64,000 nt of DNA, from positions 124,001 through 188,000 of the forward strand of contig JALGYY010000009.1 in NCBI GenBank assembly GCA_025782575.1, given 5' to 3'. Origin of the DNA: a bacterium. Its GTDB lineage: Bacteria > Orphanbacterota > Orphanbacteria > Orphanbacterales > Orphanbacteraceae. The notes beneath the pieces were generated by a model. That model was given only the letters and a program-made list of their open reading frames with translations. It was not told the origin of the DNA and made no database searches. The translations under genes and the position numbers were made by a program. Of this stretch, positions 1 through 64,000 are shown one piece after another; positions within the stretch are counted from its first letter, which is position 1; each line of letters opens with the position of its first letter.

Positions 1-483
1 CGGCCAGACTCCCTGCTGGTATGGGATGGGGAACATCCACCAGGCGAACCAGACACGGCCGACGTGGATGCCGGGAAATACGAGTGCGCAGATGACGGCG
101 AAAATCGTCATCGCCTCGGCAAACCGGTTGATCGCCGTGCGCCACTGCTGTCGGAACAGGAACAGAATCGCCGAAATCAGCGTCCCCGCATGGCCGATCC
201 CGACCCAGAAGACGAAGTTGACGATCGCAAAGCCCCAACCTACCGGAACGTTAACGCCCCAGACGCCGATCCCAGTCCAGAACAGGTACACGATCATGGC
301 GAATAGAACGAGCGTCATTATCGACGAGATGGCGATCGATATGAACCAGATCAATGGAGGCCGTTTGGCCTCGATTACGCCGCAGACCGCATCGGTTACC
401 GATGCGAAATCATGACCGCCCTGGACGAGCGGCTCACCTCTGATCGGGTCGGGCTCGACCTGGCTAGCTGTGGCTATGCCCAT
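1..483 (-). CDS. actC: Alternative complex III subunit C, NrfD-like membrane quinol-binding subunit (partial)
   Basis: The 161 codons from ATG at 483 run off the left edge without a stop. I read this frame by hand. It begins MGIATASQVEPDP and, after about 40 polar residues, shows transmembrane stretches (LIWFISIAISSIM, GWGFAIVNFVFWVGIGHAG, AMTIFAVICALVFPG). The FWVGIGHAGTLISAILFLFRQ-type segment and the HVGRVWFAWW segment are typical of NrfD/PsrC polysulfide-reductase-like subunits. In alternative complex III this integral membrane subunit binds and oxidises quinol and passes electrons to ActB and ActA. The start overlaps the end of actB by 20 bases, and GGAG sits about 8 bases upstream of the ATG, so translation is probably coupled. 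Identity rests on both the motif and the A-B-C gene order. Confidence 0.9.
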   Translation of the reverse strand, partial: MGIATASQVEPDPIRGEPLVQGGHDFASVTDAVCGVIEAKRPPLIWFISIAISSIMTLVLFAMIVYLFWTGIGVWGVNVPVGWGFAIVNFVFWVGIGHAGTLISAILFLFRQQWRTAINRFAEAMTIFAVICALVFPGIHVGRVWFAWWMFPIPYQQGVWP

Positions 484-3400
484 TCGTTGACTCCGTGCCG
501 AGTGCCGAGTTCGGGTTCTTGATACGCGCCAGGAAGGCGTTTCTTGGCCGCACGTTCAGTTCCTCGAGCATGTAGTAGGACCGTACGTTCGCATGGCTTT
601 TGGCCACCCGGCTCCCCTTGTCGGTAAGATCGCCGAATTCGATCGCCCGGGAGGGGCATGCCTGAGCGCACGCCGATGTGATATCGCCATCCTGAATCGC
701 CTGCTTGTTGTTCTTCTTCACAATCTTGACGGCCTGGATCCTCTGCACGCAGAACGTACACTTCTCCATCACTCCACGCGCGCGCGGTGTCACGTCGGGG
801 TTGTATACCATCTTTTCCGTCTCGCTGAGATGCTTTTGATTATTGAAGAAGTTGAATCGTCTGACTTTGTAAGGACAGTTGTTCGAACAGTATCGTGTGC
901 CGATGCAGCGGTTGTAAGTCATGTCGTTCAGCCCTTCGGTGCTGTGCTGAGTGGCGCCCACCGGACATACCTGCTCGCAGGGAGCGTTCTCGCACTGCTG
1001 GCAGGTGACGGGCTGATTCAGCACCTCAGGCTCGTTCGCATCGCCGCTGAAATAACGATCGATCCTGAGCCAGGCCATTTCCCGCCCCCTCCGGACCTCG
1101 TCCTTTCCGACAACGCTGATGTTGTTTTCCGACTGGCACGCGACGACGCACGCGTTGCAGCCGTTACACTTGGCCAGATCAATCGACATGCCCCACGCAT
1201 GGCCGTCGTATGAGAGCTCCTTGAAGAGCTGTGTCAACGGCGGGATGTGCTGCTTGTGCACGGCGTGCCGCGGATCGTGCTCGTATTCGGCCAGGGTCGC
1301 TTCGCGAACGAGTGAGGAGAGCCGGTCGGCCCGGCCTTTACGTCCGATGTCGTCGATCAGATAGTGAGACTGTGTGGTGGCCAGTTTGTAGCGACCGCCC
1401 ATCTTGCTGATGTCGGCAGCGGCTACCCAGAGATGGTCGCTCGTCCGGAGGGTGTATGTGTTCGATCCGACTCCGTCTCCCACATGGCCGGCGGCCGTCC
1501 GGCCGTAGCCGAGCCAGACGCCGATCGAACCCTTCGGCTGGCCGGGCATGACGTAAACGGGAAGCTCGATCTCCTTGCCCTGGTGCTTCAGTTTGACGAG
1601 GTCTTCAGTGGTGACCCCCAGCTCTTCCGCCGTGGCGGGAGCGATAAGGGCCGCATTGTCCCAGGTCAGCTTGGTCAGATGATCGGGCGTCTCCTGAAGC
1701 CAGCCGTTATTGGCATAACGGCCATCGTAGACAGTTGAATCGGCGCAAAAGACGAGGTCGAGCCCGTCGTGTGAATCGACGACCTTTCTCGATACCGCGG
1801 CGACAACAGCCGGGGTGATCAGATCGGCCTGGATCGATGGAAATTCTGACCCTCCCACAACGCCGTCATGGATCGCTTTCCGCCACTTTTTTTCGAAGTC
1901 GAGGCTGTTTCCGAACGAATCCGCCAGAGTACGCCGAACGATAGAGTGACCATCGGCAGGCTCTTCACCGATCACGAGGGCGAGTACTTCAATCGCCGAT
2001 TTTCCGCCGTAGAGAGGTGCGATCAGCGGCTGAGCGGTCGACCACGTTCCATCCCAAGAGCGGGCGTCCCCCCAGGACTCCAGGTAGTGGGCTCGCGGCA
2101 GATGCCAGGAGCAGATCCTGGAAGTTTCATTCCGGTGAAGGCTGAGATGAATGGTCTCGCCGACCTTTTCCAGTTTTGCTTTGAAATCGAGGTCCGCCGG
2201 GGCGTCGTATGCCGGGTTGCCTCCCAGAATCACGAGCGTGCTGACGCGACCGGCTCCCATATCGGTGGCCAGGGCGGAGATTGAATCGCCATGGCTCTCG
2301 CGGTCGCGATCGACGTCCTGGACGAGCCGAATGGTCTTCCCGTTATTTCCAAGGGCATTGTTTATGAGGTGGACGAGCGCATGAAGCGCAGCCGGCTGGC
2401 GCGGACCGGTCGTCACGATCGAGCGGCCCTTATGATGGGCGAGGTCAGCTGCGAGAGCCTTTACGAGGTCTTGGGGATAGTGTCCCCCGTCCGGGCGAAT
2501 TCCCTCGGGAATCGCGATGCCGTTCGTTCGAAGGGCGGCTGCGAGAGCGAGGGTGAATTGCCAGATATCGCTCTGCCGGAGGGGGGTCCGATGATCCGCT
2601 ACAGAGCCTGTACCTGTAATCCCGTTCTCCACCACAAAGAGCCGGTTCATCTCCCCATTGTCTGGATCGCGGCGACCGAAGAAATCGCGGGCATTCTTGA
2701 GGGCGGTCGGGCCTGATCCCAGGAAATCATCATCAATGGCGGCGACCACGTCGGCCTTGTCATAATCGGGTATCACGCGGTGAGGTGTGCCGTAGGCGAT
2801 GCGGGCACCGTCCCTGGCGTTATCGCCTGAAAGCGGCTCGTATTCATACCATCCGGCGTTCGGGTAGGTCCGGGTAAACCGGGACCTCATATCCGCCAGG
2901 CTGGGTGAGCTGCTCGCCTCGGTAAGAATGGCGAGGCCTTCTCCGCCCTCCTCCCAGAGATCGGCGGTCCTGGTACGTATGAAGCTTCGAAACTCGTCCC
3001 AATCGGGGAGCACTTCCTGGCCGGCAGTCCGGCGGACGAGGGAGCGGCTCCGATCGGGGTCATACAGATCAAGAAGGCTCGCCTGCGCGAAAAGACCGGT
3101 TGCTCCCAGGCTGGCGGGATGGAGCGGGTTTCCCTCGATCTTAACCGGGCGTCCGTCGTAACTCTTTACCAGTATTCCGTTTGCGACCCCTCCGAGTTCG
3201 AATGTCGACGCGAATTCCTCAGGAACGCCCGGCACCATCCCCTCGGGCCTGTTGGCGTAAGGGACGATCGTCTCCTTCGGCCATTTGCAGCCGGAGAGGC
3301 CGGTCATCGCGATGGACGCGCCCATAAGCTGGAGAAACCGGCGTCTGCTGAAATCCTGTGGCGGGCTATCCGCCCCTTCAGGAAACTCGCGCTTCATGAT

Positions 3401-3484
3401 TTCCCGGCACTCGGGCGTATTGGCCAGCTCGTCGAGAGTGCGCCAGTAATCCCGCTCTTGTCTGGAATCGGCTATCGATGACAT
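464..3484 (-). CDS. actB: Alternative complex III subunit B, molybdopterin-oxidoreductase-like iron-sulfur protein
   Basis: This 1006-residue protein joins a molybdopterin-oxidoreductase-like N-terminal part to a ferredoxin-like C-terminal part. That is the known ActB architecture, in which the first part does not carry the molybdenum cofactor. A twin-arginine-type signal is visible at about residues 46-66 (SRRRFLQLMGAS), ending in an LSGC lipobox with Cys66, so the mature protein is probably a lipid-anchored periplasmic subunit. The iron-sulfur cysteines lie between about residues 790 and 950: CNGCNACVVAC, CQQCENAPCEQVCP, CIGTRYCSNNCP and CTFC with CAQACP. It should carry electrons from ActC to the cytochrome ActA. 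It overlaps actA by 13 bases at its start and actC by 20 bases at its end. Confidence is high. Confidence 0.93.
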   Translation of the reverse strand: MSSIADSRQERDYWRTLDELANTPECREIMKREFPEGADSPPQDFSRRRFLQLMGASIAMTGLSGCKWPKETIVPYANRPEGMVPGVPEEFASTFELGGVANGILVKSYDGRPVKIEGNPLHPASLGATGLFAQASLLDLYDPDRSRSLVRRTAGQEVLPDWDEFRSFIRTRTADLWEEGGEGLAILTEASSSPSLADMRSRFTRTYPNAGWYEYEPLSGDNARDGARIAYGTPHRVIPDYDKADVVAAIDDDFLGSGPTALKNARDFFGRRDPDNGEMNRLFVVENGITGTGSVADHRTPLRQSDIWQFTLALAAALRTNGIAIPEGIRPDGGHYPQDLVKALAADLAHHKGRSIVTTGPRQPAALHALVHLINNALGNNGKTIRLVQDVDRDRESHGDSISALATDMGAGRVSTLVILGGNPAYDAPADLDFKAKLEKVGETIHLSLHRNETSRICSWHLPRAHYLESWGDARSWDGTWSTAQPLIAPLYGGKSAIEVLALVIGEEPADGHSIVRRTLADSFGNSLDFEKKWRKAIHDGVVGGSEFPSIQADLITPAVVAAVSRKVVDSHDGLDLVFCADSTVYDGRYANNGWLQETPDHLTKLTWDNAALIAPATAEELGVTTEDLVKLKHQGKEIELPVYVMPGQPKGSIGVWLGYGRTAAGHVGDGVGSNTYTLRTSDHLWVAAADISKMGGRYKLATTQSHYLIDDIGRKGRADRLSSLVREATLAEYEHDPRHAVHKQHIPPLTQLFKELSYDGHAWGMSIDLAKCNGCNACVVACQSENNISVVGKDEVRRGREMAWLRIDRYFSGDANEPEVLNQPVTCQQCENAPCEQVCPVGATQHSTEGLNDMTYNRCIGTRYCSNNCPYKVRRFNFFNNQKHLSETEKMVYNPDVTPRARGVMEKCTFCVQRIQAVKIVKKNNKQAIQDGDITSACAQACPSRAIEFGDLTDKGSRVAKSHANVRSYYMLEELNVRPRNAFLARIKNPNSALGTESTNGHSHS

Positions 3485-4140
3485 GTCGAACAGTCCAGCG
3501 AAGGGTTAATTTGATTCTCCAGACGGAGTCGGCTCCCAAGGGCGATCTGATCTTCGGCGGGCGCATAGCCCATGGTGGTCACCACGTCTACCGGTCGCAG
3601 GTGATTCTCCGGTTCGCGGTGACAGTCGAGGCACCAGCGCATCGAGAGCCGCTGCTCCTGCGCCACCTGATCCATGTGGTCGATACGGCCGTGGCATGAC
3701 TCACAACCGATGCCCCGTGTGACATGGGCACTGTGATTGAAATAGACGAAATCGGGAAGGTCGTGAACCCGGACCCACTTGATCGGCATACCTGAATTGT
3801 GGCTCTCCCTTACGGGGAGGAGCTTGGTCGACTCGGTCAGGATCGATGCGTGGCAGTTCATGCACACCTCTGTAGGCGGGATTGCCGCCGTCGCCGCATT
3901 TTCAACGGTAAAATGGCAGTACCGGCAGTCGATGCCGAGCTCACCGGCATGGAGCGTATGGCTATATTCCACCGGTTGCGGCGGCTGATATCCGCTCATC
4001 GTGGTGGTGGGATTGAATGCATAGTAGATGAGAGCGATCAGATAGAGCGGCGCCACGGTCAAGCCCAGTCCCAGATGGGGTCTGATCGTGTTAGTCCACC
4101 GGGGGAAGCGGAACTGCTCTTTATGGGGACGCTCGTTCAT
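3472..4140 (-). CDS. actA: Alternative complex III subunit A, pentaheme cytochrome c
   Basis: This is a 222-residue protein with one N-terminal membrane anchor (about residues 22-41) and five CxxCH haem sites: CRYCH at 72, CMNCH at 93, CESCH at 146, CLDCH at 170 and CSTCH at 217. Extra histidines such as YSHTLH and FNHSAH could be distal haem ligands. A five-haem ActA with an N-terminal anchor is the expected first subunit of alternative complex III, passing electrons from quinol oxidation to a downstream cytochrome or oxidase. The open frame continues upstream to 4323, but I chose ATG at 4140 (MNERPHKEQ) because the preceding 61 residues are arginine-rich and unlike the family. No strong ribosome binding site is visible there, so the start is moderately certain. 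Confidence 0.92.
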   Translation of the reverse strand: MNERPHKEQFRFPRWTNTIRPHLGLGLTVAPLYLIALIYYAFNPTTTMSGYQPPQPVEYSHTLHAGELGIDCRYCHFTVENAATAAIPPTEVCMNCHASILTESTKLLPVRESHNSGMPIKWVRVHDLPDFVYFNHSAHVTRGIGCESCHGRIDHMDQVAQEQRLSMRWCLDCHREPENHLRPVDVVTTMGYAPAEDQIALGSRLRLENQINPSLDCSTCHR

Positions 4141-4548
4141 ACTATTCAGGGAATCTCTATCCGGCCGGGCTATGCGCACACGGCGCCACCGGAGATACCT
4201 GCGATGCAGACCACAGTCCTCCGCTATCAGCGGTGACTGCGGTTCACCGGCAGTAGGATCCCACCCGTGCCAGTAGGGGCACAGGCTTAGCCTAAGACTG
4301 AGATTCCGGGTCTCTGCTCCCAAGTGCCTCCGGGAAGTGGCACGTGAAAATGTAGTCAGACACTCTGCTTATGATTCAGTTCCAGAAAGCTGATTCTATC
4401 GGCGGGTTTCTCAATGTTCAAGAAATTCTCTCAGAAAAATTCCATAAAGCGGACAGGGCGGGGGATCATCACTTTTGGAGAAGACTTGGAAACGTGGGCG
4501 GAGTCGACGTAGAGTTTGGGAGAGAGGCGAAAAGGGGCAAGAACCAGT
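4141..4548. other. Divergent intergenic region between act operon and NYN gene
   Basis: This stretch of about 400 bases separates the leftward act genes from the rightward NYN-domain gene, so it should hold both promoters. I see no convincing coding sequence, tRNA-like fold or repeat. A small stem (GTGCC and GGCAC, near 4323-4342) is the only structure I could pick out. Composition becomes locally AT-richer near 4365-4450, which would fit a promoter, but I could not assign -35 and -10 boxes with confidence. Confidence 0.5.
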
Positions 4549-5271
4549 ATGAAACACTACATCATTGATGGCCACAATCTGATACTGACCAATCGCCATC
4601 TCTCTGAGGTCCTGGACTACAGAGGGCCGAAAGCACCGAGAGAACTGTTGGAAGCGCGGCTGATCGAGTGGGGTGCGGGTGAAGAAAGAGTACGGATCGT
4701 TCTCTATTACGACGGGCGGGATTTTGAGGGAAGCCATCCGGGGAACCGTGACGAAGGGGTACTTTCCGTCAGGTTTACCGATCCCCCGGCGGAAGCTGAT
4801 GACCGGATCGTGTACGAGGCGAGTCGGTTGCTCGGGATGGGAGAGGTGGTGATCGTGGTCACAGGGGATCGGGGGATCGCGCAGCGCCTCGGTGGATCGG
4901 GGGTCCGGTCCGCCGATCCGTCGGCATTCTGGAGACGAATCCGGCCGCGGCCGGCAGCCCTGAAAAAAGAGGAACATTTCTCCGCTGAGGAGATCGCCAC
5001 GTTGGGCGCCGAAATGCTGGCCCGAAGCGCCGACTCGGTGGAGGATCCGATTCCGGCCCCCGATTCACCTGGGGAGGTTCATGGAAGATCGAGCGGGCCG
5101 ACCAGATTGGCGACTCCCCCCGTGATAAAAGAGAAGAGGTCGGCCGATGCCACCCGAAGACGATCAGCCGACAGGGAGGCTCGAAGAGAGGCGTTCCGGG
5201 AGAAGCAGAAACGACGCGACGAGCGTAGGGAAGCAAAGAAGAAGCCCAGCAAGAAGCGGCGCGGCTGGTAG
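4549..5271 (+). CDS. NYN domain (YacP-like) putative ribonuclease
   Basis: This is a 240-residue protein beginning MKHYIIDGHNLILTNR, the typical opening of YacP/Rae1-type NYN (PIN-like) nucleases. Acidic residues expected in the metal-binding site are visible in YIIDGHN, YYDGRDFEG, EADDRI and VTGDRG within the first 115 residues. YacP-like proteins are thought to cleave RNA, and Bacillus Rae1 acts on ribosome-bound mRNA. The C-terminal third (about 170-240) is lysine/arginine-rich and probably disordered, ending in KKKPSKKRRGW, which suggests RNA or ribosome binding (inference). I chose ATG at 4549 over an in-frame ATG 33 bases upstream because AAGGGG precedes it at suitable spacing and the NYN fold starts immediately. 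It converges on the next gene with a 7-base gap. Confidence 0.85.
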   Translation: MKHYIIDGHNLILTNRHLSEVLDYRGPKAPRELLEARLIEWGAGEERVRIVLYYDGRDFEGSHPGNRDEGVLSVRFTDPPAEADDRIVYEASRLLGMGEVVIVVTGDRGIAQRLGGSGVRSADPSAFWRRIRPRPAALKKEEHFSAEEIATLGAEMLARSADSVEDPIPAPDSPGEVHGRSSGPTRLATPPVIKEKRSADATRRRSADREARREAFREKQKRRDERREAKKKPSKKRRGW

Positions 5272-5278
5272 GTTCGTT

Positions 5279-6847
5279 TTACCCCGACGATTCAGTCCCG
5301 GTGAGATTGGGGTCGACCTGCTTCTGCAGTATCATCCGCCGGCCCTCGGGCGGATCGATGGTGCCCAGCTCTCTCACGTCGTCCATGATGGCGCCGCTCA
5401 GGACCTTTCCGAGCCCCTGAATTTCAGCCGGCCGATAGCCCAGATATTTCTCGGGCTGACTTCTTGCGACGAAATCCACCGTGGCAATCGTGTAAGTCTC
5501 TGTCGGGTCGATCTTTGCGCCGCCCCTTGACGTAAGTGTCGCATTCACTACCCATACATCCTCGCCGGATCGTCCCCAGAGAACTTGCAGGCCGGAACTC
5601 TGCAATATGCCGTGCTCCTCAAGGGCGCCTGCGGCCAGATTCGATTCCAGAATGGCGATCAGGTCCTCACCGGTGCATTCGAAAGTACAAAGGGAATTAC
5701 TGAACGGAAGCATCTCCTGAATGGTCAGCAGTGTCACCTCACCCGGCTGGAGGTCTTTCCGGATCCCACCACTGTTCAGGAACGCGACGTCCGCTCCCGT
5801 GATGGCACGCACCCGGTCCGTCAGCCAGTCGCCGAGAGGGCTTTCAGCATAGTAGTCTCTTCCCAGTTTAGCGGTCGAAGTCGCGATTACCTCGCCATAC
5901 TCTTCTTCGATATCGCCGCCGAACCGTCCCACGAGATCACTTACGTGCTCGGATGCGACCGCGTCGGCCGCCCAGAGGGGGACCAGGCTCGCCTTGACGT
6001 CAATCGCCCTGTCATTCTCGACGATGAGATCAATACGCCCCAGATTTTGCAGATTAGCGCCCGCCTGGGCGATCAGCACGTCGTTTACCCACTCGCCCCG
6101 TGCCAGCCGCGTGTGGCTGTGGCCACCGATAATGATATCGATCCCTTCGATCTGCTGCGCGATTTCGCGGTCCTTCTCCACTCCCTCGTGGGTCAGCAGG
6201 ACAAGCAGATCGCTCTTTTCGTCAACCAGAGGGACGAGTTCGCGAAGCACCTCGACAGCGGGCGTTACGCTAAGCCCCTCCATCACGGTCGAGCCGATCA
6301 GCCCACCGAGATCATCAGGAGTAAAGCCGATGATTCCGACGCGAATGCCTCCCACTTCCTTGATCACGTAGTCCTTTCCCGTGAAGAGCTCGCCGTCCGG
6401 TCCCTTCAGGTTGGCTGCCAGAATCGGGAAGCGGGCTAACCGGACCAGCGCAAGTGTATTCTCCCGGGGATGATCGAACTCGTGGTTCCCGAGCGCCATC
6501 GCATCCAGTCCGATCTCATTGAAGAGCTCAACAAGAGCCCCCCCTTTGACCCCCTGGTACGCAACGTTGGAAATCGGGTTCCCGGTCATGAAGTCGCCGG
6601 CGTCGAGCCAGAGTGAATGTGCCGCTGTATCCTTTTGGTTCCGGAGGTGATATTCGAGCGCCTCGAAACCGCCGACCAGCGCTTGATCATCCCGCCAGGT
6701 CGCTTTCGAAGCCTGGAATGACGCGTGAGTGTCATTCGTGTGAAAAAGGGTGATTCGGACCGGTTCGGACACCTGGGGACGATGAGCTCCGCATGAAGCG
6801 AGCAGGCAGAGGAAAAACGGGGCGGCGATGGCAAACGATCGATTCAT
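5279..6847 (-). CDS. Lipoprotein 5'-nucleotidase / UDP-sugar hydrolase family (UshA-like)
   Basis: The 522 residues start with a lipoprotein signal (MNRSFAIAAPFFLCLLASCGA, lipobox Cys near residue 19). The metallophosphatase core follows: LFHTNDTHASF, DAGDFMTGNP, ALGNHEFDHP, LTHEGVEKD and GGHSHT carry the expected metal ligands. The C-terminal half matches the 5_nucleotid_C substrate-binding domain, with LNSGGIRKDLQPGEV and ATVDFVA. The family removes phosphate from extracellular nucleotides or hydrolyses UDP-sugars in the periplasm so that nucleosides can be taken up. Length is normal for UshA-like enzymes. The gene stands alone on the minus strand; the next upstream gene ends at 6944. The substrate cannot be told from sequence. 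Confidence 0.9.
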   Translation of the reverse strand: MNRSFAIAAPFFLCLLASCGAHRPQVSEPVRITLFHTNDTHASFQASKATWRDDQALVGGFEALEYHLRNQKDTAAHSLWLDAGDFMTGNPISNVAYQGVKGGALVELFNEIGLDAMALGNHEFDHPRENTLALVRLARFPILAANLKGPDGELFTGKDYVIKEVGGIRVGIIGFTPDDLGGLIGSTVMEGLSVTPAVEVLRELVPLVDEKSDLLVLLTHEGVEKDREIAQQIEGIDIIIGGHSHTRLARGEWVNDVLIAQAGANLQNLGRIDLIVENDRAIDVKASLVPLWAADAVASEHVSDLVGRFGGDIEEEYGEVIATSTAKLGRDYYAESPLGDWLTDRVRAITGADVAFLNSGGIRKDLQPGEVTLLTIQEMLPFSNSLCTFECTGEDLIAILESNLAAGALEEHGILQSSGLQVLWGRSGEDVWVVNATLTSRGGAKIDPTETYTIATVDFVARSQPEKYLGYRPAEIQGLGKVLSGAIMDDVRELGTIDPPEGRRMILQKQVDPNLTGTESSG

Positions 6848-6943
6848 GCCGGAAACTCCTCCATGTCGGGTCGGGTGTCGGGACAGGATCAGCCAGGACT
6901 CGAGTGGAGCCTGCCGCGCCCGGTCAATCTTCCAATACCCGGA

Positions 6944-7714
6944 TTATAGCCCGGAAGGGGTTCTTCTGGCGACAATGAGTACGTCGGTCGACTCATCGGG
7001 GTCGAACGGTGCTCCATCGTACGATCCGAACAGGATGGTGGAATCGAACCCGGCCTCTTTGAGAAACCGGGTCAGCTCTGAGTGTTGAAGGGGGCGAAGC
7101 AGGGTACTCGTCGTTCGAACCAATTCCGTCTCCCTGCCATTCTTCCGCTCCAGTGTGACCAGTTCGAACCGGAGCTGATCCGGGGCGATCGGATCCATGA
7201 TGCGCAGGAAGATGATCTCCCCGTCCTCGGTGGGTCTGAAGTTGAGAGGGAGGTGGCGGATCCCTTTCGACAGGATCCTGGCGTAATTCAGCACCTGGAT
7301 TACGAAAGGGGCGCCCGGTTCAAGAAGCTCGCATACCGTCCGGAAGCACTCCCGATATCGATCGTCCTGCTCCAGAGCGACCAGGGTGTTCCCGAGGCAG
7401 ACAGCTCCGCCCGATATGCCTTTCCCACGGAGGGGGAGGCAGGCCATGTCCCCCCGCAGAAATCGGACGCCGGCCGGTTCCAAGCTCCGTTTCTCGAGCA
7501 TGGATTCTGAGATGTCGATGCCGATCGCCCGGTAACCTGCCTGGGCGAGGGCCTCCGTGTGCCGCCCCGGGCCGCATCCGAGGTCGAACACGGGCCTGTC
7601 TGCCCGCGGTTTGCCCAGACGGTCACACAGGAACGGCATTTCCCGGGCCAGACGGCCTTCCCAGGCGACCATACGGACGTAGTCCACCCGACTGTAGGGA
7701 TCATCGGTACTCAT
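6944..7714 (-). CDS. Class I SAM-dependent methyltransferase
   Basis: This is a 256-residue protein beginning MSTDDPYSRVDYVRM. The SAM-binding motif I is clear (VFDLGCGPGRHTEAL, about residues 42-56), followed by an acidic motif II (AIGIDISESML) and GDMACLPL. It looks like a small-molecule or lipid methyltransferase of the Methyltransf_11/25 type, with a C-terminal sheet region (FELVTLERKNGRE) often seen in such enzymes. The open frame extends upstream to 8116, but the extra 134 residues read as antisense of the neighbouring gene, so I placed the start at 7714. No strong Shine-Dalgarno is visible. It lies 175 bases downstream of the phosphatase gene at 7890, so it may be the last gene of that cassette. 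The substrate is unknown. Confidence 0.85.
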   Translation of the reverse strand: MSTDDPYSRVDYVRMVAWEGRLAREMPFLCDRLGKPRADRPVFDLGCGPGRHTEALAQAGYRAIGIDISESMLEKRSLEPAGVRFLRGDMACLPLRGKGISGGAVCLGNTLVALEQDDRYRECFRTVCELLEPGAPFVIQVLNYARILSKGIRHLPLNFRPTEDGEIIFLRIMDPIAPDQLRFELVTLERKNGRETELVRTTSTLLRPLQHSELTRFLKEAGFDSTILFGSYDGAPFDPDESTDVLIVARRTPSGL

Positions 7715-7889
7715 GGAGAACAGGATAGGTGGGACCGGGAGCGTCGTCAATCGGGGGAGAGAGAAAGGTTTCGAGAGTGGCCGGATGCCGACGGGATCTT
7801 CGACAAGGGGGACGATATGGTACTCCCGACGGCGTGCCCGGCCAGTCTCGATCCTTATTATCGGAGCGTGCGGTTTTTTCCTTGACTGG

Positions 7890-9572
7890 CTATCGTGTAT
7901 AGGCCATCGAGCGGAGCCGCTCTTCCAGTTCCCGCAGTTCCTTCGCTGTGTATGTCGCTCCCGGGCCGGTCTCCTGAAGCTCCGCCGGCTCCACTTCGAC
8001 GCGCACCTTTCGGCGGACTGAAAGAAGCTCTGTGAGCACATGACCATCCATCTCGTCGTACACGGGAAGATCGCTGATATGAAGAAGGGTCGGGCATAGA
8101 TCGAGGATCGACGCATGCCGTCTGTCCGCGATTTCCAGAAATGACGGCCCGGCGGCTACGAAGATGCCGTTCAACTCATGATCAGCCGCGGGTGATCGGA
8201 TCGACTGCACGGCAGGCACTACCGTAAACGGCCTGACAAGAAAGTCATGATCCACTTCGAACAGAATCTCGGGAAGGCTCTCGAGATACGGTCCGGGGTA
8301 GACCTCTGCGGTTCTCATGACTCGCCTGACGAGCGGCCCGTCGGAGAACGGATTTTTTGTAGCCATAAGAGAATCTTCGATTGCCTGCAAGAGTGTCTCG
8401 TACTGTTCAGACGTTGCGGCTCCCCTTGGTTCACGCCCCTGCAAGTTGACACGGATCGATCCGAAACTTCCTTCAGCCGGTCCGGTAATCGCCACCGTTC
8501 GGTACAGGTTCAGTTTGGCCATATGGAAGTTGTGAGAGGCTGCGCGGGCGATCGCGATAGGGGTTGTCTTGTCCGGTTCAGATGGGATGCCATCGAGGGC
8601 CGGCACGGCAAATCCCTTTTCCAGAAGCCATCCATTTATATTAAAAGCTTTGGTGAACGATTGAAATCCGTGATCGGACAGAACGATGATATCCGTATTC
8701 GGCCCGGCCACGCGAATCAGAAGTCCCAGTGTCTTGTCCAGGTAGTCGTATAGCTCGAGCACGTTCGAGAGATTGGGCTCCGTCACTCCGCGGTGCTTCA
8801 GGACATCAAGCGATTTGAATACGATGAAAGCGAGATCCCAGTCGTTCCCGGTCAGGAGCGTAGTGAGAGCATGCTTCTTGATCTCAAGCTGGCCGTAGAG
8901 AATGTTGCGGGACAATGTTCGCTTTTCCCGCCAGATCCCGAGGTCCGGAATGAACTGAACGCTCCGGAGGGCGTCAGCCAGGCCGGGAGGCCAGGCGTAA
9001 TCGGCCTGTTCCGGGGAAAGCATGCCGGAGACCATGATCGTTTTGACCGGTTCGGGGGGATAGGTGACCGGCATGCCGAACACAACTGCGTTTTTTCCGT
9101 GATGATTCAGGATACGCCAGAGAGGGCTCGCCTTTCTGTCGAGCGAGCTGATGACACGGACGCCGTAGCTACCGGGCACACGCTCGAAGAACGAGAAGAT
9201 CCCTGTCTTGGACGGCGACTTCCCTGTGACAGCGGAGGTCCAGGCCGCAGAGGAGATCGGAAGAAGCGTCGATTCAAGAGTAGCCTGAACGCCCCGGTCC
9301 ATGAGCCCGTGCAGATTGGGAAGCCGCCCTTCCTCTATCAGAGGATCAATGTATCGATACGAAGCGCCGTCCCATCCGATTACGAGGGTGCGACGCTTCC
9401 GGCGATCGGGTTTCTCGGTCGCAAACGGTGCGAGCGCGGTCCGCACTCCCGGATCGATGAAGATTGCCGGTTCACTACGATCCTCTCTCGAACAACCCGG
9501 CTCGATAACAAGGAGCGAGGCGGTGAGTCCGATCAGGAAGATGGAAATCGACAGTTGCCGGAACGACGTCAT
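7890..9572 (-). CDS. Alkaline phosphatase superfamily lipoprotein (type I phosphodiesterase/nucleotide pyrophosphatase-like)
   Basis: The 560-residue protein has a lipoprotein signal (LTASLLVIEPGC, lipobox Cys near residue 27). The alkaline-phosphatase-superfamily fold follows. A metal-binding Asp sits in VIGWDGASYRYIDPL, the probable Ser/Thr nucleophile in AAWTSAVTGKSPSKTGI, and the second metal site in IVLSDHGFQSF. A late DLCPTLLH motif is common to AlkP-like phosphodiesterases and phosphoglycerol-type transferases. The C-terminal 40 residues are Glu/Arg-rich and helical. It overlaps the upstream membrane-protein gene by 4 bases (ATGA), so the two are probably co-translated and act on the same envelope substrate. 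It could be a phosphatase, a phosphodiesterase or a phosphoethanolamine-type transferase; the sequence does not decide. Confidence 0.85.
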   Translation of the reverse strand: MTSFRQLSISIFLIGLTASLLVIEPGCSREDRSEPAIFIDPGVRTALAPFATEKPDRRKRRTLVIGWDGASYRYIDPLIEEGRLPNLHGLMDRGVQATLESTLLPISSAAWTSAVTGKSPSKTGIFSFFERVPGSYGVRVISSLDRKASPLWRILNHHGKNAVVFGMPVTYPPEPVKTIMVSGMLSPEQADYAWPPGLADALRSVQFIPDLGIWREKRTLSRNILYGQLEIKKHALTTLLTGNDWDLAFIVFKSLDVLKHRGVTEPNLSNVLELYDYLDKTLGLLIRVAGPNTDIIVLSDHGFQSFTKAFNINGWLLEKGFAVPALDGIPSEPDKTTPIAIARAASHNFHMAKLNLYRTVAITGPAEGSFGSIRVNLQGREPRGAATSEQYETLLQAIEDSLMATKNPFSDGPLVRRVMRTAEVYPGPYLESLPEILFEVDHDFLVRPFTVVPAVQSIRSPAADHELNGIFVAAGPSFLEIADRRHASILDLCPTLLHISDLPVYDEMDGHVLTELLSVRRKVRVEVEPAELQETGPGATYTAKELRELEERLRSMAYTR

Positions 9573-11080
9573 CGAGGACCTCTTTCAACACGAACCGTGA
9601 CGAGAATCTCATCCGGTTCGGGAGGGGGAACGTCCCGTTCCGGAAACGACACACGAATTTTCTTTCCGGGGCGCGTCAGTTCGCACCACGCCTTCACAGT
9701 ATACGTCGTCATTCCCGCGGCGATGTGAATAGGCGAACCGGGTCTGGGGCGGACGCCGAAGGGAAGGCCGTAAACGACGATCGTTTCGCCCGGGTCGGCG
9801 TTATCGATCTCCCTGCTCAGGTCGGCAGTGAATTGTTCGGTCAGTCTGGTGAGGTCACCCCATTCGGAGCGGAACTGAAAGAGAGGCGAACCCTTTCCGT
9901 TCAGCCAGAACGATCCCGCCAGAAGCAGGACCAGCACCGATGCGACCCCCTTTCTGATCACCGAAGCGCCCTGGAAGGCGACGACCGATTCCAGTATCAG
10001 AACGCCAGCCAGTAACGAGTACGGCGCGACAGTGTGAAGGGTATACCAGGGGGAAATCGATCCCGAGAATCCATGAATCGACCACCCGCAGATCATCCAG
10101 AAGAACGCGAGCATGGCGAGGCGTCCGGATCTCCTGCCCCACAGGAGTTGAATCGAGCCAAGGGACAGTATCGCGAGAATCGCCCACCGGACGATCGGGC
10201 CCGGCACGAGGGGCGCAAAAATCGGATAGGGGTAAAACGTGGCACGCTGAAACTCCCGCAGAATGCGCATGGCGAATGCCGCCGCGGCAAATGGCGTCAC
10301 CCCATGATCTTCCATCGGTCCGCTCACGCCCATATGGCCGCCGAGCCCGCCGATCACTGCCTGACGGGCGGCCAGAAACGGAAGAAGCATCAGAAACGAG
10401 GGAAGAGAAGCGCGGAACGCCCGTGTGATCCGCTTGCCCGGAGTGTCTGGCTCAACGATCAGCAAAGAGAAAAACAGAAGGAACGGAGCGATGGCGCCCG
10501 TCTCCTTTGAGCCGACGGCGAGGAGTGTGAAGATCGGCGGCGCGATTCGTCTCCATGCTGCCGAGTTCGATCGAGCGGCCAGCAGTACGGCGATGGTGAA
10601 GAAGAGCGCCAGCATATCGGCCCGCCTCGGGGGTACGGGGGCGATATTCAGATGAACGGGGTGGACCAGGAAGAATAGCCCGACAAAGAGTGCGGTCAAG
10701 AGCGTGAGCATGTGCCTGCCGCTGACCGACGCGGCCGATCGGAACAACATGGCCATGCCGATGGCGCAGCCGGCGAGGAGAAGCAGGTCAGTGAGGTGGT
10801 ATCCGAATGGGCGCAAATCCCAGAGAGCGTAGTCGATCGCGATCGAGAGATTGAGTACGGGGCGATAAAAGTGGCCGCTCGGGTACCGGCCGTCCATCAG
10901 TTCCTCGGTAAAAGTACCGGCGAAGTCAGCCACGCTCTCGATCCGACTGGCGATGATGATCGGATAGGAATCGTGGCCCAGTTGAGAATAGTCCAGGAAT
11001 TCATGATAGAGGAGGAAGACCGCAGAGAGAAGGAGCGCGGCGAGAATGACCTTGCCGGACCGATCTCCTGCAACTCTCAT
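9569..11080 (-). CDS. Polytopic membrane protein, GT-C glycosyltransferase-like
   Basis: This 503-residue protein has about ten hydrophobic segments in its first 400 residues and a soluble C-terminal tail. The first periplasmic loop carries acidic and histidine residues (GHDSYPIII, HFYRPVLNLS), an arrangement typical of GT-C fold glycosyltransferases such as the TMTC/PMT type that use polyprenyl-phosphate sugars. I do not recognise a specific family. It overlaps both neighbours by 4 bases: the FHA-phosphatase gene upstream (11077) and the AlkP-family lipoprotein downstream (9572). That argues for one transcript and a shared envelope-modification role. The catalytic assignment is inference. 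Confidence 0.7.
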   Translation of the reverse strand: MRVAGDRSGKVILAALLLSAVFLLYHEFLDYSQLGHDSYPIIIASRIESVADFAGTFTEELMDGRYPSGHFYRPVLNLSIAIDYALWDLRPFGYHLTDLLLLAGCAIGMAMLFRSAASVSGRHMLTLLTALFVGLFFLVHPVHLNIAPVPPRRADMLALFFTIAVLLAARSNSAAWRRIAPPIFTLLAVGSKETGAIAPFLLFFSLLIVEPDTPGKRITRAFRASLPSFLMLLPFLAARQAVIGGLGGHMGVSGPMEDHGVTPFAAAAFAMRILREFQRATFYPYPIFAPLVPGPIVRWAILAILSLGSIQLLWGRRSGRLAMLAFFWMICGWSIHGFSGSISPWYTLHTVAPYSLLAGVLILESVVAFQGASVIRKGVASVLVLLLAGSFWLNGKGSPLFQFRSEWGDLTRLTEQFTADLSREIDNADPGETIVVYGLPFGVRPRPGSPIHIAAGMTTYTVKAWCELTRPGKKIRVSFPERDVPPPEPDEILVTVRVERGPR

Positions 11081-12777
11081 GGACAGCGCTGGATCAGTAG
11101 AACCGTGACGTCATCGCCGGGATCGCCATCGGCGCAGAACGACTGGACTTCGTCGATCAGTTTCTCCGCGAATTCGGTCGGCGGAAGGCAATGATGGGCT
11201 CTGTAAAAATCAGCGAGACGCTCCTCGCCGAATTCCTCATCATCGTGGTTCCGTCCCTCCGTGATCCCGTCGCTATAGAGCAGGAGCGACTCCCGCGGTT
11301 CGAGCATCGTCTCTCCAACCTCGTATTCAGCGTCCATGAACACGCCGAGAAACAGCCCCCCCTTTTCGAGGAGCTCGATCTCACCGCTCGTCCGAAGAAG
11401 CATCGGTGGGTTATGCCCCGCGTTCACGTAGCGCAGTCTGTTTGTTTTACCCTCAATTGAAAGGACAAAAAATGTAATGAATCGCTCCCCTTTTGCCGCT
11501 CGATTGACGGATCGATTCAACCGGGGGGCGAGAAGCTCGAGATCGAGACCCGCTTCGATCTGCGCATGGAACGACGCGTGCAGGTTCGACATGACCAGAG
11601 CGGCCGGCATCCCCTTACCGGAAACGTCGCCGAGGGCAGCCCATGTCTTTCCTGCGTCACCGCAAAAGTAGTCAAAATAATCACCTCCCACGTCGAGCGA
11701 AGGGATGTTGTGACCGCCGAAGCGATAAGGCCCGCTTGTGAGAACGTCTTCCGGAAGCAGATTCTGTTGAAGCCGGGCCGCGTGCTTCAGCTCTTCTTCA
11801 CGCTGCTTCTGTAGATGAACCTCCTCCAGCGCTTCCGTCTCGGCGATTTTCACTGCGGCCCAATGGCCGATGAGCGTGAGGAGATGAAGGTCGTCCTCCG
11901 AGAAAAGAGTGGGCGCACGCCGGTTATCAGCGTAAAGAATGCCGACCACTTCGGAATCGTTCCAGAGAGGGGCGCACATGGCGGATTGGATCTGGAGGTT
12001 GGCGATACTCTCCTTCCCTTGAAAGCGATCGTCCGACATGGCGTCGGTCGAAAGAATCGCCTGCTTCTCCTCGATCGCCTGTTGCGCGATCGAACGGCTG
12101 ATCACGATCTCGTCGTTCGGGTTTCCCCGCTTACGGCGGACTGCTTTCAGATTCAGTTCTCCCCCTTCTTTGTCTCGGATGAGGAGGGCGACACGATCGG
12201 GAGTGAGAAGGTCATCGGAGACTTCCACAATCTTGTCGTATAGCTCCTGCATTGGCCGGTGGGAGAGAAAGGCTTTTCCGATCGTGTCCACGTTCCGCAT
12301 GAATCGGCTCACCCGGGAGGATGACCCTGAGGGGGGGGCTATGGGTTGGGGCGTACCGGCCGGATGAGCGCCGGTCCGCGTCGGCGTCCTGCTGTCCGTG
12401 AAATCTTCGAGGGAGATCGCATGGATTGTCAGATGTCCCACGCTTTCATCGAATCGGGCCCTGCTTGCAATCGGCTTCTGGCCGAAGTCGAGAACGAACG
12501 GGCCGACTCCGATGGAGTCACCCTGCTCCAGCAGCACGCGCTCAGACACCGGAACACCGTTTCGTTCCGTGCCGTTCATGCTGCCGAGGTCCTCGATATA
12601 CCAGGTATCGCCGTCCAGTTCGAGCCTGGCATGCCGTCTGGAAATGGCGCGGTCGGTCAGCACGACCTGACAATCGGAACTCCTGCCGACGATGATCTCC
12701 ATGTGTTGCGAGAGATCGAGAGTTCGGAGAGTCTCACCATCTTTGCTGATCACCAGTTTATGCATAGTCTGAGTCAT
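11077..12777 (-). CDS. FHA-GAF-PP2C (SpoIIE-type) serine phosphatase
   Basis: The 566-residue protein has three recognisable parts. An FHA domain at about residues 8-100 (IIVGRSSDCQVVL, SRRHARLE, GSMNGTERNG) reads phosphothreonine. A GAF domain follows at about 150-320 (DDLLTPDRVALLIRD, MCAPLWNDSEVVGILYADNR). A SpoIIE/PPM phosphatase domain occupies about 345-566, with metal-binding motifs GGDYFDYF, LGDVSGKGMPAALVMS, NAGHNPPML, YSDGITEG and GDDVTVL. It probably dephosphorylates an anti-sigma-factor antagonist or another Ser/Thr phosphoprotein. I chose ATG at 12777 (MTQTMHKL), preceded by AGGAAG, over the longer frame to 12951, whose extra 58 residues look non-coding. Its 4-base overlap with a membrane-protein gene ties it to envelope genes; no kinase or STAS partner is in the window. 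Confidence 0.9.
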   Translation of the reverse strand: MTQTMHKLVISKDGETLRTLDLSQHMEIIVGRSSDCQVVLTDRAISRRHARLELDGDTWYIEDLGSMNGTERNGVPVSERVLLEQGDSIGVGPFVLDFGQKPIASRARFDESVGHLTIHAISLEDFTDSRTPTRTGAHPAGTPQPIAPPSGSSSRVSRFMRNVDTIGKAFLSHRPMQELYDKIVEVSDDLLTPDRVALLIRDKEGGELNLKAVRRKRGNPNDEIVISRSIAQQAIEEKQAILSTDAMSDDRFQGKESIANLQIQSAMCAPLWNDSEVVGILYADNRRAPTLFSEDDLHLLTLIGHWAAVKIAETEALEEVHLQKQREEELKHAARLQQNLLPEDVLTSGPYRFGGHNIPSLDVGGDYFDYFCGDAGKTWAALGDVSGKGMPAALVMSNLHASFHAQIEAGLDLELLAPRLNRSVNRAAKGERFITFFVLSIEGKTNRLRYVNAGHNPPMLLRTSGEIELLEKGGLFLGVFMDAEYEVGETMLEPRESLLLYSDGITEGRNHDDEEFGEERLADFYRAHHCLPPTEFAEKLIDEVQSFCADGDPGDDVTVLLIQRCP

Positions 12778-13014
12778 TGTGGGACTTCCTGAGTTTCCGT
12801 GAGCCGACAAAGTCAATTTCTCCAAAACCGTATCACGGCTGCAGCAACGATCCAAGCTCTCTCGGGCGTGGTCTTGGGGAGAGGGAACGATCCGAGCGGT
12901 TCCGGCAACGGGGGCGACAGATTCCCCCCCCTGACATATTGGGGAATTCACCTATGGGGCCGAAACTTCGAGTAGTGGCCATATCACGTGAACCGGTATC
13001 CGGTATGGGGGGAA

Positions 13015-15309
13015 ATGGTGCTGAGAAGGGCTCCGAAAACAGATGTCAACATCGATCTCGATCCCGACGTAGCCGCTGAGGGGAAGCGAAAACGTGAATT
13101 CCGATTGAATGTTGTTCAGATACCGATCTTCCGCTTGTGCGGCATATCACTGATGGTGGCGCTGGCAGCTCTCCATAACAGGATGCTTGACGACGCTTTG
13201 AAATGGGAGAGCCTCATCCCCTTCGCCGCGGTCTTCTACAGTTACGGTCTTCTTTCATGGGGCGTGCTGAAAAGGACGTACGGTCGGACCGGAGCTCTCG
13301 ATATCGCCGTCCTGTTTTTATCTCTCGACATTCTGTTCCTGGTGGGAACGATTTACTACACAGGTGGGGATCGAAGCTGGCTCTTCTTTCTCGTCATGCT
13401 TCGAGTGGCTGATCAGGCAAATACGACATTCGCTCGAGTCGTTCTCTTCTCTCACATCGCCGTTCTCTCCTATGCGGGTATGCTCCTCTACATCGTTCAT
13501 GTGGACGGCCGTGAGATCATCTGGTCGATCGAGCTCGGTAAATTGGCCGGGATCTATGCGACCAACATGTACGTGGCGTTTACCGCGAAGACGGCCGAAG
13601 GGCTTCGGGCGCGAACGAGGGCGGCTATCCACATGGCTCGTGATCTCATCCTGAGGCTTCAGGACCAGTCGAAACAGCTCGCCGAATCTAAGGAGATTGC
13701 GGAAGAGGCGTCTCTGGCAAAGAGCGAATTCCTGGCCAATATGAGCCATGAGATCCGTACACCGATGAACGGAATCATCGGCATGACTGAAATGGCAATT
13801 GACACGGATCTCACGAGCGAACAGCGGGAGTACCTCACCACCGTTCGTCGTTCAGCGGATTCCATGCTCCGGGTGATTAATGACATTCTTGACTTCTCAA
13901 AAATCGAGGCGGGTCATCTCGAGATCGAGGAGATGGAATTCAACCTGGCGGATGATGTCTACGATGCAATCCGAAGCATCGCACCGAGGGCTCAGGAGAA
14001 GGGCCTGGAAGTGATCTGCCGGGTGGACCCCGATCTCCCGGAACGTGTGGTCGGCGACTCCGGCCGGTTGAGGCAGGTGCTGCTGAACCTTGTCGGGAAT
14101 GCGATCAAATTCACTTCCTCGGGCGAGGTGATCGTAAACGTATCGACAGGAGTACGCACCGAAAAGAGTGTGGAACTCCATATCACGGTGAGCGACACGG
14201 GAATCGGGATCGACAGGGAGAAGATTGACCAGATCTTCGACGCGTTTACGCAGGCCGACGGCTCGATTACGCGAGAATACGGCGGGACCGGGCTGGGGCT
14301 CACGATCACGAACAACCTGGTTCGCATGATGGGAGGGGAGATCTGGGTTGATAGCGAAGCCGGAGCGGGGACTGTGTTTCATTTGACGCCTCGGTTTCGG
14401 CTGCCGGCCGGAGTTGAATCAGTGCGGAAGGAGTCCGCCGCGAGCAGAATCGCAGGAAGAAAAATCCTGATTATCGAATCGCACGGGTATTGCCGGGAAA
14501 TTCTGAGCGAGATGTCCGAGAGTCATCTCATGAACCCGGTTACCGCGGCGCGTATCGAAGAAGCGATCGGTTATCTCGATGGTGCCGAAAGAAGCGGGTT
14601 ACTTTTCGATTCTACAATTGTCAGAGGAGATATGATCGATGCCGGGAATCAGGCACTTATAGGACGGCTGAAAGCGGGAACCAAGCCTGGAGGGATCATT
14701 GTGACGGCGCCGGCGCCCCTGATCGCCGAGGCAAGAAAACTGGGCGATTGCCTCGGCGCAAAGATGGTGCTCATCAGGCCCGTGGGGCATCGGGATCTGC
14801 AGCAGGCGCTCCTGGAGTCACTGAATACTGATGACGTCGAAGCGGGGGGACCTTCACGTGGTATCCAGCGCGAGGGAGACCCGACCCTGGCTCCATTCTC
14901 CCAGGTGTTCCGTGTACTGATCGCCGAGGACAACAAGGTCAATCAGATTGTAGCCAGGAAGATCCTCTCGAACTGGGGACATCTCGTAACGGTAGTATCC
15001 AACGGCCTGGAAGCGGTTGAAGCCTGGAGTAAACTCCCCTTCGATCTCATTCTCATGGATGTTCAAATGCCGGAAATGGATGGGATCCGGGCCACCGAAG
15101 AAATCCGTGCGCAAGAGGAAAAATCAGGCGATCATATCCCGATCATTGCGCTTACCGCTCACGCCATGAAAGGGGACCGGGAGCGCTGCATCAATGCCGG
15201 AATGGACGGCTACGTAACCAAGCCTCTCGATCGAGACAAGCTCGCGGACAGGATTCGGGACCTCACCGCGGGTACAGCGCCTCATTCTCCGGACTCTTCC
15301 CCCGCTTAA
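13015..15309 (+). CDS. Membrane hybrid histidine kinase with degenerate and intact receiver domains
   Basis: The protein has about 764 residues: five or six transmembrane segments (about 30-190), a HisKA domain with phospho-accepting His245 in [13 protein letters not shown], and a HATPase domain with [29 protein letters not shown] and GGTGLGLTI. Two receiver-like modules follow. The first (about 445-590, from [16 protein letters not shown]) shows FDSTIV where the phospho-Asp would be and appears inactive. The second (about 630-750) has EDN, phospho-acceptor Asp682 in [13 protein letters not shown], Thr in IIALTAHAM and Lys in VTKPLD. No output domain or response regulator lies beside it. I used ATG 13015; GTG 12988 and GTG 13018 are alternatives. 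Its 3' end overlaps the convergent ligase gene by 47 bases. Confidence 0.9.
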
Positions 15310-17227
15310 GCCGTTCCAGAATGACTCTCACATCATTCTGGCGGGGATCCAGAGCGAGAGCCTGCTCATAGTCCGCAATCGCTTCCATGCGCTTTCCCAT
15401 TAGAGTTCTCACGTGGCCTCGATTAATCCATGCCGCCAGATATTGTCCCTGTATCGCGATTACTTCCGTGAATAGCGATTCCGCCTCCGCCGTGCGGCCA
15501 AGTTCCATTTTGGCGTAGGCCAAGTTGTGGAGCGCGAACGGATGGCGAGGATAAATGGAGAGTATGATCTCCGCACATTCGATCCCCCCTTCAGGATCAT
15601 TGGTGGATGTACGTGCCGCACCGAGATTGAGGAGTGAATTGATGTGCCATGGTCGATGGCGGAGGACGCGTTCGAGCGCTCCCTTCGCTTCGTCATATCG
15701 GCCCAGTCGGACGGCTGCCGCCCCGGCGACGGCGAGCCCGTCCAGGCGACCCGGCGATAGCATGGCAGACCGCATTCCATGCTCCCATGCGCTCCTGTGA
15801 TCACCGGTCGACTCGGCCAGCCTCGCTGCCCGGTAAGCTCGGTCACTTTCAATATGCGTTACAAGCACGCTTCCTAGGATCAGCGCGACAAGAAGTGCAG
15901 TGGCGGGGAAAACAAGGCGGAGTCCCTTGGGGATCGCCAGATTGAGGGTCGGGGGTGACTCGCTTTCTGACCGTCTCGATGAAACGACAATGCCGGCAGC
16001 AATGGCGAGTAGAAGAGGGGGTATCGGGCGGTGAAGTGGAAAACTGAAGAACGAAACGGTCATATATGCCGCAAGAAAGCCGAGGGCGGCAAGGGAAACG
16101 GGATAATGATCGGGGTGCGATCTCTTTCGGAAGAGATCGGCCGCGAAGATCAGAATGGCGAAAAGCCAGGAGAGATAGAGCAGGAGTCCGGGGATGCCGA
16201 GGTCGGCGGCAGCCTGAAGAAAGTCGTTATGAAGCCACCGGGCCTGTATTTCGAAACCGAAAATACGGTCGACAACGGAGGCCCTTCTGTACAGAGGGTA
16301 GTAGACATCGAAGTTGCGGGCGCCGGCTCCGAGAAGAGGCTTGTCCAAGATGAAGGGGACGACGTTTCGCCACATGTCGAGCCGTACCTGAGCGGAGGTG
16401 GGCCTCTCCCCCTGTCTGGCGATCTCCTCCTGAATACCCATCAAAGGTCCTGCACCGGGAGCGATCAGTATCGGGAGAAGACCGGAGAAGAGAACCAGAA
16501 AAATGAGGCTGCACCGAAGCCGGCGGGATCGATCGGGGGGCAGTCGATTGGATGCGATCAAGATACCCGGTATCAGGATCAGAAGGACGGCTCCTGCAGC
16601 AAGCCAGGCCGCCCTCGTTTCGGTGTAGCGCAGGAAGAGATGGGCGAAGGCTCCCGCCGGGAGCGCTGTCCACCGGAAGAGTCGTGAACGCGCGAAAACC
16701 GAGGCGATCAGGATGAGCGGGAAGATCATCACGACATAATGGGCGGCGAAATTTTTGTTCCCGAAGACGGAAGCGGGGGGGACGGTCTGCAGAAAGATGT
16801 CCCGGCCGAGGAGGTGCTGGGCGATGCCGATCGCCGATACGGCACATGCCGAGGCAACGAGACAGGTGGCGAAGCGGCCCCGCCATGTGGCACCGATCCG
16901 TGTAGTGAGCACCAGGTAGATCAGAAAGCAGAGGGCGAGCCAGATCGCTTCGATGGCAGCGACATGGCGATCAAGAGCCCAGGTGATCGAGAGCCCGGTC
17001 CAGATGACGAATGCGGCGCCGGCTAGAGTGGCCCAATCCGTCGGGAGCGAGAGGGCTCCCCTCCATACTGCCCGGGATGCGGCGAGAATGCCTGTGACGA
17101 GGATGATTACCGTGGCCGCCGCTTGATGAGACAGCAGGGCATATTCCGAAAGCCCGCCCAGCCGGACGAACGGAGGGATCACGATCAGGGCACTAAGACA
17201 GATACCGAGGAGGTTCATGAGTGACAT
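15263..17227 (-). CDS. O-antigen ligase (Wzy_C) family membrane protein with C-terminal TPRs
   Basis: The 654-residue protein has about ten to twelve transmembrane segments in the first 450 residues. The O-antigen ligase/polymerase signature includes [16 protein letters not shown], a loop with [10 protein letters not shown], and a large periplasmic region with [20 protein letters not shown] and [16 protein letters not shown]. The HND motif in this loop is a hallmark of WaaL-like proteins. The last 180 residues form tetratricopeptide repeats ([59 protein letters not shown]). The family joins polyprenyl-linked glycans to an acceptor or polymerises them. No other polysaccharide genes are adjacent, so the glycan is unknown. 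The gene could start at 17227 or at an ATG nine bases further in. Confidence 0.85.
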
Positions 17228-17308
17228 GCACTCTGACAGGATTAGCGGTTCGGAGCAAGTGAGGTGGGGGAAAGGAGCGAGCCCTCTGCCGGGGACTCGA
17301 ATGTCGCG

Positions 17309-18475
17309 CTAAGGGGCGACCGTTTCCCTCACCGGAGTGGGGGCGGGAGAGCTTACGGGGGTAGACTCCCCAGGTGCGGTCGGGACTTCCGTTACCGGCT
17401 GACTTCCATTTTTCAATACTTCGAACATAAAGAAGAAGGTACTCCCCTCGGCAGGCTGACTCTCCACCCCGATCGTACCGCCCATATGTTCGACAATATC
17501 CTTTGTGATGGCGAGGCCGAGGCCTGTCCCCTTTGCTCGCACCCCCATGGGCGTAGCCGCCCGATGGAATCGTTCGAAAATCCGGCCGATCTGATCGTGC
17601 GGAATGCCGACGCCCGTATCGCTGATTGTCACTCTCAAGGCTCTCTCACCCGACCTGGTCTTGCTCTTGACCAGAGTGGCTGAGACGACGACCGACCCTC
17701 CGTCGGGAGTGAATTTGTAGGCGTTGCCCACAAGATTCGTCATGACCTGCACCATACGATCGCGGTCGAGATAGAGTTCGGGCAAGCCGGCTTCGATCTC
17801 CTTCCTCACCTTTATTTTTCTCGTTTCGCCAAGGGCCTCCGTGATCGCGAGCCCGCGATCGATGATTTCCTCAATGTCGCAACTCTGCAGGTCCCAGTTC
17901 ATCGTGCCCGATTCGATCTTGGCAAGGTCGAGTAGATTGCGAACGAGATCGGATAGCCGTCGCGATTCCTCGCTGATCAGACGGTAGAATTTCTGAGTAG
18001 TCGCTTTATCCGCTTCTTCATAGCTTAATAGAGTCTGAGAAATGGTGAAGATCGACGCCAGCGGTGTCTGGAGTTCGTGGGACACGGTGGAAATGAGCAT
18101 ATCCTTCAGGCTGCCGACCTTCTGAAGTTCCTCGAGAGTCGACTCCTGGTCGCGCGATCGCTCGGCGAGTCTTCGGAGAAGAAACTGCTGGCTGAACAGA
18201 GTGGATTTCAGGAAGCGGATTTCCCGCCGCTTGGCCGTCGTGTACAGACAGAACAGAATGACCAGACCTGGGAGGCCGACGGAGAGAGTTGTCCTGTAGT
18301 GGTTCTCGACGCTCAGGTTGGCCGGGATGAAACCGTTTGCGGCCAGGTACTGCACGATTACCGTTACCGAAAGAGTAATCATCAGGACCATCGACATGAA
18401 CCAGTAGGTTCGCTCGCTCCGGTTGAGACGGGCGAGTACCTGCTGGTCATCCATCGGCTTTTTTTCGTGATCCAT
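17309..18475 (-). CDS. Two-transmembrane sensor histidine kinase
   Basis: This 388-residue protein has two N-terminal membrane segments (about 26-46 and 62-80) with a short periplasmic loop between them. A coiled-coil linker leads to a HisKA domain with His133 in VSHELQTPLASI. The HATPase_c domain follows, with NLVGNAYKFT, DTGVGIPHDQIGRIFERF and GTGLGLAI. The C-terminal 35 residues are rich in Pro, Thr and Ser and probably disordered. The tiny periplasmic part suggests sensing within the membrane rather than of a soluble ligand (inference). No response regulator gene is adjacent, so its partner is unknown. It lies 81 bases upstream of the O-antigen ligase gene on the same strand and could be co-transcribed with it. 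Confidence 0.9.
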   Translation of the reverse strand: MDHEKKPMDDQQVLARLNRSERTYWFMSMVLMITLSVTVIVQYLAANGFIPANLSVENHYRTTLSVGLPGLVILFCLYTTAKRREIRFLKSTLFSQQFLLRRLAERSRDQESTLEELQKVGSLKDMLISTVSHELQTPLASIFTISQTLLSYEEADKATTQKFYRLISEESRRLSDLVRNLLDLAKIESGTMNWDLQSCDIEEIIDRGLAITEALGETRKIKVRKEIEAGLPELYLDRDRMVQVMTNLVGNAYKFTPDGGSVVVSATLVKSKTRSGERALRVTISDTGVGIPHDQIGRIFERFHRAATPMGVRAKGTGLGLAITKDIVEHMGGTIGVESQPAEGSTFFFMFEVLKNGSQPVTEVPTAPGESTPVSSPAPTPVRETVAP

Positions 18476-18611
18476 ATTGTCCAGACCGCGTGAAAAGGTG
18501 AATGTCCTGCTCCCTGTTCCTGCTTGAACTATCGGCTCCTGGAGTGGATTTCTTGATGAAAGGACAAACTGCGCGGTAGGGGGACAAATCGGACAAATCA
18601 GGCCGGGAACT

Positions 18612-20084
18612 TTAGGATATCGACGATGTTTCCGCGGTTGCCGCCTTGCAGGCGATCAGATCTTCCGCCGCGGCTCTGAGGATTTTCCCCACCGCCTGAA
18701 AAGCCTGTTCCGTACGGCCCTCATAGCGGATGCGGGCAGTTCCGTCCTCCCTGCCCAGATAGAAGACACCCCAACCGTCATCCAGAGTGATGCGTACGGC
18801 GTGCGTGTGATCCTCTCGAATCGAGCGAATCGGTAAACCGAGGTCCTTTTGCTCCCGAAGCCGGTCGGCCACAGCATTCAGAATCGGACCGTCACTATCG
18901 AGCGGGATCACCTTTTCGGGTGAAACATACCGGTCGGCTTGAGGAAGCAGGCTACGGATGCTCACCATTTCAGAACGATCTTTCCGAGCCCGTGCGAGGA
19001 GTTCAACGAGCCGGAGGGAAGCGTAGGTCCCATCGTCAAATCCGAGATACCGGTCGGCGAAGTGATAGTGCCCCTCAGCGTCACCGGCAAATAGAACCTG
19101 GCCAGTCCGGATCGCTTCCATCATTGACCGGTGGCCGGGCGGGAGATGGACCAGAGTACCGCCTCGTCTTGCGAGAGCTTCTTCGAGTCTGTCAGTCGTT
19201 CGGAGATCACAGGCAACCCGAACACCGGGATGGTGATCGGCCATCGATTGGGCAAAGAGAAGCATCAAGTGGTCCGGTCTCACGGCCTCCCCTTGATTAT
19301 CGACGATGCGCAGGCGATCCCCATCGCCATCGAAGATCACACCGAAATCGGCCCTCGCCGCCCGGACCGTCTGCCCGAGTTCACGGAGCGCCGCCGGATC
19401 TGACGGATCGTAGAGACTGGCTCGATCGGCCGCTTCCAGAGAGCAACGGAGTCGAAGTACGCGACATCCGATTCGCGTAAGTGCCTGCGGCGCTGTGAGT
19501 GCCGCCACACCGTTACCGCCGGCCACTACCACATGAATCGGTTTAGATCCCATCCACTTCTGCGCGGGTTCGAATTCGCGTTGCATCGATCGTAGATAGT
19601 CGGGCACCATGTTCAGATAGGTCACTTCGCCTATCATGGGGAGCAGGTCACGCCTGCCGATATGCCTGCTGTTCGCCAGGATTTCGTCCAGGAGATTTTT
19701 CTCGAGAGGCTGCCGGCCTATGTACAGCCTTGCCCCGTTCCAACCGGCCGGCCTGTGACTCCCGGTGAGGGAGATAGCCCCTTCCGTCTTCAAATGAAAA
19801 GCTGAAAAATTGACGAGCGGCGATGGCGCCATGCCGAGATTTAAAACGTTGATCCCTTCGGCGCAGAGGCCGCGTACAAGAGCGTTCTGCAGATCCCACG
19901 AACTGGGCCGCGCGTCAAAACCCAGAACGACCCGCCGCTTGGTGCCGCTCTTCCCGTCGAATATCCTGTTCACGAGGATGCCGTATGCACGGCCCAGGCG
20001 AACGAGGTAGTCCGGCGTGAAAGCCACTTCGTACAATCCGCGCACTTCGTGGCCGTCCGTAATGAGTTTGTATGGTTCCTGCAT
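18612..20084 (-). CDS. Alpha-D-phosphohexomutase family protein with altered substrate loop
   Basis: The 490-residue protein follows the phosphomannomutase/phosphoglucomutase plan. The phosphoserine loop is SLTGSHRPAGWNG with Ser109, where most relatives have SHNP. The metal loop DGDGDR is intact at about 253-258. The third, sugar-binding loop, normally GExSGH, reads GDAEGH at 334-339, so the glutamate and serine that contact sugar hydroxyls are changed. The fourth, phosphate-binding region lies near the C-terminus (SIREDHTHAVRITLDDGWG). The enzyme should interconvert sugar 1- and 6-phosphates, but the loop changes suggest another substrate or reduced activity (inference). I chose ATG 20084 (MQEPYKL) because GCGAGG precedes it. 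It is divergent from the ferredoxin gene. Confidence 0.85.
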   Translation of the reverse strand: MQEPYKLITDGHEVRGLYEVAFTPDYLVRLGRAYGILVNRIFDGKSGTKRRVVLGFDARPSSWDLQNALVRGLCAEGINVLNLGMAPSPLVNFSAFHLKTEGAISLTGSHRPAGWNGARLYIGRQPLEKNLLDEILANSRHIGRRDLLPMIGEVTYLNMVPDYLRSMQREFEPAQKWMGSKPIHVVVAGGNGVAALTAPQALTRIGCRVLRLRCSLEAADRASLYDPSDPAALRELGQTVRAARADFGVIFDGDGDRLRIVDNQGEAVRPDHLMLLFAQSMADHHPGVRVACDLRTTDRLEEALARRGGTLVHLPPGHRSMMEAIRTGQVLFAGDAEGHYHFADRYLGFDDGTYASLRLVELLARARKDRSEMVSIRSLLPQADRYVSPEKVIPLDSDGPILNAVADRLREQKDLGLPIRSIREDHTHAVRITLDDGWGVFYLGREDGTARIRYEGRTEQAFQAVGKILRAAAEDLIACKAATAETSSIS

Positions 20085-20267
20085 GATCGAACCTCGCCTG
20101 CCCGGCATCGGGCTTCGTTGGTCCGAGGTTCGGCTTTGTCAGTATGAGGCTTGAATCAAAAGCGGGGCGGCCGGCAGGGCGCCGCTCTTTCGGGGGCCCG
20201 GCTCCGCAAGTCACCGGCCCGTTGCGGTTCAGTCGCTCTCCGGTTACCTTCCTACGAGAGGATCACC

Positions 20268-20651
20268 ATGGAAGAGAGTGAGAATACCAAACGAATCGTC
20301 ATTCGATTCCTGCCATCCGATCGGGAAGTCGAAATCGAAAAGGGGACGGATCTGCTCACTGCCGCCCTCGAAAACGATGTTCCCATCGCCACGCAGTGTA
20401 AGGGAAACGCTCGCTGCGGATGTTGTCTGATCGAGATTATTGAGGGCTCGAATAATCTCAACAAGATCGGTATTGACGAGCGGGATTACCTGCCGCGGAA
20501 GGAAATGCGTCTCGCCTGCCGCGCCCGCGCGTATGGCCCGGTCACCGTTCGTTGCGTGCAGGACCCGGAAGCCATCACCAAAAACCGATCGACCCGCCTA
20601 CGGAAAGATTCCGAGTTCGAGGTAGGTGGTCCCGACCTTCTTGATTGCTGA
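20268..20651 (+). CDS. 2Fe-2S ferredoxin
   Basis: This 127-residue protein has a plant/adrenodoxin-like 2Fe-2S fold. The ligands follow the C-x5-C-x2-C pattern in CKGNARCGCC, with the fourth cysteine in MRLACRARAYG about 36 residues later. The region before it (IRFLPSDREVEIEKGTDLLTAALE) is the usual beta-grasp lead-in. It should be a cytosolic one-electron carrier. The extra cysteine in RCGCC is unusual. The start is ATG 20268, with GAGAGG upstream at good spacing; the open frame before it is not family-like. Its 3' end overlaps the convergent glutamate dehydrogenase gene by 54 bases. The physiological partner is unknown. Confidence 0.88.
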   Translation: MEESENTKRIVIRFLPSDREVEIEKGTDLLTAALENDVPIATQCKGNARCGCCLIEIIEGSNNLNKIGIDERDYLPRKEMRLACRARAYGPVTVRCVQDPEAITKNRSTRLRKDSEFEVGGPDLLDC

Positions 20652-22031
20652 TACATAGGCTGCTGTCCGCAGATCTTTGATAGCCTTGTTTCGGTTTCGG
20701 ATATGGCGAATCTCGTTGTACGCGTCGACCATTGTCTGTTCGAGGCCGGAGTAGACAAGATCGTGCTCCCCCACTCCGCGCATTAACGTTTCCTTCGTTT
20801 TGCTCGGGTATTTGTGTCCTGTCAACGCCTCGGTGGCGTTCAGCAGATTGCTGCGCTGAAACTCGCCTACCCGCTTTTCGAGTCTACCGAACCGCATGTG
20901 AGAGAGGTTCTTGCTCCATTCGAAATAGGAAACGGTCACCCCCCCCGCGTTCAGGAAGATGTCGGGAACAATGAGAGCACCCTTCTTGTTGAGGTAATCC
21001 TCGGCCTCAGAGGTGGTCGGGCCGTTCGCCGCCTCCGCTATGATCTTTGCGCGGATCCTCTTCATGTTGCTTCGGTTGATCTGGGCCTCGAGCGCGGAAG
21101 GGATCAGTATGTCGCAATTCACCTGGAGGCAGTCCGTTCCTTTGGGAGTGCTCTTGCAGCCGGGAAACGCCTGAATCGATTTGTGCCGTTTCTTCCACTT
21201 CATCAGTTTGTTGATATCGATACCATTGGGATTGTGGATCGTACCGTCCCACTCGCCGATCGCGACGATTCTGGCGCCGTCTTCCTCGAAGAGAGTGCAG
21301 GCTGCATGATAGCCCACATTGCCGAGACCCTGGATCGAGATAGTCTTCCCTTCCAGTGATCCTGATAGACCCAGTTTCTGCATGTCCTTCTGATGACGGA
21401 ACACCTCGCGGAGCGCATACACAACGCCGAGACCGGTCGCTTCACGGCGACCGCGGATTCCTCCCTGGCTGAGTGGCTTCCCGGTGGTGCAGGCGAGGTT
21501 ATCGAGACCGCCCGGATGAAACGTATCGTAGGTATCCGCAATCCAGCTCATTTCCCGCTCACCCGTTCCGTAGTCGGGAGCGGGGACATTCGTACCGGGC
21601 CCGATGAAGTCTTTCTTGATGAGTTCGGTGGTGTAGCGCCGGGTGATCCTCTCGAGCTGTTCCGCATTGTAGTCACGGGGACGGAGCTTGATGCCCCCCT
21701 TGGAGCCTCCGAACGGAACGTTCACGATCGCGCACTTGTAAGTCATGAGGGCGGCAAGCGCCATTACCTCATCCTGCGTTACCATGGAGCTGTAACGGAT
21801 ACCGCCTTTCAGCGGCTTTTTGTGATGAGAGTGTTCCGCTCGCCATGCTTCAAAAATCTTGTAGTTCCTCCCGATTTTTACGGGAAACTGAACGTAGTAA
21901 ACGTTGCTGCAGACTTTGATCTGCTCCAGCAGACCTGATGGTAACTTGACGTGTCGCGCCGCCTTATCGAACTGGCGTTGCACAGTGTGATTCAGATTGA
22001 GATCTTCTTTGGCTCGGGTTCTGGAGGCCAA
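20598..22031 (-). CDS. gdhA: Glu/Leu/Phe/Val dehydrogenase family, probable glutamate dehydrogenase
   Basis: The predicted 477-residue enzyme catalyses reversible oxidative deamination of an amino acid, most likely glutamate to 2-oxoglutarate. The dimerisation domain carries the substrate and catalytic lysines in KPLKGGIRY, MTYKCAIVNVPFGGSKGG and PAPDYGTGEREM. The Rossmann domain carries IQGLGNVGYHAA and AEAANGPTT. I place the start at a TTG (22031): the coding frame continues upstream to 22349 without a suitable ATG, but GAGGAGG lies 8 bases before this TTG, and the next residues (ASRTRAKEDLNLNH) begin the family-like region. The C-terminus has an extra Arg/Lys-rich segment (HIRNRNKAIKDLRTAA). 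No regulator is adjacent. NAD or NADP preference cannot be read reliably. Confidence 0.9.
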   Translation of the reverse strand: MASRTRAKEDLNLNHTVQRQFDKAARHVKLPSGLLEQIKVCSNVYYVQFPVKIGRNYKIFEAWRAEHSHHKKPLKGGIRYSSMVTQDEVMALAALMTYKCAIVNVPFGGSKGGIKLRPRDYNAEQLERITRRYTTELIKKDFIGPGTNVPAPDYGTGEREMSWIADTYDTFHPGGLDNLACTTGKPLSQGGIRGRREATGLGVVYALREVFRHQKDMQKLGLSGSLEGKTISIQGLGNVGYHAACTLFEEDGARIVAIGEWDGTIHNPNGIDINKLMKWKKRHKSIQAFPGCKSTPKGTDCLQVNCDILIPSALEAQINRSNMKRIRAKIIAEAANGPTTSEAEDYLNKKGALIVPDIFLNAGGVTVSYFEWSKNLSHMRFGRLEKRVGEFQRSNLLNATEALTGHKYPSKTKETLMRGVGEHDLVYSGLEQTMVDAYNEIRHIRNRNKAIKDLRTAAYVSAIKKVGTTYLELGIFP

Positions 22032-22203
22032 GGGTGTTTCCTCCTCACTAAGCTGGCGCGAGAAGGCGCCGGGTTTGATTCGCTGCAGCGATGGAGACCC
22101 GCCCACGTTACGGAAGAACAGGCGGGGCACCGTGCCTGGGGAATCGAGTGTAGGCGGGAGGGGGTGGGGAGTCAATAGTATGGCCCGGGCAAGGGAATGA
22201 GCT

Positions 22204-22710
22204 ATGATAGGTGCTATGAGCGGCGAATCTCCGGATGATCTCCACGAAATCCTGACTGAGCTTGGCACGCGTCTCCGCGCGACCAGGATGCGACTGGTGC
22301 TGGCCGAGTCCTGCACCGGCGGCGGCATCGCCCATGCAGTCACCTGCATGGCGGGATGCTCCGACTGGTTCGATCGGGCGTATGTTACCTATTCCGACAA
22401 AGCGAAATCTGACATGTTGGGGGTCGAGAGCAAGACGATTGTCAGGTTCGGCGCGGTGAGCGAGGAGACGGTGATCGAGATGGCAAGGAAAGCGCTCGAC
22501 CGGAGCGGGACAGATCTGGCGATCGCTGTCAGCGGGATCGCCGGGCCGGGAGGGGGGGCGCCGGATAAGCCGGTCGGTACCGTCTGTTTCGCATGGGCAG
22601 GAAGAGAAGGTGAAAGTCGTGCGGAGACTGTGCACTTCGATGGGAACCGGGCTGAAGTTCGGGCCGCTTCCGTGAAGCACGCCCTTCGCGGATTGCTGGC
22701 CATGCTCTAG
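22204..22710 (+). CDS. pncC: Nicotinamide-nucleotide amidase (PncC/CinA C-terminal family)
   Basis: This 168-residue protein corresponds to the stand-alone CinA C-terminal domain. It shows the catalytic serine region LAESCTGGGIAH, the YSDKAKSDMLGV segment and SGIAGPGGGAPDKPVGTV, all diagnostic of NMN deamidases. The enzyme converts nicotinamide mononucleotide to nicotinic acid mononucleotide in the pyridine nucleotide cycle, recycling NMN released by NAD-dependent DNA ligase. The N-terminal COG1058 domain of full CinA is absent. The gene is transcribed divergently from gdhA and is followed four bases later by a long perfect palindrome. Its position next to the transhydrogenase genes is suggestive but may be chance. 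Confidence 0.92.
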   Translation: MIGAMSGESPDDLHEILTELGTRLRATRMRLVLAESCTGGGIAHAVTCMAGCSDWFDRAYVTYSDKAKSDMLGVESKTIVRFGAVSEETVIEMARKALDRSGTDLAIAVSGIAGPGGGAPDKPVGTVCFAWAGREGESRAETVHFDGNRAEVRAASVKHALRGLLAML

Positions 22711-22713
22711 CCA

Positions 22714-22800
22714 CCCCCTTTAGTTCTGGGGACACAATACTTAATTCCCCCCAACCATTTTGGCGGGAATTAAGTATTGTGTCCCCAGAACTAAAGGGGG
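22714..22800. repeat. Perfect palindrome, REP/MITE-like element copy 1
   Basis: Two 36-base arms (22714-22749 and 22765-22800) are exact inverted copies around a 15-base centre. The arm begins CCCCCTTTAGTTCTGGG and contains GGGGACACAATACTTAA. A diverged second copy with the same core lies at 58474-58541. Both sit at gene ends. This looks like a dispersed palindromic element such as a REP-type sequence or a MITE moved in trans. No transposase is in the window. It could also end pncC transcription, but the long AT-rich arms and absence of a terminal T-run make that secondary. Confidence 0.8.
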
Positions 22801-22821
22801 ACCTCCCGCCGGAGATCCCCC
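22796..22821 (-). terminator. Possible terminator of the transhydrogenase operon
   Basis: GGGGGACCTCC (22796-22806) can pair with GGAGATCCCCC (22811-22821) across a CGCC loop with one C-A mismatch. Read on the minus strand, the stem follows pntB and is followed by TTTAGTT. It shares its CCCCC arm with the outer end of the palindromic element, so the two structures are mutually exclusive. Confidence 0.45.
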
Positions 22822-22853
22822 TGTCAGCATTCATCAAAATTCGAAGGTTCTCT

Positions 22854-24257
22854 TTACGAGTCCTTTATCGCCGCCACAAGATCGAGCATGTTCTTCTTCG
22901 CATCGCCGAAGAACATGAGAGTATTGTCCGCGGCAAAGAGCGGGTTCGGGATGCCTGCAAAACCCGGGCTCAGGCTTCGCTTGACGATCACGACTGTCCG
23001 CGCCTTGTCAGCATCGAGAATCGGCATGCCGGCGATCGGACTGTTGGGGTCATCCCGCGCCACGGGATTGACGACATCATTGGCGCCGAGCACGATAGCC
23101 ACGTCGCACTGCTGGAATGCCGGGTTGACAACGTCCATCTCCACAAGTTCGTCATAGGGGATGTCCGCTTCGGCGAGAAGTACATTCATGTGACCGGGCA
23201 TCCGACCTGCGACCGGATGGATCGCGTACTTTACATCAGTACCGTTCGCCTTGAGCAGGTTCGATAGATCCCGCACCGTATGCTGTGCCTGGGCGACGGC
23301 GAGGCCGTAACCGGGGACGATGATCACGGAGCTTGCGCCGTCGAGCATCATCGCGACCTCCTCGGCCGACGTCGTCTTGATCCGACCTTCGTAGATCTCG
23401 TCCGCTCCCGGCATGGACGACTGGGCGCTGTCTCCCCACGTACCGAAGAGGACGTTGGCGAGTGATCGGTTCATCGCCTTGCACATGATCATCGTGAGTA
23501 TGATTCCGGATGCACCGACGAGCGAACCGGCGATGATGAGCACCGTGTTATTGAGAACGAAGCCGGTCGCTGCCGCTGCGATTCCGGAGTATGAGTTCAG
23601 CAGCGCGACGACTACCGGCATGTCCGCTCCGCCGATCGGAATCACCGCGAGAACGCCGAGGATGGCGGCGGCCGCCATCAGGATCCAGTAGTTCTGGATG
23701 TTGCCGGGATCCATGACGATCATGACGATGAGTGCCAGACAGGCAAGCGCGAACAGGATCTTCACGATTTGAGCGCCCGGATAAGTAACGACGCCGGTGG
23801 AAACCAGGCCGCGTAGCTTGCCGAATGCGATCATCGATCCGGTGAATGTCACCATACCGATCAGGCCCGATGTGCCGGCGGCGATCGTGAACTGCGCGAC
23901 GGGGATAGCTCCGATCGATCCCCCGCCGGCAAACTTGACGAGCTCCGCGCCGGCGACGAGTGATGAAGCGATCCCGCCGAAGCCATTGAACATGGCGACA
24001 AGCTCAGGCATGGCGGTCATCTCGATCTTGGCGGCGAGAATGGCACCAACCAACGCCCCGACAGCAAGTCCGGCGATGATCCATTCAAAGGTGAGAACGT
24101 GCTGGTCGAACAGCGTCACCACGAGTGCGATCAGCATACCTGTAGCGCCGAGGCGATTGCCCCGCACTGCCGTTTTCGGGTGAGTCAGTCCCTTCAGACC
24201 CATGATGAAGAGGACCGAAGCGACCAGATAAGCAAGAGGAATCAGTATCTCGTTCAC
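22854..24257 (-). CDS. pntB: NAD(P) transhydrogenase subunit beta
   Basis: The 467-residue protein has eight or nine transmembrane helices in the first 260 residues (domain II). The NADP(H)-binding domain III follows, with VIIVPGYGLAVAQAQH, KYAIHPVAGRMPGHMNVLLAEA, VVLGANDVVNP and KRSLSPGFAGI, all strongly conserved in PntB. The complex couples hydride transfer from NADH to NADP+ with proton entry, supplying NADPH. It is the last gene of pntAA-pntAB-pntB; four bases separate it from pntAB. This three-gene split is common in bacteria where the alpha subunit is divided in two. Length and motifs look intact. Confidence 0.96.
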   Translation of the reverse strand: MNEILIPLAYLVASVLFIMGLKGLTHPKTAVRGNRLGATGMLIALVVTLFDQHVLTFEWIIAGLAVGALVGAILAAKIEMTAMPELVAMFNGFGGIASSLVAGAELVKFAGGGSIGAIPVAQFTIAAGTSGLIGMVTFTGSMIAFGKLRGLVSTGVVTYPGAQIVKILFALACLALIVMIVMDPGNIQNYWILMAAAAILGVLAVIPIGGADMPVVVALLNSYSGIAAAATGFVLNNTVLIIAGSLVGASGIILTMIMCKAMNRSLANVLFGTWGDSAQSSMPGADEIYEGRIKTTSAEEVAMMLDGASSVIIVPGYGLAVAQAQHTVRDLSNLLKANGTDVKYAIHPVAGRMPGHMNVLLAEADIPYDELVEMDVVNPAFQQCDVAIVLGANDVVNPVARDDPNSPIAGMPILDADKARTVVIVKRSLSPGFAGIPNPLFAADNTLMFFGDAKKNMLDLVAAIKDS

Positions 24258-24261
24258 TGGA

Positions 24262-24540
24262 TTAGTCCTTCTTCTTGAACATCTCGAGCATACGGTTGGT
24301 CACCATGAATCCACCCACCACATTGAGGGTGGCGAAAAGCACGGCAAGGAACCCGAGTATGGTTGTGATCTGATTGTGATCTGATCCGGCTGAAAGCAGA
24401 GCGCCGATAATCGTAATGCCCGAGATCGCATTTGATCCCGACATGAGCGGCGTGTGTAAGGTCGGAGGCACCTTTGTAATAATCTCGAAGCCGACAAAGA
24501 TCGCGAGAACGAAGACGGTAAGTAACAAGAGAAGTTCCAT
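24262..24540 (-). CDS. pntAB: NAD(P) transhydrogenase subunit alpha, membrane part
   Basis: This 92-residue protein carries three membrane helices and corresponds to the C-terminal membrane part of the E. coli PntA chain. The diagnostic stretch is VPPTLHTPLMSGSNAISGI, followed by ILGFLAVLFATLNVVGGFMVT and a basic end MFKKKD. It forms part of the proton channel with PntB. The gene is spaced two bases from pntAA upstream and four bases from pntB downstream, so all three are surely one transcript. Confidence 0.96.
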   Translation of the reverse strand: MELLLLLTVFVLAIFVGFEIITKVPPTLHTPLMSGSNAISGITIIGALLSAGSDHNQITTILGFLAVLFATLNVVGGFMVTNRMLEMFKKKD

Positions 24541-24542
24541 GC

Positions 24543-25709
24543 TCAGGCACCCCCTCCCGATTCCTTCGCCATCGCGTCGAGCACCATGGGATTAACCACT
24601 TCACCGTCTTTCGCGACCAGCGAGCCGGCGGTGATCTCATCTTCCATGTCGAGGGTGATCTCCCCCTCTTTGACGAGATGCAGAAGAAACGTCTGAATGT
24701 TTTTCGAATACATCTGGCTGGCGTGATAAGGCAGATCGGACGGCAGGTTTACGGCGCCTACGATCTGTACCCCGTATTTGACAACAGTCTCGCCCGCCAC
24801 CGTGAGAGCGCAGTTCCCCCCCTTTTCGGCGGCGAGATCGACAATGACCGAACCCGGACGCATCCCCTTGACCACGTCTTCCTGGATGAGAACCGGCGAC
24901 TTCTTGCCTGGTACGGCGGCGGTCGTAATCACAACGTCAGCAGCGCGAATATGATCCGCCATGAGATCCGCCTGCATCTTCTTCTGCTCTTCGGTAAGTT
25001 CTCTGGCGTATCCTCCTGCGTCTTCCGAGTCGTCCGTTCCGAGATCGAGCTCGACAAACCGGCCGCCGAGTGACTGTACCTGCTCCTTGACTGCCGGTCG
25101 GACATCGAAGGCCTCCACAACGGCTCCGAGTCTCTTCGAGGTGGCGATCGCCTGAAGCCCCGCCACCCCCGCTCCCAGGACGAATACCTTGGCCGGTGAC
25201 ACCGTTCCTGCGGCGGTCATGAACATGGGAAAGAACTTCGGCAGTTTGGTAGCGCCGATCAGTACGGAGAGATATCCGGCAACAGTCGCCATCGAGGAGA
25301 GCACATCCATGCTCTGGGCGCGCGTAATTCGGGGCATCAGTTCCATTGCGAACACATTCGCCTTCGTCTCGGCGAGTTGTTTCATGATGGCTGTCTGAGC
25401 GAGCGGGTCAAGTGTGGCGATCAGGTACTGTCCGGCCCGGAGCATCCTCACATCGGCCTGGCCCGCCTCCGGATTCGCGCCGGGGCCGCGCACCTGCACG
25501 ATAATATCTGACTCGGCGAAGATCGCCTGGCGATCGAGGATCTTCGCGCCTTTCTCTTTGTACTCTTCGTCGGAAAAGCCGGCGGCGGTTCCTGCACCCG
25601 CTTCGATGGCAACTTCGAGTCCCGCTTTCTGAAGCGGGCCGAGGGTCGAAGGGATCAGGCCTACACGTCGCTCCCCCGGAAACGTCTCTTTGGGAACTCC
25701 GATTTTCAC
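24543..25709 (-). CDS. pntAA: NAD(P) transhydrogenase subunit alpha, NAD(H)-binding part
   Basis: The 388-residue soluble protein begins MKIGVPKETFPGERRVGLIP, the typical alanine dehydrogenase/PntA N-terminus. The NAD-binding motif VFVLGAGVAGLQAIATSKRLGAVVEAFDVRP is present (quoted in part: GAGVAGLQAIAT), as is the mobile-loop region with DLGTDDSEDAGGYARELTEE. VDLAAEKGGNCALT is also characteristic. It binds NADH in domain I of the transhydrogenase. It is the first gene of the operon; the 114-base gap upstream (25710-25823) should hold the promoter. Nothing is missing relative to the family. Confidence 0.96.
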   Translation of the reverse strand: MKIGVPKETFPGERRVGLIPSTLGPLQKAGLEVAIEAGAGTAAGFSDEEYKEKGAKILDRQAIFAESDIIVQVRGPGANPEAGQADVRMLRAGQYLIATLDPLAQTAIMKQLAETKANVFAMELMPRITRAQSMDVLSSMATVAGYLSVLIGATKLPKFFPMFMTAAGTVSPAKVFVLGAGVAGLQAIATSKRLGAVVEAFDVRPAVKEQVQSLGGRFVELDLGTDDSEDAGGYARELTEEQKKMQADLMADHIRAADVVITTAAVPGKKSPVLIQEDVVKGMRPGSVIVDLAAEKGGNCALTVAGETVVKYGVQIVGAVNLPSDLPYHASQMYSKNIQTFLLHLVKEGEITLDMEDEITAGSLVAKDGEVVNPMVLDAMAKESGGGA

Positions 25710-25823
25710 AGCGGTCCTTCCTAGTTGAGGCCGAATGGATGGATCATGGTCACGGAGAATATCGAAGGGAGTGTGGTCCCCGTCAACCCCGAAACGACTA
25801 CTTGTGAATGACCCGGCGCTCTC

Positions 25824-26477
25824 CTAGGAAGCGACGGCGGACTTCAGCATATCCATGAACGGCTCACGAATGTCGAGAATGACCTTTTCGGGCCCCACAC
25901 CTTTGAAGAACCAGGGACCGCCGGGACCTTCGATGATTCCCCCCAGAAGCCGCCAGTCGGACTCGTTATAACTTCGTGCGCCGCCGGGCATGGAGCTTAC
26001 ATAACGGCCTTTCACCTCGATTGTGTGGATCTTCAGTTGACCGGCCTCAAACGAATCGCGATCGGCCTGATCCCACGAATCCGAGCCGTCTGCCATCTGG
26101 AACTGGCCCGCCCAGCGTCGCAGGTTGGCCTCGATTCCACCCCCTCCGCCAGTGCCGAAGTGGAACAGAATGACTTCCCCTTCCTCATTACCGGGCAGGC
26201 CGTATTCGGCGATCCGCATGCGGGATGACGGGGTCTTGGACGTCCAGCCGTCGGGAAGCGCGTAGGCGAGACCCACGTGAGACTCCATTCCTTCCGGGAC
26301 GGGTGTCGCTACCGGCGCCGTCTTCTTGGCCGTCGGATGATCTGAAGCTGGTGGAGTATCCGTCTTCGATTGATCCCCGGTGCTCTCCTCTTTGCTGCCG
26401 CAACCGGCAGTCAATAAGGCGATGGCAAAGCAGCCGACTACAAGAAAGGACAGGGGGAATCTCTTGGTATGTTTCAT
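25824..26477 (-). CDS. Putative lipoprotein of unknown function
   Basis: This 217-residue protein has a clear lipoprotein signal (FAIALLTAGCGSKEE, lipobox Cys near residue 26). A Ser/Thr/Pro-rich linker (about 27-60) follows, and then a globular domain of about 150 residues. That domain contains YALPDGWTSKTPSSRMRIAEY, EVILFHFGTGGGGGIEANLRRWAGQF and a DIREPFMDMLKS end. The pattern (a protein fragment judged by GWT, FHFG and NLRRWAGQF) resembles uncharacterised lipoproteins of other bacteria; I cannot name a function. ATG 26477 is preceded by GAGGAG at good spacing. It lies 25 bases downstream of the M20 gene's end and may be co-transcribed with it. Confidence 0.8.
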   Translation of the reverse strand: MKHTKRFPLSFLVVGCFAIALLTAGCGSKEESTGDQSKTDTPPASDHPTAKKTAPVATPVPEGMESHVGLAYALPDGWTSKTPSSRMRIAEYGLPGNEEGEVILFHFGTGGGGGIEANLRRWAGQFQMADGSDSWDQADRDSFEAGQLKIHTIEVKGRYVSSMPGGARSYNESDWRLLGGIIEGPGGPWFFKGVGPEKVILDIREPFMDMLKSAVAS

Positions 26478-26502
26478 TTCGGTCTCCTCTATTCGAAAGG
26501 GC

Positions 26503-27672
26503 TTACGCGTATTGGACCAGATATCTACGAGCGATTTCCGCGAGCAATTGTACACCGAGAGGGAGGGCGGCTTCATCCAAATCGAATCGTGGCGAGTGGT
26601 GGGGATGAACGTGGCCCTGCCGTTCGTTCCGGGCGCCGACGAAGAAAAAACAACCCGGCACGTGAACAAGGTACTCTCCAAAGTCTTCTGCCGCCATATT
26701 CCTGAATTCAACGACATTCTCCGCCCCTACGGCCTCAGTCGCCACCTCGCGGACAAGGGCGGTCATCTCGGGATCGTTAATCAGAGGCCGGGCGCTCCGA
26801 TCGAAAGTCGCCTTGGCGTTGCAGCCGAACGCGGCGGCTGTCTGCTCGGCAATGCGGGAGACCTGCTCGGGTAACTCGTCCCACACCTCCTCGCTGAAGC
26901 TTCTCGCCGTACCTTTCAGCATGACCTCGCCCGGAATCACGTTGAACGCGTCACCTCCGTGAATACTGCCGACGGTGATCACGACGGAATCGAGAGGGTC
27001 CACGAGGCGCGCCGCGATCTGCTGAAGAGCGGTCACGATATGGGCCGCCGCCAGTACCGGGTCTCTCCCTTCCTGCGGTCTCGCGCCGTGACATCCCTTG
27101 CCTGTAACAAGAATTTCGAATTCGTCAGCCGCCGCCATGAATGGCCCGGGAGCGACGCCGATTTTGCCGGTATCGAGCACGCTCCAGAGATGCAGCCCGA
27201 ACGCGGCATCGACAACCGGATCCCGGAGTACACCCTCGGCGATCATCTTCTTCGCACCGTCCGCAATCTCTTCCGCCGGCTGAAAGAGAAAGAGGATCGA
27301 GCCTTTTTCAGGGGGCTCGAGGCGTTTCAGAACACGGGCCGTGGTGAGCGCGATCGCCGTATGTCCGTCATGACCGCAGGCGTGCATCTTCCCGTCCACA
27401 GTACTCCTGTAGGGAACATCGTTCAGTTCATGCACGGGAAGAGCATCCATGTCCGCTCTTAGAAGGACTCTCTTGCCCGGCTTCCTGCCGTCGAGCAGAG
27501 CAGTTACTCCCGTCCCGCCGATTCCGGTTCGGGGGGTGAGTCCGATCGAGCGGAGTCGGTCGGCCACCAGGCCGGAAGTGCGCACCTCTTCGAACGCGAT
27601 CTCCGGATGTCGGTGAAGATCCCGCCTGGTCGCTATCAGTTCTTCCTGTTCGTCGTCACTCAGTCGGATCAT
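26503..27672 (-). CDS. M20 family amidohydrolase (peptidase M20D)
   Basis: The 389-residue enzyme shows the M20D zinc-hydrolase motifs: RRDLHRHPEIAFEE, LLRADMDALPVHE, GKMHACGHDGHTA, FLFQPAEEIADGA, the lid domain with KGCHGARPQEGRDP, and a terminal metal ligand in HPHHSPRFD. Relatives hydrolyse N-acyl or N-acetyl amino acids, indole-acetyl amino acids, or hippurate. It has no signal peptide and should be cytosolic. The start at 27672 (MIRLSDDEQEEL) is chosen because the 45 residues upstream in the open frame read as antisense of the next gene. It lies 22 bases downstream of the B3/B4 gene's stop and is probably in one operon with it. The true substrate is unknown. Confidence 0.9.
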   Translation of the reverse strand: MIRLSDDEQEELIATRRDLHRHPEIAFEEVRTSGLVADRLRSIGLTPRTGIGGTGVTALLDGRKPGKRVLLRADMDALPVHELNDVPYRSTVDGKMHACGHDGHTAIALTTARVLKRLEPPEKGSILFLFQPAEEIADGAKKMIAEGVLRDPVVDAAFGLHLWSVLDTGKIGVAPGPFMAAADEFEILVTGKGCHGARPQEGRDPVLAAAHIVTALQQIAARLVDPLDSVVITVGSIHGGDAFNVIPGEVMLKGTARSFSEEVWDELPEQVSRIAEQTAAAFGCNAKATFDRSARPLINDPEMTALVREVATEAVGAENVVEFRNMAAEDFGEYLVHVPGCFFFVGARNERQGHVHPHHSPRFDLDEAALPLGVQLLAEIARRYLVQYA

Positions 27673-27694
27673 GTCAAGATCGCTTTCCCGGGTC

Positions 27695-28357
27695 TCAGAT
27701 GATCGTTGGATGAACCTCGGACGCCCCGGCGTATTGCTCGAGAAGCCGCGAAAAAAGTCCATTCGCTTCTTGCATTTCTGTTTCTGTAACTGTCGTACGG
27801 GATCCATAAATTACTGCCAGAACAGCAGCCGTTGTCTCGTCGGTTTTGGAGAGCATGGAATCTTTTACCGGATTGGCAAGCGCCTCTCCCGAGACCCGGG
27901 CGAGGCAGACGAGACCGGTCAGGTCGATCTCCTGGCCGGAGGGATTGAAGACGTACGATTCCTTTTCTCCACCCAGCCGGATGGTCAGCCCGTCCGTTTC
28001 CATGAGTGCGCGGTCGAGATCGACAATCGAAATAGGGAGGCCGGTTTCAAGTGAGACCAAATTATTGATTTCCACAATGTTGTTGATAATCGGGAATCCC
28101 CCCTTGGCGGCACATGCGGCCAGGTATTCGTTGGCCGGTTTATTCCTGCCGCTCGGTTTGAAGCCGCCGACCCGGAGCATGTCGCGGATCGCTTTTCGGA
28201 ATTCCGGTGAGAGGGGATCTGTGCGCCGGCGATCGATCGATCGGTTCAGCTCGTCCAGAAGGCCCTGGGGAGACGGGCCCACTTGAATCCCGTTCGCTTC
28301 GATGATGCCGGCGAAGAAATCGGTGTTATCGATATGGCGCTGGACTACGGTATTCAC
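27695..28357 (-). CDS. B3/B4 tRNA-binding domain protein (PheT-like stand-alone domain)
   Basis: This 220-residue protein matches the B3/B4 domain found in the beta subunit of phenylalanyl-tRNA synthetase but stands alone (COG3382-type). Typical elements are PSGRNKPANEYLA, INNIVEINNLVSLETGLPISI and the VYGSR-like ending VIYGSRTTVTETE. In PheT this domain hydrolyses mischarged Tyr-tRNA; stand-alone copies are assumed to edit or bind amino acids or tRNA, but this is not established. It lies 13 bases downstream of the DUF1028 gene and 22 bases upstream of the M20 gene. Whether the editing residues are retained cannot be judged here. Confidence 0.8.
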   Translation of the reverse strand: MNTVVQRHIDNTDFFAGIIEANGIQVGPSPQGLLDELNRSIDRRRTDPLSPEFRKAIRDMLRVGGFKPSGRNKPANEYLAACAAKGGFPIINNIVEINNLVSLETGLPISIVDLDRALMETDGLTIRLGGEKESYVFNPSGQEIDLTGLVCLARVSGEALANPVKDSMLSKTDETTAAVLAVIYGSRTTVTETEMQEANGLFSRLLEQYAGASEVHPTII

Positions 28358-28370
28358 AGACTCTCCGTCG

Positions 28371-29369
28371 CTACCGTGTCTGCTCGAGGATCTGTTCGAT
28401 CAGAGCGGTTCCCTCATCATCGTTTGGAATGATTTCGGGTTTCTGCAGACGCCGGAGCGTTTCCCGCCATGTAGAATCAACGGCAAACAGTTCGGCGAAG
28501 ATGGGAATCGACTCTTTCGCGCCGCCGCTGGTCGCCAGCGTTACCGCATGCCAGAACATCACCTCCGGGTTTCCCGGAATCAGGCGGGTCGCTTCTTTAT
28601 AATGATCGCGGGCCTTTTTGAAGTCCCCGGTCTCGAGCGCCAAATCTCCCCGATTCATCTCTTCGTAACCTCTGTGAATGGTGAGAAGTCGACGGAGTTC
28701 GACGATCGGTGTGGGATGATCCTCGATCCGGAGTTCGAGTACGCGATCGACCCACGGCTTCCCCGTATTCCGGGGGGCCACGATCAGCATGGCGGCGGAT
28801 TGTTTGCCACGAATGTCGCCCCCTTCACGCTGGGCGGCTTCGAGAGCGGCCATCATTCTTTCAGCCAGATCCCCGTCGGATTCTTCAAATGCCGCGGCCA
28901 TTGCCGGAACGATCCGGTCATTGGCCATCAGATTGGCCTGCACGCTATATCCGTCGCCCGTAATGTGGCTGGCTGATTCGATACACTTTGCCCCGGTGTG
29001 GGCGGCGACATTCCCATTGTTATCGATGAAGGCGACCTGGCGAACGGCTGCCCCTTCGTCCGCTGTGAGAAGCGCATGGAGAGCCTCGCCTGCATCGAGG
29101 CCGGAACGCATAAGATCGAGGCCCCGCGGGCCATAGGCTGGATTGGCCAGGGATTGTGTGGCGACGGCGCCTACACCCGGCTCGGCCCAGGTGACGACGG
29201 ATCCGACGCTGAACCAGTGGGATTGAACGGCCACACCGAGGAGGCCGGTCTCCGGATCCCGCGAGACGATCGAGTAGGTGTGGATCGGCCTGATGGAGTG
29301 CTGCGGAGGAGCGCCGGCGCGAGCCGGGATCGCACTCAGAAGGATCGCCGTCAATATGAGGTAGCGCAT
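28371..29369 (-). CDS. Secreted DUF1028 family protein with C-terminal TPR-like region
   Basis: The 332-residue protein has an N-terminal signal peptide (MRYLILTAILLSAIPARAGA). The DUF1028 domain follows, recognisable by HTYSIVSRDPETGLLGVAVQSHWF, GAVATQSLANPAYGPRGLDLMRSG and HTGAKCIESASHITGDGYSVQANLM (each read in part). The DUF1028 fold resembles Ntn hydrolases such as acylases, but its reaction is not firmly known. The last 110 residues form helical repeats (GDLALETGDFKKARDHYKEATRLIPGNPEVMFW) of TPR type. It is first in a run with the B3/B4 and M20 genes, which suggests turnover of an amide or peptide substrate (inference). Confidence 0.85.
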   Translation of the reverse strand: MRYLILTAILLSAIPARAGAPPQHSIRPIHTYSIVSRDPETGLLGVAVQSHWFSVGSVVTWAEPGVGAVATQSLANPAYGPRGLDLMRSGLDAGEALHALLTADEGAAVRQVAFIDNNGNVAAHTGAKCIESASHITGDGYSVQANLMANDRIVPAMAAAFEESDGDLAERMMAALEAAQREGGDIRGKQSAAMLIVAPRNTGKPWVDRVLELRIEDHPTPIVELRRLLTIHRGYEEMNRGDLALETGDFKKARDHYKEATRLIPGNPEVMFWHAVTLATSGGAKESIPIFAELFAVDSTWRETLRRLQKPEIIPNDDEGTALIEQILEQTR

Positions 29370-29437
29370 AATGGACTCCGGAAGTGGATCGCCGAGGGTT
29401 CCGAAGCCCCGATCTTAGACCCCGCGCGGGGCGGGAT

Positions 29438-29480
29438 CAAGAAAAGCTCGAGCGGGCGGCCAGGCGGGCCACCCGCTCGA
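29438..29480 (-). terminator. Rho-independent terminator of the giant protease gene
   Basis: TCGAGCGGG (448-456 of the 29-kb block, i.e. 29448-29456) pairs with CCCGCTCGA (29472-29480), with further GGCC pairing inside. On the minus strand the stem comes 20 bases after the protease stop and is followed by GCTTTTCTTGATC, giving a U-rich tail. This is a convincing intrinsic terminator. Confidence 0.75.
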
Positions 29481-29499
29481 ATGGATCAGTTTTTCCACG

Positions 29500-32400
29500 T
29501 CACCGAATGAGCATCATCTTCTTCGTTGCGGCGAATCCGCTCGCCTGCATGCGCACGAAGTAAAGTCCTGATGCGACACTCCGCCCCTGGCTGTCGTGCC
29601 CCTGCCAGTTCACATCCAGGTATCCGGCATCTCGTTCGTCATCGATGAGAGTTTTGACAAGGCGGCCGGCCAGATCGTAGATCGAAATATTGATATGTGA
29701 CCGTTCGGGTAGACCGAATCGGATCGATGTGGTCGGGTTGAACGGGTTCGGCACGTTGCCGTAAAGCAGGAACGCAGCGGGAACCGCCTCTGCTTCATCC
29801 ACTCCGGTCGGGTCGCCCGACTCCAGGAACTGATAGAAAGCATCAGCCACAAAGCCGGTCAGTTCCTGCACAGTTCCGCTCGGCCACGAAATCCGGATCG
29901 AATCAACCACTGTCGCCGATCCGAGCCCGAATTCGGCTGTAAGCGAGTTCTGCGACCCATAGCCTGAGCCGCCGGTGATTTCACGGATCTGGGCGAGGCC
30001 GCCTGCAACGATACGAACCCGGGCGCCGATAGCCGAACGGTTGGACGGCGATCCCACCAGATTGACGTGAACCCAGTGATTGCCTGTTACGGCCTCGTTA
30101 CGGAAGAGCCTTTTCGTAGCCGCGCTCGTCGCGATGTAGAGATCGAGATCGCCGTCGCTGTCGATGTCCGCCCAGGCCGCGCCGAGTCCGTTTCCTGCGT
30201 TAACGAGCGAGTCATCGGTCGCATCAGAAAAGAGACCGCCTCCTTCATTTCGGAAGAGTTTGTTCGATCCCGACTGATTGAGATAGAGATCGAGGTCCCC
30301 GTCATTGTCGTAGTCGGCCCAGGCGATTCCCCGGCCGCCCCCAATATCGGCGAGTAGGAGGGGAGTCACGTCGGCGAACACTCCGCCGCCGTCATTCCGG
30401 AACAACTTATTGGCGGCGCTCTCGTTCGAAACGTAGAGATCGAGATCGCCATCGTTATCGTAGTCAGCCCAAGCGACGCCATATGCCGAGCCGGCGTCTC
30501 CGAGAGGACCAGCCGTTATGTCGGTGAACGTTCCGCCGCCTTGATTCTCCAGCAGTTGATTGGGGCTGAACGCGTTCCCCACGTAGAGATCGAGATCACC
30601 GTCGTTATCGTGGTCGCCCCACGCACCTGAGAAGGAGAAACCAAGGCTGCTGAGCGGCCCGCTCGTGATGTCTGTGAATCCGCCGGCGCCGTCATTGTCG
30701 AGCAGTTTGTTGAACGATCCCGCGTTCGTAATATAGAGATCGAGATCACCGTCGTTGTCATGGTCCCCCCAGGCGCCCGAAAAACCGAAGCCGGCGTCGT
30801 TAAGGACCGCAGAGACTATATCAGCGAATACTCCTCCCCCGTCATTCCGGAAGAGTTTGTTCGCGGTCCCCGAGTTGACGAGATAGAGATCGAGGTCGCC
30901 GTCATTGTCGTAGTCACCCCACGCGCTCTGTACGCCATCGCCGGCATCGTTGAGAGGCGGCGCCGATACATCCGCGAATGTCGCCCCGTCGTCATTCCGA
31001 AACAGCTTGTTGGCCCCGAACGAGAGGCTGACGTAGAGGTCCTCGTCGCCATCGCCGTCATAGTCGCCCCAGGAAACGCCCTGAACGGTTCCCGCGTGAA
31101 TGAGTCCGCTGGCGGTCACATCCGCCCAGTCAGGCACAGGCTCCGTGATCGTGAGCGCCGTATCGACAGTGATCGCGGTCAGGAGCGACAGTTGCCCCGA
31201 AGGCCAGAAGACCTGGAGCGTGTCGATCAGAGTCGACGCCCCGAGCCCGAAGTCGGCCGGGAGGGAGTTCTGGGAGAGGTAACCGGAACCGCCGGAAATG
31301 TCTCGAATCTGTGCGATCCCGCCGGCCACGGCTCTCACACGCGCGCCGATTCCTGCTTTGTTCGAGATGACTCCGGCCGTCTTCACGCGAAGCCAGTGAT
31401 TCCCCGAAGTCTGGTCGTTTCGGAAGAGTTTGTTGGCACCGAGATTGGCGACGAATAGATCGAGATCACCGTCACCGTCGCTGTCGCCCCAGATCACGCT
31501 CTGGCTGTTACCGGCGTCACTCGTTTCGAAGTTTGCCGCGTCAACAAAAATCCCGCCGTCATTGCGGAAAAGGCGGTTAAAGTATTTGCCGGCCACGTAG
31601 AGATCGAGGTCACCATCCAGATCGTAATCGCCCCATGCCGCTCCGTAGCTTTCACCATCCACGTCGACCGGCGACGCTGATACTTCGGTGAATGATCCTC
31701 CGCTGTTCCGGAAGAGCTGGTTCGGCCCGATGTTGGTGACGTAGGCGTCGAGGTCGCCGTCATTGTCGTAATCACCCCATGCGACGCCTCTCCCCGTGCC
31801 GTTGTCCGAAGCACCAAGCCCGCCTCCGAGTTCCGTGAAGGTGCCGTTCGAATTGTTGCGGAATATCTTGTTGCTCCCCTCGTTCACCAGATAAATGTCC
31901 TGGTCACCGTCGTTGTCGTAGTCGACCCATACGGTCGCCCAACTGGGGCCACTGTTGGCGACCGTGCCCGGTGTGATATCGATCAGCGTTCCCGAGTCGT
32001 TTCTGAGGAGACGATTCGACTCGTTGTAATTCGTGATGTAGAGGTCGACATCGCCGTCGTTGTCGTAGTCGCCGAATGCGGCCGCGCGGCCGGCGCCCGG
32101 ATGACCCGCACCGCCGGAGGTCCCGTCGATAAATGTGCCTCCCCCTTGATTTTCAAAGAGTTTATTGGCTCCGTCATTGGCGAGGTAGAGGTCGAGATCG
32201 CCGTCGTTGTCTACATCGGCCCACGCCGTCCCGTAACTGATCGAAGCGTCGTCCAGGGGGGCGGCCGTAACATCGGAATAGCCGGCCGGACTGTTTTGGA
32301 GCAGCTGATTCGCTCCATCGCTGTTCGTGATATAGAGATCGGCATCGCCGTCTCCGTCGAAATCGGCCCAGGCGGCTCCCCGTGCCATACCCGTATGACC

Positions 32401-35400
32401 GACCGCCGCACTTGTGGCGTCGTGAATCAATGTGGACGGCGCGAACGGGGGAGCGATATCGAAGAACGCATCACTCTGATCGATCACAGCGCCTGCGGAA
32501 TTGAAAAGCGTCACACGCACGAGTGCTTCCCGGCTTGGAAGGTTGGGGACGACCCAGGCCAGGCTTCCTCCACCGCCGCCGGCGAGGCTGTCGGCGAGCA
32601 ATGTCCACGTCATTCCGCTGTCACCGCTCGACTCCACCGTATGGGCGACAGCCGAGCCTCCGCCGTTGGTCCATGTGATATTCACATTGCTGCCGATCTC
32701 GAGTGATTCGCCTCCGTTCGGCGATGTCACCGCCGTGATCGGGGCGGCTGTGATCGCGAAAGTCGCATCGCTCGTATCCCGGTCACTTCCCGCTGCGTTG
32801 GAGAGGAGGACGCGAACCCGGCCCTGGGTGGTCTCATCGTTCGGTACCGTCCAGTCAAATCCGCCCAGCTGCCCGCTTGATCCGGAGGCGACCGGATTCC
32901 ACGAAGAGCCGTTGTCGGTGGAATACTCGAGTGTGTAGTCAGAACCCACAGCGGATGTGCTCGTCCAGGTGATTTCTCTTACCGTTCCGACTCCCCAGTC
33001 TTCACCGCCGTCAGGAGAGAGGATGAGGGCGACCGGCGCAATGAACGACTCCGTAATCGTTACGAGTGTGTCCGCCGCGAGCGCGGTTACGATCTGATCG
33101 ATTCCTGATGGCCAGCTCACGATCAGCGTGTCCACGGTCGTCGTCTGGCCGATCCCGATCTCCGCTCGAAGCGAGCCCTGGCTTCGGCCGTTGCCAGCCG
33201 TTATCTCACGGATAAAGGATTTGCCCCCGGCCACGGCTCGAATGCGGGCGCCCACACCATGGGAGTTCGACACCGTTCCCGCCAGATCGACCTGGATATA
33301 GTGATCGCACTCCGCAGAGAGAGGGGTTGTCCGAAGCAGCACATTGCCACTCCCGTCATTGCCGAGATAGAGATCCATGAGGCCGTCACCGTCATAATCG
33401 GCCCAGGCCGCCGCGGCATGGTCGTTTCCGGCGTCCGTCTGGAGAGTGTCGGTCAGTTCGTGAAATTTCGCTTTGTAGTTGAAGAAAAACAGATTATCGT
33501 CAGGCGAGGCATTCCCCACGAAGAGGTCGATGTGGCCGTCGTTGTTATAGTCCGCCCATGAAACGGTAACCGCGTCGGATGCATCTCCGAGCAATCCGCC
33601 CGTTACATCCGCGAACGTCCCCCCGCCGTCATTCCGGAAGAGTTTGTTCGCGCCGTTGTTCCCTACATAAAGATCGAGGTCGCCGTCGTTGTCGATATCC
33701 GCCCAGGCGGCCGACCGGCTCACTACGGACGCTTCCCCGATCGAAGCGGGGGTAACGTCGGTGAACGATCCGGCACCGTTGTTTTCGAAGAGCTTATTTC
33801 CCGCCGCGACAGAACGGGCGAGGTAGAGATCCATGTCGCCGTCGTCGTCGAAATCACCCCAGGCGATGCCGGCGCCGTCAGTTGTGGTGGCGAACGCACC
33901 GCTCGCGACATCGGTGAACGATCCGGTCCCGTCATTCTCGAACAGGCTGCTTCCCGAAGAGGTCACGATATGGAGATCGAGATCGCCGTCATTGTCCTTG
34001 TCGAGCCATTCCACGGCCACGCCGTCACCGGCGTTGCCGATCCCGGCCGGTGTGATGTCGGCGAACACGCCGCCGCCGTCGTTCCGGAGAAGAAGATTGG
34101 CCGAGCCTGTATTTGTGATTACGAGATCGAGATCACCATCGTCGTCGAAATCTCCCCAGGCGGCTCCTGATCCGGCACCCGCGTTCCCGAGATCACCGGA
34201 AGTCACATCGACGAACGTTCCGGCCTGATTCTCGAGGAGTGCGTTGGCGCCGTTATTCAGCAGGAAGAGATCGGCATCGCCGTCGCCGTCGTAGTCGCCC
34301 CAGGCGACACCCGTCGCGCTGCCCGCATCAGCAAGCGGACCGCTGGTCGAATCGGCGATCCCGGTAATACCGAATGCGTTTCGAATATTCAGGAAACCAT
34401 AGCCGTATTTCGGATCGAACCCCGCAACGCCGCGGTCACGGGCGGAGCATTGGAGTCGCGCTTCCACTTCGGCGGCAGAGAGAGTCGGGTCGAGCGAGAA
34501 AAGTAGAGCCGCCACGCCGGCGGAGTAGGGCGAAGAAAAGCTCGTTCCACTCACGGACGCATAGTCTCCCGGTGCGACGCCGGCGGATCCGACACGGTCC
34601 GTCGTATAGACGGAGACACCAGGTGCGGCAAAGGCGAGGCTGTCACCCCAGCTGCTGAACGAAGCCAGATTTCCGTCCCGGCCGACGGCCGAAATCGAGT
34701 TCACCTTGCTATGGGAAGAGGGGTATCCGAGAACGGCGACAGCATTGTTTCCCGCGCTTGCGAAACTGACGATGCCGTTCGCATAGGCATTGTCGTATGC
34801 ATCGTCGATCGTGCTGTTCGGGCTTCCGAGCGACCAGCTCAGATTTGTCACTTTTGCGCCCTGCTGCCGGGCCCAGTTGAGTGCGTTGGCCACCCAGATT
34901 GACTGGCATTGCCCGGTTCCGTCACAAGGGACCGTGGATACACAGATCCGACCTCCGGCGACTCGGCAGCCCGGGGCGATTCCGACCGTACCGAGGGAGT
35001 TGTTGATCGTCGCCGACACGCAGCCCGCTACGGTCGTTCCATGTGTGTCACACATGTTGAAAGGGTTGCCGCCTCCTCCTTCACCCGTAAAGTCCTCTCC
35101 GGCGATCTGATGGAGGTCGGGATGAACCTGATCGACGCCGTCGTCGAATACGGCGACGATGATAGTGGAGTCTCCCGTGGTGAGATCCCACGCCCGGACA
35201 CCACCCATATCCATGCCCGGCGTACCGCCGGACTGACCTGTGTTATGGATGCCCCACACCAGATTGAATCCAGTGTCGTTCGGAATGAGCGATCTCCTCG
35301 ATTCCATCTGGAAGTCCGGTTCGGCCCAGGAAATACGGGAGTCCGCGGCGAGCCGGTTCGCAAGTGCGAGTACATCGAAACCGTTCTGTGAGGCAATGCT

Positions 35401-35943
35401 GGAACGAAGCCGATAAGCTCCGTCCAGTCCGGCAAAATCGGTTTCCAGAATCTGGATGGTGGGTTCGAGTTCGAACAGGATCTCTTCGGCGCGATATCGA
35501 GAAGCGGGATCGAACCTTACGAGAATTTCGGGGGTCACGGCGAGCCATCCGAAGAAGTGGCCGCGAAAGACCGGAGAGACGAACTCGAACTGGTCCGATG
35601 CGACGAGGATATTGATCATCCGGTCTGCATCACTTGCATCTACAGCTTCTGATTCCAGAAAGAGAAACTGGGAACTGGGCATAGGAGCGCTCTTCATTGA
35701 CATGGCGGGGATACCCGCAATATTCAGACTACCGAGCAGGCGCTTCCGGCCGACTTCTTCCGTAATCGCTTCTTTCGGCGTCACGGCGAATCGGGAGCCG
35801 TCTAGCTCGAGCTGCAGTGCTTCCCCTTTGTAGTAATAGAATGTTGGCGGTGATTCCGCGTGAACCAGGGCCGGTCCGGACGGGAGTGCTGAAAGAGTAA
35901 TAGAGAATGCGAGCGTGCAGACAATCGAGCGCAATCGGATCAT
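29500..35943 (-). CDS. Giant secreted subtilisin-like (S8) protease with 21 FG-GAP/VCBS repeats, three ASPIC/UnbV domains and FlgD-like sorting tail
   Basis: The protein has 2147 residues. ATG 35943 follows AGGAGG and a signal peptide (MIRLRSIVCTLAFSITLSAL). The S8 domain (about 215-515) has the triad Asp267 (FDDGVD), His301 (DTHGTTVAG) and Ser468 (SGTSFSSP), with Asn of the oxyanion hole in SAGNNA. Then come seven FG-GAP repeats (about 525-870) with DxDxDG calcium motifs such as DYDGDGDADL and an ASPIC/UnbV domain (about 875-965). Two Ig-like modules (about 970-1165; SPDGGEDW, PNGGESLEIG) lead to seven more repeats and ASPIC (to about 1605), then a third set of seven and ASPIC (to about 2035). 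The end (VPNPFNPTTSIRFGLP, YDLAGRLVKTL, GLYFVRMQ) is a FlgD-like/type IX-type sorting domain. It is probably cell-surface or extracellular. The substrate is unknown. Confidence 0.92.
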   Translation of the reverse strand: MIRLRSIVCTLAFSITLSALPSGPALVHAESPPTFYYYKGEALQLELDGSRFAVTPKEAITEEVGRKRLLGSLNIAGIPAMSMKSAPMPSSQFLFLESEAVDASDADRMINILVASDQFEFVSPVFRGHFFGWLAVTPEILVRFDPASRYRAEEILFELEPTIQILETDFAGLDGAYRLRSSIASQNGFDVLALANRLAADSRISWAEPDFQMESRRSLIPNDTGFNLVWGIHNTGQSGGTPGMDMGGVRAWDLTTGDSTIIVAVFDDGVDQVHPDLHQIAGEDFTGEGGGGNPFNMCDTHGTTVAGCVSATINNSLGTVGIAPGCRVAGGRICVSTVPCDGTGQCQSIWVANALNWARQQGAKVTNLSWSLGSPNSTIDDAYDNAYANGIVSFASAGNNAVAVLGYPSSHSKVNSISAVGRDGNLASFSSWGDSLAFAAPGVSVYTTDRVGSAGVAPGDYASVSGTSFSSPYSAGVAALLFSLDPTLSAAEVEARLQCSARDRGVAGFDPKYGYGFLNIRNAFGITGIADSTSGPLADAGSATGVAWGDYDGDGDADLFLLNNGANALLENQAGTFVDVTSGDLGNAGAGSGAAWGDFDDDGDLDLVITNTGSANLLLRNDGGGVFADITPAGIGNAGDGVAVEWLDKDNDGDLDLHIVTSSGSSLFENDGTGSFTDVASGAFATTTDGAGIAWGDFDDDGDMDLYLARSVAAGNKLFENNGAGSFTDVTPASIGEASVVSRSAAWADIDNDGDLDLYVGNNGANKLFRNDGGGTFADVTGGLLGDASDAVTVSWADYNNDGHIDLFVGNASPDDNLFFFNYKAKFHELTDTLQTDAGNDHAAAAWADYDGDGLMDLYLGNDGSGNVLLRTTPLSAECDHYIQVDLAGTVSNSHGVGARIRAVAGGKSFIREITAGNGRSQGSLRAEIGIGQTTTVDTLIVSWPSGIDQIVTALAADTLVTITESFIAPVALILSPDGGEDWGVGTVREITWTSTSAVGSDYTLEYSTDNGSSWNPVASGSSGQLGGFDWTVPNDETTQGRVRVLLSNAAGSDRDTSDATFAITAAPITAVTSPNGGESLEIGSNVNITWTNGGGSAVAHTVESSGDSGMTWTLLADSLAGGGGGSLAWVVPNLPSREALVRVTLFNSAGAVIDQSDAFFDIAPPFAPSTLIHDATSAAVGHTGMARGAAWADFDGDGDADLYITNSDGANQLLQNSPAGYSDVTAAPLDDASISYGTAWADVDNDGDLDLYLANDGANKLFENQGGGTFIDGTSGGAGHPGAGRAAAFGDYDNDGDVDLYITNYNESNRLLRNDSGTLIDITPGTVANSGPSWATVWVDYDNDGDQDIYLVNEGSNKIFRNNSNGTFTELGGGLGASDNGTGRGVAWGDYDNDGDLDAYVTNIGPNQLFRNSGGSFTEVSASPVDVDGESYGAAWGDYDLDGDLDLYVAGKYFNRLFRNDGGIFVDAANFETSDAGNSQSVIWGDSDGDGDLDLFVANLGANKLFRNDQTSGNHWLRVKTAGVISNKAGIGARVRAVAGGIAQIRDISGGSGYLSQNSLPADFGLGASTLIDTLQVFWPSGQLSLLTAITVDTALTITEPVPDWADVTASGLIHAGTVQGVSWGDYDGDGDEDLYVSLSFGANKLFRNDDGATFADVSAPPLNDAGDGVQSAWGDYDNDGDLDLYLVNSGTANKLFRNDGGGVFADIVSAVLNDAGFGFSGAWGDHDNDGDLDLYITNAGSFNKLLDNDGAGGFTDITSGPLSSLGFSFSGAWGDHDNDGDLDLYVGNAFSPNQLLENQGGGTFTDITAGPLGDAGSAYGVAWADYDNDGDLDLYVSNESAANKLFRNDGGGVFADVTPLLLADIGGGRGIAWADYDNDGDLDLYLNQSGSNKLFRNEGGGLFSDATDDSLVNAGNGLGAAWADIDSDGDLDLYIATSAATKRLFRNEAVTGNHWVHVNLVGSPSNRSAIGARVRIVAGGLAQIREITGGSGYGSQNSLTAEFGLGSATVVDSIRISWPSGTVQELTGFVADAFYQFLESGDPTGVDEAEAVPAAFLLYGNVPNPFNPTTSIRFGLPERSHINISIYDLAGRLVKTLIDDERDAGYLDVNWQGHDSQGRSVASGLYFVRMQASGFAATKKMMLIR
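30090..34370 (-). repeat. In-frame tandem FG-GAP repeat arrays (3 x 7)
   Basis: Within the giant protease, units of about 47-50 codons recur 21 times, each with a core like AWGDYDNDGDLDLYL followed by NKLFRNDGGG. They fall into three blocks of seven, near 34370-33340, 32420-31430 and 31110-30110. Neighbouring units in the third block are most alike (GAWGDHDNDGDLDLYI and GAWGDHDNDGDLDLYV), suggesting recent duplication. The antisense strand shows long false open frames here because of this periodicity. Confidence 0.9.
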
Positions 35944-36170
35944 CGAGAGCCTCCTGATAGAAATACGACACAGCCGGAGCTGATCCGGCCTATCCGGTTC
36001 AAACTTGTTGAGAGGGGAACAAGGGAGATCCAAGTCGTTAACTTGATGAGAATTATAACATTCCAACCCGGCCGGAATCAAGTCGGATCGTCAGAGGGGT
36101 ACTCGCGGTGGCCAGAATAGCGAGCTTGGAACAAAATTCGACATTTTCCACTATCTGACGAGGGGATCCG

Positions 36171-37706
36171 TCAATAGACGGGCATCTCCTGATCGACATC
36201 CTCTGCCCATGCCAGCAGACCGCCTTCCAGGTTTTTGACCTTCTTGAACCCCTGGTGAGCGAGATACATGGCCACCTGGGCGCTCCGGGCTCCGATTCGA
36301 CACTGGCAGACAATTTCCTTGTTGTGATCGATCTCGGCCAGTCGCGCGGGAATTTCGTTCATCGGAATGAGAACGGCTCCGGGTAACGAGCAGATCTGTA
36401 CTTCATGGGGCTCTCGTACATCCAGAATGACAAATGAGTCGTCGCCGGCGTCCATTCGCTCTTTGAGCTGAACCGCTGTAATGTCTCCGGGCATGATGAA
36501 CTCGCTGGTTTCATCGGCCTCCACCGATTCCTCCTGCTGTGCGAACCGCTTGCCCAGTTGCTCTTCCACCATCTTGTAGACTTCCCGGTTGGTATCCTCA
36601 TCGGTTTGCGCACCCGGAAGACCGCAGAACTCTTCATAGTCAATGAGTTCCCGTATGCTCGGATTGTCTCCGCAGATCGGGCAGTCCTTGTTGCGCCTCA
36701 GTTTGAGCTCTCGAAACTTCATACTGAGAGCATCGTAGAGCATGAGCCGACCCGAAAGAGTCTCTCCGATCCCCATCAGGATCTTGACAACCTCGGTCGC
36801 CTGGATCACTCCGATCAAGCCGGGCAGGATTCCCAGGACCCCCCCTTCCGCACAGGAAGGGACGAGTCCGGGGGGAGGCGGCTCCGGATAAAGGCACCGG
36901 TAGCACGGGCCGCCTTCATAGTGAAAGACAGAAGCCTGGCCTTCGAATCGAAAGATGCTCCCGTATACGTTCGGCTTGTTCAGCAGAACGCAGGCGTCGT
37001 TCACGAGATAGCGAGTGGGGAAGTTGTCCGTTCCATCGGCGACAACGTCATAGTCCCTGAAGATTTCGAGCGCATTGCCTGAATCGAGCCTGACTTCGTA
37101 TGTCTTGATTTCCACATGAGGGTTTAGGTCGTTCAAACGATTTCTTGCCGACTCCAGCTTGGGCCGGTCCACGGTGCTCGTGCCATGCAGAATCTGACGC
37201 TGCAGATTCGAATAGTCCACCACATCAAAATCGACGAGACCGATGCGCCCCACACCAGCGGCCGCCAGGTAGAGCGCCATCGGCGAGCCGAGTCCTCCCG
37301 CCCCGATGAGAAGCACACTCGCCCCCTTCAGCTTCTTCTGCCCCTCCATGGTCACTTCAGGCATGATGAGATGTCGGCTGTACCGTTGGATCTCCTCGTT
37401 GGAGAGCGTGATTTCCGCTCCGCTGCCTCCGGCGATCGATGGAATGATGCTGATCTCATCACCATCTTTGACCGGGGTCTCCTCGTTATCGAGGTGCCGG
37501 ATATCGTCGTCATTGACGTAGACGTTCACAAAGTTCCGGAGGGTCCCCTCGCCCGAGTAGAGGTGCCGCTTCAGATCGGGGTGGGCGCTCGTAAGACCGG
37601 CGAGCAGTTCCCCTACCGTTCGGCCGTCGAGCAAGACTCGGGGCTCGCCTCCGGTATAATTCCTGAGCGGTGTGGGAATGTGGATGATTATGGGCACGGG
37701 GGTCAC
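36171..37706 (-). CDS. CysO/MoaD-like carrier - E1 (MoeB/ThiF) - rhodanese fusion
   Basis: This 511-residue protein has three modules. Residues 1-94 form a beta-grasp sulfur carrier ending in an internal Gly-Gly (IPSIAGGSG, Gly93-Gly94). Residues about 100-350 form the E1 adenylyltransferase, with LLIGAGGLGSP, VDFDVVDYSNLQRQ, ADGTDNFPTRY and two zinc pairs CYRC (268/271) and CPIC (342/345). Residues about 410-511 form a rhodanese with LDVREPHE and catalytic Cys469 in CQCRIGARS. In Mycobacterium the carrier CysO and the E1-rhodanese MoeZ are separate proteins. Here they are one chain, directly after a CysO-cysteine peptidase and cysM, so the job is most likely protein-bound thiocarboxylate for cysteine synthesis. 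The internal Gly-Gly would need to be freed or used in place. The start overlaps the peptidase stop by 4 bases. Confidence 0.92.
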   Translation of the reverse strand: MTPVPIIIHIPTPLRNYTGGEPRVLLDGRTVGELLAGLTSAHPDLKRHLYSGEGTLRNFVNVYVNDDDIRHLDNEETPVKDGDEISIIPSIAGGSGAEITLSNEEIQRYSRHLIMPEVTMEGQKKLKGASVLLIGAGGLGSPMALYLAAAGVGRIGLVDFDVVDYSNLQRQILHGTSTVDRPKLESARNRLNDLNPHVEIKTYEVRLDSGNALEIFRDYDVVADGTDNFPTRYLVNDACVLLNKPNVYGSIFRFEGQASVFHYEGGPCYRCLYPEPPPPGLVPSCAEGGVLGILPGLIGVIQATEVVKILMGIGETLSGRLMLYDALSMKFRELKLRRNKDCPICGDNPSIRELIDYEEFCGLPGAQTDEDTNREVYKMVEEQLGKRFAQQEESVEADETSEFIMPGDITAVQLKERMDAGDDSFVILDVREPHEVQICSLPGAVLIPMNEIPARLAEIDHNKEIVCQCRIGARSAQVAMYLAHQGFKKVKNLEGGLLAWAEDVDQEMPVY

Positions 37707-38137
37707 TCCTCTCTTTCTCGTATCTGAATCAATTCACTGTCGAAGCCGGTTCGATCTTCACGCAGGAGCCAGGAGAGGGGGGTGGCCGGCTCGCCGCTCC
37801 GCACCTCAACAATAATATAGGAATAAAAAGGCCAGGCATGTTCCCTGTCGAACTCGGACGGCTCTCCCGGGTGGTCGGGATGGGAATGGTATACGCCGAC
37901 GATCTCCTTTGATTCACGACGAGCACGCTTTTCGCTCTCGAGAACGGCCTCGGGGGCGATGAGATACCGGCGCCTCTGAGCCTGCCCTTCGCGCTCGTTC
38001 TCGACAGGCCAGAGATCCGTAATCCACTTGCTCTCTTCGTCGGCTCTCCCCACGAGGAATCCGCAGCATTCATGGGGATAGGTCTTTCGCCCATGCTCCC
38101 GAATCGACTCGAGCTGCTCCCTTGAAAGTCTGATCAT
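37703..38137 (-). CDS. mec: JAMM/MPN metallopeptidase, probable CysO-cysteine peptidase (Mec-like)
   Basis: This 144-residue protein carries a complete JAMM zinc site: Glu23 in HECCGFLVG, and His84, His86, Ser94 and Asp97 in VYHSHPDHPGEPSEFD. Small stand-alone JAMM proteins next to cysM and cysO cleave cysteine from the C-terminus of the carrier CysO (Mec+ in Mycobacterium). It starts immediately after the cysM stop and overlaps the fusion gene by 4 bases, so the three are one operon. Because the carrier here is the N-terminal part of a fusion, the same peptidase could also cut after the internal Gly-Gly to release it (inference). The double cysteine after the Glu ligand is common in this family. 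Confidence 0.92.
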   Translation of the reverse strand: MIRLSREQLESIREHGRKTYPHECCGFLVGRADEESKWITDLWPVENEREGQAQRRRYLIAPEAVLESEKRARRESKEIVGVYHSHPDHPGEPSEFDREHAWPFYSYIIVEVRSGEPATPLSWLLREDRTGFDSELIQIREREE

Positions 38138-39073
38138 CTAGCTCTCATCCCAGAATGACTCACTCAGGTAACGCTCTCCCCCATCACAAAGTATGGTGAC
38201 TACCGTCCCCTCCGTGATTCTTCGTGCCACCTGAATTGCCGCCACGATATTCGCTCCGGATGATACGCCGACAAGGACGCCCGCCTCCCGCGCAAATCGC
38301 CTTACCATGGCCTGGGCCTCTTCCGTTTCGATTTCGATATTTTCGTCGGCAAAAGACGGGTCGTAGATGGGCGGTACTAGAACGGACTCCATATGCTTGA
38401 GGCCTTCGAGGCCATGCCAGGGAGAATCAGGCTGGACGCTGGAGAGGCGGATATCCGGGACGAGCTCTCGAAGCCTCCGGCCTGTTCCCATGAACGTTCC
38501 GGTTGTCCCGAGGCCGGCAACAAAATGAGTGACGGCGCCGTTCGTCTGCTCATGAATCTCGGGAGCGGTCGTCTTGTAATGGGCGCCCCAGTTGTCCGGG
38601 TTGCTGTACTGATCAGGGTAGAACCATTGTCCCGGTGCTTCCTCATAGAGGGCGCGTGCTTTGTAGATGGCGCCGTCGATCCCCTCGCCCGGATCGGTAA
38701 GAATGAGATGGGCGCCATAAGCGAGCAGTGTTGACCGGCGCTCCCTGTTGGCGTTCGCGGGCAGGCAGAGAGTGACATCATATCCGCGGGATGAGCCGAT
38801 CATCGCCAGCGCAATACCCGTGTTTCCGGACGTTGCTTCCAGAATCTTTCCCCCCGGTTTCAAACGCCCCCCGTTCTCCGCTGTCAGGATCATGTTGAGA
38901 GCGGCGCGATCCTTGACGGAACCGCCGGGGTTGGCAAACTCCGCTTTTCCGAACAGACTGACCCCTGGGGGGATTTCGTCGGCCACAGCTTCGAGTGAAA
39001 GGAGGGGGGTGTTTCCGATCAGGTCGATCAGACCCTGATTGTATCTGTCCATCGCCGGCTCAGAAGTTGACAC
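38138..39073 (-). CDS. cysM: Cysteine synthase (CysM/CysK family, PLP-dependent)
   Basis: This 311-residue enzyme of fold type II PLP proteins has the PLP lysine Lys54 in GGSVKDRAALN, the substrate-binding loop TSGNTG (81-86) and the phosphate-binding GLGTTGT loop. A CysK-type SAT-docking context is not evident. With the JAMM peptidase and CysO-like carrier following directly, it most resembles Mycobacterium CysM, which uses O-phosphoserine and thiocarboxylated CysO rather than free sulfide. Residue evidence for O-phosphoserine preference (an Arg near position 220) cannot be settled by eye. The segment KARALYEEAPGQWFYPDQYSNPDN is typical of CysM/CBS-like enzymes. It is the first gene of the operon. 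Confidence 0.93.
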   Translation of the reverse strand: MSTSEPAMDRYNQGLIDLIGNTPLLSLEAVADEIPPGVSLFGKAEFANPGGSVKDRAALNMILTAENGGRLKPGGKILEATSGNTGIALAMIGSSRGYDVTLCLPANANRERRSTLLAYGAHLILTDPGEGIDGAIYKARALYEEAPGQWFYPDQYSNPDNWGAHYKTTAPEIHEQTNGAVTHFVAGLGTTGTFMGTGRRLRELVPDIRLSSVQPDSPWHGLEGLKHMESVLVPPIYDPSFADENIEIETEEAQAMVRRFAREAGVLVGVSSGANIVAAIQVARRITEGTVVTILCDGGERYLSESFWDES

Positions 39074-39160
39074 GGACTACTCCAATCAAAAACGCAGAAA
39101 GCGCTTCCGTCTCAGATGCATCAACTCAGGGGTGAAGGGAGCGGGCGGCTCAGTTGCGAA

Positions 39161-39182
39161 ATGTTATGTAGAATGTTACATC
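39161..39182 (-). promoter_or_regulatory. Possible operator or promoter site upstream of cysM
   Basis: ATGTTATGTAG and AATGTTACAT lie about 90 bases upstream of cysM and contain two ATGTTA copies 12 bases apart plus an ATGT/ACAT inverted pair. On the minus strand TTGCTC lies about 17 bases before TACATA, a weak sigma-70 match. Such repeat spacing fits a one-turn protein-binding site. This is inference only. Confidence 0.3.
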
Positions 39183-39242
39183 ACCGAGAGCAAGAAAGCA
39201 AACTGATCGGTTTTGCCGGTCTACGCACCAGGAAAGGGGATC

Positions 39243-39331
39243 ATGCCTGACATCACGCTGATCGGGACCAATACATGCGGGACGACGGGAAGGGCGCGGA
39301 CATGATGGGCAAGCTCTTCGGCGGAAAGTAG
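39243..39331 (+). pseudogene. Possible gene remnant between cysM and the MFS gene
   Basis: After AAAGGGG, an ATG at 39243 opens MPDITLIGTNTCGTTGRART and stops at once. In another frame the same DNA reads MRDDGKGADMMGKLFGGK from 39275 to a stop at 39331, a plausible protein C-terminus. A frameshifted remnant of a small redox-type protein is possible, as is chance. The rest of the 39074-39372 gap holds no clear gene. Confidence 0.25.
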
Positions 39332-39349
39332 TTCCGCTGTAATCCAACG

Positions 39350-39379
39350 AGGATGAGAGAGTATGGAGTCTCTCATCCT
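39350..39379. terminator. Possible terminator hairpin at the end of the MFS gene
   Basis: AGGATGAGAGA (39350-39360) and TCTCTCATCCT (39369-39379) form a perfect 11-base stem with an 8-base loop. It overlaps the last codons of the MFS gene. On the plus strand only TTCGT follows and on the minus strand no T-run follows, so termination strength is uncertain. Confidence 0.45.
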
Positions 39380-40575
39380 TTCGTGTGCCCTGTTCGGAAC
39401 GGCGCATTACGTACCGAGCGCCCGAGGGGGATGAGCATGAGAAATGAGACGAATACCAGAACGGCCGAGATGCCGAAGGGGGCCGGTGCCCCCGACCAAT
39501 CATAGAGCCACCCCATGCTCACACCGCTCAGTGCTCGGCCGAGTCCGGTGAATCCCTGATTGAGACCCTGGACCGTTCCCTGGTCGTGTTCGCCCGTGTG
39601 GCGGGAGAGAAGTGCTGTCAGGGTCGGCGTGTTAAGCGCCATCCCGATGCCGATCAGGCTGAGTGCGGCCCAGAGATTCACCACAGGACCGTCGGGCAGC
39701 AGGATCAGGAGGCCGACGGTCGAAAAGATCGCTCCGGCGCGGGCGAGGGTAAGCTCTCCGAAGCGAGGGACCAGGCGCCGGAGTGCCCCTCCCTGGACCA
39801 GTGCGCCGATCAGAAAGAAGACGGCCAATGCGATGGCGGACTGACGGACGTCGTAGCCCCACCGATCCTCAGCCAGAAGAATCAACGTCCCCTGAAGGAC
39901 CGACAAACCGATTGTACCGCTGAGCACCGAAAGCAGGAGCGGGCCGAGGTCGGGATGAGACAGCCCCTTCTTCCAGATGAGCAGCATCTCCCGCTTTCTT
40001 GCTGAGGGGGCCGCTCTCTTCGGGAGCGTTTCACGGAGAAAGACCGCAGTCAGAACGAGGGCGAGCAGTTCGAGACCGGCGTTCGCCCAGCCGACTGTGG
40101 CGTAGGAGCTTGCCGATGCCAGCGTTCCGCCGAGAATCGGGCCCAGAATAAAGCCGAACCCGGCGGTAGCCCCCAGGATCCCGACCCCCTTCGCCCGGTC
40201 ACCGGGAGGGAGGCGGTCCGCCACGATAGACATGGCAAGTGTTAGTTGAGTACCGAAAAGGCCCATGAATGCCCGGGCGGCAAGGAACCAGAGGAGTCCG
40301 GGGGCGATCGCCCACCCGGCATAGCTCGCGACTGCCCCGGCAAATCCGAGAACGAGTACGGGCTTCCGGCCGATCCGGTCACTCAAGCCCCCCCAGAGGG
40401 GTTGCAGAAGCACTTTGGGCGCGGCAGTCAGGAAAAAGCAGAGCGTCACGTGAAAACCGGTGCCGCCGAGTTCCCGCACGTAGTAGGCAATCACAGGAAA
40501 AGTCGCCCCGAGCGCCACGAGCTCGAGGAACAGCACGATCGGAAGGATGGCCGGGACTTTTTTCTTCTGTTCCAT
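39373..40575 (-). CDS. MFS transporter
   Basis: This 400-residue protein has twelve predicted membrane helices. The MFS motif A between helices 2 and 3 is present (GGLSDRIGRKPVLVLG), as is a later motif of the multidrug-resistance type (GILGATAGFGFILGPILGGTLA), corresponding to motif C of drug/H+ antiporters (DHA1, TetA-like). It probably exports a small hydrophobic compound with proton exchange; the substrate is not predictable. I placed the start at ATG 40575 (MEQKKKVPAILP) because the 36 residues upstream in frame are not membrane-protein-like. No Shine-Dalgarno is obvious. It is divergent from the sorbosone dehydrogenase-like gene and has no local regulator gene. Confidence 0.88.
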   Translation of the reverse strand: MEQKKKVPAILPIVLFLELVALGATFPVIAYYVRELGGTGFHVTLCFFLTAAPKVLLQPLWGGLSDRIGRKPVLVLGFAGAVASYAGWAIAPGLLWFLAARAFMGLFGTQLTLAMSIVADRLPPGDRAKGVGILGATAGFGFILGPILGGTLASASSYATVGWANAGLELLALVLTAVFLRETLPKRAAPSARKREMLLIWKKGLSHPDLGPLLLSVLSGTIGLSVLQGTLILLAEDRWGYDVRQSAIALAVFFLIGALVQGGALRRLVPRFGELTLARAGAIFSTVGLLILLPDGPVVNLWAALSLIGIGMALNTPTLTALLSRHTGEHDQGTVQGLNQGFTGLGRALSGVSMGWLYDWSGAPAPFGISAVLVFVSFLMLIPLGRSVRNAPFRTGHTKG

Positions 40576-40666
40576 TGTCAGGAAAACATGGTGGGCGGGG
40601 GGAGTTTTGGCAAACGAAAAAAAGAGCTGTCCCGATTCGAAGTGATTCTCGGACCCTGTTAGCAGG

Positions 40667-40696
40667 TTGAATTTCATGGTCATAATAGGATATGAT
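40667..40696 (+). promoter_or_regulatory. Candidate sigma-70-type promoter for the sorbosone dehydrogenase-like gene
   Basis: TTGAAT (40667-40672) and TATGAT (40691-40696) are separated by 18 bases in an AT-rich patch between the divergent MFS gene and the gene starting at 40816. The match is close to consensus but was found by eye only. Confidence 0.35.
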
Positions 40697-40815
40697 TCTG
40701 TCGTTCACGCGGCCCGTTTCCGTCCCCGGATTCCCCCATCCCGACTTGGAAGCCAGTCTCCGCACCACTGAAACTCCCGGCACGGCTGCAGCTGATCCGA
40801 GGCAGCAGGAAGATC

Positions 40816-42414
40816 ATGAAAATGCGGAATCACGGGAGCAGTAGAGTGCCGGCCACAGGAACATTTGCCGGCCTCGCGATCCTGGCTCTCCTCGCAGTCG
40901 GAGGTTCGTGGGAGACGGCTGAGGCCCAAACAGTGCCATCCGGCTTCACTACGGAATATGTAGTTCGTGGCCCTCTTACCGGTCAGCCGACCGCGTTCGC
41001 CTTTCTTCCCGACGGCCGCATGATTTTTGTCGAGTGGAACTCGGGCGTCGTTCGACTCGGCGAAGTAAGTACCAATATTCCGGTCGAAAATGACAGTATT
41101 TTCACGGTCCCCGATGTATTGCATGACGTGGAAAGAGGACTATTGGGCGTTGCCGTGGATCCGGGATTCCCGACCGCCCCCTACATCTACTTCTACCTCA
41201 CGAGCACGGACGGCTTTCACCATGTGAGGCGTTACGAGGCCTCCGGGGATCTGATCGATTCAAGCAGCACCAACCTTGTTCTTTCCGCTCCATATGACAT
41301 TCTCCTCATCCCCGATCTGAACGGATCCCATAATGGCGGCACATTGCGGTTCGGTCCGGACGGCATGCTCTATGCGAGCAACGGCGATGATGTTGACAAG
41401 TGTAGCTCCGCCGATATCTCATCTCTGAACGGTAAGATTCTCCGTCTCGATTTATCAGCCCTCCCCGATTCAGGCGGGGGCCCGGTTCCGCCCCATTCTC
41501 TGATCGCTCCCGGTGATAATCCCTTTGTAGGCCTGGGACCGAACGCACAACTGGTATGGGCCTACGGAATGCGAAACCCGTTCCGGTTCTGCATCGATCC
41601 ACTCACCGGTGATCTGGCGATCGGTGATGTCGGGCTGAACACGTGGGAGGAAGTCAACTTCCAGGAGTATATGACCGCCCCCGGGGAGAACTTCGGCTGG
41701 CCGTGGTTCGAAGCGAGCGACCCGCATATCACATGCGACAGTGGTGGAACAAACACACTCCCCGCCTATGCCTATCCTCATATCGAACCGTTCCCGGCCA
41801 ATATAACGGGGGGGCCGATCTATCGATCCTTGCCTGGATCGAACCGGACGTTTTCACCCGGCTACGATGGAGACATCTTCTTCATGGATCCGAACTTCGG
41901 CTGGATCAGAAGGCTGAAAAGGACGGGGAACAGCTGGGCAATTGCCGATCCGGTTCCCGGCCAGCCCGACTCTCTTAATTGGGCCACTGATATGGGGTAC
42001 TTTACTGACATCCAGCTCGGGCCCGACGGCGCGATCTACTTCATCAATTTCCTCACCGGGAATCTGAGTCGCGGGATCCACCGGATCGTGAGCGATTATG
42101 CAACCGGGGTCGGGAACGTCGCCGATACCCGCATCGTCTATCCGAGTGTCGCCATCCCCAACCCGGCCCAGGTGGGCGAGGGGACGACAATCCGATATTC
42201 GCTGCCAGGGGGAACGGACGTTTCGATTCAGGTTTTCGACATCACGGGCCGGCTCGTTCGCACGCTCACCCCCGGCCGGGAGAGGGAGAGCGGGGCCGTT
42301 TTCTGGGATGGAAGGACCGACAGGGGAGTCCCTGCTGGGTCCGGGGTCTTCTTCTACCGCCTGGATCCGTCTTCAGGCCCGGCCACCCATGGCCGAATCA
42401 CCCTCCTACGGTAG
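40816..42414 (+). CDS. Secreted glucose/sorbosone dehydrogenase-like six-bladed propeller with sorting tail
   Basis: The 532-residue protein has a signal peptide (GTFAGLAILALLAVGGSWETAEA). The GSDH/PQQ-dependent sugar dehydrogenase propeller follows: TAFAFLPDGRMIFVEWNSG, ERGLLGVAVDPGF, HNGGTLRFGPDGMLYASNGD, AYGMRNPFRFCIDP, NTWEEVNF and NFGWPWFE. These include a histidine (SHNGG) and arginine (GMRNPFR) that in PQQ enzymes lie in the active site. The last 90 residues (AIPNPAQVGEGTTIRYSLP, FDITGRLVRTL, GSGVFFYRL) form a FlgD-like/type IX-type sorting domain, like the tail of the giant protease. It may oxidise sugars outside the cell; no PQQ synthesis genes are here, so cofactor use is unproven. 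Confidence 0.85.
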   Translation: MKMRNHGSSRVPATGTFAGLAILALLAVGGSWETAEAQTVPSGFTTEYVVRGPLTGQPTAFAFLPDGRMIFVEWNSGVVRLGEVSTNIPVENDSIFTVPDVLHDVERGLLGVAVDPGFPTAPYIYFYLTSTDGFHHVRRYEASGDLIDSSSTNLVLSAPYDILLIPDLNGSHNGGTLRFGPDGMLYASNGDDVDKCSSADISSLNGKILRLDLSALPDSGGGPVPPHSLIAPGDNPFVGLGPNAQLVWAYGMRNPFRFCIDPLTGDLAIGDVGLNTWEEVNFQEYMTAPGENFGWPWFEASDPHITCDSGGTNTLPAYAYPHIEPFPANITGGPIYRSLPGSNRTFSPGYDGDIFFMDPNFGWIRRLKRTGNSWAIADPVPGQPDSLNWATDMGYFTDIQLGPDGAIYFINFLTGNLSRGIHRIVSDYATGVGNVADTRIVYPSVAIPNPAQVGEGTTIRYSLPGGTDVSIQVFDITGRLVRTLTPGRERESGAVFWDGRTDRGVPAGSGVFFYRLDPSSGPATHGRITLLR

Positions 42415-42599
42415 CCTGGTCGGAATTGCGCAGGCTCCTCCGCCGCTATATACTTTCTAGAGACAGTTCTCGATAAGAGAATTCGATGGGTTCCCGAGCT
42501 ATCATTCGCCGCATTCCCGGCCCCGCTCGCCCCAGGGAAAGTCAAAAACGAAGATTCGTTCGATACAGGCCCCCCTGAGCGGCCATAGGAGGATATTCC

Positions 42600-43034
42600 G
42601 TGCCTTATGATCCAGGGCTCGTCGAGCCGATGCGCAAAGAACTTACCGAGATCGGCGTTCAGGAACTTCAGACTTCCGGTGACGTCGAGGCCTTCATGGA
42701 AGGGAATTCCGGCACGTCACTCGTGATCGTCAACTCTGTCTGCGGTTGCGCTGCGGGCATGGCACGACCGGGAATCAAGCTCGCTCTGCAGCATGAGAAC
42801 AGACCGGACCACGTCGCCACGGTGTTTGCCGGCCAGGATCTCGAGGCTGTAGCAAAGGCACGCACCTATTTCACTAACGTGCCTCCGAGCAGCCCTTCGT
42901 TTGCCCTCTTCAAGAACGGCGAACTGGTCCATTTCGTTCCTCGCCATCAGATAGAGGGCAAGGACGCCAAGACCGTCGCCTTGAATCTCATGAACTCGTT
43001 CGACGAGTATTGTGCCACCGGTAAAACAGCCTGA
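42600..43034 (+). CDS. BrxA/BrxB-type bacilliredoxin
   Basis: This 144-residue protein matches the YphP/YqiW family, starting MPYDPGLVEPMRKELTEIG and holding the CGC redox motif in VNSVCGCAAGMARPG, followed by NVPPSSPSFALFKNGELVHFVPRHQIEG. Bacilliredoxins are thioredoxin-fold proteins that remove bacillithiol from modified proteins; family members also occur in bacteria where bacillithiol is not demonstrated. The start is GTG at 42600, placed by AGGAGG ten bases upstream. A small unknown gene follows after 11 bases and is probably co-transcribed. Confidence 0.9.
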   Translation: MPYDPGLVEPMRKELTEIGVQELQTSGDVEAFMEGNSGTSLVIVNSVCGCAAGMARPGIKLALQHENRPDHVATVFAGQDLEAVAKARTYFTNVPPSSPSFALFKNGELVHFVPRHQIEGKDAKTVALNLMNSFDEYCATGKTA

Positions 43035-43045
43035 GGCGACTACCA

Positions 43046-43369
43046 ATGGAACGTACATTTCACCACAACAAGCACGAACTCCACGGAATAACTGTTGTCG
43101 TCGATGTTCGTGGCGGCGCACTCTACATCGGACGCTGCCACGACTGGACTGAGGAGAAAATTACCCTCCACGATGTGGCGATTCATGAAGAGGGAAAAGA
43201 GGGCGACAGCAGTGCCGAATTCGTCCGGAGGGCGGCCCGCTTCGGCCACTGGGCGAAACATGGCACGATTGCCATCTCCGCAGACCAGGTTCTTGATGTT
43301 CGTCGGCTCGGCGATGTCGATGGAGCCGGATCGTCCGGGGACTCTTCGACCAAAACGGATACCGGATAG
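43046..43369 (+). CDS. Small protein of unknown function downstream of bacilliredoxin
   Basis: This 107-residue protein begins MERTFHHNKHELHGITVVVD. I do not recognise the family. It is rich in His (nine) and acidic residues, has one cysteine (GRCHDWTEE) and no signal peptide or membrane segment. The predicted fold is mostly beta, with segments ITVVVDVRGGALYIGR, ITLHDVAIHEE and GTIAISADQVLDVRRL, and a Ser/Thr/Gly-rich tail. The 11-base spacing from the bacilliredoxin stop and its matching codon usage argue that it is a real gene in the same operon. A metal- or redox-linked role is only a guess. Confidence 0.65.
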   Translation: MERTFHHNKHELHGITVVVDVRGGALYIGRCHDWTEEKITLHDVAIHEEGKEGDSSAEFVRRAARFGHWAKHGTIAISADQVLDVRRLGDVDGAGSSGDSSTKTDTG

Positions 43370-43480
43370 TACTTAACCCGTTGGTTTGATACGATTTAAA
43401 GTAGATCCTCCCGCTCCGCCTCTATTCTCATTAGTTTCTTGACAATCAACTCAACTACTACGAAATTGTAGTGGAAATGT

Positions 43481-43530
43481 GAGGCCCCACTCTTGTCTCG
43501 CAAGGCTTGAGCGGGGGCTTCTTGTTGTGT
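43481..43530 (+). terminator. Probable terminator before the nap locus
   Basis: GAGGCCCCACTC (43481-43492) pairs imperfectly with GAGCGGGGGCTTC (43509-43521) and is followed by the T-rich TTGTTGTGTTG. It would end transcription from the bacilliredoxin genes. A TTGACA at 43439-43444 just upstream could be a -35 box, in which case the hairpin would act as a leader attenuator instead. Confidence 0.5.
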
Positions 43531-43548
43531 TGTACGAAATCCCTCTGT

Positions 43549-43591
43549 TTCGAATTCGGTTCGGAGGTGATGACTAGACCCGAATTACGAA
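43549..43591 (+). promoter_or_regulatory. Inverted repeat in the leader of the nap locus
   Basis: TTCGAATTCGG (43549-43559) and CCGAATTACGAA (43580-43591) form an inverted repeat with one extra base, spaced by about 20 bases and ending 28 bases before the porin start. It could be an operator or an mRNA stem exposing the strong AGGAGGGGGAGG ribosome binding site. It does not match the FNR or NarL consensus. Confidence 0.4.
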
Positions 43592-43619
43592 CTGACCCTT
43601 TAGGAGGGGGAGGAAAAAC

Positions 43620-45182
43620 ATGCTAAAGCGGATCGTCTTGTTGTTGTTGGGTGTGCTCATGGCCTACGTACCTCAGGCTGCGCTTGCCGGTGACACGGAG
43701 CAGAAACCGTTTCTGGATCTATCCGGGTTCTATGCTTTCGACGCATACAGCCAGAACAACTTCTTCCTCGGAAGGAGCGGGCAGGCGGTTGAGGATGCCG
43801 AAGCGGTCGGTCAGACACCGACGGTCGGCGGCGTATCCGACAAGGACAACTATGCGGTTCAACTATTCCGGATCCACATGGAATTCGGATATGAAAACGT
43901 GCATGCAGTGGTTCGGGGAGATCTGGCGCAGAGCATCTGGGGAATCGATAACTCCCAGCGCGACACCGATCGGCCCGGCTTTTCCAACATCTTCAACAAC
44001 AAGGACACCGGATTCGAAACGCACTGGGACTGGGCCTATATCGACGCCACCCATCCCGAATACGGCCTGAACGCCAAACTCGGCCGCCAGAAAGTCGCCC
44101 TCGGGAATCTTCTGATTCTCGACCAGGACGGCGACGCGATCATCGTATCCAAGAAGTTCGATGACAGCGGCAGCCTGATTCTCGGTTGGTCCAAGATGTC
44201 CGAAGGGGTCGACGGCCTCTCCGACGAGGATGCCGAGTTTGCCGGGAGCGATGTTCGTGATGCCACGCTCTATCTGGCCCAGTACAAGGCGATGGTCCGC
44301 GGTTGGCTCATCAACCCGTTTCTCGCCTACTACAATGACAATGGCGACGGCGATATGACCTCCTATATCCCGAACGGCTTCCAGTACATGAAGGCCCGTT
44401 TCACTCCGAATATCTCCTCGGCCACCGCATTCGGTCTGAACGTCAAAGGCAAAAAAGGTCTGGTTGCAGTGAAAGGCGAGATTGACTTCCTGACCGGAAC
44501 GGATGACATCAGCAATACGAGTTCCGGGCCCGCCCAGGTTCTCGACGTGAACGACGGTGACCTTTCCGGGTTCAATCTTTACGTCGACGCCAAAGTGGAT
44601 GCCGGTCCGAATAACTTCAAGGTCGGTGGCGTGATCGGTATCGGTTCCGGTGACGACGACCCGATGGACGGCGACGGCAATATCAACAAAATCCGCACCA
44701 ACGGTTTCTTCTATGTGAACGAGATCTGGGAAGACTCCGTCATGCCCGATGAACTGGGCATCACTCCACAGGGTCTCGGCTCACCGGCTTCGCGAGGTTA
44801 CCGGGAGTTCGAGAACACGACGCTCGTGCAGTTGAATGCTTCAGTAGATGTCCATCCCAAGGTCAACGCATTCATTTCAGGTACCTGGATGAAAGCGACC
44901 GAAGAGATCTACGCATGGGCGTCGGCAACGGACGCTGACGGCAATGTCACGGCCGCTTCACTGGCCGGCGTAGACAGCGCGGACGATCTCGGTTTCGAGG
45001 TTGACGGCAAGGTGACCTGGAAGATGTCGAAGGGCCTCTTGTGGATCTTCCGTGGCGGCGCGTTCTTCCCGGGTGACGCGGCAGGCTATCTTGTCAACGG
45101 TACCGCGGACTATGACGACACGGCATGGGAAGCTCGGACCACTGTCAAGTTCGGCTTCGACGGTGTCAGGATCGGTGGTTAG
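43620..45182 (+). CDS. Porin-like outer-membrane beta-barrel at the head of the nap locus
   Basis: This 520-residue protein has a signal peptide (MLKRIVLLLLGVLMAYVPQAALA). The mature part alternates polar and hydrophobic residues with many aromatic-ended strands (YAVQLFRIHMEFGY, VHAVVRGDLAQSIWG, YGLNAKLGRQKVALGNLLIL, GWLINPFLAYYND), typical of a 16-18-stranded barrel of the alginate-export or nitrate-related porin type. The last residues (TTVKFGFDGVRIGG) do not end in the classical aromatic residue. It lies 40 bases upstream of the napM start, with the strong AGGAGGGGGAGG before its own ATG, so it is probably expressed with the Nap genes. A role in letting nitrate or nitrite cross the outer membrane is inference. 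Confidence 0.75.
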   Translation: MLKRIVLLLLGVLMAYVPQAALAGDTEQKPFLDLSGFYAFDAYSQNNFFLGRSGQAVEDAEAVGQTPTVGGVSDKDNYAVQLFRIHMEFGYENVHAVVRGDLAQSIWGIDNSQRDTDRPGFSNIFNNKDTGFETHWDWAYIDATHPEYGLNAKLGRQKVALGNLLILDQDGDAIIVSKKFDDSGSLILGWSKMSEGVDGLSDEDAEFAGSDVRDATLYLAQYKAMVRGWLINPFLAYYNDNGDGDMTSYIPNGFQYMKARFTPNISSATAFGLNVKGKKGLVAVKGEIDFLTGTDDISNTSSGPAQVLDVNDGDLSGFNLYVDAKVDAGPNNFKVGGVIGIGSGDDDPMDGDGNINKIRTNGFFYVNEIWEDSVMPDELGITPQGLGSPASRGYREFENTTLVQLNASVDVHPKVNAFISGTWMKATEEIYAWASATDADGNVTAASLAGVDSADDLGFEVDGKVTWKMSKGLLWIFRGGAFFPGDAAGYLVNGTADYDDTAWEARTTVKFGFDGVRIGG

Positions 45183-45222
45183 CCCCTCGATCGGGAACCC
45201 CAACAGGGGGGAGGAATTCAAA

Positions 45223-45645
45223 ATGGTCCGCAGAATAACCTTCGGCGCCGCAGCGGTTGTCGGCCTCATCGGCCTGCATGTGCTGTTTCTGGCGCCACTG
45301 CTCGGGGTAGGTGATTTGCTTTTTGCCGCCGGCGGCGAAGAAATCACACACCCTGAACTGGATGCGGAAGAATTAGGAACGGAGTGCCAAGTCTGTCACG
45401 CGGAGCATACGCCCGATGTGGTTGATGATTGGTACGCAGGTCCCCACGGCAAGTTCATAGTGAAGTGCTTCGTGTGTCATGGTTCCCTCGAAGGTAACTT
45501 TGAAGCGGTGCCGACAACGGACCGGTGTATTAGCTGCCATTCCGTGCAGTCGCACTCGATGGATACGGAGTTCATGCAGGGGAAGAACTGCTTTACCTGT
45601 CATCCGAATCATCTTTTGAAGCCGCATCTCGCCGTAGTGGAATAG
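45223..45645 (+). CDS. napM: Tetraheme cytochrome c, NapM-type
   Basis: This 140-residue protein has one N-terminal hydrophobic segment (about 8-30; signal or anchor) and four CxxCH sites: CQVCH at 55, CFVCH at 82, CISCH at 102 and CFTCH at 123. The nap locus of Desulfovibrio desulfuricans lacks NapB and contains a tetraheme cytochrome NapM just before napA; the order and haem count here match that. It should deliver electrons to NapA in the periplasm. ATG 45223 follows GGGGGGAGG. The stop is 10 bases before napA. A NapC/NrfH-type protein is less likely because the family's conserved long first helix and size (about 190 residues) are missing. Confidence 0.85.
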   Translation: MVRRITFGAAAVVGLIGLHVLFLAPLLGVGDLLFAAGGEEITHPELDAEELGTECQVCHAEHTPDVVDDWYAGPHGKFIVKCFVCHGSLEGNFEAVPTTDRCISCHSVQSHSMDTEFMQGKNCFTCHPNHLLKPHLAVVE

Positions 45646-45655
45646 GGAGATCGCC

Positions 45656-47905
45656 ATGAGTTTGACGAGAAGGGAATTCTTGATACGCACCGCGGCTGCT
45701 TCTGCTGTCGCTGCGTTGGGCGATCCGACGAAGGTGCTTGCGCAGAAATCGGACGGAATCGTCTGGACCAAGGGCGTCTGCCGCTACTGCGGCACCGGCT
45801 GTGGTCTCTATAAGGGAGTCAAAGACGGCAAACTTGTCGCCGTGCAGGGGGACAAAGAGAATCACAACGCCGGTTTCCTTTGTCTGAAGGGCTTTCTGCT
45901 GCCCCAGATACTTTACGATTCAGAAAGACTCACCCATCCGCTCATTCGAAAGAACGGGGAGTTCGTCAGGGCGAGCTGGGATGAGGCGATGGATCTCATC
46001 GCGAGCAAGTTCACGGAATCGGTTAAAGCGAACGGTCCTGATTCAGTCGCTTTTTACGGATCGGGGCAGGCATATACGGAGGAGTCCTACGCAGCGAACA
46101 AGCTCTTCCGGGCCGGATTCAAAACGAACAATATCGAGGGTAACCCCCGTTTGTGCATGGCATCCGCTGTCGGAGGCTATGTAACCACATTCGGCAAAGA
46201 CGAGCCGATGGGATGTTACGAGGATATTGATCACGCCGATGTCTTTTTCCTGATCGGTTCCAACACGGCTGAGTCCCATCCGATCATCTTCCGGAGGATC
46301 GCGCAAAGGAAAGAGCGTGACCCGGATGTGAAAGTGATCGTTGTCGATCCGCGGCGTACGCCAACGGCGCGCATTGCGGATCTTCACATGCAGTTCAAGC
46401 CGGGAACCGACCTCGCCATTCTAAATGCGATGGCTCACGTTATCGTGAAAGAGGGGATGGCGGACGAAGGCTTTGTGAAAGATCATCTCACTTTCGGTGC
46501 GGTCAAGACTGTCGACAAAACCTGGCAGGACTATCTGGCATTTCTGGAAGACTTCACGCCCGAGAAGGCGTCGGAGATTTCAGGGACCCCTGCCGATCAG
46601 ATTGTCGAAGCGGCCCGCCTGTTCGGCGCTCTAGGCCGGAAGAGCCTTTCTTTCTGGACAATGGGGCTGAACCAGCGGACCCGCGGAGTCTGGGCGAACA
46701 ACCTCGTACATAACCTGCACCTGGTGACAGGTAAGATCGGTGTGCCCGGTTCGTCATCATTTTCGCTCACCGGCCAGCCGAATGCGTGCGGCGGCGTGCG
46801 TGATCAGGGTGGCCTGGCTCATCTGCTCCCCTATGGACGTCTCTCCGGGAAGCCCGAGCATCGGGCTCAGATGGAGAAACTCTGGGGTCTCAGCCCGGGT
46901 ACGCTCCCGGACCGGCCGGGGAAGCACGCAATCGATATGTTCCGGGCTGTCGAGAGTGGTGACATCAAGTGTATCTATATTATGTGCACTAATCCGGGTC
47001 AGACACTTCCGAATTCCAACCGGTACCGTCCGGCCATTGAAAGTTCGAATACATTTGTTGTGGTGAGCGACATTTACCCGACAAGAACAACCGAACTGGC
47101 CGACGTCATTCTGCCCGCAGCGGCATGGTCGGAAAAAGAAGGGGTCTTCGGGTGCAGTGAGCGCCGTTACCAGCTCGATGCCAAAGTGGTCGAGCCGGCC
47201 GGCGAGGCTCGCCCCGACTTCAACATCCTGGTCGATTTTGCCAGACGGACCGGTCACGGAGATCTGCTGCCGTTCGAAACACCGGCCGAGGCGTGGGACG
47301 AGATTCGTGAGATCGCCAAGGATACGCCCTACCGGTTCTACGGCATCACTCGCGAACGGCTCCACAAGGAGCCCGGAATTCTCTGGCCCTGCCCGACGGA
47401 AGATCATCCGGGGACGAAGCGCCGCTACGTGAAGGGTGAAGACCCTGTCGTTCCGGCCGACTGGGACAAGAGGATCTGCTTCTACGGCAGGCCGGACAAA
47501 CGTGCCGTAGTCTGGCTCCGTCCACAGAAGGATCCGGAGGAGATTCCGGATGCCGAGTACCCGTTCTACTTCACCACCGGTGGTGTGATCGAGCATTGGC
47601 ACACAGGCACGATGACCATGAAGTGTAAAGAACTGAAACATGCCAAGGCGCACGCTGAGCTCGAGATTCATCCTGACGACGCCAAGAAGATCGGCGTCAG
47701 GCATGGTGATAAGGTCAAGGTTGAGTCACGCCGCGGGCACGTTACTTTCCCCGCCAATGTGACCGACACTTCGCCTCCGGGTATGGTGTTCGTCCACATG
47801 CACGATCCGGACCTCATGGTCAACAAGATCACGATCGACGCATTCGATCCGGGATCGAAGCAGCCTGAGTTCAAGATCTGCGCGGTGAAGATGGAGAAGG
47901 TTTGA
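45656..47905 (+). CDS. napA: Periplasmic nitrate reductase catalytic subunit
   Basis: The 749-residue molybdoenzyme has a Tat signal (TRREFLIRTAAASAVAAL). The 4Fe-4S cluster ligands are Cys42, Cys45, Cys49 and Cys76 in CRYCGTGC and FLCLKG, with the electron-transfer Lys78. The molybdenum ligand is Cys167 in NPRLCMASAVGGY, as in NapA; assimilatory and formate enzymes differ around this point. The bis-MGD contacts include GSNTAESHPI and VVDPRRTPTA. The C-terminal domain ends with AVKMEKV. The length is close to the monomeric Desulfovibrio NapA and shorter than the NapB-dependent enzymes. Reduction of nitrate to nitrite in the periplasm is the expected role. The stop overlaps the napD start. Confidence 0.92.
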   Translation: MSLTRREFLIRTAAASAVAALGDPTKVLAQKSDGIVWTKGVCRYCGTGCGLYKGVKDGKLVAVQGDKENHNAGFLCLKGFLLPQILYDSERLTHPLIRKNGEFVRASWDEAMDLIASKFTESVKANGPDSVAFYGSGQAYTEESYAANKLFRAGFKTNNIEGNPRLCMASAVGGYVTTFGKDEPMGCYEDIDHADVFFLIGSNTAESHPIIFRRIAQRKERDPDVKVIVVDPRRTPTARIADLHMQFKPGTDLAILNAMAHVIVKEGMADEGFVKDHLTFGAVKTVDKTWQDYLAFLEDFTPEKASEISGTPADQIVEAARLFGALGRKSLSFWTMGLNQRTRGVWANNLVHNLHLVTGKIGVPGSSSFSLTGQPNACGGVRDQGGLAHLLPYGRLSGKPEHRAQMEKLWGLSPGTLPDRPGKHAIDMFRAVESGDIKCIYIMCTNPGQTLPNSNRYRPAIESSNTFVVVSDIYPTRTTELADVILPAAAWSEKEGVFGCSERRYQLDAKVVEPAGEARPDFNILVDFARRTGHGDLLPFETPAEAWDEIREIAKDTPYRFYGITRERLHKEPGILWPCPTEDHPGTKRRYVKGEDPVVPADWDKRICFYGRPDKRAVVWLRPQKDPEEIPDAEYPFYFTTGGVIEHWHTGTMTMKCKELKHAKAHAELEIHPDDAKKIGVRHGDKVKVESRRGHVTFPANVTDTSPPGMVFVHMHDPDLMVNKITIDAFDPGSKQPEFKICAVKMEKV

Positions 47906-48204
47906 TGGCCGGAAACGGAAATTTTCATAAACATGGGTCCGACCGTTTCTCGGGCGAAGGAATGCCGCTGATCGTCGGGGCTGTCGTCGAGACCGTAGCC
48001 GACAAAGCGGATGACGTCGCCGAGCGACTCGTGCGAATCGATGGGCTGGAAGTGGTCGGCCGTAAAGCGGGCCGCCGCATCGCTGTTGTCTGGGACACAC
48101 CGGACGGCAACCAGATTGCGAAGCAAATCGAGGAGCTGGTTCGATCCGACGAAGAGATCATCGGGGTCTTCCCGACGTTTGCCGGTCACAACGAAGAGGA
48201 CTGA
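47905..48204 (+). CDS. napD: NapD-like chaperone for NapA maturation
   Basis: This 99-residue cytosolic protein matches NapD, a small ferredoxin-fold chaperone that binds the Tat signal of NapA until the cofactor is loaded. Visible elements are LIVGAVVETVADKADDVAERL, IDGLEVVGRKAGRRIAVVWD and QIEELVRSDEEIIGVFPTFAGHNEE (read in parts), the last matching the V-x-x-x-x-x-Y/F-H pattern of NapD. I chose ATG 47905, which overlaps the napA TGA by one base and has GGAGAAGG upstream. The N-terminal 20 residues (His- and Gly-rich) are longer than usual. Confidence 0.85.
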   Translation: MAGNGNFHKHGSDRFSGEGMPLIVGAVVETVADKADDVAERLVRIDGLEVVGRKAGRRIAVVWDTPDGNQIAKQIEELVRSDEEIIGVFPTFAGHNEED

Positions 48205-48218
48205 TCGACACATTCCCC

Positions 48219-48260
48219 ACCCGGGTGGGCCCCCGAATTCGTTCGGCGGGCCCACCGGGT
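48219..48260 (+). terminator. Strong intra-operonic hairpin between napD and napG
   Basis: ACCCGGGTGGGCCC (48219-48232) pairs with GGGCCCACCGGGT (48248-48260) with a single bulge, and is followed by TGTTGATC. It lies in the 80-base gap between napD and napG. It may be a partial terminator or an mRNA-stabilising stem setting different levels for napMAD and napGH. Confidence 0.6.
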
Positions 48261-48284
48261 TGTTGATCCCACATCGAGATTAGG

Positions 48285-48788
48285 TTGAAACGCAGCGGGC
48301 ATCGTAGATCATTCCTTAACTGGTTCTTTGCAAAAGAGCTGCGTCCCCCCGGCGCCAGGGAAGAAGACGAGTTTCTTCAGCTCTGTATCAAGTGCGACCG
48401 TTGCATCGCTTCCTGTCCCTATCAATCGATCAAACCGGCCGGATGGAAATACGGCCTGTCAGTAGGGACTCCCGTGATCGAGCCCCGGGAGATGCCCTGC
48501 TATCTCTGCATGATCTGCCCCGATGTCTGCCCCACCGGCGCACTTGAACCGCTTGCGGATCACGAAGTGGATATGGGAGTGGCGGTGATCGATCAGGAGA
48601 CCTGCTACGCCTATCGGGGGATCGTATGCCGGGCCTGTGTCGACGCATGTCCTTTCCAGGGGGAGGCGATCGACATCACTCTGTCACTGGAGCCGGTCGT
48701 TCATTCCCGGCAGTGCGTCGGCTGCGGTATCTGCGTCAAAGTCTGCCCATCAGACCCGGAGGCGATTCAGGTTGTCCGTGCCGAGTAA
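48285..48788 (+). CDS. napG: NapG-like polyferredoxin with four 4Fe-4S clusters
   Basis: The 167-residue protein contains four cysteine groups: CIKCDRCIASCP (34-45), CYLCMICPDVCP (72-83), the C107/CRACVDACP group (115-122) and CVGCGICVKVCP (144-155). This is the NapG/MauM arrangement. NapG with NapH forms a quinol dehydrogenase feeding electrons to the Nap system, replacing or assisting NapC. The N-terminus (KRSGHRRSFLNWFF) has an RR pair but no good hydrophobic Tat stretch, so export by its own signal is doubtful. The start is a TTG at 48285 with AGATTAGG very close; an upstream start is not available before a stop. It overlaps napH by 11 bases. Confidence 0.85.
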   Translation: MKRSGHRRSFLNWFFAKELRPPGAREEDEFLQLCIKCDRCIASCPYQSIKPAGWKYGLSVGTPVIEPREMPCYLCMICPDVCPTGALEPLADHEVDMGVAVIDQETCYAYRGIVCRACVDACPFQGEAIDITLSLEPVVHSRQCVGCGICVKVCPSDPEAIQVVRAE

Positions 48789-49722
48789 GAAGAAGGGGGG
48801 ATTCCGCTGGACCTTCTGGAGAAGGACCAGCCAGTTTTTGCTTCTGCTCTTCTTCGCCCTTCTACCTGTTACATACCGGTCTGGCCAGGTCGACGTGATC
48901 GGTACTCTGGCGTCACTCCAGATCGGGCCGATTCACCTGGTCGATCCCGCGACCGGTATCTCGACGGCGCTGGCGGCCCGGTCGGTCCATACCGCCCTCC
49001 TGACCGGCATGATCCTGCCGCTACTTCTTGCTTTCGCTCTCGGGCCGGTATTCTGTTCATGGGTCTGTCCGTGGGGGCTTCTGTCGGAAATGATCGACAA
49101 GTTGCTTCGGAGGCGCGCCCGTCCCGTCCCCGATTGGGTAGCAAAGCTTCGATGGACGTTTCTGGGGGGTCTGTTTGCGATCTCGCTCGGAATCGGTTCA
49201 CCGATCGTCGCGACGATTTCCGCGCCCCGCCTGCTGACCGAGCTCCCGATGGATCTGATTTTTCTGGGAGGCGCATCGGCGGGCACGGTGGTTCTGCTCG
49301 GAGTTCTGCTCGTTCTCGAGTTCGTGCTGCCGAGACGGCTCTGGTGCCGGGCGCTCTGTCCGGTGGGTTCGACGCTCGTGCTCCTCCGAACGCCCTGGAC
49401 AGCCACGATTCGATGGAAGAACGCCACCTGCATCACCGGCGGATTCGGCGGGCATTGCGTCAAGAACTGCCCCTGGAATCTCGATCCCCGCCGGATGGGG
49501 AAATTGAGCGGATGCACCAACTGTGCCCGGTGTATCGAAGTCTGCCCTCCTGAGCCGGTTACGCCCCTCTCTTTCAGTTCGGGTGATCTAGGCGATCGCG
49601 CGTCTGAAAAGGACGCGCTCGAATCGTTCAGACGAATCGGACGGAATAGATCGGCGGAAAATGGGAACCGAGAGAGCGCCACGAATCGCCCCCGTCGTCA
49701 GACAGGAACAGATTCCCTGTAG
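48778..49722 (+). CDS. napH: NapH-like membrane iron-sulfur protein (quinol dehydrogenase)
   Basis: The 314-residue protein has four or five transmembrane helices, two cytoplasmic CxxxCP motifs (FCSWVCPWG, WCRALCPVG) and a C-terminal ferredoxin part with CVKNCP and CTNCARCIEVCP. These are the hallmarks of NapH. It should oxidise quinol and pass electrons through NapG to NapM and NapA. The last 45 residues are polar and basic and probably disordered. GTG 48778 is chosen as start since it overlaps the napG end and precedes the first basic/hydrophobic pattern (MPSKKKGGFRWTFWRR). The open frame to 48637 is antisense-free but not NapH-like. The 3' end overlaps the convergent gene by 95 bases. Confidence 0.88.
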   Translation: MPSKKKGGFRWTFWRRTSQFLLLLFFALLPVTYRSGQVDVIGTLASLQIGPIHLVDPATGISTALAARSVHTALLTGMILPLLLAFALGPVFCSWVCPWGLLSEMIDKLLRRRARPVPDWVAKLRWTFLGGLFAISLGIGSPIVATISAPRLLTELPMDLIFLGGASAGTVVLLGVLLVLEFVLPRRLWCRALCPVGSTLVLLRTPWTATIRWKNATCITGGFGGHCVKNCPWNLDPRRMGKLSGCTNCARCIEVCPPEPVTPLSFSSGDLGDRASEKDALESFRRIGRNRSAENGNRESATNRPRRQTGTDSL

Positions 49723-50716
49723 TCGTCCCGAAAGCGAGCGTCTCTCCCGTCAAGTCGAGCGCGTGCCGGAAGGTCACATCGTAGGCGTCCGCCTGGGGGA
49801 GTCCCTTCCGGTGCCCGGTCCAAGTTTTTCCCCCGTTTTCGGTTCGGCAGACGACCAGCTTGCCGTCGATCGCCACCCTGGTTTCGTCTGAAATCGCCGG
49901 CACCACCCATGCAGTTTCGGCGCTCTGTTTGTGCACCGCAATTGCGAAGCCGAAGTTCGCAGGTCCCCCTTTCTCTGAAATGTCGGTCCATGTCTTCGCG
50001 CCGTCAGTGCTCCGGAAGATCCCGCAATGGTTCTGCTGCCATAGAACGTTGAAATCACTCGGGCTCGCCACCATGAGATGGGGATCATGGCCCACTTCGG
50101 CATCAGGATCGGGCAGAAAATCCGCTCGAAGGCCCTTATTTCTCGGTGCCCAGGTCTCCAGGCTGTCTGTCGACTCGAACACGCCGGCCACGCTCACGCC
50201 GACGAGAACTCTTGAAGTGTCGTTCGGATCGATACAGATCGAGTGGATGCCGGCCTGGTCCCTGCCGCCGCCGAACCAGCTCTCTTTGCGTGACGGATGG
50301 TCCCAGAGGGACCGAACGAGCTTGAAAGAGGCGCCGCCGTCGTCACTCTGGAAGAGGCCCCCCGGCTCCGTGCCGATATAGATGCGGTCCGGCTGATCCC
50401 CGAGTGCCGGCTGAAGAATCCAGAGATAGCGTGTGGCCGCTTCCAGATCGTCCTTGATCTTCTCTCCTTCGGGATACTTCGGCGCGGCGAGTGCTTCCCA
50501 CGTGGCCCCCCGATCGGCGGATCGCTCCAGTTTCTGGCCCCAGTGGCCATGATCGAGACAGGCCCATAATAATCCCGTTCGGGAATCGATCGTGGCATAG
50601 GGGATCGGGATGCCGAGATGGGCCACCGTCCTGACCTTCCAGTCCCCCCCCTTTTTTCCCATTACAAAGAGGCCCTTACGTGTGCCGAGTACGAGAGTCG
50701 ACCGGGAATCGCTCAT
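49628..50716 (-). CDS. BNR/YCF48-like beta-propeller protein
   Basis: This 362-residue protein contains repeated Asp-box (BNR) motifs: RSADRGATWEAL, QSDDGGASFKLV, ESTDSLETWAP, RSTDGAKTWTD, RTENGGKTWTG and LSDDGGDSWRSL. It opens with LVLGTRKGLFVM. The sequence is often annotated as exo-alpha-sialidase, but no sialidase arginine triad or FRIP motif is visible, so I call it a propeller of unknown function. It has no signal peptide and should be cytosolic. ATG 50716 follows GGAGG. It starts one base after the stop of the MoaD/ThiS-type carrier gene, so the two proteins may work together. The 3' end overlaps napH by 95 bases. Confidence 0.8.
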   Translation of the reverse strand: MSDSRSTLVLGTRKGLFVMGKKGGDWKVRTVAHLGIPIPYATIDSRTGLLWACLDHGHWGQKLERSADRGATWEALAAPKYPEGEKIKDDLEAATRYLWILQPALGDQPDRIYIGTEPGGLFQSDDGGASFKLVRSLWDHPSRKESWFGGGRDQAGIHSICIDPNDTSRVLVGVSVAGVFESTDSLETWAPRNKGLRADFLPDPDAEVGHDPHLMVASPSDFNVLWQQNHCGIFRSTDGAKTWTDISEKGGPANFGFAIAVHKQSAETAWVVPAISDETRVAIDGKLVVCRTENGGKTWTGHRKGLPQADAYDVTFRHALDLTGETLAFGTTTGNLFLSDDGGDSWRSLGSHFPPIYSVRFV

Positions 50717-50717
50717 C

Positions 50718-50993
50718 TCAACCTCCGGAGAGTGCCTGTAGAACAAAGATTTTGTCGGTATCTTCCACTTTGTCTGTAAGGCGTTTCTGATCGTGAATGA
50801 TTTCGTTGCCGATGAAAATGTTGACGTGCTGGCGGAGGGCGCCCTGATCATCCACCAGGTAGCCTCCCATGCCGGGGTACTTGTCTTCCAGAGCGCGTAC
50901 GATCTCGGAAACCGTAGCGCCCGGGACTTCCACATCCTGTTCGAGTGCGGGGAAGAATCGTGCAAGGTGCTGCGTGAATCGAACGGTCGCCAT
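50718..50993 (-). CDS. Free MoaD/ThiS-family sulfur carrier protein
   Basis: This 91-residue beta-grasp protein ends in the functional Gly-Gly (FVLQALSGG), with the family pattern MATVRFTQHLARFF, TVSEIVRALEDKYPGMGGYL and HVNIFIGNEII. The C-terminus can be adenylated by an E1 enzyme and loaded with sulfur as a thiocarboxylate. The window has one E1 enzyme, the fusion at 36171-37706, which could serve it. No molybdopterin synthase large subunit (MoaE) or thiazole gene is nearby. Neighbours are DUF4301 (15 bases upstream) and the BNR propeller downstream. The use of the sulfur is unknown: cofactor, cysteine or tRNA thiolation are possible. Confidence 0.88.
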   Translation of the reverse strand: MATVRFTQHLARFFPALEQDVEVPGATVSEIVRALEDKYPGMGGYLVDDQGALRQHVNIFIGNEIIHDQKRLTDKVEDTDKIFVLQALSGG

Positions 50994-51008
50994 CGAAACC
51001 TCCTTCGC

Positions 51009-52601
51009 TTACTCCTGGTGGACGAGGTCCAGGAGATCCATCACTTTCTTGACCGGGCTGAAAGTCTCGGGGGGAACCTCGACGAAGACGGTATTCCAGT
51101 ATGCCATCGCCCCGTTCCAGAGCCCGGGCCGCTCCAGAGCCTTGAGTTCGCGCCCGTCTTTCGACTTCCGCGAAATAAAGACCGCTTCGGAATCGACGAA
51201 TTTCCTCAGATCGTACGGGTTCCCTTCCGGGTCGCGCACAGCGCAGACGAGATCGACCGGGTTGAAGTGAGTGGCGTTGTCCAGAACGGCCTTCTGCGCC
51301 GGATCGCCCACGTCGATCTGCGCGCTCTCTACGATCTGGATCGACACGTTGTCGTTCCCGTCACGGACCCAGAACGGGCCGCCTCCCGGTTCGCCTTCAT
51401 TGCGGACCATTCCGCACACCCGAAGGGGCCTTCGGATCAGACTGATCATCCGTTTCCGAAGCTCCGGGAGCGCATTGTCATCAATTTCAAGAGGTAGCTG
51501 TATGGAGAGCTCATCCCGCAGAAAGCGGGCGGCATCCTCGACCGATCGGCGGCCGGGCGCCCCGGAGTTCTCCTGCTCCAGGGTGGCGAGATGCCTGAAA
51601 GCTTCAGACTGTAGACGGGCCGCGTGGCCACCGAGAAGCTTTTTCCATTGGACACAATCCTCACCGAGCTGAGTGGGGGAGACATTGTCGATGTTCTTGA
51701 TGAAGATGAGATCCCCCTGAAGATCGTTCAGGTTCTCGATGAGAGCGCCGTGACCACCGGGACGGAACAGGGGGCTGTCCCCCTCGTCACGAAAGAGTCG
51801 ATTCTCCGGATCGACTGCTACCGTATCGGTGGAACTCTTCTGTTCTGAAAAACTGACATCGTAGTGAATGCCGAAGCGCGTTGATAAAACGCCGGTTGCT
51901 CGATCGAGTAGCGTTTCGAATCGGGATCGATGTTCCGGTGACACAGTGAAGTGAAGGGAGCAGGTCTGATCGCCGTTCTTCCCGTAGAGAGCCGCCTCGA
52001 CGAGGTGTTCTTCGAATGGGGTTCTGTTCACACCCGAATAGGTATGAAAGGGGATGAGCCCCTTGGGGAGCGCTGCGAATCCGAGCGCGTCGCCGGCGAG
52101 CAGCGCCTCCAGAATCGGGCGGTACGCAAACTGCTCTACCGCTTCTACCAGGCTGTCCCCCCGACTCTCCATCGCCTCTCTGAGTAGGGTCGCGAAGGCG
52201 AATCGTTCTGTACCGTCGACAAAACGGATCAGATCCGCGAACCCATCATCCCCGCCGGATGCCCGCTCCTCCGATTCCTGTCTCCCGTAGTCAGAGGGGT
52301 CGTTCCGAAACCGGAGGAGCGACTGAAACATGCGAGTCGCCGCGCCCGAGGCGGGAACGAGCTTGATCAGCCGGTTGGCACGGCCGGCACTCTCATGGGC
52401 CTCGAGGGCGGCTGACCGGTCGCTCTCACTCAATCGGCGGATTCCGTCACCCGGTGTGCAGGCCCGTTCAATCCTCGTGAATCCGGGGGGATTCCGAAAC
52501 AGCTTGAGCTGTCGATCCGCTTCTTCCCTGGGAATGCCGTGATTCTCGAGGGCCGCGATATCGGCTGCTGTCAGTTGTTGCTCATCGGATGACATAATCA
52601 C
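51009..52601 (-). CDS. DUF4301 family protein
   Basis: This 530-residue cytosolic protein matches DUF4301, with the conserved LIKLVPASGAATRMFQSLL segment near residue 85, PKGLIPFHTYSG, the RPGGHGALIENLNDLQGDLIFIKNIDNV stretch (read in parts) and GFWVRD-like PFWVRDG. The LVPASGAATRMF and GGHGALIENLN parts resemble the nucleotide-binding and sugar-binding parts of nucleotidyltransferases, so a UTP-sugar-type transferase is possible (inference). No experimental function is known to me. Codon use is like its neighbours. The start may be at 52601 or at an ATG two codons later (MSSDEQQ). It is first in an operon with the sulfur carrier and the propeller. Confidence 0.85.
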   Translation of the reverse strand: MIMSSDEQQLTAADIAALENHGIPREEADRQLKLFRNPPGFTRIERACTPGDGIRRLSESDRSAALEAHESAGRANRLIKLVPASGAATRMFQSLLRFRNDPSDYGRQESEERASGGDDGFADLIRFVDGTERFAFATLLREAMESRGDSLVEAVEQFAYRPILEALLAGDALGFAALPKGLIPFHTYSGVNRTPFEEHLVEAALYGKNGDQTCSLHFTVSPEHRSRFETLLDRATGVLSTRFGIHYDVSFSEQKSSTDTVAVDPENRLFRDEGDSPLFRPGGHGALIENLNDLQGDLIFIKNIDNVSPTQLGEDCVQWKKLLGGHAARLQSEAFRHLATLEQENSGAPGRRSVEDAARFLRDELSIQLPLEIDDNALPELRKRMISLIRRPLRVCGMVRNEGEPGGGPFWVRDGNDNVSIQIVESAQIDVGDPAQKAVLDNATHFNPVDLVCAVRDPEGNPYDLRKFVDSEAVFISRKSKDGRELKALERPGLWNGAMAYWNTVFVEVPPETFSPVKKVMDLLDLVHQE

Positions 52602-52742
52602 TTGATGGTATCACGAATGATCCGGGCGATCACCCGGTGGCGAATCTGTCGGGCGGGAACGCAATTTCTTTTCTCTTTTCTTGCATTCTGTCGAAAATTC
52701 CTTTATGAAGAGAGTGTGTGGTGTTGGGCAGGTGCGGATAAG

Positions 52743-52775
52743 CGGGGCCGTCTCTTTCGAGGGCGGCCCCGTTTT
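52743..52775 (+). terminator. Intrinsic terminator on the plus strand with no matching gene
   Basis: CGGGGCCG (52743-52750) and CGGCCCCG (52764-52771) form a perfect stem followed by TTTTG on the plus strand. Both flanking genes are on the minus strand, and there T-runs do not follow the stem. It may end a small transcript starting near 52680 (TTGCAT and an AT-rich stretch), or act as a weak bidirectional terminator for the ICMT gene. Confidence 0.6.
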
Positions 52776-52811
52776 GCTTGAGGGGTGCCCCATTCCGAAA
52801 TCGGCTTTTTC

Positions 52812-53300
52812 CTAGTAAACACCGGGGAAAAACCGACGAACCTGTTCTTTGTATCGCCCGTACTCCGAGTGCCTTTCTTCCAGCCACTTTTCCTCGCGGG
52901 CCGCTTTTTTATCGAAGAAGAAAAACAGAAGTACTGTCATCAGAAGATGGGAAAGACTCCCGTTCCAGAGTGACCATGCCAGAGCGGCGTGCAGGATCGC
53001 GCTGTAGAGGGGGTGCCGGACGAGAGCATAGGCGCCCAGCTTGACAAGCTCGTTTCGGTCGGTCGGATGGGGGAGAGGGGTGAGATTGGACCCCAGGTCG
53101 AGAGCTCCCCGAAGGCCGAGAAAGAGGCCGCCGGCGGCGGACAGAATGGCCAGGGTTCGCATCGTCCAGAACAGTCCGGCGGAAGGGGAGGAAAGAACGC
53201 CTGGCCGCCACGCGGGGAGAATCACGAAAATGGCGAGGAGCAGGAATTGCGCCGCTACCCAGAATCCGCCACGTTGCACGAATGAATTGCCGCTGATCAC
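52812..53300 (-). CDS. Isoprenylcysteine carboxyl methyltransferase (ICMT/PEMT)-like membrane protein
   Basis: The 162-residue protein has four predicted transmembrane segments. The ICMT/PEMT SAM-binding signature is at the C-terminal half: LVKLGAYALVRHPLYSAIL with the RHPLY motif, and the EE pair in AAREEKWLEERHSEYGRYKEQVRRFFPG. Bacterial members methylate unknown small molecules or lipids in the membrane; protein prenylcysteine methylation is not expected in bacteria. The gene stands alone, about 210 bases from DUF4301 and divergent from the aldo/keto reductase. A short FFFFF stretch follows helix four. Confidence 0.85.
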   Translation of the reverse strand: MISGNSFVQRGGFWVAAQFLLLAIFVILPAWRPGVLSSPSAGLFWTMRTLAILSAAGGLFLGLRGALDLGSNLTPLPHPTDRNELVKLGAYALVRHPLYSAILHAALAWSLWNGSLSHLLMTVLLFFFFDKKAAREEKWLEERHSEYGRYKEQVRRFFPGVY

Positions 53301-53416
53301 CCGATTGACATCCTTGGCCTGTCCCGTCTACGCTCGCGTTAATCGTTGAATCTAATCGATTTCGTCAGAACGGGGAAGCGGGACATCCAGGCTCCCGCTC
53401 ATGGAAGGTGAAACCA

Positions 53417-54418
53417 GTGAAATATACCAATCTGGGAGAGACAGGCCTCGAAGTCTCTCGCGTCTGTCTTGGATGTATGACTTACGGTGATCAGAACTGG
53501 GTCCCCTGGGTACTCAGCGAAGAAGAGGCGGGTGATCATTTCCGCACCGCTCTCGATCTGGGGATCAATTTCTTTGATACGGCGAACATCTACTCGAAGG
53601 GGATGAGCGAGAAGATCACCGGCCGATGGCTGCGGGAACTCTCACCCGATCGAGATCGCTACGTGCTTGCCACGAAGGTGTTCTTTCCCATGTCAGAGGC
53701 TCCGAACGACCACGGCCTTTCGAGAAAGCACATTCTTGCCCAGTGCGACGCGTCTCTCCGCCGACTCGGGATGGACTATATCGATCTCTATCAGATCCAT
53801 CGTTTCGACCCGGATACGCCGATCGAGGAGACACTCGAAGCGCTCGACTCCCTCGTACGGACCGGCCGGGTCCGCTATCTGGGGGCGAGCAGCATGGCAG
53901 CCTGGCAGATGAGCAAGATGCTCCACACTGCCGATCTCGGGGGGTGGCAGCGATTCGTCTCCATGCAGAACCACTACAATCTGATCTATCGGGAAGAGGA
54001 GAGGGAGATGATTCCTCTCTGTCAGGATCAAGGTCTCGGGATCCTGCCGTGGAGTCCTCTGGCAAGGGGTCTCCTCGCCGGCGGACGGACTCGCGGTGGT
54101 GAGCGTCCGACTGTGCGGGCCAAAGGGGATAGCTTCGCCGATCAGCTCTACTACAGGGATGAGGACTGGGGGGTGATCCAGGCGCTCGAATCGGTAGCGC
54201 GGGAGAGGGGGGAGGCGCCGGCAAAGGTCGCCCTGGCGTGGATGCTCTCCGTTCCTGGTGTCACCGCACCGATCATCGGTACGACTCGCAAGGAGCAGAT
54301 GGTGGAGTTGGCGGCTGCGCCCGATCTTACGCTTACGAGCGAGGAGATCGAAAAGCTGGAATCGTCATACGTGGCTCATCCCGTGCTCGGCCATCAGCAG
54401 CCGGCGTCGAGGGACTAG
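53417..54418 (+). CDS. Aldo/keto reductase
   Basis: This 333-residue enzyme has the AKR barrel with the catalytic tetrad residues: Asp in NFFDTANIYSKG (also Tyr), Lys in YVLATKVFF and His in DLYQIHRFD. The NADPH-binding end includes PWSPLARGLLAGG and IIGTTRKEQMVELAA. It should reduce aldehydes or ketones with NADPH; members of this subgroup (YajO/GrpE-like) have broad specificity. The frame contains two GTG starts; I chose 53417 because AAGG lies 8 bases upstream and family members begin MKYTNLG. An upstream GTG at 53408 would add three residues. The gene stands alone. Confidence 0.9.
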   Translation: MKYTNLGETGLEVSRVCLGCMTYGDQNWVPWVLSEEEAGDHFRTALDLGINFFDTANIYSKGMSEKITGRWLRELSPDRDRYVLATKVFFPMSEAPNDHGLSRKHILAQCDASLRRLGMDYIDLYQIHRFDPDTPIEETLEALDSLVRTGRVRYLGASSMAAWQMSKMLHTADLGGWQRFVSMQNHYNLIYREEEREMIPLCQDQGLGILPWSPLARGLLAGGRTRGGERPTVRAKGDSFADQLYYRDEDWGVIQALESVARERGEAPAKVALAWMLSVPGVTAPIIGTTRKEQMVELAAAPDLTLTSEEIEKLESSYVAHPVLGHQQPASRD

Positions 54419-54464
54419 ACTTAGATAGAGGACCGTGGGGCGAAGCCTGGTTGGGGAAAAGTGA

Positions 54465-55469
54465 TCAGCCGATCAACTTTTCGAGCGCCTTCTTGGTATA
54501 GGGCTTCACCATTTCTTTCCGCCAGCTGAGTAGAAAGTCGGTGTTGTCCATCGGCTTGGCGAGTTTGTACATCGCGTCGGCGGCATCGCTTATGGTTTCA
54601 GTACTCAGTGGTCTTCCGATCAGAGCATCCGCCGCCTCCGGAGCGAGAACGGGCTCGGAGAAGACAGCGCCGAGTACGATTCGCGCCTCTTCCACAGGAG
54701 CGTCCGTTCCACCGTCCCCCCGTCTGATCCAGGCCGCGATTCCGAGCACCGGGAAATCGAACGTACCTCTTCTCCGAAGCTTCACATAGCTCGACCGCCA
54801 TCCGTTGGGGGGGGGCAACCGGATGCCGGTCACCAGTTCATCGGGGTCTTTCGTCAGATAGCGAATGCCGTCATTGCTGTAAAAATCGCCGGCGGGGACC
54901 GTCCGGTCTCCTCGCGTGCTCACGAGCTCGATCTCGGCGGCGAGGGCGATGGCTACGGGTGCCGTGTCGGTCGACGTAACAGCCAAACACTTAGGCGAGG
55001 AGCGGGCCACCCAGCAGGTATCACCATCCTTCTTCAGGCAGAACGAGATCCCCTTTCGCCATTCATAGGTCTGGTCGTAGTAGTTGCATCTCGTATCCAG
55101 ACAGAGATTGCCTCCGAGGGTTCCCACGTTACGAAGCTGGGGCGAGGCGACCAGATGGGCCGCTTCAGCCAGGGCGGGATAGTCTCTCTTCAGAGTGGTG
55201 TCGCCTGCAAGTGTGGTGAGCGTGATTCCGGCTCCGATCCGGCAGGAACCGTCATCCAGTCGCCGCACGCCCTGGAGCTCTTCCAGATGGCCGATCTGCA
55301 CGACATGGTGAGGCTCCTGCTGGCGGCGCTTCATTTTTGGATAGAGATCCGTTCCCCCGGCGACGAACATCGCAAGCGGCCCGAGATCCTTCTTGATGCG
55401 GACCGCTTCAGCAAGAGATTCAGGAACGTGATAATGAAAATTAGGAAGTCGGAGCATGTCAGCCGGCAA
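54465..55469 (-). CDS. hcrB: 4-hydroxybenzoyl-CoA reductase-type beta subunit (FAD and extra 4Fe-4S)
   Basis: This 334-residue protein has a CO-dehydrogenase-type FAD domain: MFVAGGTDLYPKMK and NVGTLGGNLC bind FAD. A 40-residue insert carries four cysteines at 128, 144, 152 and 161 (spacing 16-8-9). This matches the cysteine spacing of the extra 4Fe-4S cluster of 4-hydroxybenzoyl-CoA reductase HcrB, as I recall it from Thauera. The insert is absent from ordinary xanthine or CO dehydrogenases. The enzyme would remove the phenolic hydroxyl of 4-hydroxybenzoyl-CoA to give benzoyl-CoA, using ferredoxin-level electrons. It overlaps the large-subunit gene by 11 bases. No other anaerobic aromatic genes are in the window, so the substrate is inferred. 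Confidence 0.8.
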   Translation of the reverse strand: MPADMLRLPNFHYHVPESLAEAVRIKKDLGPLAMFVAGGTDLYPKMKRRQQEPHHVVQIGHLEELQGVRRLDDGSCRIGAGITLTTLAGDTTLKRDYPALAEAAHLVASPQLRNVGTLGGNLCLDTRCNYYDQTYEWRKGISFCLKKDGDTCWVARSSPKCLAVTSTDTAPVAIALAAEIELVSTRGDRTVPAGDFYSNDGIRYLTKDPDELVTGIRLPPPNGWRSSYVKLRRRGTFDFPVLGIAAWIRRGDGGTDAPVEEARIVLGAVFSEPVLAPEAADALIGRPLSTETISDAADAMYKLAKPMDNTDFLLSWRKEMVKPYTKKALEKLIG

Positions 55470-57870
55470 CCTCCTTCTTCTCCACCGGTTTTCCGTCGCC
55501 CCCTTCCCAGGGAGGGGGGACTACAAGCGGTTCGGACCATTCGGGTTCAGGGAATTTCGTGGGCCCGATTCGGGGATCCTTCCCTTTTTCCTTTGCCCGA
55601 ATCGCCCGGAGCACTTTCTCGGGCGTAATCGGCACTTCATCGATCCGGACGCCCACCGCATCGTATACGGCGTTGGCGATGGCGGGTATGGTCGGAAGAA
55701 GCGGACCCTGCCCCACCTCTTTCGCGCCGAACGGCCCGTTCGGATCGGGATCCTCCACCAGGTAGGTCTCGACCTCACACATTTCATGAGTGGTGGGACT
55801 CTTGTAGTCAAGCATGCTCGGGGTTTTGTGCACGATATTCACTCGGTCCCGATAGGCCATCTCTTCCATCAGTGCTTCGCCGAGCCCCATGTAGACGCCC
55901 CCTTCCACCTGGCCGATGACGAGCATCGGGTTGATACTCTGACCGATATCGTGGCCGATCCAGATCTTGCGGGCGGAAACAATCCCCGTTTCGGGATCGA
56001 CGTCGACCTCGGCGATCGCTGCTGAATAACTGTATGCCGGTGATGGCCCGACACCGGCCCCTTTGTATTGCCCGGGGGACCGGGGAGGTGTGTAGCTCCC
56101 CACTGTTCCGATGGTGCCGAACTTCGATTCGGCGGCGACGACCGCTTTCGCAAACGACATACCCTTTTCGGGGTCAGACGCCCAGAAGACCCGGCCGTCC
56201 GCGAACACGATTTCGCCGGAAGGCACCTCGAGCTTTTCGGCCGCCGCCTGTGCGAGCAGCTCCCGCGCTTTCTCAGCGGCCTGGAGCGCCGCATTCCCCG
56301 ACATGAGGGTGACCCGGCTCGAATAGCTCCCGAGATCGACTGGGGTCAGGTCGGTGTCGGCCGTTACGACACGAATGTCAAACGGATCGATCCCGAGGAC
56401 TTCGGCGACCACATAGGCGAGCACCGAGTCCGACCCCTGCCCGATGTCGATGGAGCCGCAGAAAACGGCAACGCCACCTCCACGATCGAGTTTCAACATG
56501 ACGCCGGAGTGGGGCATGCTGTTCCAGTAGATGGGCAGCCCGGCCCCGCTCAGATAACTCGAGCAGGCGATGCCGATTCCCCTTCCATGGGGCATCTTCC
56601 GGTGTTTCTCTTTCCAGCCGGACCCTTCAATGACCTTTTCGATGCACTTGCCGAGTCCCATGGTCCCGACCTTGAGATAGTTTGCGGTTACGGAATCGGG
56701 GGGGACGAGATTATTGAGACGCATCTCTGCTGGATCGAGATGTAGGTCCTCGGCGATCTTGTCCAGATGGACTTCGAGGGCATGTCGGGGCTGGGGCGTA
56801 CCATGTCCCCGTTTCGGGCCGCACGGCGGTTTGTTGGTGAACATTCTGGCACCATCGAATTTATAGCGTTTTATGTTGTAAGTAACGGTCTGCAGTGCGC
56901 CGGAGTAGAACGTGCTCGCCACGCCGTAGGAACCGTAGCCTCCCCCGTCGAGCAGGCTCTGAAAATGCATTCCCGTAATCGAGCCGTCTTTTTTGACACC
57001 TGATTTGACGCGCATCAGGATCGGGTGCCTCCCTCGATGACAGTAGAAGACTTCTTCACGGGTGAGCGTGATCTTGACCGGCCGGCCTGTTCGTCTGGCA
57101 AGCTCAGCCACCACGATCTCGTGATTGAACGGATCGCTCTTTCCTCCGAAGCCGCCGCCGTTAGGGCAGGCGATCACGCGGATTCGCGCGGCCGGCATCC
57201 CGAGCACTCGGGCGAGCGCCTTGTGAACATAGTGAGGGGTCTGTGTGCTGCTCCAGAGAGTGAGCTTGCCGTCGGGCGACCAGTCGGCGAGCGAAGCATG
57301 CTGCTCAATCGGAAGGTGGGTGTTCCCCTCGAAAAAGACCATATCCTCACGCACATGATCCGCTTCGGCGAAACCCTCTTCCACATCGCCGAATTCCAGA
57401 TTCACCAGCTTATGAATGTTGCCGTAGGCACCGTAGTCATGTATGCGCGGCTCGGGAGTTCGGATGGCCTGGTCAATCGATGAAATCGAATCAAGCGGTT
57501 CGAGTTCAGCCTGGATCAGATGAATCGCCGCTTCGGCGGTCTCTTCATCTTCGGCGACGATGGCCGCGATCGGATCGCCGACAAACCGCACCTTGTCGAG
57601 AGCGAGGGCGTGCTCATCCTGGCTGATCGGCAGAATACCGAAAGTTGTCGGCAGATCCTCGCCGATGAGACCGGCGATAACGCCAGGCATGGCAAGCGCA
57701 GGTCCGATGTCGACCTTGCCGACCGTTCCATGGGGGATGTGGCTCCGCAGCAGTTTGCAGAAGAGCATGCGCGGCTTGATGAGATCGTCGGCAAATAGCG
57801 TCTTGCCGAGCACTTTGTCGGTGGCGTCGACTTTTCGGAGAGGCTTACCGATTACCCGGTACTCGCTCAT
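55459..57870 (-). CDS. hcrA: Molybdenum hydroxylase large subunit, 4-hydroxybenzoyl-CoA reductase-like
   Basis: This 803-residue protein has the xanthine oxidase-family molybdopterin-cytosine-dinucleotide-binding architecture. The N-terminal ald_Xan_dh_C domain starts at YRVIGKPLRKVDATDKVLGKTLF. GGGFGGKSDPF and the later QGSDSVLAYVVAEVLG stretch bind the cofactor. The catalytic Glu718 lies in FGAKEVGQGPLLP. The C-terminus has an extra Pro-rich tail (VPPPWEGGDGKP). The three-gene order of small, large and FAD subunits with 4- and 11-base overlaps is a single transcript. Relatives range over xanthine, CO and 4-hydroxybenzoyl-CoA enzymes; the adjacent subunit with four cysteines favours the last. 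Confidence 0.85.
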   Translation of the reverse strand: MSEYRVIGKPLRKVDATDKVLGKTLFADDLIKPRMLFCKLLRSHIPHGTVGKVDIGPALAMPGVIAGLIGEDLPTTFGILPISQDEHALALDKVRFVGDPIAAIVAEDEETAEAAIHLIQAELEPLDSISSIDQAIRTPEPRIHDYGAYGNIHKLVNLEFGDVEEGFAEADHVREDMVFFEGNTHLPIEQHASLADWSPDGKLTLWSSTQTPHYVHKALARVLGMPAARIRVIACPNGGGFGGKSDPFNHEIVVAELARRTGRPVKITLTREEVFYCHRGRHPILMRVKSGVKKDGSITGMHFQSLLDGGGYGSYGVASTFYSGALQTVTYNIKRYKFDGARMFTNKPPCGPKRGHGTPQPRHALEVHLDKIAEDLHLDPAEMRLNNLVPPDSVTANYLKVGTMGLGKCIEKVIEGSGWKEKHRKMPHGRGIGIACSSYLSGAGLPIYWNSMPHSGVMLKLDRGGGVAVFCGSIDIGQGSDSVLAYVVAEVLGIDPFDIRVVTADTDLTPVDLGSYSSRVTLMSGNAALQAAEKARELLAQAAAEKLEVPSGEIVFADGRVFWASDPEKGMSFAKAVVAAESKFGTIGTVGSYTPPRSPGQYKGAGVGPSPAYSYSAAIAEVDVDPETGIVSARKIWIGHDIGQSINPMLVIGQVEGGVYMGLGEALMEEMAYRDRVNIVHKTPSMLDYKSPTTHEMCEVETYLVEDPDPNGPFGAKEVGQGPLLPTIPAIANAVYDAVGVRIDEVPITPEKVLRAIRAKEKGKDPRIGPTKFPEPEWSEPLVVPPPWEGGDGKPVEKKEVAG

Positions 57871-58391
57871 CGTTTCGCCTCTGAATCGGAGCCGTTCCGC
57901 ATGCGCTTTGCCGCCAGCTCAACCGCCTCGTAGATCTTGAGATAGCCGGTGCACCTGCAGAGATTCCCCGCGAGCGCGTTTTTGATCTCCTGGCGGGTGG
58001 GATCCGGGTTTTCATCGAGTAGGGCCTGGGCAGTCAGCAGAAAGCCGGGCGTGCAATACCCGCACTGCGCCGCACCGAGGTCGGCAAAGGTCGTCTGCAA
58101 CGGATGAAGTTCCGGGCCGTCGGCCATCCCCTCGATCGTACGGATCTCCTTTCCTTCACATGCAATGGCGAGGACAAGGCAGGAGAGAACCGGCTCGCCG
58201 TCCACAAGGATCGCGCAGGTGCCGCATTCCCCGAGTTCGCAACCATGTTTGGTACCGGTCAGAAAGAGATCCTCCCGGAGTACTTCCAGGAGGGTTTTGT
58301 GAGGGCGAACTGCGATCTCGATCGCCGAATCGTTGACCGTCATCCGGAGCAGTCGGCGACCCGGTTCATCGATGACTCTATGTTTGTACAT
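57867..58391 (-). CDS. hcrC: Molybdenum hydroxylase small subunit with two 2Fe-2S clusters
   Basis: This 174-residue protein carries one plant-type 2Fe-2S cluster (Cys51, 56, 59 and 71 in KHGCELGECGTC and LSCL) and one unique alpha-helical 2Fe-2S cluster (Cys110, 113, 145 and 147 in QCGYCTPGF and LCRCTGY). Both are diagnostic of xanthine oxidase-family small subunits. It passes electrons between the molybdenum and FAD subunits. The start ATG 58391 (MYKHRVIDEP) keeps a family-like RRLLRMTVN lead; ATG 58343 is an alternative. Neither has a strong ribosome binding site. It overlaps the large subunit by 4 bases. Confidence 0.9.
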   Translation of the reverse strand: MYKHRVIDEPGRRLLRMTVNDSAIEIAVRPHKTLLEVLREDLFLTGTKHGCELGECGTCAILVDGEPVLSCLVLAIACEGKEIRTIEGMADGPELHPLQTTFADLGAAQCGYCTPGFLLTAQALLDENPDPTRQEIKNALAGNLCRCTGYLKIYEAVELAAKRMRNGSDSEAKR

Positions 58392-58473
58392 GATAGGGCG
58401 AGGGTAGGCTGTAGTGGGCGGGGAGTCAAGACGGGGGAGCGCCTCATGGAACCAAGGAAGGGCTGCGAGGGAG

Positions 58474-58541
58474 TTCCGGGGACACAATACTTAACTCCCT
58501 CGCTCTGTTTTGGCGGAATTAAGTATTGTGTCCCCAGAATT
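58474..58541. repeat. Imperfect palindrome, REP/MITE-like element copy 2
   Basis: Arms 58474-58498 (TTCCGGGGACACAATACTTA, then ACTCC) and 58515-58541 (GGAATTAAGTATTGTGTCCC, then CAGAATT) are inverted copies with a few mismatches. They share the GGGGACACAATACTTAA core with the perfect palindrome at 22714-22800. It sits between the start of hcrC and the end of the lipoprotein gene at 58624, in the 230-base gap that otherwise shows nothing. Confidence 0.75.
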
Positions 58542-58623
58542 AAATAGGTGCCACCGGCCTCGTCTCGCTGATTCTCCCCGGAAGAGGGTCAGCTGGCGTG
58601 GGGGGCGAGGTGACTAATCGGTC

Positions 58624-59373
58624 TTAGCGTCCGAATTCGACGAACAGAGTATCGGAAAAGGCGCTCTCCGAAAAACCGTTGACCGAAGCGACCTGAAACG
58701 CATTGATAAGCGCCGCCCCACCCAGGCTGATGTCATCGATCCGGACACGGCAGGATGTGATCGCTCCGATAAGATCGCACTCTCCCGTGAGGGCGACGTC
58801 TCGCGGCTCGAATCGGTTCGTATCCAGATTGTACTCGTGCACCCGAACCACATGAGAGTCGGCAAGGTCCATTTTCTTCCAGACCAGCCAGTCGCTCCCG
58901 TCGCTCGACTCGAATCGCAGGCTATCCGGAATGAAATGATCCACGATGACCACGATCTCGGTGACCCCTTCGGCCAGGATGTCCACAGGATCGCTGAAGC
59001 CCTGCATGGCGACGCCCGATTCACTCTTGCCGCCGCCGGGGAGCAGCGCCGACCCTCGGGGCTCGACGAGAATGATTCGATTGGAGCCGGCCGGTACATC
59101 GAATGAGGCGTCGAACTCCCCCGTCTCCCGGTTAGAGGGGAGGGGGGTCGTTCCCACAAGAAGATTGAAGTCTTCATCGAATGCCCGAAGAAGAACGGTC
59201 CCCACCGAGTACGTCCGGGGATCGTCGGTCACTTTTGTCCTGACGATGATTCGCACGTCGGCCTCCCCCGAAGGGGTCACAGTCCGGTCGCGACCGCACC
59301 CGGTGAGACCGATCGCGCCGATCATTGCGGCGGTTACGAAAGCCCGCATGGCGTGAGTCTGTAAGTTGATCAT
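58624..59373 (-). CDS. Putative lipoprotein of unknown function
   Basis: This 249-residue protein has a lipoprotein signal (AAMIGAIGLTGCGRD, lipobox Cys near 26). The rest is beta-rich with no known motif; FDVPAGSNRIILVEPRG and VVIVDHFIPDSLRFESS resemble carbohydrate- or carboxypeptidase regulatory-like beta sandwiches, but I cannot name the domain. ATG 59373 overlaps the preceding stop (ATGA) and is preceded by GGAG; an ATG at 59349 is an alternative. It is the last gene of a cluster with a barrel and the CsgG-like protein, which suggests an envelope assembly. Confidence 0.75.
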   Translation of the reverse strand: MINLQTHAMRAFVTAAMIGAIGLTGCGRDRTVTPSGEADVRIIVRTKVTDDPRTYSVGTVLLRAFDEDFNLLVGTTPLPSNRETGEFDASFDVPAGSNRIILVEPRGSALLPGGGKSESGVAMQGFSDPVDILAEGVTEIVVIVDHFIPDSLRFESSDGSDWLVWKKMDLADSHVVRVHEYNLDTNRFEPRDVALTGECDLIGAITSCRVRIDDISLGGAALINAFQVASVNGFSESAFSDTLFVEFGR

Positions 59374-60488
59374 GGCCGTCGCATCTCCATTGTAAAGAGC
59401 CAGTCATTGCCGTCCAGTTGTACGTCTCCGTCGCCATGCCCTTCGATTCGATTGTATTGAACGGTGAACGAGAACGCGTTGCTCGCCCGATAGCCGATGC
59501 CCGGTCCGAACCCGACGGTTGTACCGTTGGCGCCGATGGCATATTCGCTGTCATCCATGAATGAGGCACGGGTACCCAGATAGCCGAGGACTTTCCTGCT
59601 GAACGCTCGACCGATCCGAAGATCGAGGTAAAGATAGTTGCCGGACGGTTGCGCGATTTCCACGGGGGCGCCGGTTGAATCGGTCTCGAAGAAAGTGTTG
59701 TCGGATTTGGCGAGTCCTTTAACAGCAAAGCTCAATGTGTAGGATGCAAAGGGATAGTCAATCGCTGCGCCCAGCCGCTTTACGTTCCCCTGGTCGATGA
59801 ACTCTTCCCCGCTCAGTTCGTCGCTCCCGAATAGGACGAATCCGCCGTCCAGCCGGATCATACGGCCCCGCCCCAGTTCCCAGTCGATCGCCGCCGAGAA
59901 TCCGGTCTCGCTCCCCAGCCTGTATTTGCCGGTCTCTCCGCCCAGAAGTTCGAACTCCGCGTGCCGGAGAAAGGCGAATGCAAGACCGGCGCTCACGCGT
60001 TCCGAGAGCGAGAATGCCCTTGCGAGCGTGAACTCCCAGCCGAGCCCTTCGCCAAAGCCGCTGAGTGGGAACCCGGAGCGGGGGTTCCACATCCACTGGG
60101 CCGCCTGAACTTCGTTGGCGGTCAGCTCATAGAGTCCGAACGGCATGACCGTCCCCCCCCCGATCACCCAGTCCGGCGTCGGCCGGTAGAGAAGACGGAG
60201 CCGCCCGTCTGTCATACCGGAAATGCTCGTCCCGTCGAGTCCGAGAAACGAGTCGGCCCATCCGTTGGCGACCACGACAGTCAGTTTCTCACTCGCCATC
60301 CAGGTCAACGTGGATCGGACGCTCGTCTGTTCGTTCGCCACAGGATCGAAGTCGTCGACATTTCGGATTTCCAGTCGCCTATCCTGTACGCCGATCACGA
60401 GACTCGACGGCCCGGAGCGCGCTTCGGGAACAAGAGTGAGAGCGGCCAGGCAGGCGAAGACGATCGCGATTCGATTCCGGTCCATCAC
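59370..60488 (-). CDS. Probable outer-membrane beta-barrel protein
   Basis: This 372-residue protein has a signal peptide (IAIVFACLAALTLVPEARS). Regular alternating strands continue to a final one (DWLFTMEMRRP), with clear hairpin turns (LFGSDELSGEEFIDQGNVKRL, GPGIGYRASNAFSFTVQYNRIEGHG, each read in part). This fits a 12-16-stranded barrel. No specific family is recognised. It overlaps both neighbours by 4 bases, one coding for a CsgG-like protein, the other for a lipoprotein, so these three are surely co-expressed. It might form an outer-membrane channel with the CsgG-like partner (inference). Confidence 0.75.
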   Translation of the reverse strand: MMDRNRIAIVFACLAALTLVPEARSGPSSLVIGVQDRRLEIRNVDDFDPVANEQTSVRSTLTWMASEKLTVVVANGWADSFLGLDGTSISGMTDGRLRLLYRPTPDWVIGGGTVMPFGLYELTANEVQAAQWMWNPRSGFPLSGFGEGLGWEFTLARAFSLSERVSAGLAFAFLRHAEFELLGGETGKYRLGSETGFSAAIDWELGRGRMIRLDGGFVLFGSDELSGEEFIDQGNVKRLGAAIDYPFASYTLSFAVKGLAKSDNTFFETDSTGAPVEIAQPSGNYLYLDLRIGRAFSRKVLGYLGTRASFMDDSEYAIGANGTTVGFGPGIGYRASNAFSFTVQYNRIEGHGDGDVQLDGNDWLFTMEMRRP

Positions 60489-62134
60489 TTACCCTCCGGA
60501 ACGGGAATCTGCCCGGTTACGCGGACGGTTCCGAGGGGCGGACCGTCTGCCTGGACATCCCTTTTGGAAGGATCCTCTTCGCTGACTCCCCCTTCCTCGA
60601 TTCCCATTCCAACCGTTCCCATGGCCCGCGCCATCGCCCCCCGCCCCGAGGATTGAGATCGCGATCGGACCACCGCTCGAATCGATCGATTGAGCGCCTG
60701 CTGAAACGAAGCCGAACCGAGCCGCGTCACCTGAACTCGCTCCCGCGCCATGTCGAAACGGGGATCGAGCCTGACCGCTTCGGCGTAAGCGAGATTGGCG
60801 TCTTCCAGAAGCCCCTGATCCTCCAGATCGAGACCGCGACCGAATGCGAGAAACGCCGCGAGATTCCTTGTAGGTGGGGGCATGGAGAGTATTTTCCGCC
60901 GCTCATCCCCGGAGAGAGGAATCTCGAGGGCATCGGCCGTCTTCACTACGATTTCGCCTGAAGCGCGATAAAATTCCTTGAGGGGATGCTCTGTTTCCAG
61001 ATCGGCCAGTAAAGAACCGTCGACGGAATCGAGAATGCGCGCCCGAAGGGCGAGACGGTTACCTGCCGGTGAATCATAGGTCCCGGTCATGAGTCTACGT
61101 GCACCGAGAAGCCTCCCCGTGCGGCGCTCTTCCCCCTTACCCGTCACGGTCTTGACATATTTTGATGGGGACGTACCGAGAGAAGGATCCTGCTCACCCG
61201 CCGCTGATCTTGCCGCCCGGTCAATCGCCTTCTGTGTCGCCGGACCCGGAACGCCGTCAGCCCGCATTCCCTCCGCTTCCTGAAAACCACGGATCGCCCT
61301 TTTCGTCGGTTCGTCGAACTCGCCGTTTATCGGTCCTTCGTAGAAGGGGAGGTTGCTCGATGATTTTAGAATCGAGAGACGTTGCTGCACACCGACCAGC
61401 TGGTCAGCTGCCGCAAACTTGTCGATAGAGGACTTACCCCCCGCACGGGGAGGGGGCTCCGGCATAGTGCTCCCCACAGGAGCGGTAGACCCCTGTCGCC
61501 CGATTTCATCGATCAAGACTTGAAGTTTTCGTCTTTCAACGAGACGAAGATTCTGCAGACGAGAGAGGTCGGTAATCAGGACAGCCGACAACGCCTTCCC
61601 CATGGAACGGAGTTCCCAGGCAGCGGGCTCAGCCTGAAATTCGTAAACCGCCATCGTGTTCTCCGGCATGTTCCGCATGTCCATGTCTCGTTCGCCGGCA
61701 AGGAGTTCTGACGCCCGCTCTTTGTCGCGCAGGCGGTTCACCCTCCCCCGCGCTCCCTCGATTACCTCTTTCTCTACTTTGCTCGCGGGCTTTGCCCGGA
61801 GAAGAAGCGCCTCGGCTGCCGCAAGATGACCACTCTCCTCGTGAATCCGGCCGAGCATCAGGACAGCTTGCGTGTTGGACGGATCACCGTCGAATGCTCG
61901 CTGCACATACGGGAGCGCTTCGTTCATCTGACCGATCGAATAGAGTGCCGCGCCCAGTTCGAAATTGAGATCGGGGTCATGGGGGTGGGCAAGAATCTCT
62001 TCGCGGAGTGCGGGTAGAGAACTTTCGGCTTCAGCGGGCGACGGCAATGCGCGGGGCGCATGTGACGAACCACAGCCGAGCATGGAAATCAGCGCCGTAA
62101 TCGCGCAGAAGGGATATGAGATTCGTCGAGCCAT
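60485..62134 (-). CDS. TPR - CsgG-like lipoprotein with inserted peptidoglycan-binding domain
   Basis: This 549-residue protein has a lipoprotein signal (ISMLGCGSS). TPR repeats follow (about 35-130; PDLNFELGAALYSIGQMNEALPY). A CsgG-like region (about 160-215) reads TMAVYEFQ and GKALSAVLITDLSRLQNLRLVERRKLQVLI. A PG_binding_1 domain (about 240-305; VQQRLSILKSS, GEFDEPTKRAIRGFQ, GVPGPATQKAID) interrupts it. The CsgG-like fold then resumes (ARRLMTGTYDS, LRARILDSVDGSLL), followed by another TPR (AYAEAVRLDPRFD). CsgG and its relatives form outer-membrane pores or bind the envelope. ATG 62134 follows GAGGAG at ideal spacing, so it is preferred to the GTG at 62146. The gene starts 8 bases after the FdhF-like stop. 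Confidence 0.85.
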   Translation of the reverse strand: MARRISYPFCAITALISMLGCGSSHAPRALPSPAEAESSLPALREEILAHPHDPDLNFELGAALYSIGQMNEALPYVQRAFDGDPSNTQAVLMLGRIHEESGHLAAAEALLLRAKPASKVEKEVIEGARGRVNRLRDKERASELLAGERDMDMRNMPENTMAVYEFQAEPAAWELRSMGKALSAVLITDLSRLQNLRLVERRKLQVLIDEIGRQGSTAPVGSTMPEPPPRAGGKSSIDKFAAADQLVGVQQRLSILKSSSNLPFYEGPINGEFDEPTKRAIRGFQEAEGMRADGVPGPATQKAIDRAARSAAGEQDPSLGTSPSKYVKTVTGKGEERRTGRLLGARRLMTGTYDSPAGNRLALRARILDSVDGSLLADLETEHPLKEFYRASGEIVVKTADALEIPLSGDERRKILSMPPPTRNLAAFLAFGRGLDLEDQGLLEDANLAYAEAVRLDPRFDMARERVQVTRLGSASFQQALNRSIRAVVRSRSQSSGRGAMARAMGTVGMGIEEGGVSEEDPSKRDVQADGPPLGTVRVTGQIPVPEGK

Positions 62135-62142
62135 TTTTCTCC

Positions 62143-64000
62143 TCACGATTTAATTCGCTCAATACGGGCGAAAACCAATTTGAACGATGGTGTTCCTGAC
62201 CGGTCGTCCACTCGGTGGGGAACGAGGATATTGGCCTCCGGATAGTACATGGCAAGATTGCCCCGTGGTAGGGGGGAGATCGAAATTGTTCCGTTCATGC
62301 GACCGACGCTGGTAGAGACAATCACCCGATCCCCATCGGTCAATGTCATGTGAGCGGCATCCTCTGCGGACATCAGTACCGCATCACGACGGGTCGCACC
62401 CCTGTAGAGATCCTCCTCCTCGTAGACTACCGTATTGAACTGTCCCTCCGATCGGATTGTCATCAGTCGAAATTCGTCTTCTTCAGCAGCCCGATCGGGA
62501 ATCGGGGTCACATGAAAGTGCGCCCGGCCATCTTTCGTTGCGAACGGCGGCTCGTGAAACGTGCGCCCATCGACCTGGAACTCGCCGCCGTCCTTTTCGA
62601 TTTTCCCGATCCCGTCGTAGCCCGGCACTGTCCGGGCGATTGACTCGCGCAGCTTTTCGTGAGAACGGAGCGCTCCCCAATCGAAGCCGGTCTTCTGGAG
62701 AATGCGCTCGGCGAGGCCGGCAATGACATCGACTTCGGACCGGAGCTCGCCGTCGACAGCAGGATCGCCGCCATCGGAGAGCCTGACGAAATTGAACATC
62801 GATTCCTGCGTCGTTTTCTGGTGCTCCTCATCACGGGCGAGCACGGGCACGATCAAAGCATCTCGCCCCCGGCCATGTACATGCCCCGGATTCAGCTTCG
62901 TAGTGATCGAGAATGTGTGGCCGATTTTTCTGAGCGCCTCGCCCGCCCATCGACTGTCCGGGTTCGACCCCCAGAGATTGCCCCCCAGAAGAACCGCCAT
63001 GCCGATTTTTCCGCCATGAGCCGCCAACATGGATCGATAGGTATCCTGCCCCGGTTCCCGAGGGACCCGAATCTGAAAGAGATCTTCCATGGCAGAAAGA
63101 AAGGCTTCTTTTCCATAAGGAGTGACACCTACCGATTGCACGCCCTGCACGTTCGAGTGGCCCCGGATCGGCATCATGCCTGCGCCACTCTTGCCGAGCC
63201 ATCCCCGGGCGAGCGCGATGTTGGCGAGGGCAAGCACGTTGTCCGTGCCGAACTCATGATGGGTGAGCCCCATCGCCCAGAGCATCATTCCCTTCGGGGC
63301 GCAGGCGATCATCTCCACAGCCTGCTCGACCTGTTCACCCGGAACGCCGCAGATAGCAATCAGATCATCCCGGCTGCTCTTTTCGAGGTCCGCTTCGACA
63401 AGATCCCAACCGGCTGTGTGATTCTTCAGGAACGTTTGATCGAGAGCCCCTTTCTCCCTGAGACCGATCAGGATCGCTTTCAGAAGCGCGATGTCAGTTC
63501 CGATGTGAGGCTGCAGATAGAGATCATTTATTCTTGAACTGAATAGAAAACTTCGCCAGTCGGAGGGGACCCGAAACCGTTCGAGTCCCAGCTCGCGTAG
63601 GGGGTTGATAATAATGACCTTGCCCCCTCGCCGCCGAAGATTGATGAGCTGCGAAATCAAACGAGGGTGATTGGAGGCGGGATTCGCCCCGATCACGATA
63701 GCGAGATCTGTCTGCCGGAGGTCATCGAGAACAACCGATGCGGTTCCCGAACCATAAACCGCTGCAAGTCCGACTCCGCTCGCCGCGTGGCAATAGTAAG
63801 AACAGTTGTGGATGTTGGCGCTCCCGTAGGCGCGCGCCACGAGCTGAAAGAGATAAGCCGCTTCGTTGCTCGATCGTCCCGAGGCGTAGAAGAACGCTTC
63901 GTCCGGCGGCGTTTCCCGAAGGGACTGTCCGCCTCGATCGATCGCTTCATCCCAGGAGATTCTGCGAAAATGGGTTGCCCCTTCGGCCGCATGAATCGGA
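62143..64000 (-). CDS. FdhF/YdeP-family molybdopterin oxidoreductase (5' end beyond the window)
   Basis: The frame runs from the right edge to a stop at 62143, so about 618 codons are present. I read the first 53 from the sequence: they include HFRRISWDEAIDRGG and YASGRSSNEAAYLFQ, as in other molybdopterin oxidoreductases. NCSYYCHAASGVGL follows; the Cys before HAASG is the probable molybdenum ligand of YdeP-type proteins. Later elements are VIIINPLREL, WAMGLTHHEFG, LGGNLWGSNPDS and the molydop_binding domain (RSEGQFNTVVYEEEDLYRG, HMTLTDGDRVIV). YdeP-like proteins lack proven substrates; some promote acid resistance. Gene order places it upstream of a CsgG-type envelope lipoprotein gene. Confidence 0.88.
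   Translation of the reverse strand, partial: PIHAAEGATHFRRISWDEAIDRGGQSLRETPPDEAFFYASGRSSNEAAYLFQLVARAYGSANIHNCSYYCHAASGVGLAAVYGSGTASVVLDDLRQTDLAIVIGANPASNHPRLISQLINLRRRGGKVIIINPLRELGLERFRVPSDWRSFLFSSRINDLYLQPHIGTDIALLKAILIGLREKGALDQTFLKNHTAGWDLVEADLEKSSRDDLIAICGVPGEQVEQAVEMIACAPKGMMLWAMGLTHHEFGTDNVLALANIALARGWLGKSGAGMMPIRGHSNVQGVQSVGVTPYGKEAFLSAMEDLFQIRVPREPGQDTYRSMLAAHGGKIGMAVLLGGNLWGSNPDSRWAGEALRKIGHTFSITTKLNPGHVHGRGRDALIVPVLARDEEHQKTTQESMFNFVRLSDGGDPAVDGELRSEVDVIAGLAERILQKTGFDWGALRSHEKLRESIARTVPGYDGIGKIEKDGGEFQVDGRTFHEPPFATKDGRAHFHVTPIPDRAAEEDEFRLMTIRSEGQFNTVVYEEEDLYRGATRRDAVLMSAEDAAHMTLTDGDRVIVSTSVGRMNGTISISPLPRGNLAMYYPEANILVPHRVDDRSGTPSFKLVFARIERIKS

Follow-up and report, generated by a model that had tools for sequence, protein, structure and literature searches.

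The CysO-CysM-Mec system of Mycobacterium tuberculosis, together with the activating protein MoeZR (PMC3227635), comprises a CysO-type carrier, the cysteine synthase CysM, a JAMM peptidase and an E1-rhodanese protein. In this study we describe a bacterial locus with the same components, found in a window of 64,000 nucleotides (contig JALGYY010000009.1, positions 124,001 to 188,000). It differs from the M. tuberculosis system in that the carrier and the E1-rhodanese form one chain, within which the carrier Gly-Gly motif is internal, and in that a lysine occupies the position of CysM Arg220. Moreover, the E1 domain in the window has both CXXC motifs, which is the MoeBR pattern, whereas MoeZR is without the second one (PMC3227635). 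The actinobacterial-type operons found in this analysis also have another gene order.

The same set of a ThiS/MoaD-like carrier, an E1-rhodanese, a JAB peptidase and a cysteine synthase is reported as operon class 4c by Iyer, Burroughs and Aravind in 2006 (PMC1779556); the passages of that paper on class 4c speak of an E1-rhodanese fusion and do not mention a carrier joined to it, as in the fusion described here. Fusions of ubiquitin-like proteins (Ubls) with E1 are known in Thaumarchaeota and bacteria (PMC2948915). The MoaD-MoeBR proteins described in 2024 (PMC11237513) share the domain order and the two CXXC motifs with our fusion, the archaeal proteins being more than 55% identical to acidobacterial ones. 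In the sections of that survey dealing with them, they are read as molybdenum-cofactor proteins without a link to CysO, cysM or JAMM, whereas the carrier here is CysO-type. MoaX and Deinococcus DR2607 (PMC4326299, PMC8832034) likewise consist of a carrier with an internal Gly-Gly fused to a partner enzyme and require a cut after this motif to be active, and the cutter in Deinococcus is a JAMM; there, however, the partner is MoaE, from another pathway, and here it is the activating E1-rhodanese. Finally, in the capped carriers associated with a JAMM (PtmS2 and the QbsD substrate; PMC6006322), the residues following Gly-Gly are removed before activation; the Ptm cap is one or two residues long, compared with 417 residues here. 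The parts are known separately, namely class 4c operons, Ubl-E1 and triple-domain fusions, and JAMM processing of carrier fusions or capped carriers. What appears to be new is the link of the fusion to CysO and cysM, the conserved boundary at the putative cut, and the fact that cysE is often missing.

The operon and the domains of its fused product are located in the window as follows.

38138..39073, minus strand: cysM-type cysteine synthase, 311 aa, probable first gene of the operon (Pfam PALP, 6.7e-68)
37703..38137, minus strand: JAMM/Mec-like zinc peptidase, 144 aa (Pfam Prok-JAB, 2.3e-25)
36171..37706, minus strand: fusion of CysO carrier, E1 and rhodanese, 511 aa, GTG start (ThiS, ThiF and rhodanese domains)
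37425..37691, minus strand: CysO-type beta-grasp carrier domain, residues 6-94, ending P-S-I-A-G93-G94 (CysO HMM, 110.5 bits)
37407..37424, minus strand: proposed cleavage linker S95-T100, directly after Gly94 (column entropy and low pLDDT)
36615..37406, minus strand: E1 (MoeB/ThiF-like) adenylation domain, approximately residues 101-364 (ThiF, 8e-84; conserved residues)
36171..36485, minus strand: rhodanese domain, approximately residues 408-511 plus stop, active-site Cys469 (Pfam rhodanese, 4e-19)

The cysM and JAMM frames abut, and the start of the fusion overlaps the JAMM stop by 4 nt. The three open reading frames and their arrangement, first reported in a preliminary description of this DNA, were confirmed by an ORF check and Pfam. 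The CysO-CysM-Mec composition that it proposed for the operon holds as well, the carrier belonging to the CysO family by HMM. Upstream of cysM lies a major-facilitator transporter gene. Because of the gap of about 300 bases between the two, cysM is probably the start of the operon, as judged from gene spacing. No structured RNA was detected in the operon at Rfam gathering thresholds. In the JAMM peptidase the motif HSHPDHPGEPSEFD is complete (HSHP-x7-S-x2-D) and the upstream Glu is present in ECCGF, so that the zinc site is intact, as previously noted; the closest solved chains are 2kcq and 2kks.

Within the 511-residue fusion, Pfam assigns ThiS to residues 8-94, ThiF to 109-343 (8e-84) and rhodanese to 411-502 (4e-19). 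The E1 residues Cys285 (PSCAEGG), Lys183 and Asp227, as well as both CXXC pairs (268/271 and 342/345), are invariant in the 27 aligned fusions, and so are C469, G472, R474 and S475 of the rhodanese active-site motif C-x-x-G-x-R-S. Judged from sequence, the three domains of the fusion are intact, including the zinc cysteines and the nucleotide-site residues of E1. The AlphaFold2 model of the chain has a mean pLDDT of 82.9 and a pTM of 0.58, and the packing of the domains, hence any docking of the carrier on E1 in cis, is not fixed by the model. The identity of the carrier was assessed with HMMs built in this analysis from operon CysO, MoaD and ThiS sets. The window carrier domain scores 110.5 bits on the CysO HMM, compared to 27.7 for MoaD and 24.4 for ThiS, and the fused carriers as a group also score far higher with CysO than with the two others. 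These scores argue for a CysO-type carrier and rule out a MoaD or ThiS identity. Among solved structures, 4n6e_B and 3dwg_C (M. tuberculosis CysO, in an entry that also contains CysM) match the window carrier domain best.

A scan of bacterial genomes, together with a search of relatives, yielded 35 chains in which a single frame encodes carrier and E1; they belong to Acidobacteriota, Armatimonadota, Kiritimatiellota, Ignavibacteriota, KSB1, Elusimicrobiota and the family of the window itself. The acidobacterium designated "Susi" in operon class 4c is presumably Solibacter usitatus. The preliminary description had suggested looking for this domain order beside cysM in other genomes; indeed, the order cysM-JAMM-fusion is found at 27 of the 35 fused loci. 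Three others have a JAMM but no adjacent recognisable cysM, and the remaining five, from Armatimonadota of the Fimbriimonadales type, have neither gene nearby, a JAMM being encoded elsewhere in the genome. With 35 loci in many phyla sharing the architecture, and the cysM and JAMM genes keeping their order at 27 of these, a frameshift, a misassembly or chance can be discarded as the origin of the fusion.

Split versions also occur, in which a carrier gene lies between JAMM and the E1-rhodanese (L041, L045, L053, L059, L061, L062, L063 and L066). In the E1 tree at least four changes between the fused and split states are forced by well-supported branches, and the fused L037 is sister to the split L063 with very short branches. 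Fused and split forms thus interchange, according to this tree, among closely related E1s. Stand-alone carriers were collected from these operons and from actinobacterial-type operons (L078-L110), and their tails were tallied by hand: residues follow Gly-Gly in 30 of the 48, versus 6 of 22 ThiS proteins. Because so many stand-alone operon carriers end beyond Gly-Gly, we infer that tail removal may be ancient in this system, and that the fusion would be its most extreme case.

Adenylation and thiocarboxylation require a free C-terminal glycine on the carrier. In the fusion Gly93-Gly94 is internal and is followed by 417 residues, unlike in separate small CysO proteins, which end at Gly-Gly or directly behind it. 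Since the thiocarboxylate forms only on a free C-terminal glycine, the uncut fusion cannot be a working carrier. We consider it likely that the fusion is a CysO precursor whose carrier would be released by proteolysis, then loaded in trans by the E1-rhodanese and used by CysM and JAMM to make and release cysteine. Cleavage after Gly94, for which the co-encoded JAMM is the most probable peptidase, would give a free carrier and an E1-rhodanese. The new carrier C-terminus would be adenylated by E1 and, still in trans, converted to a thiocarboxylate by the rhodanese persulfide. CysM would join the carrier thiocarboxylate to aminoacrylate, probably derived from O-phosphoserine because the window genome is without a recognisable cysE, and JAMM would finally release cysteine and regenerate the carrier. 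The fusion would set the output at one carrier per activator. The preliminary description had sulfur moving within one polypeptide, which is unlikely, since a free C-terminus is needed and a cut carrier would work in trans; it also clashes with the carrier maturation put forward in the same description.

The sequence around Gly94 has the features of a processing site. A-G-G is kept at the end of the carrier in all 35 fused chains, and the linker behind it is unrelated in sequence and length from chain to chain. In the 27-row alignment, column entropy is 0 at Ala92-Gly93-Gly94 and 2.3-3.1 bits at positions 95-100, and the stretch from Gly94 to Arg108 ranges from 10 to 33 residues among the aligned fusions. 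In the AlphaFold2 model, residues 91-97 have pLDDT values below 50 and are flanked by two confident domains. The drop in conservation at Gly94 and the predicted flexible linker resemble a cleavage boundary, and fall short of proof.

A JAMM is present in 23 of 23 fused genomes tested and, by the stronger threshold, in 31 of 92 other relatives (Fisher p 1.2e-9, in a test that ignores phylogeny, and with fused loci that mostly have JAMM as a neighbour). Because most fused loci have a neighbouring JAMM, the unlinked JAMM genes of the five Fimbriimonadales-type Armatimonadota genomes would be the most telling cases of co-occurrence. Precedents exist for the maturation step. The Deinococcus JAMM cleaves the MoaD-MoaE protein DR2607, leaving a C-terminal Gly (PMC8832034), and capped sulfur carriers require a protease before activation (PMC6006322). 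Both precedents would agree with JAMM acting in maturation, and so would the occurrence of a JAMM in all the fused genomes tested. The fusion could also be cut by another protease, with JAMM only releasing cysteine, which is the role described for Mec (PMC3227635). MoaX would be a parallel, as it is cut at Gly82-Ser83 and depends on this cut for activity while its protease was not identified (PMC4326299). We regard this as unlikely, given that JAMMs elsewhere cut Ubl fusions and uncap carriers (PMC8832034, PMC6006322) and that all 23 fused genomes tested have a JAMM, even where it is unlinked.

Other carriers and E1s bear on whether the fusion is cut at all. The window genome, an assembly that is 95% complete, was searched family by family. 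It encodes a ThiS beside apparent thiazole-synthesis genes, a MoaD-MoaE fusion that has its own internal Gly-Gly, and, at positions 50718-50993 of the window, a 91-aa Ubl with an exposed C-terminal Gly-Gly that is partly CysO-like (51.8 bits on the CysO HMM). No further MoeB/ThiF-like E1 was found in this 95%-complete assembly besides the fused one; a second ThiF, on contig C2, was rejected as a MoeB substitute, being distantly related and lying next to a JAB-like ORF. Since no other such E1 was found, the fused E1 is probably the activator of ThiS and MoaD as well, in trans, barring a gene missed in the assembly. Among the other fused genomes checked, about half likewise have a single full ThiF match.

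Given that the genome encodes three Ubls in addition to the fused one and a single MoeB/ThiF-like E1, the fused carrier might never be cut and be a structural or regulatory appendage of E1, the E1-rhodanese acting on the separate ThiS, MoaD and 91-aa Ubl. Ub-ThiF fusions beside stand-alone ThiS, noted in the relevant passages of Iyer et al. 2006 (PMC1779556), would agree with this, as would the second CysO-type carrier of seven fused genomes (G074, G103, G104, G105, G110, G114 and G120). We find it improbable all the same, because it is hard to see why an appendage should retain A-G-G in 35 of 35 chains with a variable linker directly behind, and the split versions of the same operon have plain carriers. 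Furthermore, the complete genome G100 (AP024673.1) contains only ThiS besides the fusion and no other CysO-type carrier, and in G106, G107, G109, G111, G112, G118 and G119 no carrier other than the fused one exceeds 60 bits with the CysO HMM. The possibility raised in the preliminary description, that genomes with the fusion always keep a separate CysO, is therefore not borne out by G100 and these seven others, most of which are incomplete.

That the fusion is mainly a molybdenum-cofactor protein, with an incidental cysM linkage, is very improbable. In its favour, both CXXC motifs follow the MoeBR pattern, the genome offers no MoeB candidate besides the fused E1, and the part of the archaeal fusion survey on this architecture calls it MoaD-MoeBR (PMC11237513). 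Against it, the carrier scores 110.5 bits on CysO and 27.7 on MoaD, a MoaD-MoaE fusion is encoded separately in the genome, and cysM and JAMM are adjacent at 27 of 35 loci. If the precursor model holds, part of the proteins now called MoaD-MoeBR may in fact function in cysteine synthesis.

Returning to the CysO precursor, the cysteine synthase of its operon matches best, among NCBIfam models, TIGR01138 cysM, with 350 bits, under the model's cut-off of 394. Arg220 of M. tuberculosis CysM is the residue tied to O-phosphoserine use. The equivalent position is Lys in the window CysM and in 32 of 35 related CysMs, and Arg in 30 of 32 of the L078-L110 set. No serine acetyltransferase (cysE) was found above cut-off in the window genome, and by inspection three of the four weak matches fall in ORFs that look LpxD-like and sugar-acyltransferase-like rather than like CysE. 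A cysE-like match (E < 1e-30) is present in 5 of 22 fused genomes versus 53 of 92 other relatives. In the window's family, five genomes have a strong JAMM and no cysE, and two are without a strong JAMM and have cysE (Fisher p 0.048); over all 98 relatives the anticorrelation of JAMM and cysE is not significant (p 0.30). Taken together, this would fit O-phosphoserine use without settling it, and the score of CysM under the cut-off and its Lys in place of Arg weigh against the precursor model.

A more specific proposal, to which we give even chances, is that the fusion is a CysO zymogen, that one JAMM both matures the carrier and releases cysteine, and that in genomes without cysE this is the O-phosphoserine route, with maturation as its switch. 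If true, carrier-protein cysteine synthesis, mainly characterised in actinobacteria, would reach Acidobacteriota, Armatimonadota and several little-studied phyla, and would help to account for cysteine synthesis in some lineages without a recognisable serine acetyltransferase. The system would also be a clean test of whether maturation and recycling of a ubiquitin-like carrier can both be the work of one JAMM, and of the effect of fusing a carrier to its own E1. The window genome further encodes two CBS-like enzymes and one more CysK/M-like enzyme, through which cysteine may have further routes.

A MoaD-MoaE fusion on contig C2 brings to two the number of carriers in the window's own genome whose Gly-Gly is internal; MoaD-MoaE fusions are also found in at least seven genomes possessing the CysO operon, in its fused or split form. 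The same contig, C2, encodes a distant ThiF-like protein adjoined by a JAB-like ORF, which together probably constitute a separate system.

L139 (C2), 5275-5955, minus strand: MoaD-MoaE fusion
L149 (C2), 1396-2968, minus strand: distant ThiF-like protein

Other domain arrangements were observed in the compared loci. In two Acidobacteriota loci, the JAMM peptidase and the carrier-E1-rhodanese fusion lie directly downstream of a cysteine-synthase-like enzyme bearing a C-terminal rhodanese domain (the Pfam domain run covered the L058 enzyme only). In G003, a genome of the same family as the window, JAMM is joined to E1-rhodanese without a carrier domain, and the E1 lacks the PSCAEGG cysteine loop.

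L058, 4924-6261, and L074, 4936-6273: cysteine-synthase-like/rhodanese enzymes
L130 (G003), 6051-7814, minus strand: JAMM-E1-rhodanese fusion

Within the window, a second carrier-like protein, half CysO-like by HMM, adjoins a β-propeller protein; carriers resembling it are present in genomes G002 and G005. In the large ORF downstream of the cysM-JAMM-fusion operon, inspection alone points to an N-terminal part resembling subtilisin, numerous FG-GAP-like repeats and, at the C-terminal end, a sorting-like domain.

50718-50993, minus strand: 91-aa carrier-like protein, C-terminal LSGG
49631-50710, minus strand: BNR/sortilin-like β-propeller protein
29500-36081, minus strand: 2193-aa ORF
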